This document shows, piece after piece, positions 1 to 64,000 of a stretch of DNA of 64,000 bases. This DNA is from Methylobacterium oryzae (GTDB lineage: Bacteria > Pseudomonadota > Alphaproteobacteria > Rhizobiales > Beijerinckiaceae). Position 1 is the stretch's first letter; the number at the start of each line of letters is the position of its first letter. The translations under genes were made by a program, and so were the position numbers. Location of the stretch: the NCBI RefSeq assembly GCF_021398735.1, contig NZ_CP090349.1, forward strand, positions 502,501-566,500. Direction: 5' to 3'. The notes below the pieces were generated by a model, which was not told the DNA's origin, did not search any database, and saw only the letters and a list, made by a program, of their open reading frames with translations.

Positions 1-4
1 TGGC

Positions 5-1233
<1,229 letters not shown>

Positions 1234-1253
1234 GGCTCCAGTCTCTCAAGAGT

Positions 1254-1283
1254 TGGAGCCTCCGAAAATCCCGGGGCGATTCA
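1254..1283. repeat. Terminal inverted repeat of the IS3-family element
   Basis: Read on the minus strand this begins TGAATCGCCCCGGGATTT and runs to GGAGGCTCCA, the characteristic TGA..CCCCGGG..CCGGAGG tip of this IS3 subgroup. It lies about 20 bases upstream of the orfA start. Only this end is inside the window, so the repeat was recognised by its form and by the abrupt change to ISL3 sequence at 1284. Confidence 0.7.
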
Positions 1284-2290
1284 GATCGCTGGCATTTCCT
1301 TCTGAACGCGCGCCAGATGCTGGAGCGCTGGTTGGTCGGCGCTCATGCCCGCTTGCGTGCCATTCCCGTCCCCTCCGGCTCGGCGGCTCCCGCTCCTGAT
1401 TACGCCCGCGACCACGCCTTCCACGCAGCCGCACAGATCAAGCTGCCGCGCAGGAGGCACAACGTTGGAGAGCCGTGCGTCATGCACAGGTCCAGCGCCG
1501 CCGCGCGGCCGGCGAGTCGATCATGGCGATCGCGCGCGATCCCTCTGGCACCGGCAACGGTGCGGCGCTACGCCTCCATGGATAGGCCCCCGGAACATGG
1601 CGAACGGCGGATCGGATCGAGTCAGCTCGACCCCTGGCTGGCCTATCTCAAGCGCCGCCGTGCCGAGGGCTGCGAGAACGGATTGCAGCTCCTGCGAGAG
1701 CTGCGCGAACACGGTTACGCGGGCGGCTCGCGGCAGGTCCACAAATGGCTGCAGAGTCGACGGACGAAGGTCGCGATCACCACACCCCGACGCTGGCGTG
1801 ACGCCATCCCCGGCATGACGGCCCCGGCTCGGCCGAGCTGCCGGCGCGGCGCGAGCAACTGTCGGGATCGAAGGTCCTCGCCTGGATCATGACGGTGGCG
1901 CCGGACCGGCTGAGCCCGGCCGATAGCGCTCTTCTCGTGCGCATCGTGCAGGATCCCGACGCGGCCACCCTACACAGGCTCATCCAGCGCTTCGTCGTGT
2001 TCGTACGCGAGGCCGGGAGGAAAAGGAACGGATCGTCCGCACATGGCGATCGACGCCTGGCGGCGTTCGGGGCTTGGATCGTCGAGGCGAAGGCGAGCGG
2101 CATCCGAGCCGCGCAGACGTTCGCCAGCGGGCTCGTCGTTGATGCTGCCGCGGTAAGGGCAGCGTTGACGATGCCGTGGAGCTACGCTCAATCCGAGGGC
2201 CAGATTACGAAACTGAAGCTGATCAAGCGACTGATGTACGGCCGGGCCGGCTTCGACCTTCTACGCCGTCGCGTGCTTCTGGCTCCTTGA
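1284..2290 (+). pseudogene. ISL3-family transposase remnant (5' part lost, frameshifted)
   Basis: From 1284 the plus strand encodes DRWHFLLNARQMLERWL, a stretch found in the middle of ISL3 DDE transposases. The following helix-turn-helix and linker region includes SQLDPWLAYLKRRRAEGCEN and SSRQVHKWL-like sequence. This frame ends at 1892. The C-terminal part continues in another frame, GSKVLAWIMTVAPDRLSPAD to PWSYAQSEGQITKLKLIKR and GRAGFDLLRRRVLL, ending at 2290. A frameshift therefore lies around 1790-1830. The N-terminal half is missing, separated by the IS3 element or off the left edge. The gene is non-functional as it stands. Confidence 0.85.
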
Positions 2291-2313
2291 CCCACACGAA
2301 ATGACGAAGAGCC
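2281..2313. repeat. Probable right terminal repeat of the ISL3 remnant
   Basis: Read on the minus strand the segment begins GGCTCTTCGTCATTTCGTG, the typical GGCTCTTC tip of ISL3 elements. It overlaps the transposase stop codon. The element therefore probably ends at about 2313. The left repeat is not in the window, so this cannot be verified by comparing ends. Confidence 0.65.
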
Positions 2314-2482
2314 ACTGAACCGAAGCACGTCCAAAAGGAAGTTGAGCCTGTCTCGGGTTGAGAGGCTACTCCGGTAATTTCGGTATAACTCTTTCGATCA
2401 GTCGCGAGAATAGAGCGTTGCATTCCCTCGTAATCAACGATCTGTGCTCAGAACGAATCGCCGGATTGCGCCGAGATCGGGT

Positions 2483-2500
2483 GTTGCGGGGACCCGCAAC
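2483..2500 (+). other. Perfect hairpin in the gap after the ISL3 remnant
   Basis: GTTGCGGG and CCCGCAAC flank a two-base GA centre. This is an eight-base-pair perfect inverted repeat, or seven pairs with a four-base loop. It sits 17 bases before a plus-strand terminator. No tRNA or known RNA fold was recognised around it. It may be the 3' part of a small transcript whose upstream portion was replaced by the insertion elements, but that is inference. Confidence 0.35.
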
Positions 2501-2516
2501 CAACGTCATCTGACAG

Positions 2517-2550
2517 AGCCCGCTGCGCCGAACGCGCAGCGGGCTTTTTT
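2517..2550 (+). terminator. Rho-independent terminator, plus strand
   Basis: An 11-bp stem AGCCCGCTGCG / CGCAGCGGGCT with a seven-base loop is followed directly by six T. The T-run is only on the plus strand, so it terminates rightward transcription. No intact rightward gene precedes it: only the ISL3 remnant and about 200 bases without a gene. The convergent helicase gene ends 20 bases further right. Confidence 0.85.
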
Positions 2551-2569
2551 CATGGCCCGATGCCGCGTC

Positions 2570-4714
2570 TCACCGCGCCCCGACAGGTCGCCGGCTGCGC
2601 CGCTCGGCCTTGCGGGTCGCGGTCTCGCGCAGGTGCTGCTCGATGGCGTCGTTGGCCCGGCCGCGCATGTGGCGGATGGCGTCCACGTCGTCGAAGGTCT
2701 CGGGGAAGCGCCGCGACAGCCACAGATAGGCGCTGGCGAGCTTCACGGTCCGCTCCTGGTAGTCGAGCGCGCCCGAGAGGTTGCCGCGCAGAGCCGGGAC
2801 CGTGAGGCCGGCGGCGCGCGCCTGGCACCAGCGCTCCAGCAGCCCCATGGCGATCTCGTCGCGCCGGTCGATCGGGCAGACCGAGAAGGCGAACTTCTCC
2901 TCGATCGGCAGCCGCGCCCGGTCGACGATCCGGGCCACCTCCAGCACCTCATCCAAGGCCGAGGGCTGGAACGGCGAGCCCGCGTAGAAAGTCGCCCGGG
3001 CGAAGTGGGTCAGCACCTCGTGCAGGCTGTGCGTGCGCATCTCCTCGGCCACCGAGCGGATCGCCCCGAGATCCGGGCGGACGAAGAAGCGCGTGTCGGC
3101 CGCCGGCGCCGTCGGGGCACCCGAGAGGGCGGTGCGGATCGGCTCGGCGCCGTACGGGTCGGTCGCCGCCACGTAGCCGACATCCTGGTGGCCGTAGCGG
3201 CCGGCCCGGCCGGCGATCTGCCGGATCTCGGAATGGGTCAGCGCCCGCTCGGCGGTCCCGTCCCACTTGCGCACCGCCGAGAACACGATCCGCTTCAGCG
3301 GGCCGAGGTTGAGCCCCATGCCGATCGCGTCGGTGGTCACCAGCACGTTGGCCTCGCCGGAGCGGAAGCGCGCGGCCTCGGCCCGGCGGACCTCCGGCGA
3401 CAGGGCGCCGTAGATGGTCGCGACCCGGTGGCCGCGGGCGACGAGGACCTCGCGATTCTCGTGCACGGCCCGGCGGGAGAAGGCCACGACCGCGTCCCCG
3501 GCCTCGACCTTCTCCAGCGGCACCGGCTCCTCCAGCAGCAGGAGCGGCGACTTGCGGGTGAAGGGGATCACCTCCAGGGACTCGTCGGCGGCCTCGGCGG
3601 CGCGGCGGACATACGACAGGGCGTCGTCGGAGCCGCAGACGATCACGGTCCTGGCGGCGACGCCGAACAGCGCGTTGGTCCAGGCCCAGCCGCGGTCGGG
3701 GTCCGACAGCATCTGGATCTCGTCGATCACCGCGACGTCGATGGGGCGGGTCAGGTCGGCGGTCTCGATGGTGCGGGCGGTGTGGGTCGGGTCAGCCTCG
3801 CCCAGCACTTCCTCGCCGGTGATCATGCCGGCGCGCAGGCCCCGCTCGCGCAGGGTCTCGTAGTTCTCCAGCGCCAGCAGCCGGAGCGGCGCGAGATAGG
3901 CCCCGGTCTCGGCCGCCGTCAGGTGCTGGAGGGCCGCGTAGGTCTTGCCGGAATTGGTCGGCCCCATGTGGAACACGATCTTCCGGTCGAGGCGCCGGGC
4001 GGCGGTGAACCGCTCGATATAGGCGCCGAAGCCGACCTGATCGCGCAGCCGCCGCAGGCGCGAACCCTCGCGCGCCACCGCCTTGGCGTGGCGGCGGACG
4101 GGGGTGAGCGTGTCGTTGAGGCCGCGGGCGAGCTTCGGGCCGTACGTGAAGACCCGCGACCGGAGCGAGCGGTCCATGTGGGCGATGTAGGCGGCGGCGT
4201 CAGCCCCGACCTCGCGCAGGTCCACGAGGAGCTGCGCCCGCAGCCGGTCGACCGGCTTGTGCAGGGCGCGGGTCGCCTGGAGGGCCGTGCGCGCCACGGC
4301 CTCGCGCAGGTCCTCCAGCCGGTGGGCCGGGTCGTTCCGGGCGGCCATGCGGGCGAGGATCTCGGCCGCCTCCGGCTCGGGGGCCATGTCGAGGCGCAGG
4401 TCCAGGCGGCCGTTGTCGAGGAGCGGGATCTCGGTCCGGATCAGCCAAGTGATGCGGTGGTCCTTGGTGACCACGGCCCGGAGGTTGGGGATCGCCTTCC
4501 GGATCGCCGGGACGCCGGTCTCCGCGAAGGCCCGGGCGGCCCGCATCTCCCGGAGCGCCCGGGCGACGCGGTCGTCGTCGACCTCGGCGCCGTAATCGGG
4601 CAGGTCGAGCTGGGCGAGCAGCCGGTCGAGGTCGACCGCCTCCGGGGCGACGCCGAGCCGCCCCAGGGACTCGATCAGGCTCTCGATCGTCGGGCGGAGA
4701 CGCTTGCGCGCCAT
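2570..4714 (-). CDS. SUV3-like ATP-dependent RNA helicase
   Basis: 714 residues from the ATG at 4714 (MARKRLRPT), chosen because it has a GAAGGTGAC ribosome site and because the open frame further upstream runs into an intergenic repeat. Motif I is GPTNSGKTYAAL, the signature of SUV3/PNPase-partner helicases; motif II is VIDEIQML; motif VI lies in QIAGRAGRYG. A C-terminal SUV3-type domain follows. Mitochondrial SUV3 unwinds RNA for degradation; bacterial homologues of alphaproteobacteria are mostly uncharacterised. The gene is monocistronic in this view, with a LysR gene further upstream on the same strand. Confidence 0.88.
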   Translation of the reverse strand: MARKRLRPTIESLIESLGRLGVAPEAVDLDRLLAQLDLPDYGAEVDDDRVARALREMRAARAFAETGVPAIRKAIPNLRAVVTKDHRITWLIRTEIPLLDNGRLDLRLDMAPEPEAAEILARMAARNDPAHRLEDLREAVARTALQATRALHKPVDRLRAQLLVDLREVGADAAAYIAHMDRSLRSRVFTYGPKLARGLNDTLTPVRRHAKAVAREGSRLRRLRDQVGFGAYIERFTAARRLDRKIVFHMGPTNSGKTYAALQHLTAAETGAYLAPLRLLALENYETLRERGLRAGMITGEEVLGEADPTHTARTIETADLTRPIDVAVIDEIQMLSDPDRGWAWTNALFGVAARTVIVCGSDDALSYVRRAAEAADESLEVIPFTRKSPLLLLEEPVPLEKVEAGDAVVAFSRRAVHENREVLVARGHRVATIYGALSPEVRRAEAARFRSGEANVLVTTDAIGMGLNLGPLKRIVFSAVRKWDGTAERALTHSEIRQIAGRAGRYGHQDVGYVAATDPYGAEPIRTALSGAPTAPAADTRFFVRPDLGAIRSVAEEMRTHSLHEVLTHFARATFYAGSPFQPSALDEVLEVARIVDRARLPIEEKFAFSVCPIDRRDEIAMGLLERWCQARAAGLTVPALRGNLSGALDYQERTVKLASAYLWLSRRFPETFDDVDAIRHMRGRANDAIEQHLRETATRKAERRSRRPVGAR

Positions 4715-4817
4715 GCGGTCACCTTCGGCAGAAGCGTCTGACGCCAACCCCGACGCGGTCGGGGGCGTTCCGGATCCGATCCATGCGCCGAACTGCGTTC
4801 GGGCGCTACGGTGACAT

Positions 4818-4907
4818 CGTCTTTGCGAGCGCAGCGAAGCAATCCAGCAGCGCCACGGGTCCCAGCGTTGCGCGACACTGGGTTGCTTCGCTGCGCTCAC
4901 AAAGACG
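4818..4907. repeat. Palindromic ~90-bp intergenic repeat, copy 1
   Basis: The left arm begins CGTCTTTGCGAGCGCAGCG and continues through AAGCAATCCAG. The right arm is its near-complement ending GCGCTCACAAAGACG. About 30 variable bases separate the arms. It lies between the helicase start and the end of the LysR gene. Four further copies occur in this window. Confidence 0.85.
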
Positions 4908-4912
4908 GAATC

Positions 4913-5800
4913 TCACGGATGCCGCGCCGCCTCGGCGAGCCAGCCGCAGAAGGCCCGCACCGCCGGATCCTCCGCCCGTGGCTCCGGGACGTAGGTGTAG
5001 TAGCTCCGCGCCGGCAGGGCGGGGCCCGGGAAGGGCAGGGTCAGGCGGCCGGCCGCGACGTCGTCGGCGATCAGCCGCTCGGGCCCCATGGCGACGCCGA
5101 GCCCGTCGAGGGCGGCCTGGAGGGTCAGGTAGAAGTGCTCCAGCGTCACCGTGGCCCGCGGCGCCAGCTCCGGGACGCCCGCCGCCCGCAGCCAGTCGGG
5201 CCAGACCCGCGGCAGCGTCGCGGCGTGCAGCAGCGTGTGTTGCCGGAGATCCGCCGGCACCCGGAGAGGCAGCCGCCGCAGCAGGTCCGGGCTGCAGACC
5301 GGGATGCGCCGCTCGGACAGGAACGGCTCCGCGCGGTGGCCCGGCCGGCTGTCCGGCCCGCCCCGGATCGCCACGTCGAACGGCTCCGCCAGGCTGGCGA
5401 GGGGCACGTTCGAGGTGGTCAGCCGCACCTCGATCGACGGGTTGGCCCGCTGGAAGCCCGACAGGCGCGGGATCAGCCAGCGGAGTGTGAAGGTGGCCAG
5501 CGCGTTCACGTGCAGCAGGCGCGGCCGGCCGCGCTCGGCCTGCCGGGCGGTGGCAAGGGCGATGCGGTCGAGGGCGGCGCCGATCTCGGTGGCGTAGGCC
5601 GTGCCGGCCTCGGTGAGGACCACGCGCCGGTTGTGGCGCTCGAACAGCGGCAGCCCGAGCCAGCCCTCCAGCGTCTGGACGTGCCGGCTGACCGCCCCGT
5701 GGGTGACCCGCAGCTCGCCCGCCGCGCGGGTGAAGCTCCCATGCCGCGCGGCCGCCTCGAAGGCTTTCACGGCGTTGAGGGGCGGCAGGCGACGGTGCAC
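4913..5800 (-). CDS. LysR-family transcriptional regulator (GcvA-like)
   Basis: 295 residues from a GTG start at 5800. The N-terminal winged helix is clear (residues about 5-65: NAVKAFEAAARHGSFTRAAG and LPLFERHNRRVVLTEAG). A periplasmic-binding-like effector domain occupies the rest. The form PPLNAVKAFEAAARHGSF is typical of the GcvA/AmpR branch. It is divergent from the MFS transporter gene (93 bases between starts), so the usual LysR logic suggests it controls that transporter and itself. The effector is unknown. Confidence 0.88.
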   Translation of the reverse strand: MHRRLPPLNAVKAFEAAARHGSFTRAAGELRVTHGAVSRHVQTLEGWLGLPLFERHNRRVVLTEAGTAYATEIGAALDRIALATARQAERGRPRLLHVNALATFTLRWLIPRLSGFQRANPSIEVRLTTSNVPLASLAEPFDVAIRGGPDSRPGHRAEPFLSERRIPVCSPDLLRRLPLRVPADLRQHTLLHAATLPRVWPDWLRAAGVPELAPRATVTLEHFYLTLQAALDGLGVAMGPERLIADDVAAGRLTLPFPGPALPARSYYTYVPEPRAEDPAVRAFCGWLAEAARHP

Positions 5801-5893
5801 AGGTCAGGTTTCCTCACGCGAGCGTCAGCATAAGTCGTTTGTCAGCTCCGGGCCAGGGCGCCATCCTGCCGCCGCACCACGAAGGATGGCTGG

Positions 5894-7165
5894 ATGTCCG
5901 TCGCGTCCGATCTGACCGCGTCTTCCGAACCCGCGTCTTCCGAACCCGCGTCTTCCGAAACTGCGTCCTCCCGGGCCGCGTCCCTGCCGGACGCCCGGCG
6001 CACGCTGGTGGCCACCGGCGTGAACCACGCCCTGCACGACGGCTACACGGACCTGATCTACGTGCTGCTGCCGGTCTGGCAGGCGGAGTTCGGCCTCGAC
6101 TACGTCGCCCTGGCCTTCCTGCGCTCCCTCTACAACGGCGCACTGGCGGCGCTGCAGATGCCGGCGAGCCGCCTCGCCCAGGCCTGGGGTGCCCGCACCG
6201 TGCTGGTGCTCGGCACGGTGCTCAGCGCGGCCGGCTACGCGATCGCCGGCGCCTCGGGCGGCCTCGTCGGGCTCGGGATCGGCCTCCTGCTCGGCGGCGC
6301 CGGCAGCAGCACCCAGCATCCGCTGGCCTCGGCGGTGATCGCCCGGGCCTACGGACCCGGCGCCCGCGGCCCGCTCGGCACCTACAATTTCACCGGCGAT
6401 CTCGGGAAGGCGGCGGTCCCGCCCCTGGTCGGCCTGCTGCTGACCCTGACCGGCTGGCGGCACGCGCTCTGGGTGATCGCCGGCGCGGGGATCGTGGTCG
6501 CGCTCGCGGTCGCGCGCCTGCTGCCGCGTGATCCGGCGTCACGCAGCTGCGCCGCTGCGCGTCCGGCGCCCCATCCGTCCGCGACCGGGCGGGGGAGCGG
6601 CACGGGCTTCCGCCTGCTCGTCGCGATCGGCATGCTCGACAACGCCGCGCGGCCGGCCTTCCTGCTCTACCTGCCGTTCCTGCTGCAGGAGAAGGGCGCG
6701 GCGCTGACCACGGTGGGCCTCGCCCTGTCGCTGGTCTTCGTCGGCGGCGCGCTCGGCAAGGCGGTCTGCGGGCGCCTCGGGGAACGCCTCGGCGTGACCC
6801 GGACCGTGATCCTCACCGAGACCGGGACCGCGCTCGCGATCCTGGCGGTGATCGTGCTGCCGCTGGCCCCCGGGCTGATCCTGCTGCCGCTGCTCGGCGT
6901 GATGCTGAACGGCACCTCGTCGGTGCTCTACGGGACCGTCCCGGAGTTGGCGCCCGGCGGCCGGGTCGAGCGGGCCTTCGCGGTGTTCTACACCTGGACG
7001 CTCGGCGGCAGCGCGCTGGCGGCACCGCTGCTCTACGGCCGGCTCGGCGACGCCGCCGGCCCGCACTGGGCGGCCGTGGCGGCGGCCGGGACGGCGCTCG
7101 CCGTGGTGCCGCTGATGCTGGCCCTGGCGCCGCGCCTGAGGACGGCGCACCGGCAGCGGGCCTGA
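5894..7165 (+). CDS. MFS transporter, fosmidomycin-resistance (FSR)-like
   Basis: 423 residues with about 12 predicted membrane segments. The N-terminal NHALHDGYTDLIYVLLPVWQ resembles the first helix of FSR-type drug exporters, and the charged loops MPASRLAQAWGAR and GRLGERLGVTR match the MFS loop pattern. A 40-residue cytoplasmic leader rich in Ser/Ala precedes helix 1 and is built from three 15-bp tandem repeats encoding ASSEP. The start ATG follows AAGGATGG. It is divergent from a LysR regulator. Likely role: efflux of a small drug-like or metabolic compound; the substrate cannot be told from sequence. Confidence 0.85.
   Translation: MSVASDLTASSEPASSEPASSETASSRAASLPDARRTLVATGVNHALHDGYTDLIYVLLPVWQAEFGLDYVALAFLRSLYNGALAALQMPASRLAQAWGARTVLVLGTVLSAAGYAIAGASGGLVGLGIGLLLGGAGSSTQHPLASAVIARAYGPGARGPLGTYNFTGDLGKAAVPPLVGLLLTLTGWRHALWVIAGAGIVVALAVARLLPRDPASRSCAAARPAPHPSATGRGSGTGFRLLVAIGMLDNAARPAFLLYLPFLLQEKGAALTTVGLALSLVFVGGALGKAVCGRLGERLGVTRTVILTETGTALAILAVIVLPLAPGLILLPLLGVMLNGTSSVLYGTVPELAPGGRVERAFAVFYTWTLGGSALAAPLLYGRLGDAAGPHWAAVAAAGTALAVVPLMLALAPRLRTAHRQRA
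5916..5960 (+). repeat. 15-bp tandem repeat, three units, in frame
   Basis: Three consecutive copies of CCGCGTCTTCCGAAC (the third ending AAA) lie within the first 25 codons of the MFS gene and encode repeated ASSEP. The unit length is a multiple of three, so copy-number change would keep the frame. Confidence 0.9.
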
Positions 7166-7189
7166 GGCGCGCCGTCCGCTCGGATCACC

Positions 7190-7282
7190 CGTCATCGCGA
7201 GCGCAGCGAAGCGACCCAGGGCAGCGGGACTTCTCGGCAGCGCGACGCCACCCTGGATTGCTTCGCTCCGCTCGCGAAGACG
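7190..7282. repeat. Palindromic ~90-bp intergenic repeat, copy 2
   Basis: The left arm is CGTCATCGCGAGCGCAGCG through GACCCAG; the right arm is CTGGATTGCTTCGCTCCGC through GCGAAGACG. It fills the whole gap between two convergent genes (MFS transporter and cyclase), where it could act as a bidirectional transcription end. Confidence 0.85.
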
Positions 7283-7288
7283 TTTGCG

Positions 7289-9013
7289 TCAGGCGTTTCC
7301 GAGGGTGCTGACCCTGACGGCCTCGGACCGGCCGTCCACCGCCACGTCCCGGATCTCCGCCGGCGCCACGCGGGCCGCCGCGTAGACCGCCTCCGACACC
7401 ACCGCCACGCAGCCGAGGACCTTGGTCAGGCCCTGGAGCCGGGCCGCGACGTTGACGGTGTCGCCGAGCGCCGTGAACCGCGCGTCGGTGGCGTCGCCCA
7501 TCTCGCCGACGATCGCCGGGCCGGCATGCACGCCGATCCCGTACCGGAGGGTGTGCTCCAGGTCGGCCGCCAGGAGCCCGTTCAGGGTGTCGACCGACTC
7601 GGCGATGAGGTCGATCGCCTTCAGGGCCTCCCGGGCGGCTGCCTCGGCTTCCGTCTCCAGGCCGAACAGGGCCAGCAGACCGTCGCCGAGGAACTGGTTG
7701 GTCGAGCCGCCGGCCTCGCGGACGGCGTCGCCGACCGCGCCCAGGAAGCGGTTGATGATGAACACCGTGTCGTAGGGCAGGCGCTCCTCGGCGAGCCGCG
7801 TCGAGCCGCGCAGGTCGACGAACATCGCCACGATGAAGCGCTCCTCGCCGGACTGCGCCCGGTCGAGCAGGTCGGCCTGGCGCATGCGCGGCTGCGGCGG
7901 CAGCAGCGGCACCACGGCCATGTCGGTCTCGGGCCGGAACTGGCAGGCGAGGCGCACCCCCGGGCCGGCCGCGATGCGCTCCAGCACCGCCCGCTCCGTG
8001 CGGCCGGGCGCCGGTGCCCCGTCGCTGCCGTCCGTCACCCGGATCCGGCAGGTCGAGCACCGGCCGCGGCCGCCGCAGACGCTGGCGTGGGGGATCCGGT
8101 TGCGCCGGCTCGCCTCCAGGACGCTCGTGCCGCGGGGCACCCGCACCACCCGGCCGTCCGGGTAGCTGAGCCGGATCGTGCCGCGCTTGATCTCGGCGAG
8201 CGTCCGCGCGCCGCGGGCCGCGATCACCGCCGCCACGAGGCCCGCGTAGGTCCCGAGCAGCCCGTCCCGGATCGCGGCGAGCCGCGCCACCTGTTCGGGC
8301 AGCCCGACATGGACCGGCCGGAGCGCCGCCGCGCGCCACGCCGGATCCTGCGCCAGGGTCAGGACCATCCGGCCGCCCTGCGCGAAGCCCAGCAGCGACA
8401 GGACCGGAACCAGCACCGCGAGCGCCAGCAGCCAGGGCGCCATGCGGTCGAAGCCGGGCTTCAGCCGCAGCCAGAAATACAGGCCCATGCAGCCGTGGAT
8501 CCAGGCGACGACCAGGACCGTGACCTGCATCAGGCCGAGGATCGGCGAGGCGATCCAGAAGGCGTAGAGTTCCTGCGCGTAGCCCTTGTCGAGCCCCTCG
8601 GTGACGAAGGAGACCCGGGTCCCGACGATGTGGCTGATGAGCAGCGGCGGGATCAGCAGGCCCGAGACCAGCTGCAGGGTCTCGGACGGCCGCCAGTGGA
8701 AGAAGCGGGCCGCGTAGAGGGCCTGGAGCCCGAGCAGCAGGTGGACCACCAGGGCGCCGTAGAGCAGCGTCAGGCCGACGGGGTTGAGCCAGACGGCCGT
8801 GACGAGGTCGAGGCCGTCTTCCATGGCGTCGAGGGAGACGTTGCCCAGGGCGTGGTTCAGCAAGTGGGTCAGCACGTAGCCGAACAGGATCAGGCCGCTG
8901 GCCAGCCGGAGGCGCCGCAGGTTCAGGCGGAGCCGCGCGGCGCGCGGGGCGGACCGGGGTTGCGCGCCCGACTCGGCGGACCGGAGCGTCGCGATCGAGG
9001 CTGTGCGCACCAT
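7289..9013 (-). CDS. Membrane adenylate cyclase with SDH-cytochrome-b-like and 2Fe-2S domains
   Basis: 574 residues from the ATG at 9013 (MVRTASIAT). Residues about 35-265 form a succinate-dehydrogenase-cytochrome-b-like bundle of five or six membrane helices with several His ([22 protein letters not shown]). Residues about 278-370 are a plant-type 2Fe-2S ferredoxin with Cys313, Cys319, Cys322 (C-x5-C-x2-C) and Cys357. Residues about 390-560 are a class III nucleotide cyclase with metal Asp400 in MFVDLRGST and Asp444 in FLGDGL. This is a single-chain architecture able to couple membrane redox state to cAMP; that coupling is inference. It is divergent from the glycosylase gene. Confidence 0.87.
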
Positions 9014-9166
9014 GCTGGAGGTCCGAGGGGATCGGTTCTGGGCCCGCCATTCACGGGCCCCTCGTACCAGCAAGACTTCCGCGGCGTCCGATTTATTTCT
9101 AATCGCCCGCGCTCCGCCGGATCCCGGCGACGCGGATCGCGCGGGGCCGCCCGCGCCGGAGCCCCG

Positions 9167-9745
9167 ATGCTGGATACGTTCTTCGCCCGCGCCGCCGCCG
9201 CGGTGGCCTCTGACCTGATCGGCGCCCGCCTGTTCGTCGGCGCGGCCGGCGGGATCATCGTCGAGACCGAGGCCTACGACAGCACCGATCCGGCCTCCCA
9301 CAGCTTCCGCGGCCCGACCCGGCGCAACGCCAGCATGTTCGGCCCGCCGGCCCACGCCTACGTGTACCGGTCCTACGGGATGCACTGGTGCCTGAACCTC
9401 GTCTGCGAGCCCGGCAGCGCCGTGCTGCTCCGGGCCCTCGCGCCGACCGAGGGGCTTCCCGCGATGCGGGCGCGCCGCGGCCTGGAGGATCCGCGCCTCC
9501 TCTGCGCCGGCCCCGGCCGCCTCTGCCAGGCCCTCGGCGTCACCGACGCGCTCGACGGGGCGCCCCTCGCGCGGGCGCCGTTCCGGTTCGAGCCCCGCGC
9601 TGCGGGTGATTCCGGGGGCGTCGACGTGGTCAGCGACCGGCGCATCGGCATCACCCGCGGCGCCGAGACGCCCTGGCGCTTCCTGCTCGCCGGCTCCCGG
9701 TTCGTGAGCCGCCCGGCGCGGAAGGCGGGGCCGGCCGCCGGCTGA
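9167..9745 (+). CDS. mpg: DNA-3-methyladenine glycosylase (AAG/MPG family)
   Basis: 192 residues starting [19 protein letters not shown]. Family hallmarks are [20 protein letters not shown] (including the catalytic Glu of ETEAY), the [14 protein letters not shown] strand, and the C-terminal [14 protein letters not shown]. This enzyme excises alkylated purines to begin base-excision repair. It has the normal length for bacterial members and no signal peptide. The 153-base divergent gap with the cyclase gene probably holds both promoters. No adaptive-response operator was recognised. Confidence 0.93.
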
Positions 9746-9845
9746 GGGCGGCCGCCCGCCGCGCCCCACCTCGCGCCCCGCCGCGGCCGCCGGGAACTTG
9801 GGCATCCGCCTGCGGTTCCCCGGTCGTGGACGAGGGAGCCCCAGC

Positions 9846-11000
9846 ATGCTGGCGATGAACTACCGCGGACCGTACCGCGTGCGCGTCGATCGCAAGCCGA
9901 TCCCGGTGTGCGAGCATGTTGAGGATGCGGTCATCCGAGTTACGCGGACCTGCGTCTGCGGATCTGATCTTCACCTGTACCATGGAATGGTGCCGGATAC
10001 GCGCGTCGGCATGACGTTCGGCCACGAATTCACGGGCGTTGTTGAGGAGGTCGGCTCCGGCGTGCGCAATCTCGCCGTCGGCGACCACGTGCTGGTCCCG
10101 TTCAACATCGCCTGCGGCCGCTGTCACTTCTGCAAGCAGGGGCTGTTCGGGAACTGCCACGAGGCGAACGCGCAGGCGACCGCGGTCGGCGGCATCTACG
10201 GATACTCGCACACCGCCGGCGGCTACGACGGCGGCCAGGCCGAGTACGTGCGGGTGCCCTACGCCGATGTCGGCCCCTGCAAGATCCCCGAGACGATGGA
10301 CCTCGACGACGCGGTGCTGCTCACCGACGTCGTGCCGACCGGCTATCAGGCGGCCGAGATGGGCGGGATCCAGCGCGGCGACACCGTCGTGGTCTTCGGC
10401 GCCGGACCGGTCGGCATCATGGCGGCGCGCTGCGCGTGGCTGTTCGGGGCCGGGCGGGTGATCGTCATCGACCACGTCGAGTACCGGCTCGACTTCGCGC
10501 GGCGGTACTGTCCCGCCGAGGTCTACAATTTCCGCTCGATCGGGGATCCCGTGGTCTTCCTGAAGAAGACCACCGACTCCCTCGGGGCCGACGTCTGCAT
10601 CGACGCGGTCGGCGGCGACGCGGCGGGGAGCGCCCTGCACACCCTGATGGGGACCAAGCTGAAGCTCGAGGGCGGCTCGGCGGTGGCGCTCCACTGGGCG
10701 ATCAACTCGGTCAAGAAGGGCGGGATCGTCTCGATCGTCGGGGTCTACGGGCCGACCGGCAACCTGATCCCGATCGGCAACGTCCTGAACAAGGGCATCA
10801 CCATCCGGGCCAACCAGGCCTCGGTGAAGCGCCTGCTGCCGAAGCTGATCGCCCATATCGAGGCGGGCCGCCTGAACCCCAAGGAACTGATCACCCACAA
10901 GGTGCCCCTCGAGGAGGCCGCGGATGCCTACCACCTCTTCTCGGCCAAGCTCGACGGCTGCATCAAGCCGGTCCTGGTCCCCCCGACGGCACGCGCGTGA
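9846..11000 (+). CDS. Zinc-dependent alcohol dehydrogenase (MDR family)
   Basis: 384 residues from ATG 9846 with GAGGGAG upstream. The catalytic zinc ligands are in CVCGSDLH and GHEFTG; the structural zinc Cys cluster is in CGRCHFCKQGLFGNC; the nucleotide fold carries VVFGAGPVGIMAAR. The overall pattern, with the YGYSHTAGG..GGQAEYVRVP insertion, resembles the dehydrogenases related to glutathione-independent formaldehyde dehydrogenase, but the substrate cannot be fixed. It is followed after 10 bases by a small conserved-looking gene with its own strong ribosome site, so the two are probably co-transcribed. Confidence 0.9.
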   Translation: MLAMNYRGPYRVRVDRKPIPVCEHVEDAVIRVTRTCVCGSDLHLYHGMVPDTRVGMTFGHEFTGVVEEVGSGVRNLAVGDHVLVPFNIACGRCHFCKQGLFGNCHEANAQATAVGGIYGYSHTAGGYDGGQAEYVRVPYADVGPCKIPETMDLDDAVLLTDVVPTGYQAAEMGGIQRGDTVVVFGAGPVGIMAARCAWLFGAGRVIVIDHVEYRLDFARRYCPAEVYNFRSIGDPVVFLKKTTDSLGADVCIDAVGGDAAGSALHTLMGTKLKLEGGSAVALHWAINSVKKGGIVSIVGVYGPTGNLIPIGNVLNKGITIRANQASVKRLLPKLIAHIEAGRLNPKELITHKVPLEEAADAYHLFSAKLDGCIKPVLVPPTARA

Positions 11001-11010
11001 GGAGGGGGCG

Positions 11011-11505
11011 ATGAGAAACCGTCCGATCGATCCGTCGACGGTCCCGGGCTGGGGCGTCGACGCGGATCCGCAGAACGATCCGACCTACCCGATGCGCGAC
11101 ATCGCGCGCGACGACAGCCGGGGCATGAACTGGACGCGGCCGCCGCAGCAGCGGGCGCGCGTCGAGGTCCTCACCTCGATCGAGTACAACGCCCGGCCGG
11201 CGGTCGTCGGCACGTCGACCCCGCCGCGCGGCGTGAGCGGCGTCATCCGCCGGCAGGCGTTCCGCTACAGCGAGTCCCAGTGGGCGCACTGGCTGATGCT
11301 GATGGCCGCCGACCGGGTGAACGTGGTCGAGGGCGTGGTCGACGACCTCGCGCGGGGCCGCGTCCCCAACGTCCCGGCCGAGATGGGCGCCCGGGCCGAG
11401 CTGGCCCACAACCGGTCCGGGCTGGCGGCGAAGCTCGCGCTGACCGGCGCGGCGATCGGGCTCGGGATCCTGGTCTCGCGCCTGGCCCGGGCGCAGCGGC
11501 GCTAG
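11011..11505 (+). CDS. Hypothetical protein with C-terminal membrane helix
   Basis: 164 residues from ATG 11011 after GGAGGGGG. The N-terminal half is polar and Pro/Asp/Arg-rich (DPTYPMRDIARDD, RPPQQRAR). The C-terminus has one hydrophobic helix (LALTGAAIGLGILVSRLA) ending in a basic tail. I do not recognise a named domain. Its tight spacing behind the alcohol dehydrogenase suggests co-expression. It is probably a membrane-anchored cytoplasmic protein. Confidence 0.75.
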   Translation: MRNRPIDPSTVPGWGVDADPQNDPTYPMRDIARDDSRGMNWTRPPQQRARVEVLTSIEYNARPAVVGTSTPPRGVSGVIRRQAFRYSESQWAHWLMLMAADRVNVVEGVVDDLARGRVPNVPAEMGARAELAHNRSGLAAKLALTGAAIGLGILVSRLARAQRR

Positions 11506-11615
11506 GGCCGCCCCCGGACGACGGCGCGGGGAACGGCTTTCGCGGCGGGTCCTCCCTCGGCTAGGACAGCGGGGCGCGCAGCCCTCCGGGTGCCTGCGGC
11601 GAGCCCGGGGGGACC

Positions 11616-12770
11616 ATGGCGGCCAAGGATGAAGCGACGTGGCGGGTCGGCGTCCTGTTCTCCCGCAGCGGGGTGAGCGGCATCACCGAGACCGAGCACT
11701 TCCTCGGCACCGCCCTGGCGATCGAGGAGATCAACCGGGCGGGCGGCGTGCTCGGGCGCCCGATCGAGCCCGTCTGCTACGACCCCGCCGGCGACAACGA
11801 CGCCTACCGCACCCTGGCCCGGCGGATGCTCGCCGAGGACGGGGTCGAGGTGGTGTTCGGCTGCTCGCTCTCGGCGAGCCGGAAGTCGGTCATGTCCACC
11901 GTGGAGCGGCACAACGGCCTGCTCTGGTACCCGTCGATCTACGAGGGCTTCGAGTACTCGGAGAACATCATCTACACCGGCGCGACCCTCAACCAGAACG
12001 TCTTCGCCCTGGCCGACTACCTGATGCAGGAGCACGGGCCGCGGATCTTCCTGATCGGCTCCGACTACATCTACCCGCGGGAATCGAACCGGGTCATGCG
12101 CGACCTGATCGAGGCGAAGGGCGGGACCATCGTGGGCGAGCTGTACGCGGCCCTCGACGCGGACGACGCGGCCCACGCCGCCATGATCGCGGCGATCCGC
12201 GACGCCGCTCCGGACGCGGTCTTCTCCACGGTGGTGGGGCGCGGCGCCGAGCGGCTCTACCGCGCCTACGCCGCGTCCGGCATCGACCGCGCCCGCTGCC
12301 CGATCGCCAGCCTCACCCTGGCGGAGGGCCAGATCCGCGCGATCGGCCCCGAGCACTGCACCGGCCACGTCCTCGCGGCGCCGTATTTCGGCGCGCTGCC
12401 CGGCGAGGAGAACCGGCGCTTCGTCGCCGCCTTCCAGGCCCGGTTCGGGCCTGAGCGCCCCACCAGCATGTGGTCGGAGACCGCCTACGCGCAGGTCCAC
12501 CTCTTCGCCCGGGCGCTCGCGGAGGCCGGCACCCTCGACGCCGAGCGCCTCGGCGCGGCGGCCCTGCGGCAGCGCCTCGCGGCGCCGGAGGGCGAACTCG
12601 CCTTCGACGGCGAGACGCGCCACATCTGGCTCACCCCCGGCATCGGGGTCGCCCGCGCGGACGGGCAGTTCGACGTCGTCTGGCGGGCGCGGCGGCCGGT
12701 GCGGCCCGACCCGTACCTCGCGTGGTCCCGGTTCGAGACGAACTGGCTGGAGGAGGGGCTCGCCGCGTGA
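11616..12770 (+). CDS. amiC: AmiC-like cytoplasmic amide sensor, negative regulator of AmiR
   Basis: 384 residues, essentially the length of Pseudomonas AmiC. It has a periplasmic-binding type I fold (RVGVLFSRSGVSGITE, VSTVERHNGLLWYPSIYEGF) but no signal peptide, as expected for the cytosolic ligand sensor that sequesters AmiR until an amide is bound. It ends in a GTGA overlap with the next gene, so the two are translationally coupled as in Pseudomonas amiCR. It heads a long amide-uptake locus. The inducer is not predictable. Confidence 0.88.
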   Translation: MAAKDEATWRVGVLFSRSGVSGITETEHFLGTALAIEEINRAGGVLGRPIEPVCYDPAGDNDAYRTLARRMLAEDGVEVVFGCSLSASRKSVMSTVERHNGLLWYPSIYEGFEYSENIIYTGATLNQNVFALADYLMQEHGPRIFLIGSDYIYPRESNRVMRDLIEAKGGTIVGELYAALDADDAAHAAMIAAIRDAAPDAVFSTVVGRGAERLYRAYAASGIDRARCPIASLTLAEGQIRAIGPEHCTGHVLAAPYFGALPGEENRRFVAAFQARFGPERPTSMWSETAYAQVHLFARALAEAGTLDAERLGAAALRQRLAAPEGELAFDGETRHIWLTPGIGVARADGQFDVVWRARRPVRPDPYLAWSRFETNWLEEGLAA

Positions 12771-13393
12771 CCGCCCCCGCCCGCAAGATCCTGGACGACC
12801 TGCGGCGCGCCCGCGCCCTCGTCATCCATCCCCGGGACGAGGAGGCCGCCGCTTTGCTGGAGCAGCTCCGCCGCCTCGGCTGCGCGGTCTCCCTGGCGTG
12901 GCCGCCGCCCGCCGCCCTGCCGGCCGACATCGACACGCTGTTCATCCAGCTCGACGACGCCCAGGTGATGCACCTGCTGCCGTCGATCGAGGCGATCGAG
13001 CCGGCGGTCATCGCCATCGTGGCCTACGAGAGCCCGACCTCGCTGAAGGCGATCGCGGACGTCAACGCCCACGGCGTGCTCAACAAGCCGCTCCACCCGC
13101 GGGGCGTGCTCACCCAGTTCGCCCTGGCCCGCTACCGGCGCGGTTACGAGGGCCGGCTCACCAGCAAGATCAACCGGCTGGAGGAGACCATGAAGGGCCG
13201 CCGCACCGTCGAGAAGGCGGTCCGGCTGCTCGTGGACCTGAACCGGATCGACGAGGACGCCGCCTACAAGATGCTCCGGGACCGGGCCACCGCCGCCCGT
13301 GTGCCGATGGCGAGCGTGGCCGAGAGCGTGGTCTCCGCCCACGAGGCGATGAGCGGACTCGGCCTGCGCATCGCGTTGGCGGAAAAGACTTGA
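12767..13393 (+). CDS. amiR: AmiR-like ANTAR-domain RNA-binding antiterminator
   Basis: 208 residues from a GTG that overlaps the amiC stop. The N-terminal pseudo-receiver domain (about 1-125) lacks the usual phospho-acceptor context. A coiled coil and C-terminal three-helix ANTAR domain follow (RLEETMKGRRTVEKAVRLL, AYKMLRDRATAARVPMASVA). AmiR prevents termination by binding paired hairpins in leader RNA. A matching pair of hairpins and a terminator lie immediately downstream, before the nitrilase gene. Control by AmiC is inferred from gene coupling. Confidence 0.9.
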   Translation: MTAPARKILDDLRRARALVIHPRDEEAAALLEQLRRLGCAVSLAWPPPAALPADIDTLFIQLDDAQVMHLLPSIEAIEPAVIAIVAYESPTSLKAIADVNAHGVLNKPLHPRGVLTQFALARYRRGYEGRLTSKINRLEETMKGRRTVEKAVRLLVDLNRIDEDAAYKMLRDRATAARVPMASVAESVVSAHEAMSGLGLRIALAEKT

Positions 13394-13457
13394 TCGCAGC
13401 AGCCTGCCGCATTTATGGTCTTGCGGTCTGTTTCGGGGTGCGTATCGTAGTCTAACC

Positions 13458-13488
13458 GGGCAAGGTTGCCCCGCAGCAGCAGTGCTGC
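13458..13488 (+). promoter_or_regulatory. Candidate ANTAR antitermination element (two hexaloop hairpins)
   Basis: Hairpin P1 is GGGC-AAGGTT-GCCC (13458-13471), with a hexaloop that has A at position 1 and G at position 4, the known ANTAR loop signature. One base later, hairpin P2 is GCAGC-AGCAGT-GCTGC (13473-13488), a perfect five-pair stem with a six-base loop that has A1 but A instead of G at position 4. It lies between amiR and a terminator in the leader of the amidase gene, which is where an AmiR target should be. Confidence 0.72.
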
Positions 13489-13505
13489 ACGACATCACGG
13501 CTTTG

Positions 13506-13552
13506 AAGCCTCTGGTTCGCGGATGATCTGTCTCCGCGCCCAGGGGCTTTTT
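13506..13552 (+). terminator. Leader terminator (attenuator) before the amidase operon
   Basis: AAGCCTCTGG pairs with CCAGGGGCTT (one G-U), enclosing an inner CGCGGA/TCCGCG stem, and is followed by TTTTT. It ends 17 bases before the ATG of the nitrilase-family amidase. The segment GGCT-TTGA-AGCC at 13499-13510 could form an alternative hairpin that uses the 5' base of this stem, consistent with an attenuator that AmiR would disrupt. Confidence 0.8.
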
Positions 13553-13568
13553 GCGTTTCGGAGCTCTC

Positions 13569-14414
13569 ATGGTCCAGGCGAACGATCCCGCGCGCCCGCC
13601 GATACGGGTGTCGTGCATCCAGTTCGAGCCGGAATTCGGCGCGGTCGACGCGAACATGGCGCGCGCGTCGGACCTCGTCCGCGCGGCCGCCGCCGAGGGC
13701 GGCCGGCTGATCGTGCTGCCGGAACTCGCGAGCACCGGCTACGTGTTCGAATCCGCCGCGGAGGCCGCCGCGCTGGCCGAGCCGGTGCCGGACGGCCCGA
13801 CCACCCGCGCCTGGGCGGCGCTCGCCGCGGAGCTCGGCGTGCACATCGTGGCGGGCATCGCCGAGTCCGCCGGCGAGACCCTCTACAACGCCGCCGTGAT
13901 CGTCGGGCCGGAGGGCTACATCGGCACCTACCGTAAGGCGCATCTCTGGGATCAGGAGAACGTGTTCTTCGCCAGGGGCGATCTCGGCTTCCCGGTCTTC
14001 GACACCGCGCTCGGGAAGGTCGGCGTCGCCATCTGCTACGACGGCTGGTTCCCCGAGACCTTCCGGCAGCTGGCGCTCGCCGGCGCCGAGATCGTCTGCA
14101 TCCCGACCAACTGGGTGCCGATGCCCGACCAGCCCGACGGTGAGGCCGCCATGGCCAACACCCTGCACCGGGCCGCCGCGCACTCGAACGGCATCTTCAT
14201 CGCCTGCGCCGACCGGGTCGGCGTCGAGCGCGGCCAGCCCTTCGAGGGGCAGAGCCTGATCATCGGCCCCAAGGGCTGGCCGCTCGCCGGCCCGGCGAGC
14301 CGCGACCGGACCGAGACCGTCTCGGCGCTGGTCGACCTCGACGCGGCCGGGCGCAAGGACCTCAACGCGTTCAACTCGCTCCTGCGCGACCGCCGCGCCG
14401 ACATCTACGGCTGA
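13569..14414 (+). CDS. Nitrilase-superfamily carbon-nitrogen hydrolase (amidase)
   Basis: 281 residues from ATG 13569 with GGAG five bases upstream. The catalytic triad is visible: Glu52 in VLPELASTG, Lys123 in TYRKAHLW and Cys156 in AICYDGWFPE. It belongs to the amidase/carbamoylase branch of the family and would hydrolyse small amides or N-carbamoyl compounds in the cytosol. It is the first gene after the ANTAR leader and so the likely direct target of AmiR control, as amiE is in Pseudomonas, though from a different position in that family. It is followed by the transporter genes. Confidence 0.9.
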   Translation: MVQANDPARPPIRVSCIQFEPEFGAVDANMARASDLVRAAAAEGGRLIVLPELASTGYVFESAAEAAALAEPVPDGPTTRAWAALAAELGVHIVAGIAESAGETLYNAAVIVGPEGYIGTYRKAHLWDQENVFFARGDLGFPVFDTALGKVGVAICYDGWFPETFRQLALAGAEIVCIPTNWVPMPDQPDGEAAMANTLHRAAAHSNGIFIACADRVGVERGQPFEGQSLIIGPKGWPLAGPASRDRTETVSALVDLDAAGRKDLNAFNSLLRDRRADIYG

Positions 14415-14451
14415 GCCCGCTTCGCACCGTCGTCATCCAAGGAGTTCGTTC

Positions 14452-15618
14452 ATGGTGAAATGGTCCCTCGTCGGCGCCGCCGCGCTCGCCCTCGCCGCCG
14501 CGCAGGCCGCCACGGCCGCGCAGGCCGCCGACGGCAAGCCGATCGTCATCGGCATCCCGATCGGCCTGTCGGGCGCCAACAGCGTCGTCGCCCCCTCGGT
14601 GGTGCAGTCGGCCGAGCTCGCCGTGGAGGAGATCAACGCCAAGGGCGGCGTCCTCGGCCGCAAGCTCGTCCTAGAGGTGGCCGACGACGCCTCGGGGGCG
14701 GCCGGCGCCCAGAAGGCCTTCGACAGCCTGATCTACCAGAAGAAGGTCGACGTCCTGATCTCGATGGAGACGAGCGCGGCCCGCAACGCCGGCCTGCCCG
14801 CCGTCACCAAGGGGAAGGTGCCGTACATCTACACCTCGTTCTACGAGGGCCATTCCTGCAACAAGAACATGTTCGTGGACGCCTGGGTGCCGGAGCAGCA
14901 GGTGCCGCCGGTGGTGGACGCCTTCAAGGCGAAGGGCGCCAAGACCTACTTCCTGATCGGCAGCGACTACGCCTTCGGCCGCGGCATGCTGGGCTTCGCC
15001 AAGAGCTACGTCGAGAAGACCGGCGGCAAGGTGGTCGGCGAGGAGTACCTGCCGATGGACGGCAGCGACTGGACGGCGATCATCTCCAAGCTGAAGGAGG
15101 CCAAGCCCGACGCGCTGATCACCTCGACGGCGGGCGGCGCGCCGAACGTGACGCTGACCAAGCAGCTGCGCGGCGCGGGCGTGTCGCTGCCCTTCGCCAA
15201 CCTCGCGCTGGACGAGGGCACCGCCAAGAGCATGGGCGCGGACGCTGAGGGCGTCTACCTCTCGGCCTCCTACGTCACCGGGATCGACAGCCCGGAGAAC
15301 AAGGCGTTCCTGGCGGCGATGCAGAAGAAGTTCGGCGCGGAGCTGCGCACGCCGAACGACCTCTCGGTGCCGGAATACGAGGCGATCTACCTCTACAAGG
15401 CCGCCGTCGAGAAGGCGGGCGGGACCGAGACCGCCAAGGTGCTGGAGGCGCTCCCGACCGTGAGCTTCACCGGGCCGCGGGGCACGATCACCATGAGCAA
15501 GCAGCACCACGCGCCGCTGACCATGTATCTCGGCCAGATCCAGAAGGACGGCACCGTGAAGGTCGCCGGCACCTTCAAGGACGTCGATCCCGGCGAGCAG
15601 TGCCCGAAGCTGCAGTGA
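14452..15618 (+). CDS. Liv/Urt-type ABC transporter substrate-binding protein
   Basis: 388 residues with a clear signal peptide (LALAAAQAATAAQAAD, cut after AQA). The mature type I binding fold is typical of branched-chain amino acid, urea and amide binding proteins (GIPIGLSGANSVV, EEINAKGGVLGRK, YFLIGSDYAFGRGM). It has a strong ribosome site, AAGGAG. It is related to AmiC in fold but exported, so the locus has a cytosolic sensor and a periplasmic capture protein of the same superfamily. The ligand is probably an amide or urea-like compound, inferred from context. Confidence 0.9.
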   Translation: MVKWSLVGAAALALAAAQAATAAQAADGKPIVIGIPIGLSGANSVVAPSVVQSAELAVEEINAKGGVLGRKLVLEVADDASGAAGAQKAFDSLIYQKKVDVLISMETSAARNAGLPAVTKGKVPYIYTSFYEGHSCNKNMFVDAWVPEQQVPPVVDAFKAKGAKTYFLIGSDYAFGRGMLGFAKSYVEKTGGKVVGEEYLPMDGSDWTAIISKLKEAKPDALITSTAGGAPNVTLTKQLRGAGVSLPFANLALDEGTAKSMGADAEGVYLSASYVTGIDSPENKAFLAAMQKKFGAELRTPNDLSVPEYEAIYLYKAAVEKAGGTETAKVLEALPTVSFTGPRGTITMSKQHHAPLTMYLGQIQKDGTVKVAGTFKDVDPGEQCPKLQ

Positions 15619-15975
15619 GGGGCGGGGCACGAGGCCTCGCCCGGGCGGGCGACGATATCCACCCGTCTCGCGCCGACGTCGATGACGGAGCGCCACGTGC
15701 CCCCGCTCCCGTGCGGGAGAGGGTTGGGGTGAGGGATTAGACGCTCCAGGATCGAGTGCGCCGTCGTCGCGCTGTCTCGGACGAGACTTCTCCGGAGAGG
15801 TCACACCCCTCACCCTGTCCCTCTCCCGCACGGGAGAGGGGACCCGCGCCCGGTCCGGAAGCCGCGGTGCCGTGGTCGATACGTGACTCGGCAAGCCCGC
15901 AGAGGGGGAGGGGACCGTCGTCACCCGCCAAATCCCTCCCTCAGCCCGCGACGACACGCGCACCCGGAATCCCCG
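15619..15975. other. Intergenic region within the transporter operon
   Basis: About 360 bases with no supportable gene. Most of it is an interrupted inverted repeat listed separately, plus pyrimidine- and purine-rich tracts. No promoter or T-run terminator was recognised. The next gene starts at its right edge without a strong ribosome site. Confidence 0.6.
15705..15838. repeat. Interrupted inverted repeat (GTGCGGGAGAGGG type)
   Basis: The left arm 15705-15735 reads through GTGCGGGAGAGGG and GGGGTGAGGG. The right arm 15807-15838 is the reverse complement with few mismatches (CCTCACCC..CCCTCTCCCGCAC). About 70 bases lie between. Such CTCTCCCGCACGGGAGAGG elements are common between genes in alphaproteobacteria. 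It could form a long hairpin inside the operon and reduce downstream expression relative to the binding protein. Confidence 0.8.
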
Positions 15976-16809
15976 ATGCTGCTCACCCTCGACATCCTGA
16001 CCACGGCGGCGATCCTGTTCATCGTCGCGATCGGCCTCCTGGCGATCTTCGGCGTGCTCAAGATCATCAACTTCGCCCACGGGGCGTGGCTGACGGTCGG
16101 CGCCTACTGCGCGGTGGTGACCGCCAGGCTCGGGCTCAATCCGTGGCTCGCCCTGCCGCTCGCCTTCGTCGTCGGCGCGGCGCTCGGCGGGCTCGCCGAG
16201 CACTTCATCATCCGCCCGCTCTACCGGCGGCCGCTGGACGCGATTCTCGCCACCTGGGGGCTCGGCATCGTGGTCGGGCAGCTCATCACCCTGGCCTTCG
16301 GCCGGGACGTCCAGCTCACCCCGAACCTCTACGCCGGCACCGTCGCGTTCCTCGGCGTCGACTACTCGGCCTACCGCCTCGTGGCGCTCGGCATCGCGCT
16401 GGCGATCGGCACGCTGTTCGCGCTCACCATCGAGCGGACACGGCTCGGCCTCTCGGCCCGGGCGGTGATCATGAACGAGACCCTGGCGCGCAGCCTCGGC
16501 ATCGACACGGGCCGGGTGCGCCTCGTCGTGTTCATGCTCGGCGCCGGCTTCGCGGGCCTCGCCGGCGTCCTGCTCACGCCGCTCACCAGCGTCGATCCGA
16601 ACATGGGCGTCTCCTGGCTGATCGGCGCCTTCATGCTGGTGATGGTCGCCGACGCCTCGTACCTGGCGCTCGCGGCGGCCTGCCTGGTCTTCGGGGCCGC
16701 GCAGGTCCTGATCAGCACCTTCGTGAGCCCGATCCTGGGCAGCATCGCCGTCGCGGTGCTCGCCGCCCTCGTGCTGCGGATCAGCCCGAAAGGTTTCTCC
16801 CGTGCTTGA
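15976..16809 (+). CDS. Liv-type ABC transporter inner-membrane permease (LivH family)
   Basis: 277 residues, about eight membrane segments. It has the LivH/UrtB signature FGVLKIINFAHGAWLTVGAY and the second conserved region SLGIDTGRVRLVVFMLGAGFAGLAG. It forms the membrane pore together with the permease half of the next gene. Its last eight bases overlap the GTG start of that gene. The start ATG was chosen because the open frame further upstream is repeat sequence without family similarity. Confidence 0.92.
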   Translation: MLLTLDILTTAAILFIVAIGLLAIFGVLKIINFAHGAWLTVGAYCAVVTARLGLNPWLALPLAFVVGAALGGLAEHFIIRPLYRRPLDAILATWGLGIVVGQLITLAFGRDVQLTPNLYAGTVAFLGVDYSAYRLVALGIALAIGTLFALTIERTRLGLSARAVIMNETLARSLGIDTGRVRLVVFMLGAGFAGLAGVLLTPLTSVDPNMGVSWLIGAFMLVMVADASYLALAAACLVFGAAQVLISTFVSPILGSIAVAVLAALVLRISPKGFSRA

Positions 16810-18631
16810 GACCCTGCCCGTCGCCGAGCGTGCCGCCGCGGCGCCCCGCGGACGCCGCCTGTCCCGCGCCGCGCCCTTCGTGGTCGCGGGCCTGGCGGCG
16901 CTGGCCCTCTGGATCGCGCCGCTCGTCCTCGACACCTTCGCGGTCAACGTCCTGACCCGCTCGATGATCTACGCGGTGCTGGCCGTCACGGTGGACCTGC
17001 TCTGGGGCTTCGCGGGGATCCTGACCTTCGGCCAGGCGGCGTTCTTCGGCATCGGCGCCTACGCCACCGCGATGATCCTCGCCGCCTACGGGGCGACGCC
17101 GCTCGGGATCGCCGCGGCCATCGCGGCGGCGCTCGTCGCGCCGGCCCTGCTCGGCCTCGCGGTCGGCTGGCTGTCCTTCTACCACCGCTCGACCCCGCTC
17201 TACGCCTCGGTGATCTCGCTCGTCGTCCCGATCGTCGTCGTGCAGCTCATCTACGCGGGCGGGGAATGGACCGGCTCCAGCAGCGGCCTCGTCGGCTTCG
17301 ACGTGCTGCCCTTCGAGACCGAGGGCTATTTCCGCCTCGCGGCCCTGTTCCTGATCGCCGTCACGCTGGCGGCCTGGATCCTGGTCCGGGCCGATGCCGG
17401 CCGTGCCCTCGTGGCGCTCCGGGACAACGAGGCGCGCTGCGCCTATCTCGGCCTCAACCCGCGGCGCCTGCAGATCCGGCTCACCGCGTCCCTCGCCGCG
17501 GTGGCGGGGCTCGCGGGCTTCCTGTTCGCCAACGCCTCGGGCGTGGTCGCGCCCGAGAATGCCGGCTTCCTGTTCGGCACCGAGCTGGTCATCTGGGTGG
17601 CGCTCGGCGGCCGCGGCACGCTGCTCGGCCCGGTGCTCGGCACCGTCGCGATCGACTACCTCGCGGCGAATCTCTCGGGCGACCTGCCGTTCCTCTGGCA
17701 GCTCCTCCTGGGCTCGGCCTTCGTGGTCATCATCATCCTGCTGCCGGGCGGCCTCGCCGACCTCGTCGGCCGCCTCTGGCGGGCGCTGCCGGTGGGCCGG
17801 CGGCAGCCGGCGCCGCCGCGCCTCGTCGCGCGGGCGGCCGGGACCGAGGCGGCCGGGCCGGAGGTGACCGGCACCGAGGCGACCGGGACCCCGATCCTCA
17901 AGGTCGAGAACCTCGCTAAGGCCTACGGCGCCCTGACGGTGCTGGAGGGCATCGACCTCGAGATCCGGGCGGGCGAGCTCGTCAGCCTCGTCGGGCCCAA
18001 CGGCGCCGGCAAGACCACGCTGATGCGCTGCCTCAGCGACGGCACCGAGCCGTTCAAGGGCGCGATCGCCGTCGGCGGCACGCCGATCACCGGGCTGACG
18101 CCGAACCGGATCGTCGGCCTCGGCGTCGGGCGCAAGTTCCAGGTGGCGAGCGTGTTCGAGAGCCTGTCGGTGGCCGACTGCCTCCGCCTCGCCCGGGCGT
18201 CCCACGACGGCCTGAGCCCGGTCGGGCGGGCCGAGACGCTGGGCCTGCCGCAGCCCGCCCTCGACGTCCTGCGCATGACCGGCCTCGACCGCCAGCTGAC
18301 GCAGCCGTCGCGCCTCCTGTCCCACGGCCAGAAGCAGGCGCTGGAGCTCGCCATGGTGGTGGCGCTGGAGCCGCGGCTGATCCTGCTCGACGAGCCCACC
18401 GCGGGCCTGACCAAGGCCGAGCGCACCACCATCGGGACCGTCCTCAAGGCGCTCACCGCCGAGGGCCGGATCGCCGCCGTGCTGGTCGAGCACGACCTCG
18501 ATTTCGTGCGCGAGATCTCGTCGCGGATCGTGGTGCTGCACCAGGGCCGGCTGGTCCTGGACGGCACGGTCGAGGACGTCGTGGGCTCCGAACTGGTCCG
18601 GACCATCTACTCGGGAGGCGCCCATGGGTGA
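16802..18631 (+). CDS. Fused Liv-type permease (LivM) and ATPase (LivG)
   Basis: 609 residues from a GTG start overlapping the preceding gene. Residues about 20-335 are a LivM permease (VDLLWGFAGILTFGQAAFFG, about nine helices). A 30-residue Ala/Gly/Thr linker made of near-repeats (TEAAGPEVTGTEATGT) leads to a LivG ATPase at about 365-605: Walker A GPNGAGKTT, signature LSHGQKQALEL, Walker B LILLDEPTAG and switch His in VEHDLDF. Permease-ATPase fusion is a recognised variant of this family. It overlaps the next ATPase gene by eight bases, so production is coupled. Confidence 0.92.
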   Translation: MLETLPVAERAAAAPRGRRLSRAAPFVVAGLAALALWIAPLVLDTFAVNVLTRSMIYAVLAVTVDLLWGFAGILTFGQAAFFGIGAYATAMILAAYGATPLGIAAAIAAALVAPALLGLAVGWLSFYHRSTPLYASVISLVVPIVVVQLIYAGGEWTGSSSGLVGFDVLPFETEGYFRLAALFLIAVTLAAWILVRADAGRALVALRDNEARCAYLGLNPRRLQIRLTASLAAVAGLAGFLFANASGVVAPENAGFLFGTELVIWVALGGRGTLLGPVLGTVAIDYLAANLSGDLPFLWQLLLGSAFVVIIILLPGGLADLVGRLWRALPVGRRQPAPPRLVARAAGTEAAGPEVTGTEATGTPILKVENLAKAYGALTVLEGIDLEIRAGELVSLVGPNGAGKTTLMRCLSDGTEPFKGAIAVGGTPITGLTPNRIVGLGVGRKFQVASVFESLSVADCLRLARASHDGLSPVGRAETLGLPQPALDVLRMTGLDRQLTQPSRLLSHGQKQALELAMVVALEPRLILLDEPTAGLTKAERTTIGTVLKALTAEGRIAAVLVEHDLDFVREISSRIVVLHQGRLVLDGTVEDVVGSELVRTIYSGGAHG

Positions 18632-19367
18632 GGCAGCACGGCGGGCAACACGGCAGATCGCGCCGGCGGGGGCCGCCCTCGCCCTCGACGGGGTGTCGAG
18701 CGGCTACGGCGCCGTCGCCATCGTGCGGGACGTGTCCCTCTCGGTCGGGCCGGGGGAGATCGTGGCGCTGCTGGGCAAGAACGGCATGGGCAAGACCACG
18801 CTGCTCAAGACCGTCCTGGGCATGGTGGCCCTGCGCGGCGGCGCCATCACGGTCGGGGGCCAGGCGCTCGCCGGCCTCACGCCGGCCAAGCTCAACGCGC
18901 TCGGCGTCGGCTACGCGCCGCAGGAGCAGCCCCTGTTCCAGGACCTGTCGATCCGCGACAACCTGCGCCTCGCGGTGCCCTCCGACCGGATGCTGCCGGA
19001 GGCGCTGGAGCGGCTGTTCGGCCATTTCCCGTTCCTGAAGGACCGGCTGGCCCAGCGGGCCGGCACCCTCTCGGGCGGCGAGCAGAAGATGCTGATCCTC
19101 GGGCGCGCCCTGATGCTGCGCCCGCGCCTCCTGCTGATCGACGAGATCTCCGAGGGCGTGCAGCCCTCCATGGTCGAGCGCCTGCGCGGCGTGCTCCAGG
19201 CCGAGCGGGCCGCGGGCGTGTCCATGCTGGTGGTGGAGCAGCACGTCGCCTTCGCGCTGGCGCTCGCCGATCGCTACGCCGTCCTCAAGCTCGGCGAGAT
19301 CGTCGACAGCGGTCCGGCGCAGGCGCCGGACGCGCGGGCACGCGTCATCGACCATCTGGCGGTGTGA
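18624..19367 (+). CDS. Liv-type ABC transporter ATPase (LivF family)
   Basis: 247 residues: Walker A LGKNGMGKTTLLK, signature LSGGEQKML, Walker B LLLIDEISEG, switch His in VVEQHVAF. The pattern LGKNGMGKTT and DEISEGVQP is typical of LivF/UrtE, the second ATPase of these importers. GGAGGCG precedes the ATG. Together with the binding protein, LivH and LivM-LivG it completes one importer. Confidence 0.93.
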   Translation: MGEAARRATRQIAPAGAALALDGVSSGYGAVAIVRDVSLSVGPGEIVALLGKNGMGKTTLLKTVLGMVALRGGAITVGGQALAGLTPAKLNALGVGYAPQEQPLFQDLSIRDNLRLAVPSDRMLPEALERLFGHFPFLKDRLAQRAGTLSGGEQKMLILGRALMLRPRLLLIDEISEGVQPSMVERLRGVLQAERAAGVSMLVVEQHVAFALALADRYAVLKLGEIVDSGPAQAPDARARVIDHLAV

Positions 19368-19387
19368 GGTCGACCCGGATCCGCCAC

Positions 19388-19477
19388 CGTCATCGCGAGC
19401 GCAGCGAAGCGACCCAGGGTCGCGCCACGCTCCCGGACGGGGCGCTGCTGGATTGCTTCGCTGCGCTCGCAAAGACG
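19388..19477. repeat. Palindromic ~90-bp intergenic repeat, copy 3
   Basis: The left arm is CGTCATCGCGAGCGCAGCG through GACCCAG; the right arm is CTGGATTGCTTCGCTGCGC through AAAGACG. It lies inside the amide locus, between the LivF gene and the DUF1028 gene, where a folded RNA form could alter expression of the two last genes. Confidence 0.85.
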
Positions 19478-19516
19478 GCGGTGGATCGGGAGCAGGGAGG
19501 AGGAAGCCGTAAGCGC

Positions 19517-20449
19517 ATGAGAGAACTCAACACCTTCTCGATCGCCGCCCGCTGCCCGCGGACCGGCCAGCTCGGCGTCGCGGTGGCGAGCGCCGTCCCG
19601 GCGGTGGGCGGCCTGTGCCCGTTCCTCAGGGCCGGGATCGGGGCCGTCACCACCCAGTCCTGGGTGAACCCCTACCTCGCCGCCCGCATCCTCGACGGGC
19701 TGGCCGGCGGGCAGGATCCCGACGCCGCGCTGGCGGCGGCCCTCGCCACCGACGACCGTCCGGACCTGCGCCAGCTCGGCCTCGTCGACGGGCAGGGGCG
19801 GGCCGCCGCCTGGACCGGCGCCGGATGCACGCCGGCGGCCGGCCACCGCACCGGGCCCGGCTACGCGGTCCAGGGCAACATGCTCGCCGGGCCGGGCGTG
19901 GTCGACGCCATGGCGGCGGCCTTCGAGGGGAGCGCCGCCCAGGATCTCGACGAGCGGCTGATGCGCAGCCTGGAGGCCGGCGACGCGGCCGGCGGCGACC
20001 GGCGCGGCAAGCAGTCGGCGGCGCTCAAGATCGTCGCCGGCGAGGATTACCCGCACCTCGACCTGCGGGTCGACGAGCACGCCGAGCCCGTCGCCGAGCT
20101 GCGCCGGGTTCTCCTGGTCGCCCGCCGTCAGCTCGTGCCGTTCGTGGCCGGCATGCCCCGGAAGGACGGCCCGGCCGGCGCCCTGCCGGACGACGTCGTG
20201 GCGATGCTGCTCAGGCCTCCCGCCGAGCGGCCGGGCGCCGCCGGGGATGCAGCCCCCGACCTGCTGCGCGACGTCGTCGGCCTGCGCCAGGAGCCCCAGC
20301 GGGTCGCCCACCTGCTGGCGCAGTTCGCGCCGGTGCTCGCCGAGATCGCGCGGCTGCGCGACCTCGACCTCGCGGACATCCACCCGCCGGTCGTGTTCGA
20401 TCCGACGCTCCCCTACCGCCGGGTGCCCCATGACGACCGCCGCGACTGA
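19517..20449 (+). CDS. DUF1028-family (Ntn-hydrolase-like) protein
   Basis: 310 residues from ATG 19517 (MRELNTFSIAARCPRTGQLG). The opening TFSIAARCPRTGQLGVAVAS and the later TTQSWVNPYLA match DUF1028, a family with an Ntn-hydrolase-like fold and no firmly assigned reaction, often encoded beside amidases and ABC importers. A C-terminal extension of about 90 residues (after PFVAGMP) is typical of longer members. The gene overlaps the following amidase start by 20 bases, so they are co-translated. A role in amide or ureide breakdown is inference from context. Confidence 0.88.
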   Translation: MRELNTFSIAARCPRTGQLGVAVASAVPAVGGLCPFLRAGIGAVTTQSWVNPYLAARILDGLAGGQDPDAALAAALATDDRPDLRQLGLVDGQGRAAAWTGAGCTPAAGHRTGPGYAVQGNMLAGPGVVDAMAAAFEGSAAQDLDERLMRSLEAGDAAGGDRRGKQSAALKIVAGEDYPHLDLRVDEHAEPVAELRRVLLVARRQLVPFVAGMPRKDGPAGALPDDVVAMLLRPPAERPGAAGDAAPDLLRDVVGLRQEPQRVAHLLAQFAPVLAEIARLRDLDLADIHPPVVFDPTLPYRRVPHDDRRD

Positions 20450-21842
20450 CGCCCTCTGGCAAGCCCCGATCACCGAGCTCGCGCGGCGGATCGCGGCGCG
20501 GGAGCTGTCGAGCGCCGAGCTCGTCGGCGCCAGCCTCGACCGGATCGCGCGCCTCGACGGCGCCCTGAACAGCGTCGTCCACCTCTCGCCCGCGGCCCTC
20601 GACGCCGCGCGCGCGGCCGATGCCGAGATCGCCCGGACGGGGCCGCGCGGCCCGCTCCACGGCATCCCGATCGCCGTCAAGGACAACTACACCACCGCCG
20701 ACATGCCGACCCGGGCCGGCACGGCTGTGGAGGCCCTGACCTTCCCGGCGGCCGACAGCCACGCCGTGGCGCGGCTGCGGGCGGCCGGCGCGGTGATCCT
20801 CGGCAAGACGCGGATGCACGAATTCGCCTGGGGCATGGTCACGCCGCCGACCCGCAACCCCTGGGACCCCGACCGGGTGCCCGGCGGCTCCAGCGGCGGC
20901 TCGGGCGCGGCGGTCGCGGGCCGCCTCTGCCCGGCCGCGCTCGGCTCGGACACGGGCGGCTCGATCCGGATCCCGGCCGCCCTGTGCGGGATCGTCGGGC
21001 TCAAGCCGACCTACGGCCGGGTCGGCCGGTCGGGGATCGTGCCGCATTCCTGGTCCCTCGACCATGCCGGGCCGCTGACCCTGACGGTGGCCGATGCCGC
21101 CCTGATGCTGCAGGCGCTCGCCGGCCCGGATGCCGGCGATCCCGCGGCCAGCGCGGCGCCGGTCCCCGACTACACGGCCGGGCTCGACCGGCCGATCCGG
21201 GGCCTGCGGGTCGCGGTGATCCGCAACCACTTCTTCGACGCAATCGACGACGACGTCGCCGCCGCCGTCGAGGCGGCGCTCCGCTTCCTCGAAGACCGGG
21301 GCTGCGCGGTGCGCGACGTCGCGGTGCCGTCCCTGCGCCACGGCCTCGGCGCCATCTACGCCATCGAGCTCGCCTCCTCGACCGCCTACCACGACCGCAG
21401 CCTCGCCCGGGGCCACGTGGCGGGCTTCGCCGCCGACGTCCGCGACCTCGTGGAGATGGGCCGGCTCGTGACCGGGCCGGACTACCTGCGGGCCGAGCAG
21501 GTGCGGGCCCTGATCATGGACGAGATGGCCGCCGTCCTGGCCGAGGCCGACGTGATCGTCGGCCCGGCCTCGCCGCTGACCGCGTGGCGGACGGACGAGT
21601 CGGCGGTGACGCTCGGCGGGCGCGCGGAGAGCGTGCTGGCGGCCTCCTGGCGCCTGACCTACCCGTTCAACCTCGCGGGCCTGCCCGCCATCGCGCTGCC
21701 CTGCGGCTTCGACCGGCGCGGCCTGCCGATCAGCCTCCAGATCGCCGCCCGGCCCTTCGCCGAGGCCGAGATCCTGCGCGTCGCCCACCAGTACGAGCGG
21801 GCGCACGCGTGGTGCTCCCGGGTGCCGCCCCTGGCCGGCTGA
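20430..21842 (+). CDS. Amidase signature family enzyme
   Basis: 470 residues from ATG 20430. The Ser-cisSer-Lys triad is visible: Lys84 in IAVKDNYTT, Ser154 in PGGSSGGSGAA and Ser178 in GSDTGGSIRIPA. The protein is soluble and has no signal peptide. It would hydrolyse an amide different from that of the nitrilase-type enzyme at the head of the locus, giving the pathway two unrelated amide hydrolases. Relatives include GatA, AtzF/allophanate hydrolase domains and aryl-amidases; specificity cannot be assigned. It is the last gene of the locus. Confidence 0.92.
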   Translation: MTTAATDALWQAPITELARRIAARELSSAELVGASLDRIARLDGALNSVVHLSPAALDAARAADAEIARTGPRGPLHGIPIAVKDNYTTADMPTRAGTAVEALTFPAADSHAVARLRAAGAVILGKTRMHEFAWGMVTPPTRNPWDPDRVPGGSSGGSGAAVAGRLCPAALGSDTGGSIRIPAALCGIVGLKPTYGRVGRSGIVPHSWSLDHAGPLTLTVADAALMLQALAGPDAGDPAASAAPVPDYTAGLDRPIRGLRVAVIRNHFFDAIDDDVAAAVEAALRFLEDRGCAVRDVAVPSLRHGLGAIYAIELASSTAYHDRSLARGHVAGFAADVRDLVEMGRLVTGPDYLRAEQVRALIMDEMAAVLAEADVIVGPASPLTAWRTDESAVTLGGRAESVLAASWRLTYPFNLAGLPAIALPCGFDRRGLPISLQIAARPFAEAEILRVAHQYERAHAWCSRVPPLAG

Positions 21843-21951
21843 GGCGTCGCTCCCGTCCCGAACAGCTAAGCGGGACCGGGGCGGTCGATTGTACACAACC
21901 AATACCGTGCCGCATCGCGAATATCCGCGTGATCTACCGATCAATGCGCGT

Positions 21952-21977
21952 GGAACCCTTTCTCCGCCGCTGCCGTT
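21952..21977 (+). promoter_or_regulatory. EcfG-type general stress promoter
   Basis: GGAAC (21952-21956), 17 bases, then CGTT (21974-21977). This matches the GGAAC-N16/17-CGTT consensus of the PhyR-NepR-EcfG stress regulon first described in Methylobacterium. It lies 31 bases upstream of the ATG of a small exported protein, with an AGGAGG ribosome site between. Confidence 0.7.
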
Positions 21978-22008
21978 GCTGGCTTCGATTGAAGTCAGGA
22001 GGCCAACC

Positions 22009-22239
22009 ATGCGGACCATCATTCTCTCGGGCGCCCTGTTCGCGGCCCTGTGCGGCGCGGCGAGCGCCGAGGAGACCACCGTCATCCGCCGCGACGGGCC
22101 CGCCGTCGTCGACCACCGCGACACCGTCGTCGAGAAGCGCGAGGTCACCACCGGCAGCGTCGATTGCGGTTCGAAGACCGTCCACAAGGAGGACGGCATG
22201 GGCAACTCCAAGACCGTCCACAAGGAAGGCTGCAACTGA
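22009..22239 (+). CDS. Small exported protein, unknown function
   Basis: 76 residues with AGGAGG six bases before the ATG. A signal peptide (MRTIILSGALFAALCGAASAE, read in two parts: the hydrophobic ILSGALFAALCG and the AxA cut site) leaves a mature chain of about 56 residues. That chain is rich in charged residues and has two Cys, with a repeated SKTVHKE motif (CGSKTVHKEDG and NSKTVHKEGC). Short alphaproteobacterial stress-induced periplasmic proteins look like this, but no named family is assigned. An EcfG-type promoter precedes it. Confidence 0.82.
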   Translation: MRTIILSGALFAALCGAASAEETTVIRRDGPAVVDHRDTVVEKREVTTGSVDCGSKTVHKEDGMGNSKTVHKEGCN

Positions 22240-22283
22240 TCCTCGGCGGACAGCCGCGCCCTGACGACCCTGGAGATCTCAGC

Positions 22284-22700
22284 ATGACCAACAAGCTTCT
22301 TCTGTCGCTGGCGACGGCCGGCCTCCTCGCCCTCCCGGCGGCCGCCCAGGCGCAGGGCACCCTGCGGGGCGCGGCCGAGGGTGCGGCGGTCGGCGCCGAC
22401 GCGGCCGGTCCGGTCGGCGGCATCGTCGGCGGCGCGGTCGGCGCGGCGACCGGCACGGTCGGCGGCATCCTGGGCGTCGACGACCGCCCGCGGTTCCGCA
22501 GCTACGTCCGCGAGCGCGGCGCGCGCTCCTACAGCTGGGGCGGCCCGGTCCGGGTCGGCACCGTGCTGCCGGAGGACAGCGTCACCTACTACGACGTGCC
22601 CACCGAGTACCGGGTGCGTCCGGGCTACCGCTACACCATCGTGAACGACCAGCCCGTCCTGGTCGATCGCGGCCACCGCATCGTCGAAGTCATCGACTGA
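22284..22700 (+). CDS. DUF1236-family exported protein
   Basis: 138 residues with signal peptide (LLALPAAAQAQG). A Gly/Ala-rich segment follows (GGIVGGAVGAATGTVGG, possibly membrane-inserting). The C-terminal DUF1236 region is SVTYYDVPTEYRVRPGYRY and VNDQPVLVD. The function of the family is unknown. GGAGA precedes the ATG. It is 44 bases behind the previous gene and probably shares its EcfG-type promoter, which would make both envelope-stress proteins. Confidence 0.85.
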   Translation: MTNKLLLSLATAGLLALPAAAQAQGTLRGAAEGAAVGADAAGPVGGIVGGAVGAATGTVGGILGVDDRPRFRSYVRERGARSYSWGGPVRVGTVLPEDSVTYYDVPTEYRVRPGYRYTIVNDQPVLVDRGHRIVEVID

Positions 22701-22783
22701 GGGGGGCGGGGCGCCGGTTCGTCCGGCGCCCTCCGGCATCGTGACTCCTCCCGAACCCGCGGTGAAGGATCGGGAGACCTCGC

Positions 22784-22874
22784 CGTCTTTGCGAGCGCAG
22801 CGAAGCAATCCAGGGTCGCGCAGCATCGGCAAGCGTGGCGCCGACTTGATTGCTTCGCTGCGCTCGCAAGGACG
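22784..22874. repeat. Palindromic ~90-bp intergenic repeat, copy 4
   Basis: The left arm is CGTCTTTGCGAGCGCAGCG through AATCCAG; the right arm is TTGATTGCTTCGCTGCGC through GGACG. It lies between the convergent ends of the DUF1236 gene and the CheB-CheR kinase gene. Confidence 0.85.
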
Positions 22875-22903
22875 GCCGACGCACGGATATCCCTGAGCGC
22901 GCG

Positions 22904-25900
22904 TCAGCCCCGCAGGAGTGCCGCCTCGGGCAGATGCAGCGTGATCCGGTACTCGGCGGCGTCGTGGCTGCGCGTCACGGTCGCTTCGAGCTGGCGCAGG
23001 GACATCTCCACCAGCATCGTCCCGAAACCTCGTCCGGGCCTCGGCTCCGGGACACGGGCCATCCGCTCGCACCAGTCCAGGACGAGTCCCGCCTCCTGCC
23101 GGTCCCAGGTGACCGACAGCGCGCCGTCGTCGGCCCCGAGCGCGCCGTACTTCACCGAGTTCGTCGCCCACTCGTGCAGGATCATCGCCAGCGACGACAC
23201 GTGCCGCCAGTTGATCGCCACGAGGGGGCCCTCGATCACCGTGGGGACGTGGTCGCGGTACGGGCGCAGGGTCGCGCCGATCAGGCCCGCGAGATCGCTC
23301 ATGCCCTGGCCGTCGGACGGGTCGGCCAGGGAATGCGCCCGCCCGAGGGCCGAGATGCGGTCGCGCATGTCGGTGGCGAAGACGCCGATCTCCCGGTGCG
23401 TGCGGGCGCCCGCCGAGATCATGCCGCCGATGATCGCGAACAGGTTCTTCACCCGGTGGTTCATCTCCCGCAGCATCAGGTCGCGGGTCTCGGCGAGCGC
23501 GTATTCGGGCGACACGTCGATGCAGACGCCGACGATCCGCTTCCGGTCGCCGCTCCGGGTCAGGCGCCCGTAACTGCGGATGTGCCGCGGCGCGTGGTCG
23601 GCGGCGCGCACGCGGATGCGCGCCTCGAACTCGTTTAGCCCGTGCGCCGCCTCGGACAGCGCCGCCTCGAAGCCGGGACGGTCCTCGGGCAGCACGCTGG
23701 CCGCCAGGGACGCGGTGGGGTGCGGGGTGTCGGGAGCGAGGCCGAACATCGTGCCGGCGATGCTGTCGACCACGACGGTCCCGGCATCCGGGCTGTATTC
23801 CCAGACGCCGATGCCCCCGGCCTTCACGGCCAGTTCCAGCCGCTCGCGCTCCGCGGCGAGCTGGCGCTCCAGCGACAGCGCCTCGGTGATGTCGGTGAGC
23901 ACCAGGGTGGCGCCGTCGACGCTGCCGTTCTGCAGGCGGTAGGGCAGCACCCGCAGCGAGAGCGTGCGCTCCCCGTCCCGGGTGGCGACGCGCCGCTGGA
24001 TCACCGAGCCGCCGGCGCAGACCTCCTGGGCGTCGTGCAGGTACTCGTGCCCGGCGAGCCGGCTCGACACGTCGGCGAGGGGGCGGCCGCGATCGCCCGG
24101 CTGCAGCGGGAAGATCGTGGTGGCCGACGTGGTGAAGCTGCGCACCTTCAGCTCGCGGTCGAGCACCACGACGGCGAGGTCGGTGGATTCGAAGAAATTG
24201 CGCAGGTCGGCATTGGCGATGGTGAGCTGCTCGACCTTGGTCTTCAGCTCGTCGTTGACCGTGGACAGCTCCTCGTTCGTCGACTGGAGCTCCTCGTTCA
24301 TCGACATCATTTCTTCGTTGGAGCTCTTCAGCTCCTCGTTCGTCGTCTCCAGCTCCTCGACCGCCGAGCGCAGCTTGTAGCGGGTGCGCAGCAGCTCCTC
24401 TTCCAGCGCCTCGACGTGGTCGCCGCCGGCATCCATCTCGATCAGGTCGAGGTTGTCCGCCGCCCGGAAGGCGCCGGTGTCGCGCAGGACCAGGAGCATC
24501 GAGCCGTCGGGCAGGGGATCGCAGATCAGCTCCACCGGCTGGACGCCGTATTCCGAGCGGATCTCCACGTCGCGGACGACCACGCGCTTGCGCGCGTCGC
24601 GGGTCTGGCGGAGCAGCGGGCCGATGACGTCGCGCAGGCCCGGGCGCGCCAGGGTGATGGCGCTGGTGCCGCCGGTCCGGGTCACCGGGAAGTCGAAGTA
24701 GCGGCTCAGGCGCCCGTAGGCGGCGATGATGCCGCCGTCCTCGTTGAGCACCATGCTGGGCGGGGCGTAGCGCTCCATGACGCGGCGCACCGCCACGGTC
24801 TCGTCGGCGATCGAGGGCTCGCCGCGCCGCTCCTCGCGCCCGCCGCGCCGGGCCTCGCCCCGGCGGGCGCTCCCCGGCAGGTCGATCGGGTATTGCGGCG
24901 CGCCCGGCGGCCGCTCGAACAGGCGGGCGTGCTGGTCGATGACCGGGAACAGGTGCTCGAAGCGGCTGACGCTCTCCGAGGGGCCGAGGAACAGGTAGCC
25001 CCCCGGCCGGACCGCGTAGTGGAACAGCGGCACCACCGATTGCTGGAGGCGCTCGTCGAAGTAGATCAGCAGGTTGCGGCAGGACAGGAGGTCGACCCGC
25101 GAGAAGGGCGGGTCCTTGACCAGGCTGTGGCTGGAGAAGCGGATCAGGTCGCGGATCTCGGCCGCGACGGTGAAGCGCTCGGCGTGGAGGACGACGTAGC
25201 GCTCCCGCAGATGGGCCGGGATGTCGGCGAGCGCGGCGGCCGGGTAGGTCGCCTCCCGGGCGATCTGGAGCATGCGCTCGTCGATGTCGGTGGCGAAGAT
25301 CTGGACCGCCGGCGGCAGGCCGAGGCGGCGGGCGGCGTCGGCGAACAGCATGGCGATGCTGTAGGCCTCCTCGCCGCTGGAGCAGCCCGGGATCCAGACC
25401 CGGATGTCCTCCTCGGGATCGCGGGTGCGCAGCAGGGGCTCCACCACGCGCTCCCGGAGGAGCTCGAACATCTCGGCGTCGCGGAAGAAGCGGGTGACGT
25501 TGATCAGGAGGTCGCGGAACAGCGCCTCGCACTCGGTCTTGTCGGCCCGGACGCGGCCGAGATAGGCCCGGCCGGACTCGAGCCCGAGGACGTGCATGCG
25601 CCGCTCGACCCGCCGGACCAGGGTGGTCCGCTTGTAGCCGGCGAAGTCGTGGCCCACCGCCGCGCGGATGACCCGGCAGAGGTCGTCGATGTGGTCGGCG
25701 ACGAGGCGGGACTCGGCGTCGACGGCGTCGGTGCCGCGGCGGCGGAAGAAGGTGGTGAGGCAGTCGACGATCTCGCCCGGCGGCCGCACGAAGTCGACGA
25801 GGCTGGTCCCGACCGCCGAGAGCGGCATGCCGTCGTAGCGGGCGGTGTCGGGCTGCTGCACCACGCAGACGCCGCCGTGCTCCTTGATCGCCCGCAGGCC

Positions 25901-26380
25901 GGTCGTGCCGTCGGCCCCCGTGCCCGACAGGATCACGCAGGCGGCGTTGGCCTGCTGGTCGACCGCGAGCGACAGGAAGAAGTCGTCGATCGGCCGGCGC
26001 AGGCCCCGCGGCTGGACGAAGTGGGTGAGTTCGAGGACGCAGTTCTGGATGACGAGGCCCCGGCCGGGCGGGATGATGTAGACCTTGTCGCCCGCGATCC
26101 GCTCCCCGCCCTCGCACTGGAGCACCTCCAGCTCCGTCTGCCGGTCGAGGAGCTGCGCCAGCATGCTCTCGTGGTTGGGGTCGAGGTGCTGGACGATGAC
26201 GAAGGCCATGCCGGTCGGCGGCCGGGCGCGCGCCAGCATCTCCCGCAGGGCCTCGAGCCCGCCCGCCGAGGCGCCGATGCCCACGACCGGCCCGGCGAAG
26301 GGCGGCGCCGTCACCGTGCCGGCGCCGTCCAGGACCTCCGAGGCCTCGCCTCCGGGGGCGTTAAGGAAATCCTGGTGCAT
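22904..26380 (-). CDS. CheB-CheR fusion with PAS domains and HWE histidine kinase
   Basis: 1158 residues. In order: a CheB methylesterase-like domain (about 28-215; Ser of GIGASAGG, His of VQHLDPNH, Asp of SGTGADGT), a CheR methyltransferase domain (about 220-490; SAM site GCSSGEEAYSIA), a linker, a long coiled coil of repeated NEEL heptads (about 665-735), one or two PAS domains, and an HWE-family kinase (phospho-His in MNHRVKNLF; N-box HEWATNSVKYGAL). No receiver domain is attached to CheB. This architecture is a sensory kinase rather than chemotaxis adaptation. Its start overlaps the stop of the LOV gene by 20 bases. Confidence 0.9.
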   Translation of the reverse strand: MHQDFLNAPGGEASEVLDGAGTVTAPPFAGPVVGIGASAGGLEALREMLARARPPTGMAFVIVQHLDPNHESMLAQLLDRQTELEVLQCEGGERIAGDKVYIIPPGRGLVIQNCVLELTHFVQPRGLRRPIDDFFLSLAVDQQANAACVILSGTGADGTTGLRAIKEHGGVCVVQQPDTARYDGMPLSAVGTSLVDFVRPPGEIVDCLTTFFRRRGTDAVDAESRLVADHIDDLCRVIRAAVGHDFAGYKRTTLVRRVERRMHVLGLESGRAYLGRVRADKTECEALFRDLLINVTRFFRDAEMFELLRERVVEPLLRTRDPEEDIRVWIPGCSSGEEAYSIAMLFADAARRLGLPPAVQIFATDIDERMLQIAREATYPAAALADIPAHLRERYVVLHAERFTVAAEIRDLIRFSSHSLVKDPPFSRVDLLSCRNLLIYFDERLQQSVVPLFHYAVRPGGYLFLGPSESVSRFEHLFPVIDQHARLFERPPGAPQYPIDLPGSARRGEARRGGREERRGEPSIADETVAVRRVMERYAPPSMVLNEDGGIIAAYGRLSRYFDFPVTRTGGTSAITLARPGLRDVIGPLLRQTRDARKRVVVRDVEIRSEYGVQPVELICDPLPDGSMLLVLRDTGAFRAADNLDLIEMDAGGDHVEALEEELLRTRYKLRSAVEELETTNEELKSSNEEMMSMNEELQSTNEELSTVNDELKTKVEQLTIANADLRNFFESTDLAVVVLDRELKVRSFTTSATTIFPLQPGDRGRPLADVSSRLAGHEYLHDAQEVCAGGSVIQRRVATRDGERTLSLRVLPYRLQNGSVDGATLVLTDITEALSLERQLAAERERLELAVKAGGIGVWEYSPDAGTVVVDSIAGTMFGLAPDTPHPTASLAASVLPEDRPGFEAALSEAAHGLNEFEARIRVRAADHAPRHIRSYGRLTRSGDRKRIVGVCIDVSPEYALAETRDLMLREMNHRVKNLFAIIGGMISAGARTHREIGVFATDMRDRISALGRAHSLADPSDGQGMSDLAGLIGATLRPYRDHVPTVIEGPLVAINWRHVSSLAMILHEWATNSVKYGALGADDGALSVTWDRQEAGLVLDWCERMARVPEPRPGRGFGTMLVEMSLRQLEATVTRSHDAAEYRITLHLPEAALLRG

Positions 26381-26921
26381 CGAGATCCGCGAGCGTGAGC
26401 TTGGCCTGCGCGACCGTGGCGACCGTGTTGGCGATCGTCATCAGCGAGCCCTCGATGACGAGCCCACTCTCCGCAAGCGTCGGGGTCAGCCGGGACAGGG
26501 TCCGGCCCAGTTCTGCATCGTAGGCGGAAAGCAACTCGGGTTGCGAGCGGCTGACGTCGAATTGGGATGCGAAAAGGTAGCGCACCTCGCCCGAGAGCGC
26601 CTTCAGTTTGGACATGTACAGCAGGTTGACGAAGGGCTTCCCGTCCTTGCGGAAATTCACGATCGGCGTGCGCACCGTGTCCTGACGGTCGTTCTCCAGG
26701 AAGGCGTGGATCTTGGCCCGCGCCTCCCGGTTGTCGGCGTCGCGCTGGAGGAGGCGGCAATTGCGCCCGACGACCTCCGCGCCCGTGTAGCCGGTGAGCT
26801 GGTGGAACCGCTCGTTCACCAGGAGCAGGACGTTGTCGTCGCCCGCCGCGGCCAGCGCCAGGGCGATGTGGGATTTCTCGAAGAAGGTCGTGAGTTCGGC
26901 CGGGATGGTCTGCGTGTCCAC
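26361..26921 (-). CDS. Short LOV-domain blue-light photoreceptor protein
   Basis: 186 residues from a GTG start at 26921 preceded by AGGGAAG. Residues about 15-115 form a PAS/LOV domain with FHQLTGYTGAEVVGRNCRLL; Cys55 in GRNCRLLQ is the position that forms the flavin adduct in LOV photoreceptors. A C-terminal helical tail of about 70 residues (SRSQPELLSAYDAELG) could dimerise or contact a partner. The gene overlaps the downstream CheB-CheR-HWE kinase start by 20 bases, so the two are translationally coupled and probably form one light-signalling pair. Confidence 0.85.
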   Translation of the reverse strand: MDTQTIPAELTTFFEKSHIALALAAAGDDNVLLLVNERFHQLTGYTGAEVVGRNCRLLQRDADNREARAKIHAFLENDRQDTVRTPIVNFRKDGKPFVNLLYMSKLKALSGEVRYLFASQFDVSRSQPELLSAYDAELGRTLSRLTPTLAESGLVIEGSLMTIANTVATVAQAKLTLADLDAPGFP

Positions 26922-27148
26922 GGTAGCTTCCCTGTCGCCTCCGTTCGGCGCGGCCCTGCCGGTCCGCTCCCGGGCCCGCCCGCCCGCCGGGCCCCGTGCC
27001 GAGGACGCCCGCGATGGTGCCCGCGAGGACGCCCTCATGGGCGCGCCGCCGCGGTATGGCAATGACGCCCGGGCCGGCGAACCCGTTCCGCACGTCCCTG
27101 CGACGCCGTGTGCCCCGGGGGCACCGCCCGCCCGGGGCCGTCCGGATC

Positions 27149-29731
27149 TCAGCCCTCGCCGCCGATGATGCCGCGGATGCGGGTCGCGAGCGCCTCCAGG
27201 GCGAAGGGCTTCGTCATCACCTGCATGCCGGGGCCGAGATGGCCGTGGTTGAGGGCGGCGTTCTCGGCGTAGCCGGTGATGAACAGGACCTTCAGGTCGG
27301 GCCGGTGCTGGCGGCCGGCATCGGCCATCTGGCGGCCGTTCATGCCGCCGGGCAGGCCGACATCGGTGATGAGCATGTCGACGCGCACGTCCGACTGGAG
27401 GACCTTCAGCCCCGAGGCGCCGTCCGCCGCCTCGATCGCCGCGTAGCCGAGATCCTCCAGCACCTCGGTGACCAGCATCCGCACGGTCGGCTCGTCGTCC
27501 ACAACCAGGACCGTCTCGCCCTGCTCGGCGCGGGGCGCGTGGGCGAGGTCGGGCAGGATCACCTCGGCCTCCGCCTCGCCGAGATGGCGGGGCAGGTAGA
27601 GGCAGACCATCGTGCCCTGGCCGACCTCCGAGTAGATCCGGACCTGCCCGCCGGACTGCTTGGCGAAGCCGTAGATCATCGACAGGCCGAGGCCGGTGCC
27701 CTCGCCGATCGGCTTGGTGGTGAAGAACGGGTCGAAGGCCTTGGCGACCACGTCGGGGGTCATGCCGGTGCCGTTGTCCGAGACGCAGAGCGTCACGTAC
27801 TGCCCCGGCTCCAGCTCGCGCTCCTGGGCGGCCCGGTGGTCGAGCCAGCGGTTGGCGGTCTCGATGACGATGCGCCCGCCCGCCGGCATCGCGTCCCGGG
27901 CGTTGATGCACAGGTTGAGCAGCGCGTTCTCGAGCTGGCTCGGATCGACCAGCGTCGGCCACAGGCCGCCGGCCCCGACCGACTCGATCGCCACCGCGGG
28001 GCCGACCGTGCGGCGCACGAGCTCCATCATGCCCTCGACCAGGCGGTTCGCGTCCGTCGGCTTCGGGTCGAGGGTCTGGCGGCGGGAGAAGGCCAGCAGG
28101 CGGTGGGTCAGGGCGGCGGCGCGCTTGGCCGCGCCCTGCGCCGCGCCGATGTAGCGGTCGAGGTCGCCGACCCGGCCCTGCAGCATCCGGGTCTGCATCA
28201 ATTCCAGCGAGCCGACGATGCCGGCCAGCATGTTGTTGAAGTCGTGGGCGAGCCCGCCGGTGAGCTGGCCGACCGCCTCCATCTTCTGCGACTGGCGGAG
28301 GGCCTCCTCGGCGCGCATCAGCTCGGCCGTCCGCTCGGCGACCCGCTGCTCCAGGGTCTCGTTGAGGCTGCGCAGCGCCGCGGCGACGCGGTCCCGCTCG
28401 GCCTCGACGGCGCGGCGCTCGTCCACGTCGATCAGGACCCCGGGGAAGCTCAGGGGCGTGCCGTCGGGCGCGTGGTCGACGCGGCCGTTGGCCTCCAGCC
28501 AGTAGTAGCGCCCGTCCGCCCGGCGGACCCGGTACTGGTGCGCGTAGGCGCCGCCCCGGGCGACGGCCGCGTTGATGGCCGCGGCCAGCCCGGGCTGGTC
28601 GTCCGGATGCACGGTCGCGACGATCCGGGCGAGCGGGATGCCGTCCCGGCCCAGCGCCGGGTCGAGGCCGAAGCTGCGGGCGAAGCCCTCGTCGACCGTG
28701 AACCGGTCGCTCGGCAGGTCCCAGTGCCACGTGCCGATGATGGCGCCGGCCGCGAGGGCGAGCTGCACGCGCTCGATGTTGGTCCGGGCGAGCGCCTCGC
28801 TGGCGCGCAGGGCGTCCTCCGCCTGCCGGCGCGCGGTGATGTCCCGGAACAGCACCGAGACCTGGCGCCGGCTCGCCGGCCCGATCCGGGCGGCCGAGAC
28901 GTCGATGAAGCGGTCGGCCTGGGCGAAGAAGCGCTCGAACCGGATCGGGACACCGGTGCGGAGCACGCCGCCGTAGAGCTCGAGCCAGGCCTCCGCGTCC
29001 TCGGCCGACACGAGGTCGCGCAGCGTCCGCCCGACGATGCCGGCGATGCCGGTGTGGCGCTCGTAGCCGGGATTGGCCTCGACGTGGACGTAGTCGCTCA
29101 GCGGGCCGTGCGGGCCGTCGAAGAACTCGATGATGCAGAAGCCGTCGTCGATGGCCTCGAACAGCGTCCGGTAGCGCTCCTCGCCGGCGCGCAGGGCGTC
29201 GCGGGCCTCGCGCTGCTCGGTGATGTCGCGCGCCACCCCGGAGAACCGCACCGGCCGCCCCGCGGCGTCGCGCTCGATCTCCCCCTGCCGGGCGATCCAG
29301 CGGATCTCGCCGGTATCCGGCCGCCGGATCCGGTAGGCGACGTCCCGCGGGGGGTCGCCGCGGCGCCGGCTCGCCGCCGTCGAGACGAGGGCCCGGTCCT
29401 CCGGCAGGATCAGCGCCTCGACCAGCTCGGCCGGGTAGGTGTCGCGCTCCGGCAGGCCGTAGAGCCGGCAGAATTGCGGGGTCGGGTGCAGGAGCCCGTC
29501 CGCGACCCCCACGGTGAACAGGCCGATCCCGCCCGCCTCCTGCGCCCGCAGCAGGCGCGCCTCGGCCTCCCGGAGGGCGAGGCCGGCCCCGGACAGGTCG
29601 GCGGGGGGCTGCGGGAGCGTCGGGGCGTCCGCCTCAGCGCCGGTGGCGGCCGCCCGCGCCCGGAGTCCGGCGGCCTCCGCCTCCAGCGCGCGGGCGCGCC
29701 GCAGGAGCGCCTCGGTCCCCGTCTCGTCCAC
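27149..29731 (-). CDS. PAS-containing hybrid histidine kinase
   Basis: 860 residues from a GTG start. It opens with an Ala/Arg-rich coiled segment, then three PAS/PAC domains (about 62-173, 185-303, 315-440), a coiled coil and HisKA domain with phospho-His496 in GGLAHDFNNMLAG, a HATPase (about 595-715; N-box LENALLNLCINARDA, DNGTGM, GTGLGLS), and a C-terminal receiver with phospho-acceptor Asp790 in MLITDVGLPGG. No membrane segment is present, so it is a soluble sensor. It lies upstream of the LOV-kinase pair on the same strand, separated by about 230 bases. Confidence 0.9.
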   Translation of the reverse strand: MDETGTEALLRRARALEAEAAGLRARAAATGAEADAPTLPQPPADLSGAGLALREAEARLLRAQEAGGIGLFTVGVADGLLHPTPQFCRLYGLPERDTYPAELVEALILPEDRALVSTAASRRRGDPPRDVAYRIRRPDTGEIRWIARQGEIERDAAGRPVRFSGVARDITEQREARDALRAGEERYRTLFEAIDDGFCIIEFFDGPHGPLSDYVHVEANPGYERHTGIAGIVGRTLRDLVSAEDAEAWLELYGGVLRTGVPIRFERFFAQADRFIDVSAARIGPASRRQVSVLFRDITARRQAEDALRASEALARTNIERVQLALAAGAIIGTWHWDLPSDRFTVDEGFARSFGLDPALGRDGIPLARIVATVHPDDQPGLAAAINAAVARGGAYAHQYRVRRADGRYYWLEANGRVDHAPDGTPLSFPGVLIDVDERRAVEAERDRVAAALRSLNETLEQRVAERTAELMRAEEALRQSQKMEAVGQLTGGLAHDFNNMLAGIVGSLELMQTRMLQGRVGDLDRYIGAAQGAAKRAAALTHRLLAFSRRQTLDPKPTDANRLVEGMMELVRRTVGPAVAIESVGAGGLWPTLVDPSQLENALLNLCINARDAMPAGGRIVIETANRWLDHRAAQERELEPGQYVTLCVSDNGTGMTPDVVAKAFDPFFTTKPIGEGTGLGLSMIYGFAKQSGGQVRIYSEVGQGTMVCLYLPRHLGEAEAEVILPDLAHAPRAEQGETVLVVDDEPTVRMLVTEVLEDLGYAAIEAADGASGLKVLQSDVRVDMLITDVGLPGGMNGRQMADAGRQHRPDLKVLFITGYAENAALNHGHLGPGMQVMTKPFALEALATRIRGIIGGEG

Positions 29732-29966
29732 GCTCAGCGCCCGTGCGTCGCGATGGACTCCCCCGCCAGCCGCGCGGGGCGGTCGGGGCGGATCGCCAAA
29801 ATCGGGAGGGCGGGGGATACGGGCACGGGGCTGGCGCTGCGACAGAGGGGCGGGGCGTGGGCGCCTTCTGCCGGAAACGGACCTGGGACGCCACGGGACC
29901 GGACCATAACGCGCGGAAACCGCTAAGGCTGCGTCGGCCGGCCCGGCGGGCGACGGGGGCCGCCGG

Positions 29967-30323
29967 CTACGGCTCGGCGAGGCGGCAGGTGGCGCTGCTC
30001 GCGCGGGGCCAGCCGTAGTAGATCGTCTCGGCCTGCACGTCGGCGAGGCTCACGACCTCCGGCACCGAGGCCTGCTGCGTGTCGAGCACCGTCCCGCCGG
30101 CCCCCGTGAAGGTGCACAGCACGGTCACGTTCGTCGCGAGGTCCGGGCCGGTGTTGCGCAGGTTGACCATCGCCCGCTGCGGCTCGTGCGAGTCCGGCGG
30201 CGTGTGCAGCCGGGTCTCCCGCAGGACCAGGGCGGCGTCGGCCCGCGCCGGCGGGGCGAACGCGACGACCAGGCCGGCAGCCAGGAAGGCGCCGGCCCAC
30301 CGCGACGACTGCATCCTGCGCAT
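29967..30323 (-). CDS. Exported hypothetical protein
   Basis: 118 residues from ATG 30323 with GGAGAGGA upstream; a second in-frame Met lies three codons later. A signal peptide (GAFLAAGLVVAFAPPARADA) is clear. The mature chain has a beta-rich pattern with NLRNTGPDLATNVTVLCTF, resembling a CARDB- or immunoglobulin-like fold, and two Cys. I do not recognise a family. It follows the royal-jelly-family gene on the same strand after about 165 bases. Confidence 0.75.
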   Translation of the reverse strand: MRRMQSSRWAGAFLAAGLVVAFAPPARADAALVLRETRLHTPPDSHEPQRAMVNLRNTGPDLATNVTVLCTFTGAGGTVLDTQQASVPEVVSLADVQAETIYYGWPRASSATCRLAEP

Positions 30324-30487
30324 GGTCGGTCCATCCTCTCCTCGTGCCGGGCCTCGGTGCCGGATCCCGGTACAGGGTCCCGGGCCCGGCACCCGCCTCG
30401 ATCCAACTTGTAACCCGGGTTCCGGGTTCGGCGTCAGCCGCCGCCCGCCCGACGCGAGGCCGCCCCTGGGACCGGGCCGATCCATCC

Positions 30488-31588
30488 TCAGTTGCGCAGC
30501 GGCTCGGCGTCGATCTGCATCCGGTAGATCGTCGTCGGGAACTTGACCGTCGAGGCCGCGCCGCCGCTCATCGCCGGTGTGCGGTTCATCTGCGCCGCCG
30601 GGATCCACAGGCCGCCCTGCTCGTCGATCCACATCGCGTCGACCCAGACGAGCCGCGGGTCCTGCACCAGCGTGCTCATCGTCCCGTCCGGCGCGATCTT
30701 GAGGATCCGCAGGCCGTCCGTGTCGCTCGCGTAGATGGTGCCGCCCGCGTCGATGGCGGTGCCGCCCGTCGCCACCGTGGCGGCGTGGAGCTTCACGTGC
30801 CGGGCGCGCTCGTCGTCGCTCACGGCCGCGTCGTCGAGGTACCGGGTCTCGATGCTGTAGAGCGGCCCGGTGCACGCTTGGTAGTAGAAGGTCTTGCCGT
30901 CCGGCGAGACTTCCAGCTGGTCGGCGTGGATGAAGAGCAGCTTGTCCTTGTCGTCCCGGAGCACGCGGCCCTGGCCGGTCAGCGGGCGCTGCGCGATCGT
31001 CGACCAGTGTCCGTCGAGCACCCGCCGGAGGCCGCCGGTCTCGCGGTCGAGGACGATCAGACCGGGCTGGCCGGCATCCGTCAGGTAGATGTGGCCGCCG
31101 TTGAACCGGAAATCGTCGATGAAGCTCTTCTCGGTGGTCGCCGCCTGCAGCGGGTAGACCCTGCGCACGGCGTTCGTGGCGAGGTCGATCTGCACGAGCT
31201 TCGGGCCGCCCGGCAGCGGCGCAGCGCCCATGCCGGGCGCGCCCTTGTCGACCACCCAGAGATCCCCGTCCGGCCCGATCCGGATGGCGTTGACCGCCAC
31301 GAAGGCCTTGGCCGGGTCGTCACCCGTCTTCCAGGCGTTCCAGGCCGCGTCGGGGTACGGGACCGCCTTGCCGTCCCGCCACTCGCCGAGCTCGATCCCC
31401 TTGTCCTGGCTCTGCCGCTGGAACGGCGAGAACAGCCGGCCGTCCGCGGACCGGGTGATGCCGTTGAAGACGAGGTCGTTCGACTCCACCATCGGCTTCA
31501 GGGCGTCGGACCCGGCCGGCGCCTCGGCGGCGCGGCCGGGCGCGCCGAGGCCGGCGGCCAGCAGGAGGGCGAGGAGCGTGGCGCGCAT
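30488..31588 (-). CDS. Major royal jelly/yellow-like family exported protein
   Basis: 366 residues from ATG 31588, with a signal peptide (TLLALLLAAGLGAPGRAAE). The chain has the six-bladed propeller pattern of the bacterial MRJP/yellow-like (SMP-30-related) family: DLVFNGITRSADGRLF, DGDLWVVDKG, GGHIYLTDAG, GTAIDAGGTIYASDT, DPRLVWVDAMWID. Bacterial members are periplasmic sugar-lactone-like binding or hydrolase proteins of mostly unknown substrate. No operon partner of known function lies next to it. Confidence 0.85.
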   Translation of the reverse strand: MRATLLALLLAAGLGAPGRAAEAPAGSDALKPMVESNDLVFNGITRSADGRLFSPFQRQSQDKGIELGEWRDGKAVPYPDAAWNAWKTGDDPAKAFVAVNAIRIGPDGDLWVVDKGAPGMGAAPLPGGPKLVQIDLATNAVRRVYPLQAATTEKSFIDDFRFNGGHIYLTDAGQPGLIVLDRETGGLRRVLDGHWSTIAQRPLTGQGRVLRDDKDKLLFIHADQLEVSPDGKTFYYQACTGPLYSIETRYLDDAAVSDDERARHVKLHAATVATGGTAIDAGGTIYASDTDGLRILKIAPDGTMSTLVQDPRLVWVDAMWIDEQGGLWIPAAQMNRTPAMSGGAASTVKFPTTIYRMQIDAEPLRN

Positions 31589-31814
31589 GGTGGGTTCCCG
31601 GTCCGGCGGTGAGGCGTCTCGCCCGGTAAGCCCGCGGGGCGCGCGGTGTTCCGGTCCGGTCCCATCGGCCGCAGTCGTGAGTCCGGCGCGGGTCTGGCGC
31701 GGGTCCGTTCCGGGGACGCCTGCGACGCTTCGCCGGGGCTGGATACGGCCGAGAACAGAACATATAGTGAACACAGGGTGAGCGCCGCGCGGGGCGGCCG
31801 AGGAGGAGCGAGGG

Positions 31815-32069
31815 ATGGCCAAGTACCGGTTCCACTGCACCAACGGCCTCGAATGCGTGTTCGACGCCCGCGGCACCGAGGTCCGCGCGACGGCGCGCCT
31901 CGTCGACCGCGCCCGCAAGGTCGCCTCCGACGTGCGGCGCTCGCTGGCCAACCGCACCGACTGGGCCGAGTGGCGGGTGAGCGTGCACGACCTCTCGGGC
32001 CGGCGGGTTCTGGTGCAGCCCTTCGTGCAGCCCTTCGAGAAGGCGTCGGGTCGCGCCAGGGCGGCCTGA
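31815..32069 (+). CDS. DUF6894-family small protein
   Basis: 84 residues starting MAKYRFHCTNGLECVFD. The form YRFHCTNG..VFD, then an acidic/basic helix and WAEWRVSVHDLSGRRV, matches the small DUF6894 proteins abundant in Methylobacterium and Bradyrhizobium. It has a GGAGGAGCGAGGG ribosome site. Its stop codon abuts the ruvB ATG directly (TGAATG), so ruvB translation is probably coupled to it. Function is unknown. Confidence 0.8.
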   Translation: MAKYRFHCTNGLECVFDARGTEVRATARLVDRARKVASDVRRSLANRTDWAEWRVSVHDLSGRRVLVQPFVQPFEKASGRARAA

Positions 32070-33092
32070 ATGGCGACGCCGATCAGGACGGTCGCGCAGG
32101 GGTCCGGTGCGGCGGCCGCGGAGCCGGATCAGACGATCCGCCCCCTGAGCCTGTCCGAGTTCATCGGTCAGCGCGCGGCGCGGGCGAACATGCAGGTGTT
32201 CATCGAGGCGGCGAGGAAGACCGGGCAGGCGCTCGACCACGTGCTGTTCGTCGGGCCGCCGGGCCTGGGCAAGACCACGCTCGCTCAGATCGTGGCGCGC
32301 GAACTCGGCGTGAACTTCCGCTCGACCTCCGGGCCGGTCATCGCCAAGGCCGGGGATCTGGCCGCCCAGCTCACCAACCTGGAGGAGCGCGACGTCCTGT
32401 TCATCGACGAGATCCACCGGCTCAACCCGGCGGTCGAGGAGATCCTCTACCCGGCCATGGAGGATTACCAGCTCGACCTGATCATCGGCGAGGGCCCGGC
32501 GGCGCGCTCGGTCAAGATCGAGCTGCCGAAGTTCACGCTGGTCGGCGCCACGACGCGGGCGGGGCTGCTGACGACGCCGCTGCGCGACCGGTTCGGCATC
32601 CCGATCCGGCTGGAGTTCTACGAGATCGACGAGCTGGAGCAGATCGTGGCGCGCGGCGCGCGGGTGCTGGGCCTGGGCATGTCGGCGGAGGGCGCCAACG
32701 AGATCGCCCGTCGGGCGCGGGGCACGCCGCGGATCGCGGGGCGGCTCTTGCGGCGGGTGCGGGACTTCGCGGTGGTGGCGGAGGCCGAGACGGTGACGCG
32801 GGCGATCGCCGACCGGGCGCTGCAGCTCTTGGACGTGGACGGGGCGGGTCTCGACGTGATGGACCGCAAGTACCTGAGCCTGATCGCGCGCGCGTTCGGG
32901 GGCGGGCCCGTGGGGATCGAGACGATCGGGGCGGCGCTGTCGGAGCCGCGGGACGCGATCGAGGACATCATCGAGCCCTACCTGATCCAGCGCGGCTTCG
33001 TGCAGCGCACACCCCGCGGACGCGTCCTCACCCGACACGCCTACCGGCATCTCGGCCTGCCGGAGCCGGAGCCGGCCCCGGTCGCCGCCTGA
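32070..33092 (+). CDS. ruvB: Holliday junction branch migration ATPase RuvB
   Basis: 340 residues, full length. Walker A is at about 62-70 (GPPGLGKTT), Walker B is LFIDEIH, sensor 1 is GATTRAGLL, and the C-terminal winged helix ends [19 protein letters not shown]. RuvB drives branch migration at Holliday junctions with RuvA. Neither ruvA nor ruvC is adjacent; the only neighbour is a DUF6894 gene that abuts it. Whether this is the sole ruvB of the genome or a second copy cannot be decided from the window. Confidence 0.96.
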
Positions 33093-33159
33093 GCGCCGGC
33101 CGAATTGCCGGATCCCGTCACGGGCCCTAGCTTCCCTCGGCACAGCGGAGGCGCCCGCG

Positions 33160-33780
33160 ATGATCGATCTCTACGCCTGGAACACCCCCAACGGCCGGAA
33201 GATCAGCGTGGCGCTGGAGGAGATGGCGCTGCCCTACCGGGTCATCCCGGTCGACATCACGCAAGGGGCGCAGTACGCGCCGGACTTCCTGGCGATCAGC
33301 CCGAACAACCGCATCCCCGCCATCGTCGATCCGGACGGGCCGGACGGGTCCCCGATCCCGGTGTTCGAGTCCGGCGCGATCCTGCTCTACCTCGCCGAGA
33401 AGACCGGCCGCTTCCTGCCCGAGGACCGGCGGCAGCGCGTCGCCGCCCTGGAATGGCTGATGTGGCAGATGGGCGGCTTCGGGCCGATGCCCGGCCAGGT
33501 CCACCACTTCCTGTCCGTCGCGGAGGCCGACCGCGCCTACGGGCTCGCCCGCTACAGCAAGGAGACGCACCGGCTCTACGGCGTGCTGGACCGGCGCCTC
33601 GCGCAGGTCGCGTACGTCGCGGGGCCGCTCTCGGTGGCGGATTTCGCGATCCTCGGCTGGGCGTGGCGCCACGAGCGCCACCAGGTCGACCTCGCCGACT
33701 ACCCGCAGGTCCGGCGCTGGTACGACCGGATGATGGAGCGCCCCGCCGTGCAGCGGGGCTTCACCGTCCCGCTGAGCTGA
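33160..33780 (+). CDS. Glutathione S-transferase (YfcG/YghU-like)
   Basis: 206 residues. The N-terminal thioredoxin-like domain starts MIDLYAWNTPNGRKISVALEE, with the nu-class TPNG/GRK motif replacing the usual catalytic Ser/Tyr, and FESGAILLYLAEKTGRF is the glutathione gamma-glutamyl site. A helical C-terminal domain follows (VADFAILGWAWRHERH). Such enzymes often act as disulfide-bond reductases using glutathione. It is a single gene with an AGCGGAGG ribosome site. Confidence 0.9.
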   Translation: MIDLYAWNTPNGRKISVALEEMALPYRVIPVDITQGAQYAPDFLAISPNNRIPAIVDPDGPDGSPIPVFESGAILLYLAEKTGRFLPEDRRQRVAALEWLMWQMGGFGPMPGQVHHFLSVAEADRAYGLARYSKETHRLYGVLDRRLAQVAYVAGPLSVADFAILGWAWRHERHQVDLADYPQVRRWYDRMMERPAVQRGFTVPLS

Positions 33781-33840
33781 GGCGGGGCGCCCCCTGGTCC
33801 GGCGCTTGCGACGCCGGGATCCACCGTTCGGGGAGTGACG

Positions 33841-35412
33841 ATGAGGCGACGCACCTTCCTGGCCGCTGGGGCCGCGGCCCTGGCGGCCCCCTCCGTCGGG
33901 CGGGCGCAGGGCGCCCGGGTCCTGCGCATGGTCCCCCAGGCGAACGTCACCTCCATCGATCCGATCTGGACGACGGCGATCGTGACCCGCAACCACGCCT
34001 ACGTGGTCTACGACACGCTGTTCGGCCTCGACGCCGACCTGCGGCCGCAGCCGCAGATGGCGGCCGGCCTCAAGGTCGAGCAGGACGGGCGCCGGGTGAC
34101 GATCCCCCTGCGCGCGGGCCTGCGCTTCCACGACGGCACGCCGGTCCTGGCGCGGGACTGCGTCGCCAGCATCCGGCGCTGGGCGGCCCGCAACGGCTTC
34201 GGCCAGACCCTGATGGCCGCCACCGACGAGCTCGCCCACGACGGCGACACCGACATCGTGTTCCGGCTGAAGGCACCGTTCCCGCTCCTGCCGCAGGCGC
34301 TGGCGAGCGTCAGCCAGCCGGCCTTCGTCATGCCCGAGCGGGTCGCCCAGACCGACCCGTACAAGCAGATCACCGACGCCACCGGCTCCGGGCCGTTCCG
34401 CTGGAAGGCCGACGAGTTCAACTCGGGCAGCCTGATGGTCTACGAGCGCCACCCCGGCTACGTGCCGGCGCCCGGCACACCGAGCCTGACGGCCGGCGGC
34501 AAGGTCGCCCATTTCGACCGGATCGAGTGGCGGATCATCGCCGACGGCGCCACCGCGGCGGCGGCCCTGCAGAACGGCGAGATCGACTGGTACGAGCAGC
34601 CGCCGCCCGAGCTCCAGCAGCTGCTCGCCCGCAACCGCGACATCGTGGTGGAGGGCCTCGACCGGCTCACCAACCCGGCGATCCTGCGGATGAACCACCT
34701 GCAGCCGCCCTTCGACGACGTCGCGGTGCGCCGGGCGGTGCTGCCGGCGATCGTCCAGAGCGACTTCATGGCGGCGATCGTCGGCGACGATCCCGGGGCC
34801 TACGACGACCGCTGCGGGATCTTCACGCCCGGCACACCGATGGCGAGCCAGGTCGGCCTGGAGGCGCTCACCGGGCCGCGCAGCCTGGAGGCGGCCCGCG
34901 CGGCGCTCAGGGACTCGGGCTACGACGGCGCGAAGATCCGGCTCATCGGCCCCACGGACCTGCTGGCGCCCGCGGCGCTGACCCAGGTCGCGGCCGACCT
35001 GCTCCCCCGGATCGGCTTCAACGTCGACCTGGCCCTGAGCGACTGGGGCACGGTGATCCAGCGGCGCGTCTCCCGCGAGCCCGTCGAGAAGGGCGGCTGG
35101 TCGGTGCTGCTCACCACCTTCTCGTCCTTCGACAACGCCGACCCCGCCGCCCTGCAGCCGCTCCGGGCCAGCGGGCCGAACGCGTGGTTCGGCTGGCCGT
35201 CGGTGCCGCGGCTGGAGGCGCTCCGGACCGCGTGGTTCGCGGCCCCCGACGCGGAGGCGCGCCGGGCGATCTGCGCCGACATGCAGCGGATCGCCCTCGA
35301 GGAGGTCGTGTTCGTGCCGGTCGGCTCCTACCGTTCGATGACGTCCTACCGGCGCGACCTCACGGGCCGCCTCCCGGGCTTCCCGATCCTCTGGAACCTC
35401 CGGCGCGCCTGA
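33841..35412 (+). CDS. Peptide/solute ABC transporter substrate-binding protein (SBP family 5)
   Basis: 523 residues from ATG 33841; a GTG two codons earlier is possible, but GGGAG is best spaced for the ATG. A twin-arginine-like signal (RRRTFLAAGAAALAAP) starts the protein. The mature chain has the family-5 pattern RPQPQMAAGLKV, TIPLRAGLRFHDGTPVLARD and LRMNHLQPPFDDVAVRRAV. No permease or ATPase genes follow, so it is an orphan binding protein here and must share a transporter encoded elsewhere. The ligand is unknown. Confidence 0.88.
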   Translation: MRRRTFLAAGAAALAAPSVGRAQGARVLRMVPQANVTSIDPIWTTAIVTRNHAYVVYDTLFGLDADLRPQPQMAAGLKVEQDGRRVTIPLRAGLRFHDGTPVLARDCVASIRRWAARNGFGQTLMAATDELAHDGDTDIVFRLKAPFPLLPQALASVSQPAFVMPERVAQTDPYKQITDATGSGPFRWKADEFNSGSLMVYERHPGYVPAPGTPSLTAGGKVAHFDRIEWRIIADGATAAAALQNGEIDWYEQPPPELQQLLARNRDIVVEGLDRLTNPAILRMNHLQPPFDDVAVRRAVLPAIVQSDFMAAIVGDDPGAYDDRCGIFTPGTPMASQVGLEALTGPRSLEAARAALRDSGYDGAKIRLIGPTDLLAPAALTQVAADLLPRIGFNVDLALSDWGTVIQRRVSREPVEKGGWSVLLTTFSSFDNADPAALQPLRASGPNAWFGWPSVPRLEALRTAWFAAPDAEARRAICADMQRIALEEVVFVPVGSYRSMTSYRRDLTGRLPGFPILWNLRRA

Positions 35413-35440
35413 GGCGGCTCCGCCTCGCGCCGGTGCCGCC

Positions 35441-37432
35441 TCAGGCCCTCCGGCGCACCGTGCCGGCCTCTGCCTCTGCCTCTGCCGCTACCTTCGCTTC
35501 CGCCGCGCCCTCGCGCTCCAGCCGCTCCAGCAGGTCGCCGAGGGGCATCGGGCGGCCGATGTGGTAGCCCTGGGCGTAGCGGCTGCCGTGCCGCCGCGCC
35601 ACGTCGAGCTGCGCCTCCGTCTCGATCCCCTCGACGATCCCGTCGAGGCCGAGGTTGCGGCACAGGTCCAGGATCGTGGAGACGAGGCTGCAGCCCCGGT
35701 CGGTGTCGATGTCGGCCATGAAGCCGCGGTCGATCTTGATCTTGTCCAGCGGCAGGCGGTGGACGTAGCCCAGGCTGGAATAGCCGGTCCCGAAATCGTC
35801 GAGCGCGATCTTGATGCCCAGGCTGCGCAGGGTGGTGATGGCCGCCTTGGCGTGGTCGAAGTCGCGCATCAGGGCGGTCTCGGTCAGCTCGAGCGTCAGG
35901 CGGCGCGGGTCGATGCCGCTGCCCCGCACCGCCGCCAGGATCGACAGGACGGTCTCGGGCGAGGCGAGGTCGTGGGCGGACAGGTTGAAGGACAGGCCGG
36001 TCCCGGGCGGGAGCTGCGCGCAGTCGGCGAGCGCCTTGCGCAGGAGCAGCAGCGTCACCGTGTGGATCATGCCGCCGCGCTCGGCGGCCGCGATGAACCG
36101 GTCCGGCGCGACGCGGCCCAGCGTCGGGCTCGTCCAGCGCGCCAGACCCTCCACGAAGGCGGTCCGCCCCGTGGCGAGGTCGAGGACCGGCTGGTAGTGC
36201 AGCACCATCTCGGCGGCGAGGTCCGCCGTCCGCAAGGCCGTCTCCACCGCCTGCTCGGCGCGGATCGCGTCCTTGTGCTCCTGCGAGAACAGGGTCGTCG
36301 CGCCGCGCCGCTGCTCCTTGGAGTGGTAGAGCGCGTAATCGGCGCGGTCGAACAGGGCGTCGGCGTCGTGCGAGACCCGGCAGGGCAGGGCGAGCCCGCC
36401 CGAGCAGCCGGTGACGACCTGGATGTCGCCGATCCGGATCGGCCGCTGCAGCGCCGTGCAGACGCCGTCGCAGAAGGCGAGCGCCGCTGCGGCCGAAGCC
36501 GGCGCGCGCAGGATCACGCCGAACTCGTCGCCCCCCAGCCGCGTCACCACCACGTCCGCCCCCGCGAAGGCCGCGAGGCGCCGGCCGGCCTCCGCCAGGA
36601 CGCGGTCGCCGACATTGTGCCCGTAGGTGTCGTTGATCGGCTTGAACCGGTCGAGGTCGAAGATCGCCAGGGCGAAGGCCATGTCCGCCCCGGAGGACGA
36701 CCGGAGCGCCTCGTCGAGCTTCTGGAAGAAGTAGCGCCGGTTGGGGAGGCCGGTCAGGCTGTCGGTCTGGGCGAGGCGCGCGTTCTCCTCCGAGAGCCGG
36801 CTCGCCACGGCCTGGGACGCGACGAGGGCGACGAAGGCCCGGTAGTTGGTGTTGAGGATGCGGACCATCACGGCCGTGACGAAGGCCGTATTGGCCGCGA
36901 TGGCGAGGAACACGTGGTTCCCGCTCGTCACGCAGCAGAACAGGAACACGCCCATGACGATGCCGGTGACCAGGAAGGCCGCCAGCGGCAGGTAGGTCAG
37001 GCAGAAGATGCAGGCGATCACCGTGACGGCCACGAAGATCGCGACGTGGCCCTGCTCGTAGGGGCCGCCGAACGTGTTCAGGACCATCGCCCAGATCACG
37101 AAGGCGACGGAGAAGAAGACCGTGAGCACCGTCGTCCGCCGCAGGTGGCGGGCGGCCTGCGCCTCGTCCAGGGCCTCGGGCCTCAAGCGCCACCAGTGGA
37201 TCGCGCGCAGGAGGCACAGCGCGATCACGGTCCCCGGGATGCCGAGGGTCAGGTAGGCGGGCGCCAGACCGTAATGCGTCACCGCGAGGGCGCCGGCATT
37301 GACCGAGAGCAGTCCGTAGAGGGACGGGATATGCTTCTGCAGTTCCGCGAGCTGACGCATGGCCGTCAGACCCGGGGCGGATGCGGTCGACCTCCCGATC
37401 AATATCGAGAAAGGATATTTCGGACGGTTCAT
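35441..37432 (-). CDS. Membrane GGDEF-EAL cyclic-di-GMP enzyme
   Basis: 663 residues from ATG 37432; an alternative ATG lies at 37360 (MRQLAELQK), and neither has a strong ribosome site. Five or six membrane helices (about 40-190) precede a GGDEF domain with intact GGDEF at 300-304 and no RxxD inhibitory site before it. A C-terminal EAL domain follows in which EAL reads EGL (428-430), while DDFGTGYSS, LTLELTET, KIDRGF and VEGIET are kept. It probably makes and/or degrades c-di-GMP in response to a membrane signal. The C-terminal tail is an Ala/Glu repeat. Confidence 0.9.
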   Translation of the reverse strand: MNRPKYPFSILIGRSTASAPGLTAMRQLAELQKHIPSLYGLLSVNAGALAVTHYGLAPAYLTLGIPGTVIALCLLRAIHWWRLRPEALDEAQAARHLRRTTVLTVFFSVAFVIWAMVLNTFGGPYEQGHVAIFVAVTVIACIFCLTYLPLAAFLVTGIVMGVFLFCCVTSGNHVFLAIAANTAFVTAVMVRILNTNYRAFVALVASQAVASRLSEENARLAQTDSLTGLPNRRYFFQKLDEALRSSSGADMAFALAIFDLDRFKPINDTYGHNVGDRVLAEAGRRLAAFAGADVVVTRLGGDEFGVILRAPASAAAALAFCDGVCTALQRPIRIGDIQVVTGCSGGLALPCRVSHDADALFDRADYALYHSKEQRRGATTLFSQEHKDAIRAEQAVETALRTADLAAEMVLHYQPVLDLATGRTAFVEGLARWTSPTLGRVAPDRFIAAAERGGMIHTVTLLLLRKALADCAQLPPGTGLSFNLSAHDLASPETVLSILAAVRGSGIDPRRLTLELTETALMRDFDHAKAAITTLRSLGIKIALDDFGTGYSSLGYVHRLPLDKIKIDRGFMADIDTDRGCSLVSTILDLCRNLGLDGIVEGIETEAQLDVARRHGSRYAQGYHIGRPMPLGDLLERLEREGAAEAKVAAEAEAEAGTVRRRA

Positions 37433-37806
37433 CGAAGCTGCGTCTGAGAGATTGCCGTATTATTATACTCCTAACATTAAAGAGATATTTAAGCCGCGAG
37501 CTGTCGCGGCGGTCGTCCACGGCTCTATTCCCCGCGCCGGACCGGCGCATCGCGGCGCTCGGGAGACAATCCACCGGGCGGCCGAGCCGACGATTTACCG
37601 ATTCCGTCCCAAGTTGAGCGGGAAGTGCCCCGGTTCGACTTGTATCGAGGATCGTACAATTGCCTCGCTGCTCCATCTACTCTTCCAGGGACTGGTGGAT
37701 GGGGGTCGGCCGACCGCCTCGCGTGCCGTCGGCGCCGATTGCCCGGACAGGACATCCCGGCGATGATCGTCGTCGCGGCCGCGGCCGCGGGGCTCAGGAG
37801 AGGCCG
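37433..37806. other. Divergent intergenic region with an AT-rich patch
   Basis: About 370 bases between the GGDEF-EAL gene and the MliC-like gene, with no supportable gene. Positions about 37455-37500 are strikingly AT-rich for this genome and hold a TATAAT-like box for the leftward gene. The rest is of ordinary composition and shows no further recognised signal apart from AGGAGAGG before the rightward gene. Confidence 0.6.
37462..37467 (-). promoter_or_regulatory. Candidate -10 box for the GGDEF-EAL gene
   Basis: Read on the minus strand: TATAAT, 30 bases upstream of the ATG at 37432, inside the AT-rich patch. A consensus -35 hexamer is not obvious; TTAAAT lies about 19 bases further upstream. 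The position fits either of the two start codons considered. Confidence 0.4.
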
Positions 37807-38151
37807 ATGAGAATCCGTGTCCACGTCGCCCGGCTGGCGATCCTCGTCGGCGGGCTGCTCGTGGCCGCCGCGCCCGCGCAGGCCGAGACGATCGACGTGA
37901 CCTTCGCCTGTCCGAACGGTCGGACGCTGGCCGTCACCTTCCTGAACGCCGCGGGGCCGGAGCGGGCGGTTGTCCGGCCGGACAACGGCGCCGCCGTCAC
38001 CCTGCCGGTGCAGCTGAGCGGGTCGGGGTTCCGCTACGCCGACGCCACGCACGAGCTGCGGGGCAAGGGGCGGTCGGTCACGTGGACCGACGGCGCCGGC
38101 ACGCCGGTCACCTGCACCGACCGGACGCCGGCCGACGCCAAGCCGCGCTAG
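37807..38151 (+). CDS. MliC-like periplasmic lysozyme inhibitor
   Basis: 114 residues from ATG 37807 with AGGAGAGG upstream. A signal peptide (LAILVGGLLVAAAPAQAE) precedes a small beta-barrel pattern: VTFACPNGRTLAVTF, ERAVVRPDNGAAVTLP, the conserved SGSGFRYADA and GKGRSVTW, and a closing VTCTD. These fit the MliC/COG3895 family, which protects against C-type lysozyme. There is no lipobox, so it is probably a soluble periplasmic member. Confidence 0.78.
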   Translation: MRIRVHVARLAILVGGLLVAAAPAQAETIDVTFACPNGRTLAVTFLNAAGPERAVVRPDNGAAVTLPVQLSGSGFRYADATHELRGKGRSVTWTDGAGTPVTCTDRTPADAKPR

Positions 38152-38271
38152 GCTGCTCGGGGCGCGTGCCGGACCCTGGCCCGGCAGCGCCGGACCCGCT
38201 AGGAACCGCCCGTCCCGGAGATTGAGGCGTCGGCGTCCCGCCGCGCGTCGCCCGCGACGCGGAGACGTTCC

Positions 38272-38970
38272 TTGCCCGCGCCCGCGCCCCCGTCGCGCTT
38301 CGACGCCGTCCTCCTCGACCTCGACGGCACCCTCGTCGACAGCCTGGCCGATCTCCGGACGGCCCTGAACGCCACCCTGGCGCGGGAGGGCCTGCCGCCG
38401 GTCGGGACCGCCGCGATGCGGGCCATGGTGGGCGACGGCGCGGTGGCGCTGCTGCGGCGCGCCCTGCGGGCCTCGGGCGGCGATCCGGAGCGGGCGCCGG
38501 ACCTGCTGCCGGCCTTCCTGGCCGTGTACGAGCCGCTCGCGGCCGCCGGTACCGCCCTGTTCCCCAACGCCGCCGCGGCGGTCCGCGACCTCCGGGCGGC
38601 GGGCTACGCGCTGGCGATCGTCACCAACAAGCCGGCCCGCGCCACCGGCCTGATCCTCGACGCGGTGGGGCTGGCGCCGCTGATCGACACGGTCGTGGGC
38701 GGCGACACGCTGCCCGAGCGCAAGCCCGATCCCGCGCCGCTGCGGGAGGCCCTGCGTCGCCTGCGGGTCGAGCCCGGGCGGGCCGTCATGGTCGGCGACA
38801 TGCACCACGATATCGCGGCCGCCCGCGCCGCCGGCACCGCCGCCATCCTGGCCCGCTACGGCTACGGGCGCCCGGACGACGCGCGGACCGCCGACGCCGT
38901 CCTCGACGACATCGGCGGCCTGCGGGCGATGATCGGGGCGCTGCCCGCGGGCGGCACCCCGGCCTCCTAG
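38272..38970 (+). CDS. gph: HAD phosphatase, phosphoglycolate phosphatase-like
   Basis: 232 residues from a TTG start with GGAG well spaced upstream. HAD motif I is LLDLDGTLVDS, motif II is VTNKPA, the motif III Lys is in ERKPDPAPL, and motif IV is MVGDMHHD. The helical cap and length fit Gph, which removes 2-phosphoglycolate; in a serine-cycle methylotroph it could also support glyoxylate balance. An ATG alternative is absent near the start. The neighbouring genes are unrelated. Confidence 0.85.
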   Translation: MPAPAPPSRFDAVLLDLDGTLVDSLADLRTALNATLAREGLPPVGTAAMRAMVGDGAVALLRRALRASGGDPERAPDLLPAFLAVYEPLAAAGTALFPNAAAAVRDLRAAGYALAIVTNKPARATGLILDAVGLAPLIDTVVGGDTLPERKPDPAPLREALRRLRVEPGRAVMVGDMHHDIAAARAAGTAAILARYGYGRPDDARTADAVLDDIGGLRAMIGALPAGGTPAS

Positions 38971-38977
38971 GGGACTC

Positions 38978-39601
38978 CTAGCGGCTTGCCGCGAGGTCGA
39001 GGCGGGCGGGGGCGCCCGGCGCCCGGGCCTGCCGCTCGAGGACGGCGCGGGCGCTGTCGGCGAGGACGAGCCACGCGCCGGCCATGAGGGTGACGTCCTT
39101 GAGGACGAGGCGCCCGGCACCCGAGAGGTAGGGGAAGCCGTGCTCGGCGTCGCCGAGCGCGGCGACCCAGGCCTCGGGGGTGGTCACGAGGAACGACAGG
39201 GTCACCACCGGGGTGAGGAAGGCCAGCACCGCGCCGGCCAGACCCAGCCGCCGCGACGCCAGCCCGACGAGGACGAGCAGGCCGATCAGCAGCTCGACCG
39301 TGCCGAGTCCGCGGGAGAACGCGTAGGTGTGGTTGGCCGTCTGCCACGCGCGGGCGGCGAGGTTGAGCTCGCCCTCGTGGGTGAGGTGCTGCGCGTACTG
39401 GTCGGGGTGGGCGTAGAAGAACGCCATCACCGGGCTGTTGGCGACGAAGGGCGTGATGCTGTCGGCCTCGTAGGGCACGAACTTGAGCGCGCCGATCCAG
39501 AGGAAGATGACCGCGATGGCGACCCGCATGGCCTGGAGGCCGAGGCGGTTCGAGCCCGGCCCGGAGACGAGGCCGAGGACGCGGCGAACCTGCGTGTTCA
39601 T
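38978..39601 (-). CDS. DUF417/YkgB (RclC)-family membrane protein
   Basis: 207 residues with four predicted membrane helices. The motif FLWIGALKFVPYEADSITPFVANSPVM is the hallmark of the YkgB/RclC family (given here by its key residues WIGALKF and EADSI..F). E. coli RclC belongs to the reactive-chlorine resistance operon. AAGGAA precedes the ATG. It lies 36 bases behind an AhpD-like gene, itself behind an AraC-type regulator, all on the minus strand, which resembles an rcl-like oxidant-response group. Confidence 0.85.
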   Translation of the reverse strand: MNTQVRRVLGLVSGPGSNRLGLQAMRVAIAVIFLWIGALKFVPYEADSITPFVANSPVMAFFYAHPDQYAQHLTHEGELNLAARAWQTANHTYAFSRGLGTVELLIGLLVLVGLASRRLGLAGAVLAFLTPVVTLSFLVTTPEAWVAALGDAEHGFPYLSGAGRLVLKDVTLMAGAWLVLADSARAVLERQARAPGAPARLDLAASR

Positions 39602-39637
39602 GGCACGATTCCTTGCTCAATCGGATGGGGGGAGGGG

Positions 39638-39985
39638 CTACGCCTCGGCGGAGGCCGCGAAGGCGTCGAGCGCGCGGGTCGCGTAGACGACCGCGGCACC
39701 GGCATTGAGGCTGGTGGCGACCCCGAGGGCCTCGGCCAGCTCGGCCTCGGTGGCGCCGAGCTTGCGGGCGGCGTCGGTGTGGACCGTGATACAGCCGTCG
39801 CAGCGCAGGGAGATCGCCACCGCCACCGCGATCAGCTCACGGGTCTTGGCGTCGAGCTGGCCGGTCTTCTGGCCCGCCGTGCTGAGGGTGCCGTAGCCCC
39901 GCACCGTGTCGGGGCTGAGCTTGGCGAAGTGTCCGACGCCGGCGGTGACCTGCTGGCGGTAGCTGTTCCAATCGATCATGTGCAT
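39638..39985 (-). CDS. AhpD-like carboxymuconolactone decarboxylase family protein
   Basis: 115 residues from ATG 39985 with AAGGAGGTCGTC upstream. The core is REL(I)AVAVAISLRCDGCITVH with the CxxC..H active-site motif of AhpD-type peroxidases, followed by GATEAELAEALGVATSLNAG. A small cytosolic thiol peroxidase or related enzyme is expected. Its position between the RclC-like gene and the AraC regulator supports a role in oxidant defence. Confidence 0.88.
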   Translation of the reverse strand: MHMIDWNSYRQQVTAGVGHFAKLSPDTVRGYGTLSTAGQKTGQLDAKTRELIAVAVAISLRCDGCITVHTDAARKLGATEAELAEALGVATSLNAGAAVVYATRALDAFAASAEA

Positions 39986-40072
39986 GACGACCTCCTTCGT
40001 GATGACGAGGAAGGTAGTCGGGGCCGGCCGCGCCCTCGATGACCGCGCGGCGCAGGCCGATGACCGGGCGGA

Positions 40073-41056
40073 TCAAACCGCCTGCGGGGGCGCCTCGGCC
40101 TGCCGCGCCTGTCCGGGGCGGATCCCGTACTTGCGCAGGAACGCCCGGCTGAGGGCGGGCGCGGACTGGTAGCCGACCTCCGCGGCGAGACGGTCCAGCG
40201 GGACCGTCTCGGTGCGCAGGCGGTGATGGGCGAGCCCGAGCCGCAGGTCGGTGAGGAATTCCAGCGGGGCGACGCCCGCCGCCCCACGGAAGGCGCGCAC
40301 GAGGCTCGCCCGCGACGCGGCGGCCGTCGCGGCCAGTTCGTCCAGCGTCCAGGGATGCACCGGGTCGCGCACCATCGCGAGCACCGCCCGGGCGGTGAGC
40401 GGCTGCCCCAGGAGGCGCAGCAGGCCCTCGGCCGGGGCCGACGCCTCGAGATGCGCGCGGAGCATCATCATGAACAGCGCGCTCGCGAGGTTCTCGGCGA
40501 CCGCGACCGACCCGGCGCGGAGGTCGTTCAGCTCCTCGCGGATGCCCGCCAGGAGCGGCGCGAAGCGGGTGGCCAGGGGCTCGGTGCCGACGCTCAGGAC
40601 GAGGAGGTCGGGCAGGGCGGTCACGATCAGGGTCTGGGGCGCCGCCTCGAAGGCCAGGCGGCCGCAGATCAGCTCGACGTCCGGCTCGGCCCCGACGGTG
40701 GTCTTGAACCGCAGATCGTGCGCGTGGCGGACCGCGACGGGCAGGGGCGTCGACGGCGGCGGCCCCGCGCCGTGGAACAGGTGCGCGTCGCCGCGCGGCA
40801 GGAGCAGGATGTCCCCGGCCGCGACCTGCAGCGGCGCGCCCCCAGGCCGCCGCAGCGTGGCGCGGCCGCGCGTCACGAGGTGGAAATAGGCCTGCCGCGT
40901 CGGCTCCGGCGCGTGCGGGGCGGCCCAGGCGCCGCCGAACCGGCAGACGTCGTCCAGGTGCGGCCGCACGCGCAGCAGCGGCGCGAGGCCGCTCAGCGGA
41001 TCGTCGATTCCGGCGGTTCCGTGTGCGTCCGCGCGGCGCCCGATCGGTCCGGCCAT
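40073..41056 (-). CDS. AraC-family regulator with cupin_6 sensor domain (RclR-like)
   Basis: 327 residues from ATG 41056 with GGGGAG upstream. The N-terminal cupin_6/AraC_binding_6 region (about 20-200: LSGLAPLLRVRP, VCRFGGAWAAPH, AAGDILLLPRGDAH) is that of RclR-type regulators. The C-terminal pair of helix-turn-helix units is LDELAATAAASRASLVRAFRG and LAAEVGYQSAPALSRAFLRKYG. RclR senses hypochlorite through Cys residues; here only a few Cys are present (VCRF, ELICGR). It probably activates the AhpD/RclC-like genes that follow. Confidence 0.83.
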   Translation of the reverse strand: MAGPIGRRADAHGTAGIDDPLSGLAPLLRVRPHLDDVCRFGGAWAAPHAPEPTRQAYFHLVTRGRATLRRPGGAPLQVAAGDILLLPRGDAHLFHGAGPPPSTPLPVAVRHAHDLRFKTTVGAEPDVELICGRLAFEAAPQTLIVTALPDLLVLSVGTEPLATRFAPLLAGIREELNDLRAGSVAVAENLASALFMMMLRAHLEASAPAEGLLRLLGQPLTARAVLAMVRDPVHPWTLDELAATAAASRASLVRAFRGAAGVAPLEFLTDLRLGLAHHRLRTETVPLDRLAAEVGYQSAPALSRAFLRKYGIRPGQARQAEAPPQAV

Positions 41057-41142
41057 GCTCCCCGCGCTCCGGAATGCCCTCCGGGCCCGGCATAAGGGCG
41101 CGCGGCGGCCCCGACCAGGGGGTGTTCGTCCGCCGCGCCGGT

Positions 41143-41856
41143 TCAGCCCGCCGCGATGGCCTTCTCGACGAAGGCGGTCACGCCGGCGATGTAGCGCTGG
41201 ATCGGGATCCCGCGCTTCCGGTGCTTGGCCCGCTTCACGTACCAGTCCTGCAGGAGCGGCTTGATCAGCGCGGCGGTGAGGTCGACGTCGGCGACCGCGA
41301 AGACGCCCGCCGCCGCGCCGCGGGCGAGGACTTCGGCGAAGATGCGCTCCGTGGCGGCCTCGCTCTCCGTCGCCATCGTCCGGGCGGGGGCCGGGAAGCC
41401 CTTCGCCTCCATGAAGGCGAAGACGAACCAGGGCTGCATCGCCTCGGTCAGGCGGATATGGGTCTCGATCAGCCAGCGCAGATGCGCGGCCGGATCCGCC
41501 GCGAGCCCCGCCGGGGCCTGCCGCAGGACCGCCTCGGCCGTCTCGGCCACCTCGGTGAGGATCATGACCAGCAGCGTGTTCTTGTTGTCGAAGTACGAGT
41601 AGAGCCCGCCCATGCTGAGCCCCGAGGCCCGGGCGAGGTCGCGCAGGCTCGTCTCGTGGAAGCCCTGCCGGCTCGACAGCTTCAGCACCGCCTCGATGAT
41701 CCGCGCGAGGTTGGCGACGGCGACATGGTCCTTCCGGACGCTGATCCGGTCCCGGTGCCGCGCCAGGATCCGCGCGCAGATCGCCTCGGTGGCGTAGGCG
41801 TCCTTCACCGGAAGGTGTGCCGGAAAGTTCGCCGGAAGAGCGTCTGCGGGGCTCAT
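41143..41856 (-). CDS. TetR-family regulator
   Basis: 237 residues from ATG 41856. The HTH is at about 45-95 (IIEAVLKLSSRQGFHETSLR and ASGLSMGGLYSYFDNKNTLL). The ligand domain is unremarkable, and the C-terminus ends RYIAGVTAFVEKAIAAG. It is divergent from the acyl-CoA dehydrogenase gene, and a 14-bp perfect palindrome sits between the two starts. An acyl-CoA-type ligand is likely from context, as for other TetR repressors of fatty-acid degradation genes. Confidence 0.88.
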   Translation of the reverse strand: MSPADALPANFPAHLPVKDAYATEAICARILARHRDRISVRKDHVAVANLARIIEAVLKLSSRQGFHETSLRDLARASGLSMGGLYSYFDNKNTLLVMILTEVAETAEAVLRQAPAGLAADPAAHLRWLIETHIRLTEAMQPWFVFAFMEAKGFPAPARTMATESEAATERIFAEVLARGAAAGVFAVADVDLTAALIKPLLQDWYVKRAKHRKRGIPIQRYIAGVTAFVEKAIAAG

Positions 41857-41969
41857 CGATCCATCGTCGCGCCGTCGTCGTTTCGTCGTCGCGCCAGCCC
41901 GCGGTGGCCACGACCGGGAGCGGCTCCCGAGGTCTAGCCCGTTGCCAGGCGCGAATCCAGGCGATAAAA

Positions 41970-41983
41970 AGCGAGCGCTCGCT
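41970..41983. promoter_or_regulatory. Candidate TetR operator (14-bp palindrome)
   Basis: AGCGAGCGCTCGCT is a perfect 14-bp palindrome. It is centred about 45 bases upstream of the GTG of the dehydrogenase gene and 120 bases from the regulator start. It lies in a short A/T-flanked patch (AAAA before, ATTTT after) that stands out from the GC-rich background. Confidence 0.6.
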
Positions 41984-42021
41984 CGATTTTCGTCGTCGGC
42001 ACCGACCCAGGAGGTGGGCCC

Positions 42022-43227
42022 GTGGATTTCACCATCTCCCCGCGCGTCGAGGATTACCGCGCCCGGATCGCGGCCTTCGTGGACGCGCACATCTTGCCGC
42101 TCGAGGCCGATCCGGCCGCCTATGACGGCCACGGCAACATCAGCCTCGCCGAGCTGACGCGGCTGCGCGGCCTCGCCCGCGCAGAGGGCCTGTGGTGCCT
42201 GCAATTGCGGCCCGAGACCGGCGGCGCCGGGCTCGACAAGGTCGGCATGGCGGTCTGCTACGAGGCCATGAACCGCTCGATCTTCGGCCCGGTCGTGTTC
42301 AACTCGGCCGCGCCCGACGACGGCAACATGATGGTGCTGGAGAAGGTCGCGACCCCGGACCAGAAGGCGCGCTGGCTCGCGCCGATCGTGGAGGGGCGGG
42401 TCCGCTCGGCCTTCGCCATGACCGAGCCGCATCCCGGCGGCGGCTCCGATCCCGGCATGATCCAGACCCGGGCCGAGCGGCGGGGCGACGGCTACGTGGT
42501 CACCGGCCGCAAGTGGTACATCACCGGCGCCGAGGAGGCCGAGCACTTCATCCTGATGGCGCGCACCTCCGACGACGCGCGGAAAGGGCTGACCGCCTTC
42601 CTGTTCCACAGGGACCAGCCCGGCTGGCGGATCCTGCGCCGCATCCCGATCATGGGGCCGGAGGAGCACGGCGGCCATTGCGAGCTGCTGTTCGAGGGCC
42701 TGGAGATCCCGGCCGAGAACGTCCTGATGAACGAGGGCGACGGCCTGAAGCTCACCCAGATCCGCCTCGGGCCGGCGCGGCTGACCCACTGCATGCGCTG
42801 GCTCGGCCTGTCGAAGCGCTGCGTCGAGATCGCCCGGGCCTACGCGGCCGAGCGGCACGGCTTCGGGATCCGGCTGGCCGACCGGGAGAGCATTCAGCTG
42901 ATGCTGGGCGACCTCGCGATGCGGATCGAGATCGGCCGCCTCCTGGTGATGAAGGCTGCCTGGGCCCTCGACCGGGGCAGCTTCGCCCGCAAGGAGGTGT
43001 CGATGGCCAAGGTCCACGTGGCCAACCTCCTGCACGCGGCCGCCGACACGGCGATCCAGATCAACGGCGCGCGGGGCTACTCCACCGACACGCCCCTCGA
43101 GTGGATCTACCGCTACGCCCGGCAGGCGCGCCTCGTGGACGGGGCCGACGAGGTCCACAAGATGGTCCTGAACCGCAATCTCGAGGCCGAGGGCGACGCC
43201 TTCTGGTCGTGGGACGTCGGGGCCTGA
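42022..43227 (+). CDS. Acyl-CoA dehydrogenase (ACAD10/11 or LvaC-like)
   Basis: 401 residues from a GTG with GGAGGTGG upstream. FAD/acyl-CoA motifs: AFAMTEPHPGGGSDP, VTGRKWYITGAEEAEHF, INGARGYSTDTPLEWIYRYA and DGADEVHKMVLNR. The pattern and the neighbouring kinase-like and DUF6285 genes place it with the ACAD10/11 group rather than classical short-chain dehydrogenases. In the levulinate (lva) pathway the homologous enzyme LvaC converts 4-phosphoacyl-CoA into an enoyl-CoA and 3-hydroxyacyl-CoA. That assignment here is inference from gene context. Confidence 0.9.
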   Translation: MDFTISPRVEDYRARIAAFVDAHILPLEADPAAYDGHGNISLAELTRLRGLARAEGLWCLQLRPETGGAGLDKVGMAVCYEAMNRSIFGPVVFNSAAPDDGNMMVLEKVATPDQKARWLAPIVEGRVRSAFAMTEPHPGGGSDPGMIQTRAERRGDGYVVTGRKWYITGAEEAEHFILMARTSDDARKGLTAFLFHRDQPGWRILRRIPIMGPEEHGGHCELLFEGLEIPAENVLMNEGDGLKLTQIRLGPARLTHCMRWLGLSKRCVEIARAYAAERHGFGIRLADRESIQLMLGDLAMRIEIGRLLVMKAAWALDRGSFARKEVSMAKVHVANLLHAAADTAIQINGARGYSTDTPLEWIYRYARQARLVDGADEVHKMVLNRNLEAEGDAFWSWDVGA

Positions 43228-43271
43228 GCGTCGGGGCCTGAGCGTCGGGGCCTGAGCGTCGGGGCCTGAGC
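43216..43271 (+). repeat. Four tandem 14-bp units spanning a stop codon
   Basis: GTCGGGGCCTGAGC is repeated four times exactly. The first unit contains the last codons and the TGA of the acyl-CoA dehydrogenase; the other three carry the same segment into the intergenic space. The unit length is not a multiple of three. Confidence 0.95.
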
Positions 43272-43351
43272 GGGGCCGACACCGTCCGCCCGCCGCGCGG
43301 GGCGCGTCGGCAGGCCGAGCCAGACAGGGAAGCCGAGAGGAAGCCGAGAGT

Positions 43352-44530
43352 ATGACCGAGGTCGTGATCACAGGCGCGGTGCGCACCGCGATCGGCACGT
43401 TCGGCGGCGCGCTGGCCGGCACGCCGCCCTCCGTCCTCGCCGCAAGCTGCGTCGCGGAGGCGCTGCGCCGCGCCGGGACCGCGCCCGAGACGGTCGGGCA
43501 CGTGGTCCTCGGCAACGTCATCCCGACCGAGCCCCGGGACGCCTACATCGCCCGCGTCGCGGCGATGGAGGGCGGGATTCCCGCGGAGGTGCCGGCCATG
43601 ACGGTCAACCGCCTCTGCGGCAGCGGCCTGCAGGCGATCGTCTCGGCCGCGCAGTCCATCCTGCTCGGCGACGCCGAGACGGCCGTGGCCGGCGGCGCCG
43701 AGAGCATGAGCCGCGCCCCCCACCTGCTGACCACCGGGCGGACCGGGTCGCGCATGGGCGACGCCGTGCTGGTCGACTACATGCTCGGCGCGCTGACCGA
43801 CCCGTTCGGCAACGGCCACATGGGCGTCACCGCCGAGAACGTGGCCGCGCGCTACGCCGTCCCCCGCGACGCGCAGGACGCCTTCGCGGCCGAGAGCCAG
43901 GCCCGCGCCGCGCGGGCGATCCGCGAGGGCCGGTTCCGGGAGCAGATCCTGCCGATCGAGGTCCAGCGCAAGCGCGAGACGGTGGCCTTCGACACCGACG
44001 AGCACCCGAAGGCCACGACCGCCGAGGACCTCGCCAAGCTGCGCCCGGCCTTCTCCAAGACCGGCAGCGTCACGGCCGGCAACGCCTCGGGGCTGAACGA
44101 CGGCGCGGCGGCCCTCGTCCTGTCGAGCGCCGCACGGGCCGCGCGCGACGGCGCGACGCCGCTCGCCCGCATCGTCGGCTACGCCCACGCCGGCGTGGAC
44201 CCGTCCGAGATGGGCATGGGCCCGGTGCCGGCGGTGCGGCGGCTGCTGGAGCGGACCGGCCTGCGGGCGGCGGATTTCGACGTCGTCGAGTCGAACGAGG
44301 CCTTCGCGGCGCAGGCCTGCGCGGTCTCCCGCGCCCTCGACCTCGATCCCGACAGGGTCAACCCGAACGGCGGCGCCATCGCCCTCGGCCACCCGATCGG
44401 CGCCACGGGGGCGATCATCACCGTCAAGGCCCTCTACGAGCTGGCCCGGACCGGCGGCCGCTACGGGCTCGTGACCATGTGCATCGGCGGCGGCCAGGGG
44501 ATCGCCATGGCCCTCGAGCGCGTCCCGTGA
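43352..44530 (+). CDS. Acetyl-CoA acetyltransferase / 3-ketothiolase
   Basis: 392 residues. The catalytic residues are Cys89 in [11 protein letters not shown], His347 in GHPIGATGA and Cys377 in TMCIGGGQG. It is a degradative or PhaA/BktB-type thiolase. In this cluster it would cleave the 3-ketoacyl-CoA made after the dehydrogenase and kinase steps, for example 3-ketovaleryl-CoA to acetyl-CoA and propionyl-CoA. It is followed within 20 bases by the phosphotransferase gene. A role in polyhydroxyalkanoate precursor supply is an alternative. Confidence 0.94.
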
Positions 44531-44547
44531 CGCGGCCCTGAGGCACC

Positions 44548-45588
44548 ATGCTGGACGCGGATCAGAGGACGGCGCTCTGCGCCTGGATCGGCCGGACCCT
44601 GGGGACCGGGTCGGTCGCGCTCGACGACGCCCGGCCGCTGACCGGCGGCTCGATCCAGGAGAACTGGATGCTGTCGTGCCGGGTCGACGGCGCGCCCCGG
44701 AGCTTCGTCCTGCGCAAGGACGCGGCCGCCACCATCGCGTCGAGCCGCTCGCGGGCGGAGGAGTTCCGGATCCTGCGCGCCGCCTTCGCGGCCGGCGTGC
44801 GGGTGCCGGAGCCGGTCGGATTCTGCGCGGATCCGGGGGTGGTCGGGGCGCCCTTCGCGCTGATGGGCCTCGTCTCCGGGATCGGGCTGGGGCCGCGGGT
44901 GGTCAAGGACACGAGCCTCGGCGGCGACCGCGCGGCCTTGGCCGAGCGGCTCGGCCGCGAGCTCGCCCGGACGCACGGCATCCTGCCGGCGGCCGGCCCG
45001 GGCACCGCCCCGGCGGACGACCTCGCCTTCCTCGGCGCGCCCGAGCCGGAGCCGGCCCTGGCCGAGATCCGCGCGCTCCGGGCGAGTCTCGACGGGATCG
45101 GCGCCGCGCGCCCGGCCCTCGAATGGGGCCTGCGCTGGGCCGAGCTCCACGCGCCGCCCTGTCCCCGGCCGGTCCTGGTCCACCGCGACTTCCGCACCGG
45201 CAACTACATGGTCGATGCCGAGGGCCTGACGGCGATCCTCGACTGGGAATTCGCCGGCTGGGGCGACCCGGTCCAGGATATCGGCTGGTTCTGCGCCGCC
45301 TGCTGGCGCTTCGGCCGGCCCGACCTGGAGGCCGGGGGCATCGCCCCGCGGGCCGCCTTCTACCGCGGCTACGAGGCCGAGAGCGGGCGCGCGATCGAGC
45401 CGGAGGCGGTGCGCTACTGGGAGGTCATGGCGCATCTGCGCTGGGCGGTGATCGCCCTGGAGCAGGGCCACCGCCACGTCTCCGGTCAGGAGACGTCGCT
45501 GGAGCTGGCGCTGACCGGCCGGATGGTGCCCGAACTCGAGGCCGCGATCCTGCGCGAGACCGCACCCGAGCGGTGGGGAGCCCGATGA
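44548..45588 (+). CDS. APH-family phosphotransferase (LvaA / ACAD10-kinase-like)
   Basis: 346 residues. Kinase-like motifs: LTGGSIQENW as nucleotide loop, FVLRKD as the Lys strand, VLVHRDFRTGNYMV as the catalytic HxD loop, and ILDWEFAGWGDPVQD as the metal-binding DxD region. This is the aminoglycoside-phosphotransferase fold found fused to acyl-CoA dehydrogenase in ACAD10/11 and separate as LvaA in Pseudomonas, where it phosphorylates 4-hydroxyacyl-CoA. It overlaps the DUF6285 gene by four bases (ATGA). Confidence 0.87.
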   Translation: MLDADQRTALCAWIGRTLGTGSVALDDARPLTGGSIQENWMLSCRVDGAPRSFVLRKDAAATIASSRSRAEEFRILRAAFAAGVRVPEPVGFCADPGVVGAPFALMGLVSGIGLGPRVVKDTSLGGDRAALAERLGRELARTHGILPAAGPGTAPADDLAFLGAPEPEPALAEIRALRASLDGIGAARPALEWGLRWAELHAPPCPRPVLVHRDFRTGNYMVDAEGLTAILDWEFAGWGDPVQDIGWFCAACWRFGRPDLEAGGIAPRAAFYRGYEAESGRAIEPEAVRYWEVMAHLRWAVIALEQGHRHVSGQETSLELALTGRMVPELEAAILRETAPERWGAR

Positions 45589-45914
45589 GCGAATCCTTCC
45601 CGGACGCGCCCGCGGGCGCCGCCCTCCTGTCGGTCGCCCGGCAGAGCCTCCTCGACGAGGTCGCGCCGGCCCTGTCGGGGCGCCAGCGCTACGTCCTGCT
45701 GATGGCCGCCAACGCGATGGGCGTGGTCATGCGGGAGATCGCGCAGGCGGGCGCGGCGGCCGGGGCCTGGGAGCGGGCGCTGGGCGGCGCCGGATCGCCG
45801 GCCGAGCTGGTCGCGGCGATCCGCGCCGGCCGGCGCGACGGGGACGCGGCGCTCCACGCCGCGCTCGTCGAGACGACACGGATCGCCGCCGGCATCTGGA
45901 AGGCCCCGGGCTAG
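45585..45914 (+). CDS. DUF6285-family small protein (LvaB-like)
   Basis: 109 residues in an ATGA overlap with the phosphotransferase gene. It is an all-helical, Ala-rich chain: LLSVARQSLLDEVAPALSGRQRYVLLMAANAMGVVMREI (key parts ARQSLLDEV and RYVLLMAANAM). Proteins of this kind follow APH-type acyl-CoA kinases; Pseudomonas LvaB is a small protein needed for LvaA activity. Equivalence is inferred from size, position and helical pattern. Confidence 0.8.
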   Translation: MSESFPDAPAGAALLSVARQSLLDEVAPALSGRQRYVLLMAANAMGVVMREIAQAGAAAGAWERALGGAGSPAELVAAIRAGRRDGDAALHAALVETTRIAAGIWKAPG

Positions 45915-45939
45915 CGATCCCGGGCTCCGGATCCGGGCG

Positions 45940-46038
45940 TCAGTAGGTGCGGCCGGTGCCCCGGCGTCGGTCGTAGCGGCGCCCGAGATAGGCGATGAGC
46001 TTCGGCACGATGAAGGCCGTCAGGAGCTTGCGCAGCAT
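45940..46038 (-). CDS. 32-residue basic small protein
   Basis: The plus-strand complement of 46038-45940 gives MLRKLLTAFIVPKLIAYLGR followed by RYDRRRGTGRTY and a TGA. A GGAGG ribosome site lies seven bases before the ATG. An amphipathic or membrane-associating helix precedes a basic tail. It is 14 bases behind the membrane-anchored CsbD-like gene on the same strand, so it is probably co-transcribed with the stress cluster. No family name is known to me. Confidence 0.6.
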   Translation of the reverse strand: MLRKLLTAFIVPKLIAYLGRRYDRRRGTGRTY

Positions 46039-46052
46039 CGGTAAAACCTCCG

Positions 46053-46448
46053 TCAGCGCGTGCGGCGGACGAGCCATCCCGCCGCGAAAGCGACGGCGGC
46101 CAGGCCCAGCAGGGTGTTGGTGCGGTTGGCGTCGGCCGTGCGGATCGCCTGCCGGCCGTAATCGGCGCCGCGGCGGCGCGCGTCCCGGGCGCGGTCCCGG
46201 CCCTCGTCGATCAGGTGGTCGGCCCGCCTCCGGGCGGCCTCGGCCAGATGGCGGCTGTCCTCCGCCAGGTCCTCCGCGAGGTCCTCGGCGCGGTCGCGGG
46301 CGCGGCCGTAGGCGTACTGCGCGCCGCCGGCCACCTGATTGACGGCGCCGCGCACTTGGCGGGCCGGGTCACCGGTCAGGCCGCCCAGGGCGGTCTGGGC
46401 GCGGCCCTTGAGGTGGCGGGACGCGCCGCGGATCTGGTCGCGGTTCAT
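46053..46448 (-). CDS. CsbD-like protein with C-terminal membrane anchor
   Basis: 131 residues with AGGAGAGC upstream. The N-terminal MNRDQIRGASRHLKGRAQTA resembles CsbD (DKIKGxAxxxKGxxxxxxG). A long charged helix of Ala/Arg/Asp/Glu follows (RAEDLAEDLAEDSRHLAEAA), then a C-terminal hydrophobic helix (LLGLAAVAFAAGWLVRRTR) like that of DUF883/ElaB ribosome- and membrane-associated stress proteins. It is one of several related genes in a row. Confidence 0.8.
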   Translation of the reverse strand: MNRDQIRGASRHLKGRAQTALGGLTGDPARQVRGAVNQVAGGAQYAYGRARDRAEDLAEDLAEDSRHLAEAARRRADHLIDEGRDRARDARRRGADYGRQAIRTADANRTNTLLGLAAVAFAAGWLVRRTR

Positions 46449-46495
46449 GCAGCTCTCCTGGTGTCGGGGAATGGAGCCCCGCCTCGGCGGGGGCG

Positions 46496-46519
46496 GCGGC
46501 GCCGGGGAGCCGGCGCCGC
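46496..46519. other. Strong stem-loop between stress genes
   Basis: GCGGCGCCGG and CCGGCGCCGC form a perfect 10-bp stem with a GGAG loop. It lies just beyond the CsbD gene end in the leftward direction of transcription. No T-run follows, so it may be an mRNA-stabilising or factor-dependent end rather than an intrinsic terminator. Confidence 0.55.
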
Positions 46520-46527
46520 GGGACGGA

Positions 46528-46731
46528 TCAGTGCTTGCCGGTGATCTTGTCGGCGACGGACTTGGCGCCGTCCTTGACGTCGCCGACGGTCTTCTGCGCC
46601 TCGCCCTTCAGCTCCTGCGCCTTGCCCTCGGCCACCAGCTTGTCGTTGCCCGTCGCCTTGCCGGCCGCCTGCTTGACGTTGCCCACCGCCTCGTTGGCCA
46701 GGCCCTTGATCTTGTCGGTCGTGCTGCTCAT
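46528..46731 (-). CDS. CsbD-family general stress protein
   Basis: 67 residues, MSSTTDKIKGLANEAVGNVK and KATGNDKLVAEGKAQELKGE, a canonical CsbD with no extra domain. CsbD proteins are abundant stress proteins of unknown mechanism, sigma-B controlled in Bacillus. AGGAGC precedes the ATG. Hairpins flank the gene on both sides (46496 and 46781), suggesting a separately processed transcript. Confidence 0.92.
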   Translation of the reverse strand: MSSTTDKIKGLANEAVGNVKQAAGKATGNDKLVAEGKAQELKGEAQKTVGDVKDGAKSVADKITGKH

Positions 46732-46780
46732 CGCGTGTGCTCCTGCTTCGCTGGTGAGGCCGGTCTCCCCGGCCGGTGGT

Positions 46781-46805
46781 GGCCCCCGCGATCGACGCGG
46801 GGGCC
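46781..46805. other. Strong stem-loop downstream of the PhnA-like/membrane protein gene
   Basis: GGCCCCCGCG and CGCGGGGGCC form a perfect 10-bp stem with loop ATCGA. It lies between the leftward membrane-protein gene ending at 46829 and the CsbD start at 46731. It has no T-run. Confidence 0.55.
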
Positions 46806-46828
46806 GGTGAAGGTGTCAGAGGGAGGTG

Positions 46829-47752
46829 TCAGACGCGCCGGGTCTCGTAGGCGCCGAGCAGGGTCGCGGGCTTGGGCGCGCCCATCCGGCCGCCGACATA
46901 CGCCGCCAGCGCACCCAGGATCAGCGCCAGCGCGGCGTAGAACGCGCCCTGCGTGGCCGCCGACTTCGCCGTCACGGCAGCGGCCTCGGCCTTCTGCTTG
47001 GCGCTGGCCACCGCCTGCTCGTACTGCTTCTGGTAGTCGTCGATCTGCGCCTTGGCCTGATCCGGCGTGATGCCCTGCGCCTTGGCCAGGGCGTCGGCGG
47101 CGCGGGTCTTGGCCTGCTCCTTCTGGGCCGGGTCACCGGTCAGGACCGCCTTCACCGCCGCCACGGCCGCGTCCTTGGCGGCCTGCGGGTCCTGGCCGGC
47201 GGCCTGCTGGCGGACCTTGTCCTCGATGCCGTCGAGCGGGTTCGAGATCTTCGACAGCGACGGCGCCGCCGCCTGGGCGGCGGTCTGCACCGTGCCGCCG
47301 ACGAGGTTGCCGGCGCCGCCGAGCGCGCTCGAGACGGTGCCGAGCGTGCCGCCGACCAGGCCGCTGGCGGCCGAGGTCAGCATGTACAGCACCACCAGGG
47401 TGGTGACCGCCCAGGAGACCAGCCCGTGCAGGGCGGCCGCACCCGGAAGGGCCTTGCCCGAGAGCCGCCCGGCAATGAGGCCGCCGGCCAGCGAGGCGAC
47501 GAGGCCCGAGGCGACGAACCACGCGCCCGCACCCATCGAGACGGTGGAGGCGGAGGGATTGTCGGCGGCGGTCGTGCCGACCGAGGCCAGCCCGACGCCG
47601 ACGCCGACGAGGTTGATGATCACCTGGGTGACCAGCGCGGTCACGGCGCCGGCGAAGATGGCGCCCCAGGAGACTTGGTTGAGCAGGACGGCGCGCGTGT
47701 CGGCGTGCGCGTCCGGCGCGAGGGGCGTTGCAACGGTCTGGATGGTGGTCAC
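46829..47752 (-). CDS. Membrane protein of the stress cluster (annotated PhnA-like in relatives)
   Basis: 307 residues from a GTG at 47752 with GGAGTGAC upstream. The N-terminal half has about four helices with Gly-rich packing (VSWGAIFAGAVTALVTQVI, SGLVASLAGGLIAGRLSG). A hydrophilic helical segment with repeated Ala/Lys/Gln (DPAQKEQAKTRAADALAKA) follows, then a last helix and ALAAYVGGRMGAP. Methylobacterium relatives are sometimes called PhnA-like, but no PhnA zinc motif is seen here. Position among CsbD genes suggests a membrane stress role. Confidence 0.75.
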   Translation of the reverse strand: MTTIQTVATPLAPDAHADTRAVLLNQVSWGAIFAGAVTALVTQVIINLVGVGVGLASVGTTAADNPSASTVSMGAGAWFVASGLVASLAGGLIAGRLSGKALPGAAALHGLVSWAVTTLVVLYMLTSAASGLVGGTLGTVSSALGGAGNLVGGTVQTAAQAAAPSLSKISNPLDGIEDKVRQQAAGQDPQAAKDAAVAAVKAVLTGDPAQKEQAKTRAADALAKAQGITPDQAKAQIDDYQKQYEQAVASAKQKAEAAAVTAKSAATQGAFYAALALILGALAAYVGGRMGAPKPATLLGAYETRRV

Positions 47753-47829
47753 GCTGTCACTCCGGTGGTGGATCGCTGAAATTCGTGGGGCCGCCGGCCC
47801 GGACGGCCCAGGGGCGGCCGGGACGCGGC

Positions 47830-48333
47830 TCAGTCGCGGCGGGCGCTGACGAGCAGGCCGAGGCCGAAGCCCGCGATGCCGGCGATGAGCAGGGCGGCGA
47901 GCGGGTACTCGGCGACCTGCTGGCCGACCTCGCGGGTGCCGCGGCGCAGGGCGTGGCTGCCGCGCGCGTAGGCGTCCTCGGCGTAGTCGTACGCCTCCTC
48001 GGCGGCGTGGCGGACGCCGCGCTCGGCGCGGGCGTACTGGTCCTGCGCGGCGCCCTGGGCGCGGCGGGCGCGGGCCTCGACGTCGTCGGCCCCGAGATCG
48101 TCGACGGCGTCGCGAACCCGACCACCGAAGTCGCGGGCCGCGTCGGCCACGTGGTCGGCCGCGTCGCGCACGGTGTCCTTGGCCTGGCCGTAGAGGGTCT
48201 CGGCCTGTCCGGCGGCCTCGCGGGCGCGGCCCTCGACCGAGTCCCGCCGCGAGCCGGTCAGGTCGCCGAACGCGCCCTGCACCTTGCCGCCGAGTTCCCG
48301 GGCCGCGCCCGTGATCCGATTGGTATCGACCAT
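47830..48333 (-). CDS. CsbD-like protein with long helix and C-terminal anchor
   Basis: 167 residues with AAGGAGAACGAC upstream. A CsbD-like head (MVDTNRITGAARELGGKVQG, GDLTGSRRDSVEGRAREAAG) is followed by about 80 residues of charged coiled helix (DAADHVADAARDFGGRVRDA, RAERGVRHAAEEAYDYAEDA) and a C-terminal hydrophobic helix (LAALLIAGIAGFGLGLLVSA). It has the same plan as the 131-residue protein of this cluster, so the two are probably paralogues. Confidence 0.82.
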   Translation of the reverse strand: MVDTNRITGAARELGGKVQGAFGDLTGSRRDSVEGRAREAAGQAETLYGQAKDTVRDAADHVADAARDFGGRVRDAVDDLGADDVEARARRAQGAAQDQYARAERGVRHAAEEAYDYAEDAYARGSHALRRGTREVGQQVAEYPLAALLIAGIAGFGLGLLVSARRD

Positions 48334-48423
48334 GTCGTTCTCCTTCGTCGTCGCGTCGGCGACCGCCTCCGCGATCGCGCTCGTGGTGGGGGCGCCTCAC
48401 CGTGAGGCGCCGGGTGACGTCCG

Positions 48424-48594
48424 TCAGCGCGGGCCGGAGCCCGCGGGCCCGGAGCCGGCCTTCGATCCGGGCGCGTCGCGCTTCTGGCGCCGGCCCTCGG
48501 TCTCCGTCCGGGCATCGCCGGTCAGCTTGCCGATGGCCTCCTTCACCGAGCCCTTGAGGTGCTCGGCGGACGGTGTCTTCCTGTCTTCGGTCAT
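48424..48594 (-). CDS. Short CsbD-family protein
   Basis: 56 residues read from the ATG at 48594: MTEDRKTPSAEHLKGSVKEA, then IGKLTGDARTETEGRRQKRD and a Pro/Gly/Ser tail ending GPR. EHLKGSVKEAIGKLTGDARTE is the CsbD core in shortened form. GAGGCG lies upstream. It is the first of the leftward CsbD-like genes, 90 bases from the next. Confidence 0.72.
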   Translation of the reverse strand: MTEDRKTPSAEHLKGSVKEAIGKLTGDARTETEGRRQKRDAPGSKAGSGPAGSGPR

Positions 48595-48689
48595 GGGCGC
48601 CTCGTCATGCGTGAGAAAACCCTTGCCGAGCGGAAGATGTACGCCGGGCGCGCCGGATCAATGGTTTAGTTGTACCAGTATGGCGGTAT

Positions 48690-50150
48690 TCATCCGTCAG
48701 AGATGTTCAGGGGAAAGCCGTTCTCGCGCCCCCAAACGACTGCCTCGCTGCGCTTGTGGATGCCGATCTTGCGGTACAGGGCGGCGCCGTGATTGCGCAC
48801 CGTGTTGCGCGACAGCCCGAGCTTGCGCGCGATCGCGTCGTCGCCGAGCCCCGCGCAGATCAGGTTGAGGATCTGGCGCTCGCGAACGGTCAGGCTCGGC
48901 GCCGCCGCGTCGCCGCCCTCCCGGGCCGGCCGGCGCAGGTTCGCCAGCTTCTCGATCAGCCCGCGGCTGAACCACGACGTGTCGGCCATCACCGTCTCGA
49001 TCGCGTCGAACAGCTCCCGCTCCGAGTGCTTGCGCGCGGTGATGTCCTGCAGCACCAGCAGAACGAAGGCCGTCTCGTTGATCTCGACCCGCTCGGCCGA
49101 GACCAGGCAGTCGAGGTTCGCGCCGCTCTCGTGGCGCAGGCACACCTCGAGACCCAGCACGTAGCCCTGCCGCTCCAGGGCGGCCTCGACCTGCAGGCGC
49201 TGCTTCTCGGCGACCCACAGGCCGGCCTCCTCCAGCGAGCGGCCGACGACGCGGTCCCCGCCCAGGCCGAAGACCCGGCTGAACGCCTCGTTCACGCCCG
49301 TGACTTGGCCGTCCTCGGCCCGCACCAGCACGGTCGGGATCGGCGTCATCCGGAACGCCTTGGCGAAGCGCTCCTCGCTCTGGCGCAGGGCGGCCTCGGC
49401 CTTCCGGCGCAGTTCCAGGTCCGCGAAGGTGAACAGCATGCAGGGCTCGTCGCCCATCTCGATCGGCTGCCCGGCGACGATCACGAAGCGGCTCCCGCCG
49501 TCGGGCAGGTCGAGGCAGGCCTCCATCTGCGGGATCGTGCCGCCCGCGTTGAGCCGCGCGACGGCGAGGTCGCGGTTGCGCGCGCCGGCCAGGACGTCGA
49601 CCTCGTAGACGCTGCGGCCGATGACGGCGTCGCGGGTGTGGCCGGTCATCTCCAGGAAGCCGTGATTGACCTTGACGTGGCGCAGGTCGGACAGCCGCGT
49701 GATCACGGCCGGGGCCGGGTTGGCGTTGAAGGTGCGCTCGAACCGTTCCTCGGCCTCGAACTGGTCGGAGACGTCCTTCAGGATCAGCGCGAGGCAGCTC
49801 GGGTTGCCGTCGCGGTCCGTGGCCACGAGGCTGCGCAGCGAGTGCACGAAGTCCATGTCGGGCTTGTCGGCCCGCCGCACCTCGACCACCACGTCGTGGA
49901 AGCGCTCGCCGGCGATCACGCGCTCGATCGGGTACTGGTTGGGCGTGATATGGTTGCGGTATCGGAGGCAGAAGCGGTCGCGATAGGCGTCGACGGTTGG
50001 GCCGAGCTCGTCGAGGCTCTCGGCACCGTGCATCGCCAGGGCGGCCGCGTTGGCGTAGGCGATGGTCTGGTCGGGCTCGACCAGGATCACGCCCTCGCTC
50101 AGGCCGGCGATGATCTGCCGGAGCTCATGCCTGTCGACGCCCGCCGTCAC
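48690..50150 (-). CDS. Multi-PAS LuxR-type transcriptional regulator
   Basis: 486 residues from a GTG at 50150. Three PAS domains (about 10-125, 135-245, 258-375) are followed by a connecting helix and a LuxR/FixJ-type HTH (about 420-482: LTVRERQILNLICAGLGDDA, ARKLGLSRNTVRNHGAALYR). No receiver or kinase domain is present, so it may sense a ligand, redox or light directly through PAS. It lies at the head of the CsbD cluster on the same strand and has an EcfG-type promoter, making it a candidate secondary regulator in the general stress response. Confidence 0.88.
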   Translation of the reverse strand: MTAGVDRHELRQIIAGLSEGVILVEPDQTIAYANAAALAMHGAESLDELGPTVDAYRDRFCLRYRNHITPNQYPIERVIAGERFHDVVVEVRRADKPDMDFVHSLRSLVATDRDGNPSCLALILKDVSDQFEAEERFERTFNANPAPAVITRLSDLRHVKVNHGFLEMTGHTRDAVIGRSVYEVDVLAGARNRDLAVARLNAGGTIPQMEACLDLPDGGSRFVIVAGQPIEMGDEPCMLFTFADLELRRKAEAALRQSEERFAKAFRMTPIPTVLVRAEDGQVTGVNEAFSRVFGLGGDRVVGRSLEEAGLWVAEKQRLQVEAALERQGYVLGLEVCLRHESGANLDCLVSAERVEINETAFVLLVLQDITARKHSERELFDAIETVMADTSWFSRGLIEKLANLRRPAREGGDAAAPSLTVRERQILNLICAGLGDDAIARKLGLSRNTVRNHGAALYRKIGIHKRSEAVVWGRENGFPLNISDG

Positions 50151-50200
50151 AGCTTCTGCACCCCTTCACGCGGTCACTGCCCTGTCGGCAGCGGGGCACA

Positions 50201-50225
50201 AACGGGTTGCGCACAAGCCGGTTCC
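50201..50225 (-). promoter_or_regulatory. EcfG-type general stress promoter of the PAS-LuxR gene
   Basis: On the minus strand GGAAC (50225-50221), 16 bases, then CGTT (50204-50201). This is an exact GGAAC-N16-CGTT match, 51 bases upstream of the GTG start at 50150. Confidence 0.75.
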
Positions 50226-50260
50226 CTCATCTAAGTTATTTTCCTGGTATACGCGCACCA

Positions 50261-50290
50261 TTGACGCGGGCGTTTTGAGCCAAAGATAAA
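50261..50290 (+). promoter_or_regulatory. Candidate housekeeping promoter for the sigma-like gene
   Basis: TTGACG (50261-50266), 18 bases, GATAAA (50285-50290), reading right toward the ATG at 50354. The patch is AT-richer than its surroundings. It lies back to back with the EcfG-type promoter of the leftward gene. Confidence 0.5.
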
Positions 50291-50353
50291 TGCTCGCAAC
50301 GCCGCGACGCCGTTCCCGCGCGCTCTCGGCCCCCCTTCCCAGAAGACGTGGCC

Positions 50354-50830
50354 ATGCCGACCGTGCAGGATATTGACCGACTAGTGCGGGGGACCGCGGA
50401 ACACGGGGACGTGATCTCCGCCCCGGGTGCGACATCATGTACGAGTCGGCGCGAGAATTTTCCAGAAGTTGCAGAACTTGAGGAAAATTCGCGTCTAAGA
50501 CGCCTGCTCGACCGCCTGTCGGAGGCCGCGGACGCCGCGGAGGCCGAGGGGCAGGTCCCGGTCGGCTTCGGGGCGGCGCTGGTCGACGCCGTGCCGGACC
50601 TGCGCCGCCGCGCGCTGATGCTGACCCGCGACGCCATCGCGGGCGATGTCCAGGGGGACGACCTCGTCCGGCTCACCCTCCTGAAGGCCTGGGAGCGCCG
50701 GGCGGCGTTCCGGCCTGGAACCGGGATGCCCGCATGGCTCGACACGTTCCTGCGCAGCCGCCCCGCGGGCGGCCGCGCCGGGCCGACCGGCCTGTCGCGG
50801 AACGGCGTGTCTGCCGGGATGGCCCGCTGA
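50354..50830 (+). CDS. Stand-alone sigma-70 region-2-like protein
   Basis: 158 residues from ATG 50354 (a GTG two codons earlier is also possible). After a polar N-terminus, residues about 72-135 read like ECF sigma region 2: ALVDAVPDLRRRALMLTRDA, GDDLVRLTLLKAWERRAAF, RPGTGMPAWLDTFLRS. The chain then ends with a short Gly/Arg tail; region 4, which recognises -35 DNA, is absent and no frame of the following sequence restores it. It may be a truncated sigma factor or a domain-only modulator. Divergent from the PAS-LuxR gene. Confidence 0.7.
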   Translation: MPTVQDIDRLVRGTAEHGDVISAPGATSCTSRRENFPEVAELEENSRLRRLLDRLSEAADAAEAEGQVPVGFGAALVDAVPDLRRRALMLTRDAIAGDVQGDDLVRLTLLKAWERRAAFRPGTGMPAWLDTFLRSRPAGGRAGPTGLSRNGVSAGMAR

Positions 50831-51213
50831 GACATGTCGGCGCGTGGCATCCCGCGGAGCCGGTGAGAAACACGGCGTACTGGTAAAAATATCTCATTCC
50901 CACGAATGTGTTAGGCCCCATATCGCGGTCGTGGAACGCGCCGTGCGCCGTCGGGCGCCGCCGGGTTCCGCGCCCCTTTCCCGAGGTTGTGCCGGGCGGA
51001 TGGCCCTCTTGTCCGGCACGGCCGCGAGGCCGGGCGCCCGCGCCGCTCCCGGCGCGCGTCCGGCCCGTTGCCCTTTCACCCCGTGCTCCGGCTCCCGACG
51101 CTCCGTCGTGCGACCGCACCGACTGACGGTCCGCCCGCGCGCCGTGCCGCGCGACGGATCCCCCCGGCACGGAGGAATCCCATCCGAGATCCGAGACCAT
51201 CACTGAGGAGACG
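50831..51213. other. Intergenic region, no gene seen
   Basis: About 380 bases. A short AT-rich stretch (AAAAATATCTCATTCCC) follows the sigma-like gene. The rest is GC-rich with open frames on both strands that lack ribosome sites and family similarity. TGAGGAGACG before 51214 is the ribosome site of the next gene. Confidence 0.6.
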
Positions 51214-51597
51214 ATGACCCGACTTCGCGCCGCACGGCTCGCGCCCGCCCTGATCCTGACCGCCTGCACGACCGTCTGCGCCGCGACGGGAGCCTCCGCG
51301 GCCAACCGGTTCGACGGGTCATGGTCGGTCATCGCCACCGCGGAGAGCGGGAGCTGCACGGGGCCCTACAGCTATCCCATCGTGATCCGGGACGGGACCG
51401 TGGACGACGTCGGCGGCAACGGCGTCGACGCCTCCGGCCGGGCAGGGCCGGACGGCCGGATCACCGGCACGATCCGCAAGGGGCTGGCCAGCGTCTCGGT
51501 CACGGGCCGCCTGCGCGGGTCCGCCGGGACCGGCCGCTGGACGCTGTCCGGGCTCGGTGCCTGCGCGGGGCGCTGGACGGCCCGCCGCACCGGCTAG
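51214..51597 (+). CDS. Small exported protein, unknown function
   Basis: 127 residues with GAGGAGACG directly before the ATG. The signal peptide is ALILTACTTVCAATGASAAN. The mature chain reads NRFDGSWSVIATAESGSCTG, then IRDGTVDDVGGNGVDASG and TGRLRGSAGTGRWTLSG, a beta-sandwich-like pattern seen in many short alphaproteobacterial secreted proteins. It has two or three Cys. No function can be given. Confidence 0.78.
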   Translation: MTRLRAARLAPALILTACTTVCAATGASAANRFDGSWSVIATAESGSCTGPYSYPIVIRDGTVDDVGGNGVDASGRAGPDGRITGTIRKGLASVSVTGRLRGSAGTGRWTLSGLGACAGRWTARRTG

Positions 51598-51650
51598 GGA
51601 GAGCGGGCGGTCGGCCTCTTTCCGGCCCCTTTCCGGCCGAGGCGCGGCGG

Positions 51651-52979
51651 TCACACGGTCAGGACGGCCCAGCCGTGGGCCGGAAGGGTCACGCGGGCGC
51701 CGGTGCTGCCGGCCTCGGCGAGATCGCCGGTGCCGGCCTCGATCGCCCGGGCTTCCGGCACCGGCAGCGTCGCGTCCGCGTCGGCGAGGTTCAGGGCCGT
51801 CAGCACCCGCGCGCTCCCGTCGCCCAGCGCGAGCACGATCTGCGCGTTGGCGAGGTGCAGCGCCCGCGCCCGCGCGCGGTGGAGTCCGGCGTGGCGCCGC
51901 CGGAGGGCGATCAGGTCCCGGTGCAGCCGGTAGATCGGCCAGCCGTAGGGAGCGAGATCCGCGGGCGTCGGCGGGAAGGCCGGCCGGATAGCGTCGTCGC
52001 CGCCGACCCGCTCCTCCTTCACGCCGCGGAAGGCCTGCTCGTCGCCGGCATAGATCGAGGGCGTCCCGCCGCAGGTCAGCAGGATCGCCAGCGCGTGCGG
52101 CAGGTGCCGCTCGTCGGTGAGCCGGCTCGCGATGCGCGTCACGTCGTGGTTGCCCACGAAGGTCAGGGGCGCGAACCTGTCGAGAAGGCCGTTGTGCCGG
52201 TCCAGGGCGTGGGCCAGCTCGAACAGGTTGCGATCGTTGAGGGCGCTCCAGATCGCCTTCCAGAGCTCGTACTGGGTCACCGAATCCATGCCGGTGTCCT
52301 GCACGATGCGGGCGTAGTCGCCGTGGATCACCTCGCCGACGATGTAGGCCTCCGGATGCGCGAGGCGGACCTGCCGCAGCACGCGCGCCCAGAAGCGCGG
52401 CGGCACCGCGTAGGCCGCGTCCAGCCGCCAGCCGTCGGCGCCCCGGGCGAGCCAGTGGCCCATGACGGCGGCGACGTGGTCAGCGACGCGCGGGTCGTCG
52501 TGGTTGAGCGTGACGAGCTGCCGGTGTCCCTCGAAGCAGGCGTAGTCCGGCTCGATGCCCGGGCCGGAGCCCCGCGGCCAGGACAGCCGGAACCAGCCGG
52601 CCCGCTCGGATTCGGGCCCGTGCCGCAGGACGTCCTGGAAGGCCGGGTGCGCCCGCCCGACATGGTTGAACACGCCGTCGAGCAGGACGCGGAGGCCGCG
52701 GGCCCGGGCCGCCGCGACCAGGGCGTCGAAATCGGCCTCGTCGCCGAGGCGCGGGTCGATGCGGAAATGGTCGATCGTGTCGTAGCCGTGCGTGGAGGCC
52801 GCGAAGATCGGCCCGAGCGCCAGCCCGGACGCGCCGAGCTCGACCGCGTAGTCGAGCCAGCCGTGCAGGTGGGCGAGGCGGTGCGTGACCGGTGCGGCCG
52901 GATCGGCTTCGTCGGGGGCTCCGACGAAGCCGAGGGGAAAGACCTGCCACCAGACTGCCTGTTCGATCCAGGACGCCAC
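51651..52979 (-). CDS. GH13 alpha-amylase-family enzyme
   Basis: 442 residues from a GTG at 52979 preceded by GGAGGAGG; the longer open frame upstream has no family similarity. The GH13 catalytic residues are Asp187 (GWRLDAAY), Glu216 (YIVGEVIHG) and Asp279 (FVGNHDVTRI), with DGVFNHVG as the first conserved region. There is no signal peptide, so it acts in the cytosol on alpha-glucans or malto-oligosaccharides. The N-terminal WWQVFPLGFVGAP form resembles intracellular maltogenic/neopullulanase-like members. The gene stands alone. Confidence 0.9.
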   Translation of the reverse strand: MASWIEQAVWWQVFPLGFVGAPDEADPAAPVTHRLAHLHGWLDYAVELGASGLALGPIFAASTHGYDTIDHFRIDPRLGDEADFDALVAAARARGLRVLLDGVFNHVGRAHPAFQDVLRHGPESERAGWFRLSWPRGSGPGIEPDYACFEGHRQLVTLNHDDPRVADHVAAVMGHWLARGADGWRLDAAYAVPPRFWARVLRQVRLAHPEAYIVGEVIHGDYARIVQDTGMDSVTQYELWKAIWSALNDRNLFELAHALDRHNGLLDRFAPLTFVGNHDVTRIASRLTDERHLPHALAILLTCGGTPSIYAGDEQAFRGVKEERVGGDDAIRPAFPPTPADLAPYGWPIYRLHRDLIALRRRHAGLHRARARALHLANAQIVLALGDGSARVLTALNLADADATLPVPEARAIEAGTGDLAEAGSTGARVTLPAHGWAVLTV

Positions 52980-53249
52980 GCGACCTCCTCCGTCTCCGAT
53001 CGGGACCGAACCCTGCCGCGCCGCGATGGTTGCAGGCTCGCCGCCGGCCCGGACGCGGCCTCGGCTCGCGGCGGGGGATCCCCGGGCAGCCCGGACCAAG
53101 ATCTGGGGCGGGGCGCGGTCACGGGTCGGGATGTGGGATCGGGCAGGTGGCGCGGGGCGGGAAGAGATCTCCGCGGACCGGCGCTAAGTCCCGGCCGCGC
53201 CAGCGCTATCGCTGCGGAACCGGGACGCTGTCTTGTCACCAGGAAAGCC

Positions 53250-53325
<76 letters not shown>

Positions 53326-53448
53326 GTCGAGGCGCCGGCCTTGTAGGCGCGGGCGGCTCAGCCTGTCAATTCCCTGTTTCAACGTCGCCCGCCGCGCGCC
53401 GCTCCGGCGCTGGGGTGCGGGCGGCCCGAAGGATACGCGCGGACCCGC

Positions 53449-53751
53449 ATGAACGCCCTGATCTGGCTCTTCGACACGGTCGTCCAGCTTTTCATCTACG
53501 TCCTCATCGCAAGCGCGGTTCTCAGCTGGCTCGTCGCGTTCAACGTGGTGAACGTGCGCAACCCGATCGTCGCGCAGATCGGCGAGGTGCTCTACCGGCT
53601 GACCGAGCCGGTGCTGCGGCCGATCCGCAACCTGCTGCCCAATCTCGGGGGCGTCGACATCTCGCCGATCATCCTCATCTTGCTGCTGCTGTTCATCAGC
53701 CGTCTGCTGCATGAATACGCCGTGCCCGCAGCTTACGTTTACACGCAGTAG
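53449..53751 (+). CDS. yggT: YggT-family membrane protein
   Basis: 100 residues, two hydrophobic regions (VVQLFIYVLIASAVLSWLVA and PIILILLLLFISRLLHEYA), and the conserved YRLTEPVLRPIRNLLPNLGG signature of YggT. The family is found throughout bacteria and linked to cell-envelope or division-site functions without a fixed biochemical role. GAAGGA precedes the ATG. It lies 12 bases before the MaoC-type gene, so the two may be co-transcribed. Confidence 0.92.
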   Translation: MNALIWLFDTVVQLFIYVLIASAVLSWLVAFNVVNVRNPIVAQIGEVLYRLTEPVLRPIRNLLPNLGGVDISPIILILLLLFISRLLHEYAVPAAYVYTQ

Positions 53752-53763
53752 GGTCGAACGCCC

Positions 53764-54807
53764 GTGAAGACGAATCCTGGCCGCTTCTTCGAGGATTTCC
53801 GCCTCGGCGAGACCATCCGCCACGCCACCCCGCGCACCGTGACGGTGGGCGACGTGGCGCTGTACACGGGCCTCTACGGGCCGCGCTTCGCCGTGCAGTC
53901 GTCGGACGCCTTCGCCCGGGCCATCGGCTACCCGAAGAGCCCGCTCGACGACCTGCTCACCTTCCACATGGTGTTCGGCAAGACCGTCCCGGACGTCTCC
54001 CTCAACGCGCTGGCCAATCTCGGCTACGCCGAGGGCGGGTTCCGGCGGCCGGTCTACCCGGGCGAGACGCTCTCCACCGTGTCGGAGGTGATCGGCCTCA
54101 AGGAGAGCTCGAACCGGCAGACCGGCGTGGTCTACGTCCGCTCGGTGGGCTCCGACGAGCGCGGCGAGACCGTGCTGAGCTATTGCCGCTGGGTGCTCGT
54201 GCGCAAGCGCGACCCCGAGGCGGCGATCGCCGAGGAGCACGTGCCGAGCCTCGCCAAGGTGGTCGACCCGCAGGACCTCGCGGGCGCGCTGCCGAAGCTC
54301 TCGGCCGCCGCCTACGATACCGACCTCGCCGGCAGCCCGCACCGCTTCGCGGATTACACGGTGGGTGAGAAGATCGACCACGTCGACGGCATGACCGTCG
54401 AGGAGGCCGAGCACCAGATCGCCACGCGCCTGTTCCAGAACACCGCCAAGGTGCATTTCGACGGGCTGGCCGCCAAGGACACCCGCTTCGGCCGGCGCCT
54501 GATCTACGGCGGCCACGTGATCTCGCTGGCGCGGGCGCTGAGCTTCAACGGGCTCGGCAACGCCTTCGCCCTCGCGGGCATCAACGCCGGCCGCCACGTG
54601 GCGCCGCTCTTCGCCGGCGACACGGTCTATGCCTGGAGCGAGGTGCTGGCGACCGCCGATGTCGGCCGCGACGATGTCGGGCTCCTGCGCCTGCGGACGG
54701 TCGCCACCAAGAACCAGCCCTGCGGCGCCTTCCCGGACCGCGCCGGCGACGGCTACGACCCGGCGGTGATCCTCGACCTCGACTACTGGGCGTTCGTGCC
54801 GAAATAG
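53764..54807 (+). CDS. Mesaconyl-CoA hydratase (double MaoC/hotdog)
   Basis: 347 residues from a GTG start. Two hotdog halves are seen: GRFFEDFRLGETIRHATPRT with YTGLYGPRFAVQSSDAFAR, and a second starting HRFADYTVGEKIDHVDGMTV with RRLIYGGHVISLARALSFNG. Size and motifs match mesaconyl-CoA hydratase (mch in Rhodobacter) of the ethylmalonyl-CoA pathway, which hydrates mesaconyl-CoA to beta-methylmalyl-CoA for glyoxylate regeneration. This pathway is needed for C1 and C2 growth in methylotrophs lacking isocitrate lyase. Confidence 0.9.
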   Translation: MKTNPGRFFEDFRLGETIRHATPRTVTVGDVALYTGLYGPRFAVQSSDAFARAIGYPKSPLDDLLTFHMVFGKTVPDVSLNALANLGYAEGGFRRPVYPGETLSTVSEVIGLKESSNRQTGVVYVRSVGSDERGETVLSYCRWVLVRKRDPEAAIAEEHVPSLAKVVDPQDLAGALPKLSAAAYDTDLAGSPHRFADYTVGEKIDHVDGMTVEEAEHQIATRLFQNTAKVHFDGLAAKDTRFGRRLIYGGHVISLARALSFNGLGNAFALAGINAGRHVAPLFAGDTVYAWSEVLATADVGRDDVGLLRLRTVATKNQPCGAFPDRAGDGYDPAVILDLDYWAFVPK

Positions 54808-54857
54808 GCGGCCGCGCCCCGGACGGCACCGCTCGGCGAGGCCGGCGGGGGCGCGCC

Positions 54858-55490
54858 TCAGCGGATCCCGCCGCCGACCACGCCCGCCTCGACCGCCAGC
54901 GACAGGCGGTCCGTGACCGCCCACTCGACGCCCACGCCGGCCACCGGCCGGACCGCGATGTCCTGGCGCGCGAACGGCAGCGACCCCGGGGTCGGCCCGA
55001 CGCGCAGCGTCTGGTGCAGGGCCAGGGCGCCGGTCTTGGCGTAGACCAGCACGTCCGGCGCGACGAGGGTGCCGACCTTCACCTCCAGGGATCCGGCGAA
55101 GTCGTTGGAATAGGCGAGCCGCCCGTAGCCCGGCGTGAGGTTGCCGCCGAGGCCGGCGAGATAGTCGAACCCGCCGCTGATGCCGTAGAGGATCGGGCCC
55201 TCCTGCCACATCCGGCCGCCCTCGAACCCGATGGTCGGTCCCGAATAGCTGCCGAGATGCCGGGACGTGCTGACCGCGTAGCCGGTCGACAGGCGGGCGT
55301 AGGAGCCGGTCCAGCGGCCGTACGCGTCCTCGGGCATCTGCGGCCACGCGAAGGAGGGCAGCGGCGCGAAGCCGATGGACGGCCAGAACAGCGCCTGGGC
55401 GGCGGCGGGACCGGCCGGGAGCCAGCAGGCCCCGAGCACGAGGCCGGCCGCGAGGCGGCGGAACGGACGGGAATCGGCGCGTCTGCTCAT
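54858..55490 (-). CDS. Outer-membrane beta-barrel protein
   Basis: 210 residues with a signal peptide (LAAGLVLGACWLPAGPAAAQ). Alternating strands follow: RWTGSYARLSTGYAVSTSRH, SYSGPTIGFEGGRMWQ, LYGISGGFDYLAG, AGSLEVKVGTLVAPDVLVYA, VRPVAGVGVEWAVTDRLSLA. This is the Omp25/opacity-like eight-stranded barrel common in Hyphomicrobiales, although the last strand lacks a typical terminal Phe. AGGATGG precedes the ATG. The function is unknown. Confidence 0.82.
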   Translation of the reverse strand: MSRRADSRPFRRLAAGLVLGACWLPAGPAAAQALFWPSIGFAPLPSFAWPQMPEDAYGRWTGSYARLSTGYAVSTSRHLGSYSGPTIGFEGGRMWQEGPILYGISGGFDYLAGLGGNLTPGYGRLAYSNDFAGSLEVKVGTLVAPDVLVYAKTGALALHQTLRVGPTPGSLPFARQDIAVRPVAGVGVEWAVTDRLSLAVEAGVVGGGIR

Positions 55491-55583
55491 GCCGCCATCC
55501 TACCCGAAGGCACCGGATCGCGACAGGCTTGGCCGTGGCCGCCCGCGGGATCGTGCGCGCCCCGCCCGCCGCTGACCGGGCGC

Positions 55584-56132
55584 TCAGATTTTTCCGTCGA
55601 GGCCCATCTGGTAGTACTTGTGGGTGATCTTGTCCTGGTTCTCGAGGAGCCAGTCGATCGAGGGCTCGTTGGTCATGGCCTTGCGGATCGCCTCGGTCAT
55701 GCCCCGGCGCTGGATGTCGAACAGCGCCTTGTGGTCGACGTGCTGGGCCTCGATGACGCCGGGGCTGAGCCAGACCGAGCAGATGATGCCGAGGTCGTTG
55801 GCCTTGTGCTTGGGGATGTAGCCGGCGCGCACGGCGTCCAGCACGCCGTTGGCGATGGCGAACTGGACGGTGCCCATCAGGATCGAGGTGTACTTGCTCT
55901 CGGTGACACTGACCTTGGACACGCACAGGGTGACCGGGCGGACCATGATGTCGGTGTTGAGCAGGGCGAAGACGCGGCTGTGGCCGACGACCTGATCGCC
56001 GGTCAGCGTGGCCAGGGCGGTGCCGACCGGCCCGTCGAGCTCGCCGATGATGACCTCGGGCTCGGAGGCGGTGTTGGGCGGCCCGCCCGCGACCAGGGCC
56101 TCGCCGGCCCGCAGGATGATGCGCTCGTTCAT
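55584..56132 (-). CDS. Formaldehyde-activating enzyme (Fae) homologue lacking the usual His
   Basis: 182 residues with GAGGGACAGC upstream. The Fae fold is recognised from RAGEALVAGG, VIIGELDGPVGTALATLTGD, VGHSRVFALLNTDIMVRPVT and VSKVSV. Classical Fae (about 170 residues) catalyses condensation of formaldehyde with tetrahydromethanopterin using a His in AHIDLIIG; the aligned stretch here reads SEPEVIIG, with Glu in place of that His. It therefore resembles the Fae2-type paralogues of Methylobacterium, whose role differs from or is secondary to Fae. The gene stands alone on the minus strand. Confidence 0.85.
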   Translation of the reverse strand: MNERIILRAGEALVAGGPPNTASEPEVIIGELDGPVGTALATLTGDQVVGHSRVFALLNTDIMVRPVTLCVSKVSVTESKYTSILMGTVQFAIANGVLDAVRAGYIPKHKANDLGIICSVWLSPGVIEAQHVDHKALFDIQRRGMTEAIRKAMTNEPSIDWLLENQDKITHKYYQMGLDGKI

Positions 56133-56300
56133 GCTGTCCCTCGTGGCGGTCGGGCGATCCGGCTCTGCCCGACGGCGCGGCTCCTAACACCGGCCCGCCG
56201 CGCCTGTCGACGCGGGCGGGCGCACGCCACCGGCTGCGGCTCCGCGGCGCGGGAGGAGGGGGCGGCCGGAGGGGGGCGGCCGTCGCGGCCGCCCGCCCGG

Positions 56301-56864
56301 TCAGTCGCGCACGATGACCTTGGTGCCGACGCGGACCCGGTCGTAGAGGTCGGTCACGTCCTTGTTGGTCATGCGGATGCAGCCGGACGAGACCGCCGCG
56401 CCCATCGTCTCGGGCTCGTTCGAGCCGTGGATGCGGTAGAGCGACGAGCCGAGATAGAGGGCGCGGGCGCCCAGCGGGTTGTCCTGGCCGCCGGCCATGT
56501 ACCGCGGCAGGTCGGGGCGGCGGGCCAGCATCTGCTGCGGCGGGCGCCAGTCCGGCCACTCCTTCTTCATGGTGACGGTCTTGGTGCCGGACCACGAGAA
56601 GCCCTGCCGCCCGACGCCCACGCCGTAGCGGACCGCCGCGCCGCCGCCGAGCACGTAGTAGAGTCGGCGCTGGCGGGTCGAGACCACGATGGTGCCGGGC
56701 TTCTCCTTGCCGGTCCACGCCACCGTCTCGCGCGGGATCGCCTGGCTGCGGAAGATGTTGAGGAAGTCCGCGATCGGACCCCTGTCCAGCGGGTTGGCGG
56801 CCGCCGCCGGGGCGCTCCCGAGCAGCAGGCCCGCGAGCCCGAGTAGCGCGATCCGTCTCGCCAT
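56301..56864 (-). CDS. L,D-transpeptidase (YkuD family)
   Basis: 187 residues from ATG 56864 with GGAGGACGG upstream. The signal peptide is LGLAGLLLGSAPAAAA. The catalytic domain has GTIVVSTRQRRLYYVLGGG at its start and the active-site motif HGSNEPETMG..SSGCIRM, with His146, Ser160 and Cys162. These enzymes form 3-3 peptidoglycan cross-links or anchor proteins to the wall in Hyphomicrobiales. An array of 10-bp direct repeats lies just upstream of the start. Confidence 0.93.
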   Translation of the reverse strand: MARRIALLGLAGLLLGSAPAAAANPLDRGPIADFLNIFRSQAIPRETVAWTGKEKPGTIVVSTRQRRLYYVLGGGAAVRYGVGVGRQGFSWSGTKTVTMKKEWPDWRPPQQMLARRPDLPRYMAGGQDNPLGARALYLGSSLYRIHGSNEPETMGAAVSSGCIRMTNKDVTDLYDRVRVGTKVIVRD

Positions 56865-56900
56865 GGTCTTCCGTCCTCCGTTCGTCGCGGCGCGGGGACT

Positions 56901-56960
56901 CGCGGGTCTTCGCGGGTCTTCGCGGGTCTTCGCGGATCTCGGCGGGTCTTCGCAGATCTC
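56901..56960. repeat. Six tandem 10-bp repeats upstream of the L,D-transpeptidase
   Basis: Units read CGCGGGTCTT three times, then CGCGGATCTC, GGCGGGTCTT and CGCAGATCTC. A weaker unit, CGCGGGGACT, precedes them. The array begins 36 bases upstream of the ATG at 56864, with a period of about one DNA turn. Confidence 0.92.
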
Positions 56961-57144
56961 GGCCAAGCCCGCGCGGAACCCCTGCGCGCATGGGGCGAGC
57001 CGGCCCGGACTTCACGGCAAGGTTGAGGCCGGGCCGCCGGTATGGCCACTTCCGGGCGCAGCTGTGTGCTGCGCGCAACACTGGGCGGGTGGCGCGACGC
57101 CGTGGGTGATTGCGCGCGGCGACCGCCGTGCTTATCTCAGACTC

Positions 57145-57573
57145 GTGATCCGATCCGCCGCTCTCCTGACCCGCCGCGCCGCGGGCCTGCCGGACCGCCT
57201 CGCCCGGGGCCTCGCCGCGCTGGCGCTGCTCGTGCTCGCGACGGCCGCGCTGGTGGCTGCGCCCGCGCGGGCCGAGGCCGCGCGCCCGGAGGGCCCGGCC
57301 TGCGCCATCGCGAGCCCGCGCCTGACGATCCTGTCCGGCACGCCGGACGCGCAGCCCGAGGCTAAGCGGTCCGAGGCCAAGCGTTCGGTCTTCGGCCGCA
57401 CCGATCTCTGCGCCGCCGACAGCGAGATCCTCACCGAACTGGGGCTGCCGCGCCCGCCGGTCGACGCGCCGCGCCCCCGTCACACTGTCAACGCATCGTT
57501 CGACTACAGGTCCGACAGCGTACCGGCCTCCGCGCCGGACGGTTCGCCGCACCGGCCTCCACGCCGGGCCTGA
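57145..57573 (+). CDS. Exported hypothetical protein (uncertain)
   Basis: 142 residues from a GTG at 57145 without a strong ribosome site. A signal-peptide-like segment (LAALALLVLATAALVAAPARA) with an AxA cut site is the best support. The mature part has two Cys and a short internal duplication (EAKRSEAKRS), and ends in a Pro/Arg-rich tail. No family similarity is recognised. In this GC-rich DNA many frames stay open, so the call is tentative. Confidence 0.45.
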   Translation: MIRSAALLTRRAAGLPDRLARGLAALALLVLATAALVAAPARAEAARPEGPACAIASPRLTILSGTPDAQPEAKRSEAKRSVFGRTDLCAADSEILTELGLPRPPVDAPRPRHTVNASFDYRSDSVPASAPDGSPHRPPRRA

Positions 57574-57729
57574 CGCGCGCGCCGGTCTCGCGGCCGGCAT
57601 GATGGCGCGCCCGTCCTGATCTTCGTCCGACCGGCCTCGTGACCGGTCCCGGGATCTGACTCGACGATGCGCGGGCCCACGCTCCGCGCCAGCCTCAGCA
57701 GACGCATGCTTTCAGGAGCGTCGGTAATC

Positions 57730-59010
57730 GTGACCCGCACTTTGTCCGCCAGAATCCCGTCGTCGTTCCGCGCCTCGGCCCGCGCGACCGCCCTCCTGCC
57801 CGCGGCCCTGCTCCTGCTGGGTGTCGCCGCCTGCAACCCGAAGCAGGTCGCCGCGCCGGCCCCGCCGGTGCCGGAGGTCGGGTTCGTCAAGGTGGAGCCC
57901 CAGGCGATCCCCTACCTGCGCGACCTGCCGGGCCGCGTCGCGCCGATGCGCATCGCCGAGGTCCGCTCCCGGGTCTCCGGGCTCGTGGTCAAGCGGCTCT
58001 TCGAGCAGGGCAGCCAGGTCAAGGAGGGCGACATCCTCTACAAGATCGACCCGGCACCCTACGAGGTCGAGCTCGCCAGCGCCGAGGCGGCCCTCGCCCG
58101 CCAGGAGGCCGCCCTGGTGCTCGCCCGCCAGCAGGCCGACCGGCTCGAGCAGCTGCTCTCCCGCGCCACCGCGAGCCAGGCGCAGTACGACGCCGCCTTC
58201 GCGGCCAAGAAGCAGGCGGAGGCCGAGGTGGCCGGCGCCAAGGCGACCCGCGACCGCGCGCAGCTCAACCTCGGCTGGACCGACGTGCGCGCGCCGATCA
58301 CCGGCCGCATCGGCCGGGCGCTGCTCACCGAGGGCACGCTGATCGAGCCGGGCTCTACGGGCGCGCTCGCCACGATCCAGCAGCTCGACCCGATCTACGT
58401 CGACATCACCCAGTCGGTCGGCGAGCTGAACCGCCTGCGCCGGGACCTCGCGAGCGGCGAGCTGGCGCGGCTGGAGGACAACACCGCCAACGTCCACCTG
58501 ATCATGGATGACGGCTCCCTCTACCCGCTGGCGGGCCGGCTGCTGTTCTCGGACGTCACCGCCGACCCGAGCACCGGCCAGGTGACGCTGCGGGTGCAGT
58601 TCCCGAACCCGCACGACGAGCTGTTCCCCGGCATGTACGTGCGGGCGCGGATCAAGCAGGGCATCGATTCCGACGCGATCGCGGTGCCGCAGCAGGCGAT
58701 CCAGCGCACCGACGACGGCCGCGCCGAGGTCTGGATCGTGCGCGCCGACGAGACCGTGATGCGCCAGCCCGTCGAGGTCGGGCCGGTGGTCGGGCAGAAC
58801 TGGCTGATCCGCTCGGGCCTCAAGGCCGGCGAGCGCGTCATCATCGACGGCTTCCAGAAGATCACCGTCGGCGCCAAGGTGAAGCCCCTCGACCAGACCC
58901 CGGTCCACGGCGAGACCGGACCGAAGCACGACACCGACGAGGCGCCCGACGTGCCGGGCGACAAGGCGGAGGTCACCCCGCGGGCCGCCGCCGTCCAGCA
59001 GCGCCACTGA
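57730..59010 (+). CDS. RND efflux periplasmic adaptor (AcrA/MexA family)
   Basis: 426 residues from a GTG at 57730, chosen because AGGAG lies 11 bases upstream; ATGs at 57667 and 57706 are alternatives. A lipoprotein signal with lipobox LLGVAACNP is followed by the adaptor pattern: RDLPGRVAPMRIAEVRSRVS, KEGDILYKIDPAPYEVELAS, a coiled-coil hairpin and LNLGWTDVRAPITGRIGRAL. The C-terminal tail is long and charged. It is 18 bases upstream of its pump gene. No outer-membrane channel gene follows in the window. Confidence 0.93.
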   Translation: MTRTLSARIPSSFRASARATALLPAALLLLGVAACNPKQVAAPAPPVPEVGFVKVEPQAIPYLRDLPGRVAPMRIAEVRSRVSGLVVKRLFEQGSQVKEGDILYKIDPAPYEVELASAEAALARQEAALVLARQQADRLEQLLSRATASQAQYDAAFAAKKQAEAEVAGAKATRDRAQLNLGWTDVRAPITGRIGRALLTEGTLIEPGSTGALATIQQLDPIYVDITQSVGELNRLRRDLASGELARLEDNTANVHLIMDDGSLYPLAGRLLFSDVTADPSTGQVTLRVQFPNPHDELFPGMYVRARIKQGIDSDAIAVPQQAIQRTDDGRAEVWIVRADETVMRQPVEVGPVVGQNWLIRSGLKAGERVIIDGFQKITVGAKVKPLDQTPVHGETGPKHDTDEAPDVPGDKAEVTPRAAAVQQRH

Positions 59011-59028
59011 GTCCGGGAGAGCCCGATC

Positions 59029-62000
59029 ATGGCACGCTTCTTCATCGACCGCCCGGTCTTCGCCTGGGTGGTGGCGCTGTTCATCTGCCTCGGCGGCGCG
59101 CTCGCCATCCCGAACCTGCCGGTGGCGCAGTACCCGGTGATCGCCCCGCCCTCCATCGCCCTGTCCACGGCCTATCCGGGCGCCTCCGTGGAGAGCCTCT
59201 ACATCGGCACCACCCGGCTCATCGAGGATGAGCTGAACGGCGCCGCCAACATCATGAGCTTCGAATCGACCACCGACTCGTTCGGCTCGGTCAACATCAC
59301 CGCCACCTTCCAGCCCGGCACCGACCCGTCGCTCGCCTCGGTCGAGGTGCAGAACCGGCTGAAGCGCGTGGAGGCGCGTCTCCCGGCCGAGGTGCGCCAG
59401 CAGGGCATCCTCGTGGAGGAGGCCTCGGCCGCGACCCTCAACATCATCACCCTGGTCTCCAAGGACGGGTCGATGGACGAGGTCGGCCTCGGCGACTTCC
59501 TGATCCGCAACGTCATCAACGAGATCCGCCGCATCCCCGGCGTCGGCCGCGCGACGCTCTACTCGACGGAGCGGTCGCTGCGCGTCTGGGTCGATCCCGA
59601 CAAGCTGCGCGGCCTCTCGCTCAGCGCCTCGGACGTCACCGACGCGATCCGCAACCAGAACGTCCAGGTCGCCTCAGGCTCGGTCGGCGCGCAGCCGAGC
59701 CCGACCCGGCAGGCGCTCACCGTGCCGATCATCGTGAAGGGCCAGCTCGGCACGATCGAGGAGTTCGGCGCCATCGTGCTGCGGGCCAATCCCGACGGCT
59801 CGAACGTGCGCCTGCGCGACGTCGCCCGGATCGAGCTCGGCGGCGACGCCTACCAGTTCTCCACGCGCCTCAACGGCGGCCCCGCCGCCGGCATCTCGGT
59901 GACGCTCGCCCCGGACGGCAACGCGCTCGAGACCGCCAAGGCGATCCGCGCCAAGATGGTGGAGCTGTCCCAGTTCTTCCCGCCGGACCTGAAATGGGAC
60001 ATCCCCTACGACATCACCCCGGCGGTGGAGGCCTCCATCGAGAAGGTGCTGCACACGCTGGTCGAGGCGGTGGTGCTGGTCTTCCTCGTGATGTTCCTGT
60101 TCCTGCAGAACATCCGCTACACCCTGATCCCCACCATCGTGGTGCCGATCGCTCTCATGGGCACGGTCACGGTGATGTGGATCTCGGGCTTCTCGGTGAA
60201 CGTGCTCACCATGTTCGGCATGGTGCTGGCCATCGGCATCCTGGTCGACGACGCCATCGTGGTGGTGGAGAACGTCGAGCGGATCATGAACGAGGAGGGG
60301 CTGCCCCCCAAGGAGGCCACCAAGAAGGCCATGGGGCAGATCACCGGCGCGATCATCGGCATCACCCTGGTGCTGATCGCCGTGTTCATCCCGATGGCGT
60401 TCTTCCCCGGCTCGGTGGGCATCATCTACCGGCAGTTCTCGATCGCGATGGTGACCTCCATCGCGTTCTCGGCGCTGCTCGCCCTGTCGCTGACGCCGGC
60501 GCTCTGCGCGACCTTCCTGAAGCCGATCGAGAAGGGCCACGGCCACGCCAAGGGCGGCGTGTTCGGGATGTTCAACCGCTTCGTCGATCGCGAGACCGCC
60601 CGCTACGGCCGCGGCACCGCGGCGTTCATCCGGAAGTCCGGCCGGGTGATGCTGGTCTACGTCGCGCTGGTGGCGGGCACGGCCTACGCCTTCGTCAACC
60701 TGCCGGAGGGCTTCCTGCCGGTCGAGGACCAGGGCTTCTTCACGGTCGACATCCAGACGCCCCCGGGTGCCTCCTACAACCGCACCCAGGAGGCGGTGCG
60801 CAAGGTCGAGGAGCACCTGCTGGCGCAGCCCGGCGTCGCCACCGTGACGATGCTCAACGGCTTCTCGTTCTCGGGGCAGGCCCCGAGCACCAGCCAGGCC
60901 TTCGTCACCCTCAAGCCGTGGAGCCAGCGCGACGCCAAGAACTCGGCCGCCGCGCTCGTGGCCGGCACCAACGCGGCCCTCGCCACGTACCGCGACGCCA
61001 CGGTGGACGCGCAGGAGCCGCCGCCGGTCGACAACCTCGGCAACGCGGCGGGCTTCTCGTTCCGCCTGCAGGACCGGGCCAACCGCGGCTACGCGGCCCT
61101 GCTGTCGGCCCAGGAACAGCTCCTGAAGCTGGCCTCGCAGAGCCCGGTTCTCCAGAAGGTGAAGATCGAGGGCCTGCCGCCGACCCCGCAGGCGGAGCTG
61201 GTGATCGACCGCGAGAAGGCGGCCGCGCTCGGCGTGAAGTTCGAGGACATCAACAACACGATCCAGCTCAACCTCGGCTCGGTCTACCCGAACGACTTCC
61301 CCAACCGGGGCAAGATGCAGCGGGTCTACGTGCAGGCCGAGCAGCTCCAGCGCATGAACGCGTCGGACATCCTCAACTACGCGGTGAAGAACGCCACCAA
61401 CACGATGGTGCCGATGTCGTCCTTCGCGGAGCTGAAATGGAGCATGGGGCCGAGCCAGATCGTCGGCTTCAACGGCTACCAGTCGGTGCGCTTCACCGGC
61501 GAGCCGAACCCCGGCTACACGTCGGGCGACGCCATCGCCGAGATGGAGCGGCTGATGCTGCAACTGCCGAAGGGCTTCGGCTACGCCTGGACGGGTCAGT
61601 CCTACCAGGAGAAGCAGGCGGGCAGCCAGGCGAGCCTGCTGCTCGCCCTGTCGGTGCTGATCGTGTTCCTGTGCCTCGCCGCGCTCTACGAGAGCTGGGC
61701 GATCCCGGTCTCGGTGATGCTGGTCATCCCGCTCGGCGTCATCGGCGCGGTGGCGGCCGTGTACCTGCGCGGCATGCCCAACGACGTGTACTTCAAGATC
61801 GGGCTGATCACGATCATCGGCCTCTCGGCCAAGAACGCGATCCTGATCGTGGAGTTCGCCAAGGACCTCTGGAAGCCCGGCACCTCCGTGGTGCGGGCCG
61901 CGGTCGAGGCGGCGACGCTCCGGTTCCGGCCGATCGTGATGACCTCGCTCGCCTTCATCTTCGGCGTGGTGCCGCTGGCCATCGCCACCGGCGCCGCCTC

Positions 62001-62187
62001 GAAGAGCCAGCAGGCGATCGGCACCGGCGTGATGGGCGGCATGATCACCGCGACCGTGCTGGCGGTGTTCTTCGTGCCGGTCTTCTTCGTCGTCGTCATG
62101 CGCCTGTTCCGGCGCAAGGCGGTGGCGGAGGGCGAGGTGGCGGAGGCCGAGACGCGGCACGAGCCGGCGCGGGTAGCGGCCGAGTAG
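59029..62187 (+). CDS. RND efflux inner-membrane pump (AcrB/MexB, HAE1 family)
   Basis: 1052 residues, full length. It begins MARFFIDRPVFAWVVALFIC. The proton-relay aspartates fall at Asp407 and Asp408 in GILVDDAIVVVENVER, the same numbering as AcrB. Other features: LLLALSVLIVFLCLAALYES and GLSAKNAILIVEFAKD in the second membrane half, and large periplasmic loops for drug capture. It is a typical hydrophobe/amphiphile multidrug pump and would work with the adaptor before it and a TolC-type channel encoded elsewhere. Confidence 0.97.
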   Translation: MARFFIDRPVFAWVVALFICLGGALAIPNLPVAQYPVIAPPSIALSTAYPGASVESLYIGTTRLIEDELNGAANIMSFESTTDSFGSVNITATFQPGTDPSLASVEVQNRLKRVEARLPAEVRQQGILVEEASAATLNIITLVSKDGSMDEVGLGDFLIRNVINEIRRIPGVGRATLYSTERSLRVWVDPDKLRGLSLSASDVTDAIRNQNVQVASGSVGAQPSPTRQALTVPIIVKGQLGTIEEFGAIVLRANPDGSNVRLRDVARIELGGDAYQFSTRLNGGPAAGISVTLAPDGNALETAKAIRAKMVELSQFFPPDLKWDIPYDITPAVEASIEKVLHTLVEAVVLVFLVMFLFLQNIRYTLIPTIVVPIALMGTVTVMWISGFSVNVLTMFGMVLAIGILVDDAIVVVENVERIMNEEGLPPKEATKKAMGQITGAIIGITLVLIAVFIPMAFFPGSVGIIYRQFSIAMVTSIAFSALLALSLTPALCATFLKPIEKGHGHAKGGVFGMFNRFVDRETARYGRGTAAFIRKSGRVMLVYVALVAGTAYAFVNLPEGFLPVEDQGFFTVDIQTPPGASYNRTQEAVRKVEEHLLAQPGVATVTMLNGFSFSGQAPSTSQAFVTLKPWSQRDAKNSAAALVAGTNAALATYRDATVDAQEPPPVDNLGNAAGFSFRLQDRANRGYAALLSAQEQLLKLASQSPVLQKVKIEGLPPTPQAELVIDREKAAALGVKFEDINNTIQLNLGSVYPNDFPNRGKMQRVYVQAEQLQRMNASDILNYAVKNATNTMVPMSSFAELKWSMGPSQIVGFNGYQSVRFTGEPNPGYTSGDAIAEMERLMLQLPKGFGYAWTGQSYQEKQAGSQASLLLALSVLIVFLCLAALYESWAIPVSVMLVIPLGVIGAVAAVYLRGMPNDVYFKIGLITIIGLSAKNAILIVEFAKDLWKPGTSVVRAAVEAATLRFRPIVMTSLAFIFGVVPLAIATGAASKSQQAIGTGVMGGMITATVLAVFFVPVFFVVVMRLFRRKAVAEGEVAEAETRHEPARVAAE

Positions 62188-62208
62188 GCCGGCGCCGGCC
62201 GCGCGCTC

Positions 62209-62295
62209 CGTCATCGCGAGCGGAGCGACGTGACCCAGGGCAGCGCGCCGTCGCGCGGCGCCGCCCTGGATGGCTTCGGTGCGCTCGCCAAGACG
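62209..62295. repeat. Palindromic ~90-bp intergenic repeat, copy 5 (diverged)
   Basis: The left arm is CGTCATCGCGAGCGGAGCG; the right arm is CTGGATGGCTTCGGTGCGC through CAAGACG. Both arms carry more differences from the other four copies, but the outer CGTC and inner CCAG/CTGG positions are kept. It lies directly after the RND pump gene. Confidence 0.8.
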
Positions 62296-62499
62296 GGGCG
62301 CGTCTAAGCCGCGATTCTGTAACGGGGATGAAGCGGGGAAAACGCGCTTCGGAACGCGCTTCGGAAGACACGAGATGTCGCGCCCCCGCGACAGGCTCGG
62401 CCCTCGTCTTGTATACAGATGGTCCGATGCTTGCTGACGCCGCGGTGGACACCGCCGGGGCAGCCGGCCGGTGGCGCATTCACGGTCTCGGAGATCCGC

Positions 62500-64000
62500 T
62501 TGTCCCGCTCAGCCCTGAAGACCCTCGCCCGCGGCGTGGCCGCGAGCACGGTCGCGACGTTCGCGTTCGCCGCGCTGCCCGCGCAGGCCGCCAACGTCTT
62601 CCGCTTCGCCTTCCAGGGTGACCTGAAATCCCTCGACCCGTACTCCCTCAAGGAGAGCTTCACGGAAGGGATGCAGCAGGCGGCCTACGAGTCCCTCGTC
62701 ACCCTCGACAAGAACCTGAAATTCGCCCCCGGCCTCGCCGAATCCTGGGAGACGCCCGAGCCGACCCGCTGGCGCTTCCACCTGCGCAAGAACGTGAAGT
62801 TTCACGACGGCTCGCCGTTCACCGCCGACGACGTGATCTTCTCCGCCCAGCGCGTCCGCGCCCCGGGCTCGAACTTCACCACCAACGTGCCCGCCGACGC
62901 CGAGTTCGTGAAGGTCGACGACTTCACCGTCGACATGGTGCTGAAGAAGCCGAACCCGATCGCCATCGCCCAGTTCCCGACCTGGGTGATCATGTCGAAG
63001 GCGTGGTCCGAGAAGAACGGCGTCGTGCAGCCGACGCCGCCCAGCGCCACCAGCCCGAGCTACGCCACGCTGCACGAGAACGGGACCGGCCCGTTCGTGA
63101 TCACCGAGCACCAGCCCGGCGTGAAGACCGTCTTCAAGAAATTCGACGGCTACTGGGGCACGGTCGAGTCGAACCTCGACGAGGCGGTGCTGACCACCAT
63201 CGCCAACCCGGCGACCCGCGTCGCCGCGCTCCTCTCCGGCGAGGTCGACTGGATCGACCCGGTGCCGCTGCAGGACCAGCAGCGGGTCAACGCCAGCGGC
63301 ACCGCCACCGTGATGGCGGGACCTGAGCTGCGCACGATCTTCCTCGGCATGGACCAGGACCGGGACGAGCTGAAGGATTCCAGCGTCAAGGGCAAGAACC
63401 CGTTCAAGGACATCAAGGTGCGCGAGGCCTTCTACCTCGCCATCGACGAGGACACGATCGCCAAGCGCGTGATGCGCGGGCAGGCGGTGCCCTCCGCGCT
63501 GATGATCGCCCCGGCCCTCTACGACCGCGGCGCCGAGTTCAAGCGCCCGGCCACCGACCTCAAGAAGGCCAAGGAGCTGATGGCCCAGGCGGGCTACCCG
63601 GACGGGTTCTCGCTGACCATGGATTGCCCGAACGACCGCTACGTCAACGACGAGGCGATCTGCCAGGCGGTGGTCTCGATGCTGGCCCGCATCAACGTCA
63701 AGGTGAACCTGAACGCCCAGCCGAAGGCCAAGTACTTCGCCAAGGTGCTGGCGCCTGCCTACGACACCTCGTTCTACCTGCTGGGCTGGACCCCGTCCTC
63801 ACTGGACAGCCACAACATCCTCTACGAGATCGTCGGCTGCCGGAAGCCCGGCGACAAGTCGGGCCGGGGCAGCTGGAACCTCGCCGGCTACTGCGACCCG
63901 AAGATCGACGCGATCGCCGACAAGGTCGAATCCGAGACCGACAAGACCAAGCGCGACGCCCTGATCAAGGAGGGCTTCGACGTCCTCAACGCCGACTGGG
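62500..64000 (+). CDS. Peptide/dipeptide ABC transporter substrate-binding protein (partial, runs off the edge)
   Basis: At least 500 residues from a TTG at 62500 (GGAG seven bases upstream); the 3' end lies beyond the window. The signal peptide is TVATFAFAALPAQAANVF. The mature chain has the DppA/SBP family-5 pattern: FQGDLKSLDPYSLKESFTEG, TRWRFHLRKNVKFHDGSPFT, NGTGPFVITEHQPGVKTVFK, VREAFYLAIDEDTIAKRVM and DVLNADW at the edge. Permease and ATPase genes would be expected to the right. Ligand: probably a short peptide; not certain. Confidence 0.9.
   Translation, partial: MSRSALKTLARGVAASTVATFAFAALPAQAANVFRFAFQGDLKSLDPYSLKESFTEGMQQAAYESLVTLDKNLKFAPGLAESWETPEPTRWRFHLRKNVKFHDGSPFTADDVIFSAQRVRAPGSNFTTNVPADAEFVKVDDFTVDMVLKKPNPIAIAQFPTWVIMSKAWSEKNGVVQPTPPSATSPSYATLHENGTGPFVITEHQPGVKTVFKKFDGYWGTVESNLDEAVLTTIANPATRVAALLSGEVDWIDPVPLQDQQRVNASGTATVMAGPELRTIFLGMDQDRDELKDSSVKGKNPFKDIKVREAFYLAIDEDTIAKRVMRGQAVPSALMIAPALYDRGAEFKRPATDLKKAKELMAQAGYPDGFSLTMDCPNDRYVNDEAICQAVVSMLARINVKVNLNAQPKAKYFAKVLAPAYDTSFYLLGWTPSSLDSHNILYEIVGCRKPGDKSGRGSWNLAGYCDPKIDAIADKVESETDKTKRDALIKEGFDVLNADW

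Follow-up and report, generated by a model that had tools for sequence, protein, structure and literature searches.

In the 64,000-nucleotide stretch of Methylobacterium oryzae DNA analysed here (the window), the gap between an amiR gene and a gene of the nitrilase family contains a series of small hairpins and an intrinsic terminator. Do these elements form an antitermination leader controlled by the ANTAR protein AmiR and, if so, which of the hairpins make up the motif? We put at roughly 85% the probability that the gap holds a three-hairpin transcription antitermination leader of the ANTAR type under the control of AmiR. As judged from their sequences, both the RNA loops and AmiR seem to depart from the textbook version of the switch.

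The genes around the gap (Table 1) are those of an AmiC-AmiR system. The amiC-like and amiR genes overlap by four bases (GTGA), and the sensor is presumably cytosolic. AmiR joins an AmiR_N domain to an ANTAR domain and adjoins AmiC, as in the AmiR family. It matches P. aeruginosa AmiR (PDB 1qo0) with an E value of 1.1e-22, and its closest matches are in Methylobacterium species (93 to 98% identity, L004-L018; loci carry L numbers throughout). From the end of amiR at 13393 to the nitrilase-superfamily gene there are 175 bases. The enzyme has PDB entry 1j31 as its top match (E 1.9e-67) and reaches 45.7 bits against a cut-off of 427 for the NCBIfam aliphatic amidase, which bears out the earlier note in placing it in a subgroup other than the classical one; the note was also right that it heads a transporter operon, the Urt-like ABC transporter genes coming next. 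A UrtC-like permease and a UrtD-like ATPase are fused there into a single 609-aa protein (16802-18628), and an amidase-signature protein (20247-21842) closes the gene cluster, as in R. leguminosarum. In Rhizobium leguminosarum WSM1325 (L078), gene order is identical through to an amidase.

Table 1. Features of the leader and its neighbouring genes (window coordinates)
Feature	Position	Strand	Evidence or remark
amiC-like ligand-binding sensor (Peripla_BP_5)	11616..12770	+	Pfam PF13433, E 3.6e-128
amiR, pseudo-receiver (AmiR_N) and ANTAR domain	12767..13393	+	Pfam PF21332, E 1.1e-32; PF03861, E 3.4e-12
Promoter-like element TTGCGG-N16-TATCGT	13421..13448	+	Predicted start probably near 13455, just 5' of H1
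H1 hairpin GGGC-AAGGTT-GCCC, loop A1/G4	13458..13471	+	90.3% of cells paired in 36 leaders
H2 hairpin GCAGC-AGCAGT-GCTGC, loop A1/A4	13473..13488	+	98.9% of cells paired in 36 leaders
H2-H3 linker, 10 nt, conserved ACATC	13489..13498	+	Alignment of 36 leaders
H3 hairpin GGC-TTTGAA-GCC, loop U1/G4/A6	13499..13510	+	All cells paired (100%, 36 leaders), in part owing to the search pattern
Intrinsic terminator	13508..13552	+	Outer arms 13508-13515/13540-13547; inner stem 13518-13523/13533-13538; T-run TTTTT 13548-13552
GGAG ribosome-binding site of the nitrilase-family gene	13560..13563	+	GGAG past the T-run in 31/36 leaders
Nitrilase-superfamily C-N hydrolase (amidase-like), first gene past the switch	13569..14414	+	Pfam PF00795, E 1.8e-53
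Urt-like ABC transporter: binding protein, permease, fused permease-ATPase, ATPase	14452..19367	+	Domain searches

The two hexaloop hairpins described earlier, with loops AAGGTT and AGCAGT, can be read directly in the sequence 3' of amiR, one base apart, and their loops are of the stated types (A1/G4 in H1, A1 without G4 in H2). An intrinsic terminator does precede the amidase ATG (13569), at a distance of 16 bases from the end of the T-run and not the 17 first given. A third hairpin, H3, lies between these elements, and its 3' arm (13508-13510) belongs to the 5' arm of the terminator. The GGAG past the T-run is absent in L050-L054. The leader seems to have its own promoter between amiR and H1: a -35-like TTG[AC] element is found 78 to 84 bases 5' of H3 in 36 of 39 leaders, compared with at most 11 when these regions are shuffled by base (1000 trials). 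Readthrough from amiCR would run into the same terminator as the leader transcript.

Conservation was studied in 39 leaders that lie behind AmiR proteins of the window's kind, named Thr-type for a residue discussed below. All but one belong to the window's class, the exception being L074, from a different class within the window's phylum. Besides the window, the sources were 16 Methylobacterium records and Antarcticimicrobium, a family search (2), an order search (16) and a phylum sample (L070, L074, L075); a class-wide AmiR search at E 1e-40 matched only the window's own genome among 385. The leaders were found through the H3 pattern together with a T-run (L018 was placed by hand), so that the complete pairing of H3 is partly due to construction. 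Alignment A1, made with MAFFT, comprises 36 leaders (without L070, L074 and L075), and alignment A2, used for the model, has 31 rows (without L010, L012, L013, L041, L044, L049, L052 and L054). Outside the 39 are L023, which is the same locus as L019, and L021, L026-L038, L055-L067 and L073, with AmiR of other kinds or not examined; L078 and L080 are also outside, yet have a Thr-type AmiR.

Standard pairs fill 96.6% of the 468 cells of H1, H2 and H3 in the 36 leaders, against 31 to 59% when the partners are slid by one to three columns. Two-sided changes are found in 27 cells of five pairs, against a shuffle mean of 7.5 (shuffle controls overstate significance because the leaders are related), one pair of H1 having nine of them and three pairs of H2 also being affected. 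Further pair types are not in excess (10, against 10.2 in shuffles). When the terminator replaces H3 in the structure, 93.4% of 828 cells are paired and 12 pairs have two-sided changes; for the outer stem of the terminator, the figure is 96.2% of cells in the 36 aligned leaders. L053 and L054 have A-U instead of G-C as the outer pair of H3, and the corresponding terminator pair is altered as well. Since the two change together, both of these mutually exclusive structures are supported. The exceptions to the pattern are H1, irregular or absent in L050-L054 and L074, and H2, whose loop is not scorable in L052 and L018.

The earlier note had set conservation of its hexaloops among orthologous leaders as the point on which its reading should fall; they proved to be conserved, with compensatory changes. 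The conserved hairpins and terminator between amiR and the nitrilase-family gene are hence confirmed as a real feature, with the arrangement of tandem small stem-loops 5' of an intrinsic terminator that marks ANTAR targets. Their presence behind amiR in 39 leaders argues for the ANTAR-type antitermination leader originally proposed, and the conserved linkage with AmiC and AmiR points to AmiR as the likely regulator.

The choice of hairpins is another matter. In the dual hexaloop of the eut systems, the linker measures 5 to 12 nt and the second hairpin overlaps the terminator; in eutP, a linker cut to 3 nt or extended to 14 drastically reduced induction (PMC3369931). Actinobacterial ANTAR target RNAs have been accepted with linkers of 2 to 25 nt (PMC8164766). 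H1 and H2, which the earlier note had taken as the dual motif, are separated by 1 nt, below the 5 to 12 nt of eut, and neither overlaps the terminator; we therefore abandon this assignment. H2 and H3 are 10 nt apart, within that range, and the distance is 8 to 11 nt across the 37 scorable leaders (10 nt in 27). As to the segment GGCT-TTGA-AGCC, it does use the base of the terminator, as had been suggested, but rather than a mere alternative hairpin it is H3 itself, which probably corresponds to the canonical antiterminator hairpin and lies 10 nt past H2.

A case can still be made for H1 and H2 as the functional dual motif, with H3 a protein-free alternative hairpin that forms after binding upstream. 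Their stems are good and in most leaders their loops begin with A1, the H1 loop lies exactly 16 nt 5' of the H2 loop in 30 of 39 leaders, and G4 is present in 21 of 37 H1 loops. Nevertheless, their linker is outside the eut range and even below that of the actinobacterial RNAs, 3 nt already being too short in eutP. Moreover, H3 is kept in the leaders with an irregular or missing H1 (L050-L054, L074), and H2 is kept there too except in L052. G at position 4 is strictest in H3, with 38 of 39 leaders (L045, with a longer loop, is among these, and L020 has A), against only 12 of 37 in H2. Finally, five terminator hairpins from loci with the other AmiR type carry a canonical A1/G4 hexaloop, with A at position 6, in H3's place. 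We thus regard a dual motif made of H1 and H2 as unlikely. Spacing, terminator overlap, persistence of H3 and strictness of its G4 together suggest that H2 corresponds to the canonical P1 and H3 to the canonical P2, or antiterminator hairpin, and H1 would be an extra recruitment hairpin. Several facts count against the three-hairpin reading: H3 has U1 and not A1, H2 has A4 and not G4, and AmiR has Thr for Met172. The gaps in H1 and H2 among the leaders, the loss of H2 in the L051 fold and the lack of a model match in L080, both described below, weigh in the same direction. Only H1 combines A1 and G4; the A4 of H2 is a trait of the lineage (A in 23, G in 12 and T in 2 of the 37 H2 loops scorable among the 39 leaders).

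Predicted folds reproduce the switch expected of a second hairpin that overlaps the terminator and excludes it, this hairpin being H3. In the segment 13454-13512, H1, H2 and H3 form at -23 kcal/mol, although 11 of 200 shuffles fold as well (z -1.79). Once the terminator 3' arm is added, the terminator displaces H3 in the minimum-energy fold (-49.4; 1 of 200 shuffles), and z for 13454-13560 is -3.35. Folding energy alone is weak evidence. The fold predicted for L020 switches like that of the window leader, and the full-length minimum-energy fold of L051 also loses H2. When the whole 175-nt stretch was folded, H1 and H2 did not form, sequence 5' of the predicted start pairing there. The segment concerned is 13397-13411 (GCAGCAGCCTGCCGC), and because it pairs into the H1/H2 region of this longer predicted fold, transcripts that continue from amiR may fold differently.

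How specific is the leader? Scanned against Rfam at E up to 5, the region gave only chance-level matches, none of them to an ANTAR-like family or a riboswitch, and Rfam thus provides no test. A covariance model of 31 leaders (R1) scored 106.9 bits at this leader. Its second match in the genome (27.8 bits, E 4e-4) lies 5' of a second AmiC/AmiR pair, and a third is at chance level (E 0.585). Among 199 genomes of the order, R1 matched 12 at E up to 0.01; an AmiR match was likewise recorded in 11 of the 12, and the remaining one (G260) is a weak hit of 21.8 bits. The R. leguminosarum leader scored 100 bits, and in 10.5 kb of L080, a Paraburkholderia locus with a Thr-type AmiR, R1 found no match at E up to 10. 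In total, 40 of the 41 Thr-type AmiR loci (the 39 and L078) have the leader. A weak control used 88 unique terminator-like hairpins, from loci all selected for an ANTAR gene. A G4 hexaloop overlaps the terminator in 33 of the 35 that belong to known leaders and in 9 of the remaining 53, which, given this origin, are not an independent background; of these nine, no fewer than three (L078, L027, L028) sit behind an amiR gene.

Two other explanations bear on these results. The terminator might merely end the amiCR transcript, the hairpins being non-regulatory and the operon regulated at the promoter or through some other factor; its place directly behind amiR, with a promoter-like element between, would agree with this. 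However, that element is 5' of the terminator and would be wasted without readthrough, the pairing of H3 survives the G-C to A-U change that it has in common with the terminator, and the weak control also speaks for an overlapping hexaloop as a mark of these leaders, so that we consider a simple terminator very improbable. Attenuation could also respond to a different signal, such as a small-molecule riboswitch, a leader peptide or a different protein, with H3 as antiterminator, since H3 against the terminator is the generic layout of an attenuator. Here the absence of an Rfam riboswitch match, the very short stretch from the predicted start to H1, and the AmiR linkage and hexaloop features, which fit ANTAR, make such a signal just as improbable.

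Returning to the AmiR-controlled leader, the protein itself has an unusual feature. In EutV, G4 of the hexaloop stacks on Tyr164, Met172, indispensable for RNA binding, acts as a plug in the loop, and A1 is described as making no specific contact (PMC8934654). The window AmiR keeps the equivalents of Tyr164 and Arg168 and has Thr at that of Met172. Among the loci analysed, 41 AmiR proteins of the window's kind have Thr at this position, and the 24 aligned AmiR of other kinds, called Met-type below, all have Met. A protein database contained 166 relatives of the window AmiR, and in the 120 for which residues were scored, the position is Thr in 119 and Ser in 1, with Tyr164 kept in 120 and Arg168 in 119. 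The 29 best-scoring other ANTAR domains in 200 sampled genomes of the phylum include 28 with Met and one that did not align. As for 34 relatives of P. aeruginosa AmiR, 29 have Met172, three lack the domain and two could not be sensibly aligned. L001 was left out of the alignment behind these further counts, and L136 failed to align. The replacement of Met172 breaks the set of three RNA-contact residues, Tyr164, Arg168 and Met172; these are not a strict criterion of the family, since P. aeruginosa AmiR keeps Met172 but not the other two.

The loops differ as well. In most Thr-type leaders, loop positions 1 and 6 can form a Watson-Crick pair (32 of 37 for H1, 36 of 37 for H2, 37 of 39 for H3), mostly as A-U in H1 and H2 and as U-A in H3, with flips to U-A in H1 of L045 and H2 of L043 and L044, and the minimum-energy fold closes each hexaloop to four bases through this pair. 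From these patterns, Thr-type AmiR would seem to recognise loops closed by a 1:6 pair. We tentatively propose, at somewhat less than even odds, a Thr172 subfamily of AmiR with a distinct code, in which the methionine plug, which helps to keep the hexaloop open, was lost, loops are closed by the 1:6 pair, G4 is needed only in the antiterminator hairpin and H1 is a second recruitment site on the nascent RNA, protein and RNA having changed jointly in a single alphaproteobacterial lineage and a few neighbours. Against such co-variation, H3 has U1/A6 in four Met-type leaders (L057, L059, L060, L079), 1:6 complementarity also occurs in Met-type loops, both past the terminator (5 of 11) and 5' of it (4 of 12), and the Met-type upstream loop of L029 (AGATCC) is without G4. 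The correlation may also reflect a single event, because the Thr-type proteins look like one lineage.

Met-type leaders of the same order (for example L059, L060, L079, L104 and L107) resemble the window leader in having a GGC-N3GNA-GCC hairpin that shares the 5' arm of the terminator (L055-L061, L079), and Urt-like transporters are present at two annotated loci (L079, L081). They differ in their single upstream hexaloop and in a further hexaloop past the terminator in 11 of them. The upstream loop has A1/G4 in all 12 leaders where one could be picked, as do all 11 loops past the terminator, but the choice was made by eye among hexaloops of the A1 type, and this bias affects both the comparison of G4 and the Fisher tests; six of the 17 Met-type loci inspected gave no loop (L081, L101, L109, L110, L111, L124). 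The further A1/G4 hexaloop lies some 60 to 95 bases past the terminator-overlapping hairpin (L056, L098-L100, L102-L105, L107, L108, L079) and may be a second regulated step. The second AmiC/AmiR pair of the genome (L096, G000:C1:5147000-5158000; 5527-5625, minus strand) is of the Met type and has its leader 5' of amiC, not behind amiR; its hexaloop, AAAGCT, is of the A1/G4 type, and a GGC-GATGCC-GCC hairpin lies by the terminator. ABC transporter genes come next, by inspection of reading frames. Terminator hairpins with A1/G4 were also seen 5' of Met-type amiR, probably before amiC, in L057 (reverse complement 274), L062 (255), L104 (reverse complement 260) and L081 (3782). These positions suggest that Met-type systems carry leaders on both sides of amiCR.

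With the P. aeruginosa AmiC-AmiR/amiE system, the locus shares an AmiC sensor, an AmiR with pseudo-receiver and ANTAR domain, and a terminator leader before an amide-hydrolysing enzyme (PMC3369931). Here, in contrast, amiCR is 5' of the leader, the enzyme is of another branch of the nitrilase superfamily and a Urt-like transporter comes next; Thr replaces Met172 while Tyr164 and Arg168 are kept, whereas P. aeruginosa AmiR keeps Met172 and has His and Ser at the other two positions. The comparison with the amiE leader is by published statements. Queried on the phylum sample and a plasmid collection, P. aeruginosa AmiR gave a best identity of about 36%, and on 114 genomes of one family, presumed relatives of Pseudomonas, no match at E 1e-45. 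E. faecalis EutV/eutP is similar in its hexaloop hairpins before a terminator, the second of which overlaps the 5' arm, and in a linker in whose range that of H2-H3 falls (PMC3369931, PMC8934654). It differs from the present leader, which has three hairpins, complementary positions 1 and 6, U1 in H3, A4 in H2 and a replaced Met172; positions 1 and 6 of the eut consensus loop, AANGRR, are not complementary (PMC3369931). EutV is controlled by phosphorylation, AmiR here presumably by AmiC. In the titles and opening abstracts of the open-licence papers listed, neither this leader nor an ANTAR subfamily without Met172 was found, and the leader may be among the supplementary predicted targets of PMC3369931; AmiC, AmiR and urea ABC transporters are named in PMC13209695.

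By analogy with the AmiR and EutV systems, the switch might work as follows. Transcription would begin just 5' of H1, from the promoter between amiR and the leader. As long as an amide-like ligand is lacking, AmiC would keep AmiR inactive and RNA polymerase would halt at the terminator. In the presence of such a putative ligand, AmiR would be released and would bind nascent H1 and H2, then H3. Held by AmiR, H3 would occupy the 5' arm of the terminator, and polymerase would enter the nitrilase-transporter operon.

The EutV complex, for which Met172 is reported to be essential, is the sole crystal structure of an ANTAR protein with its RNA in the literature covered. A natural subfamily that lacks this residue and has matching loop differences would be a ready system for the study of how ANTAR proteins choose their RNA. 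It also suggests that leaders of this kind would be overlooked or wrongly paired by searches that demand A1 and G4 in each of the two loops, and it would add a third hairpin to a two-hairpin model. For Methylobacterium and Rhizobium, the prediction is a regulated uptake of amide- or urea-type nitrogen.
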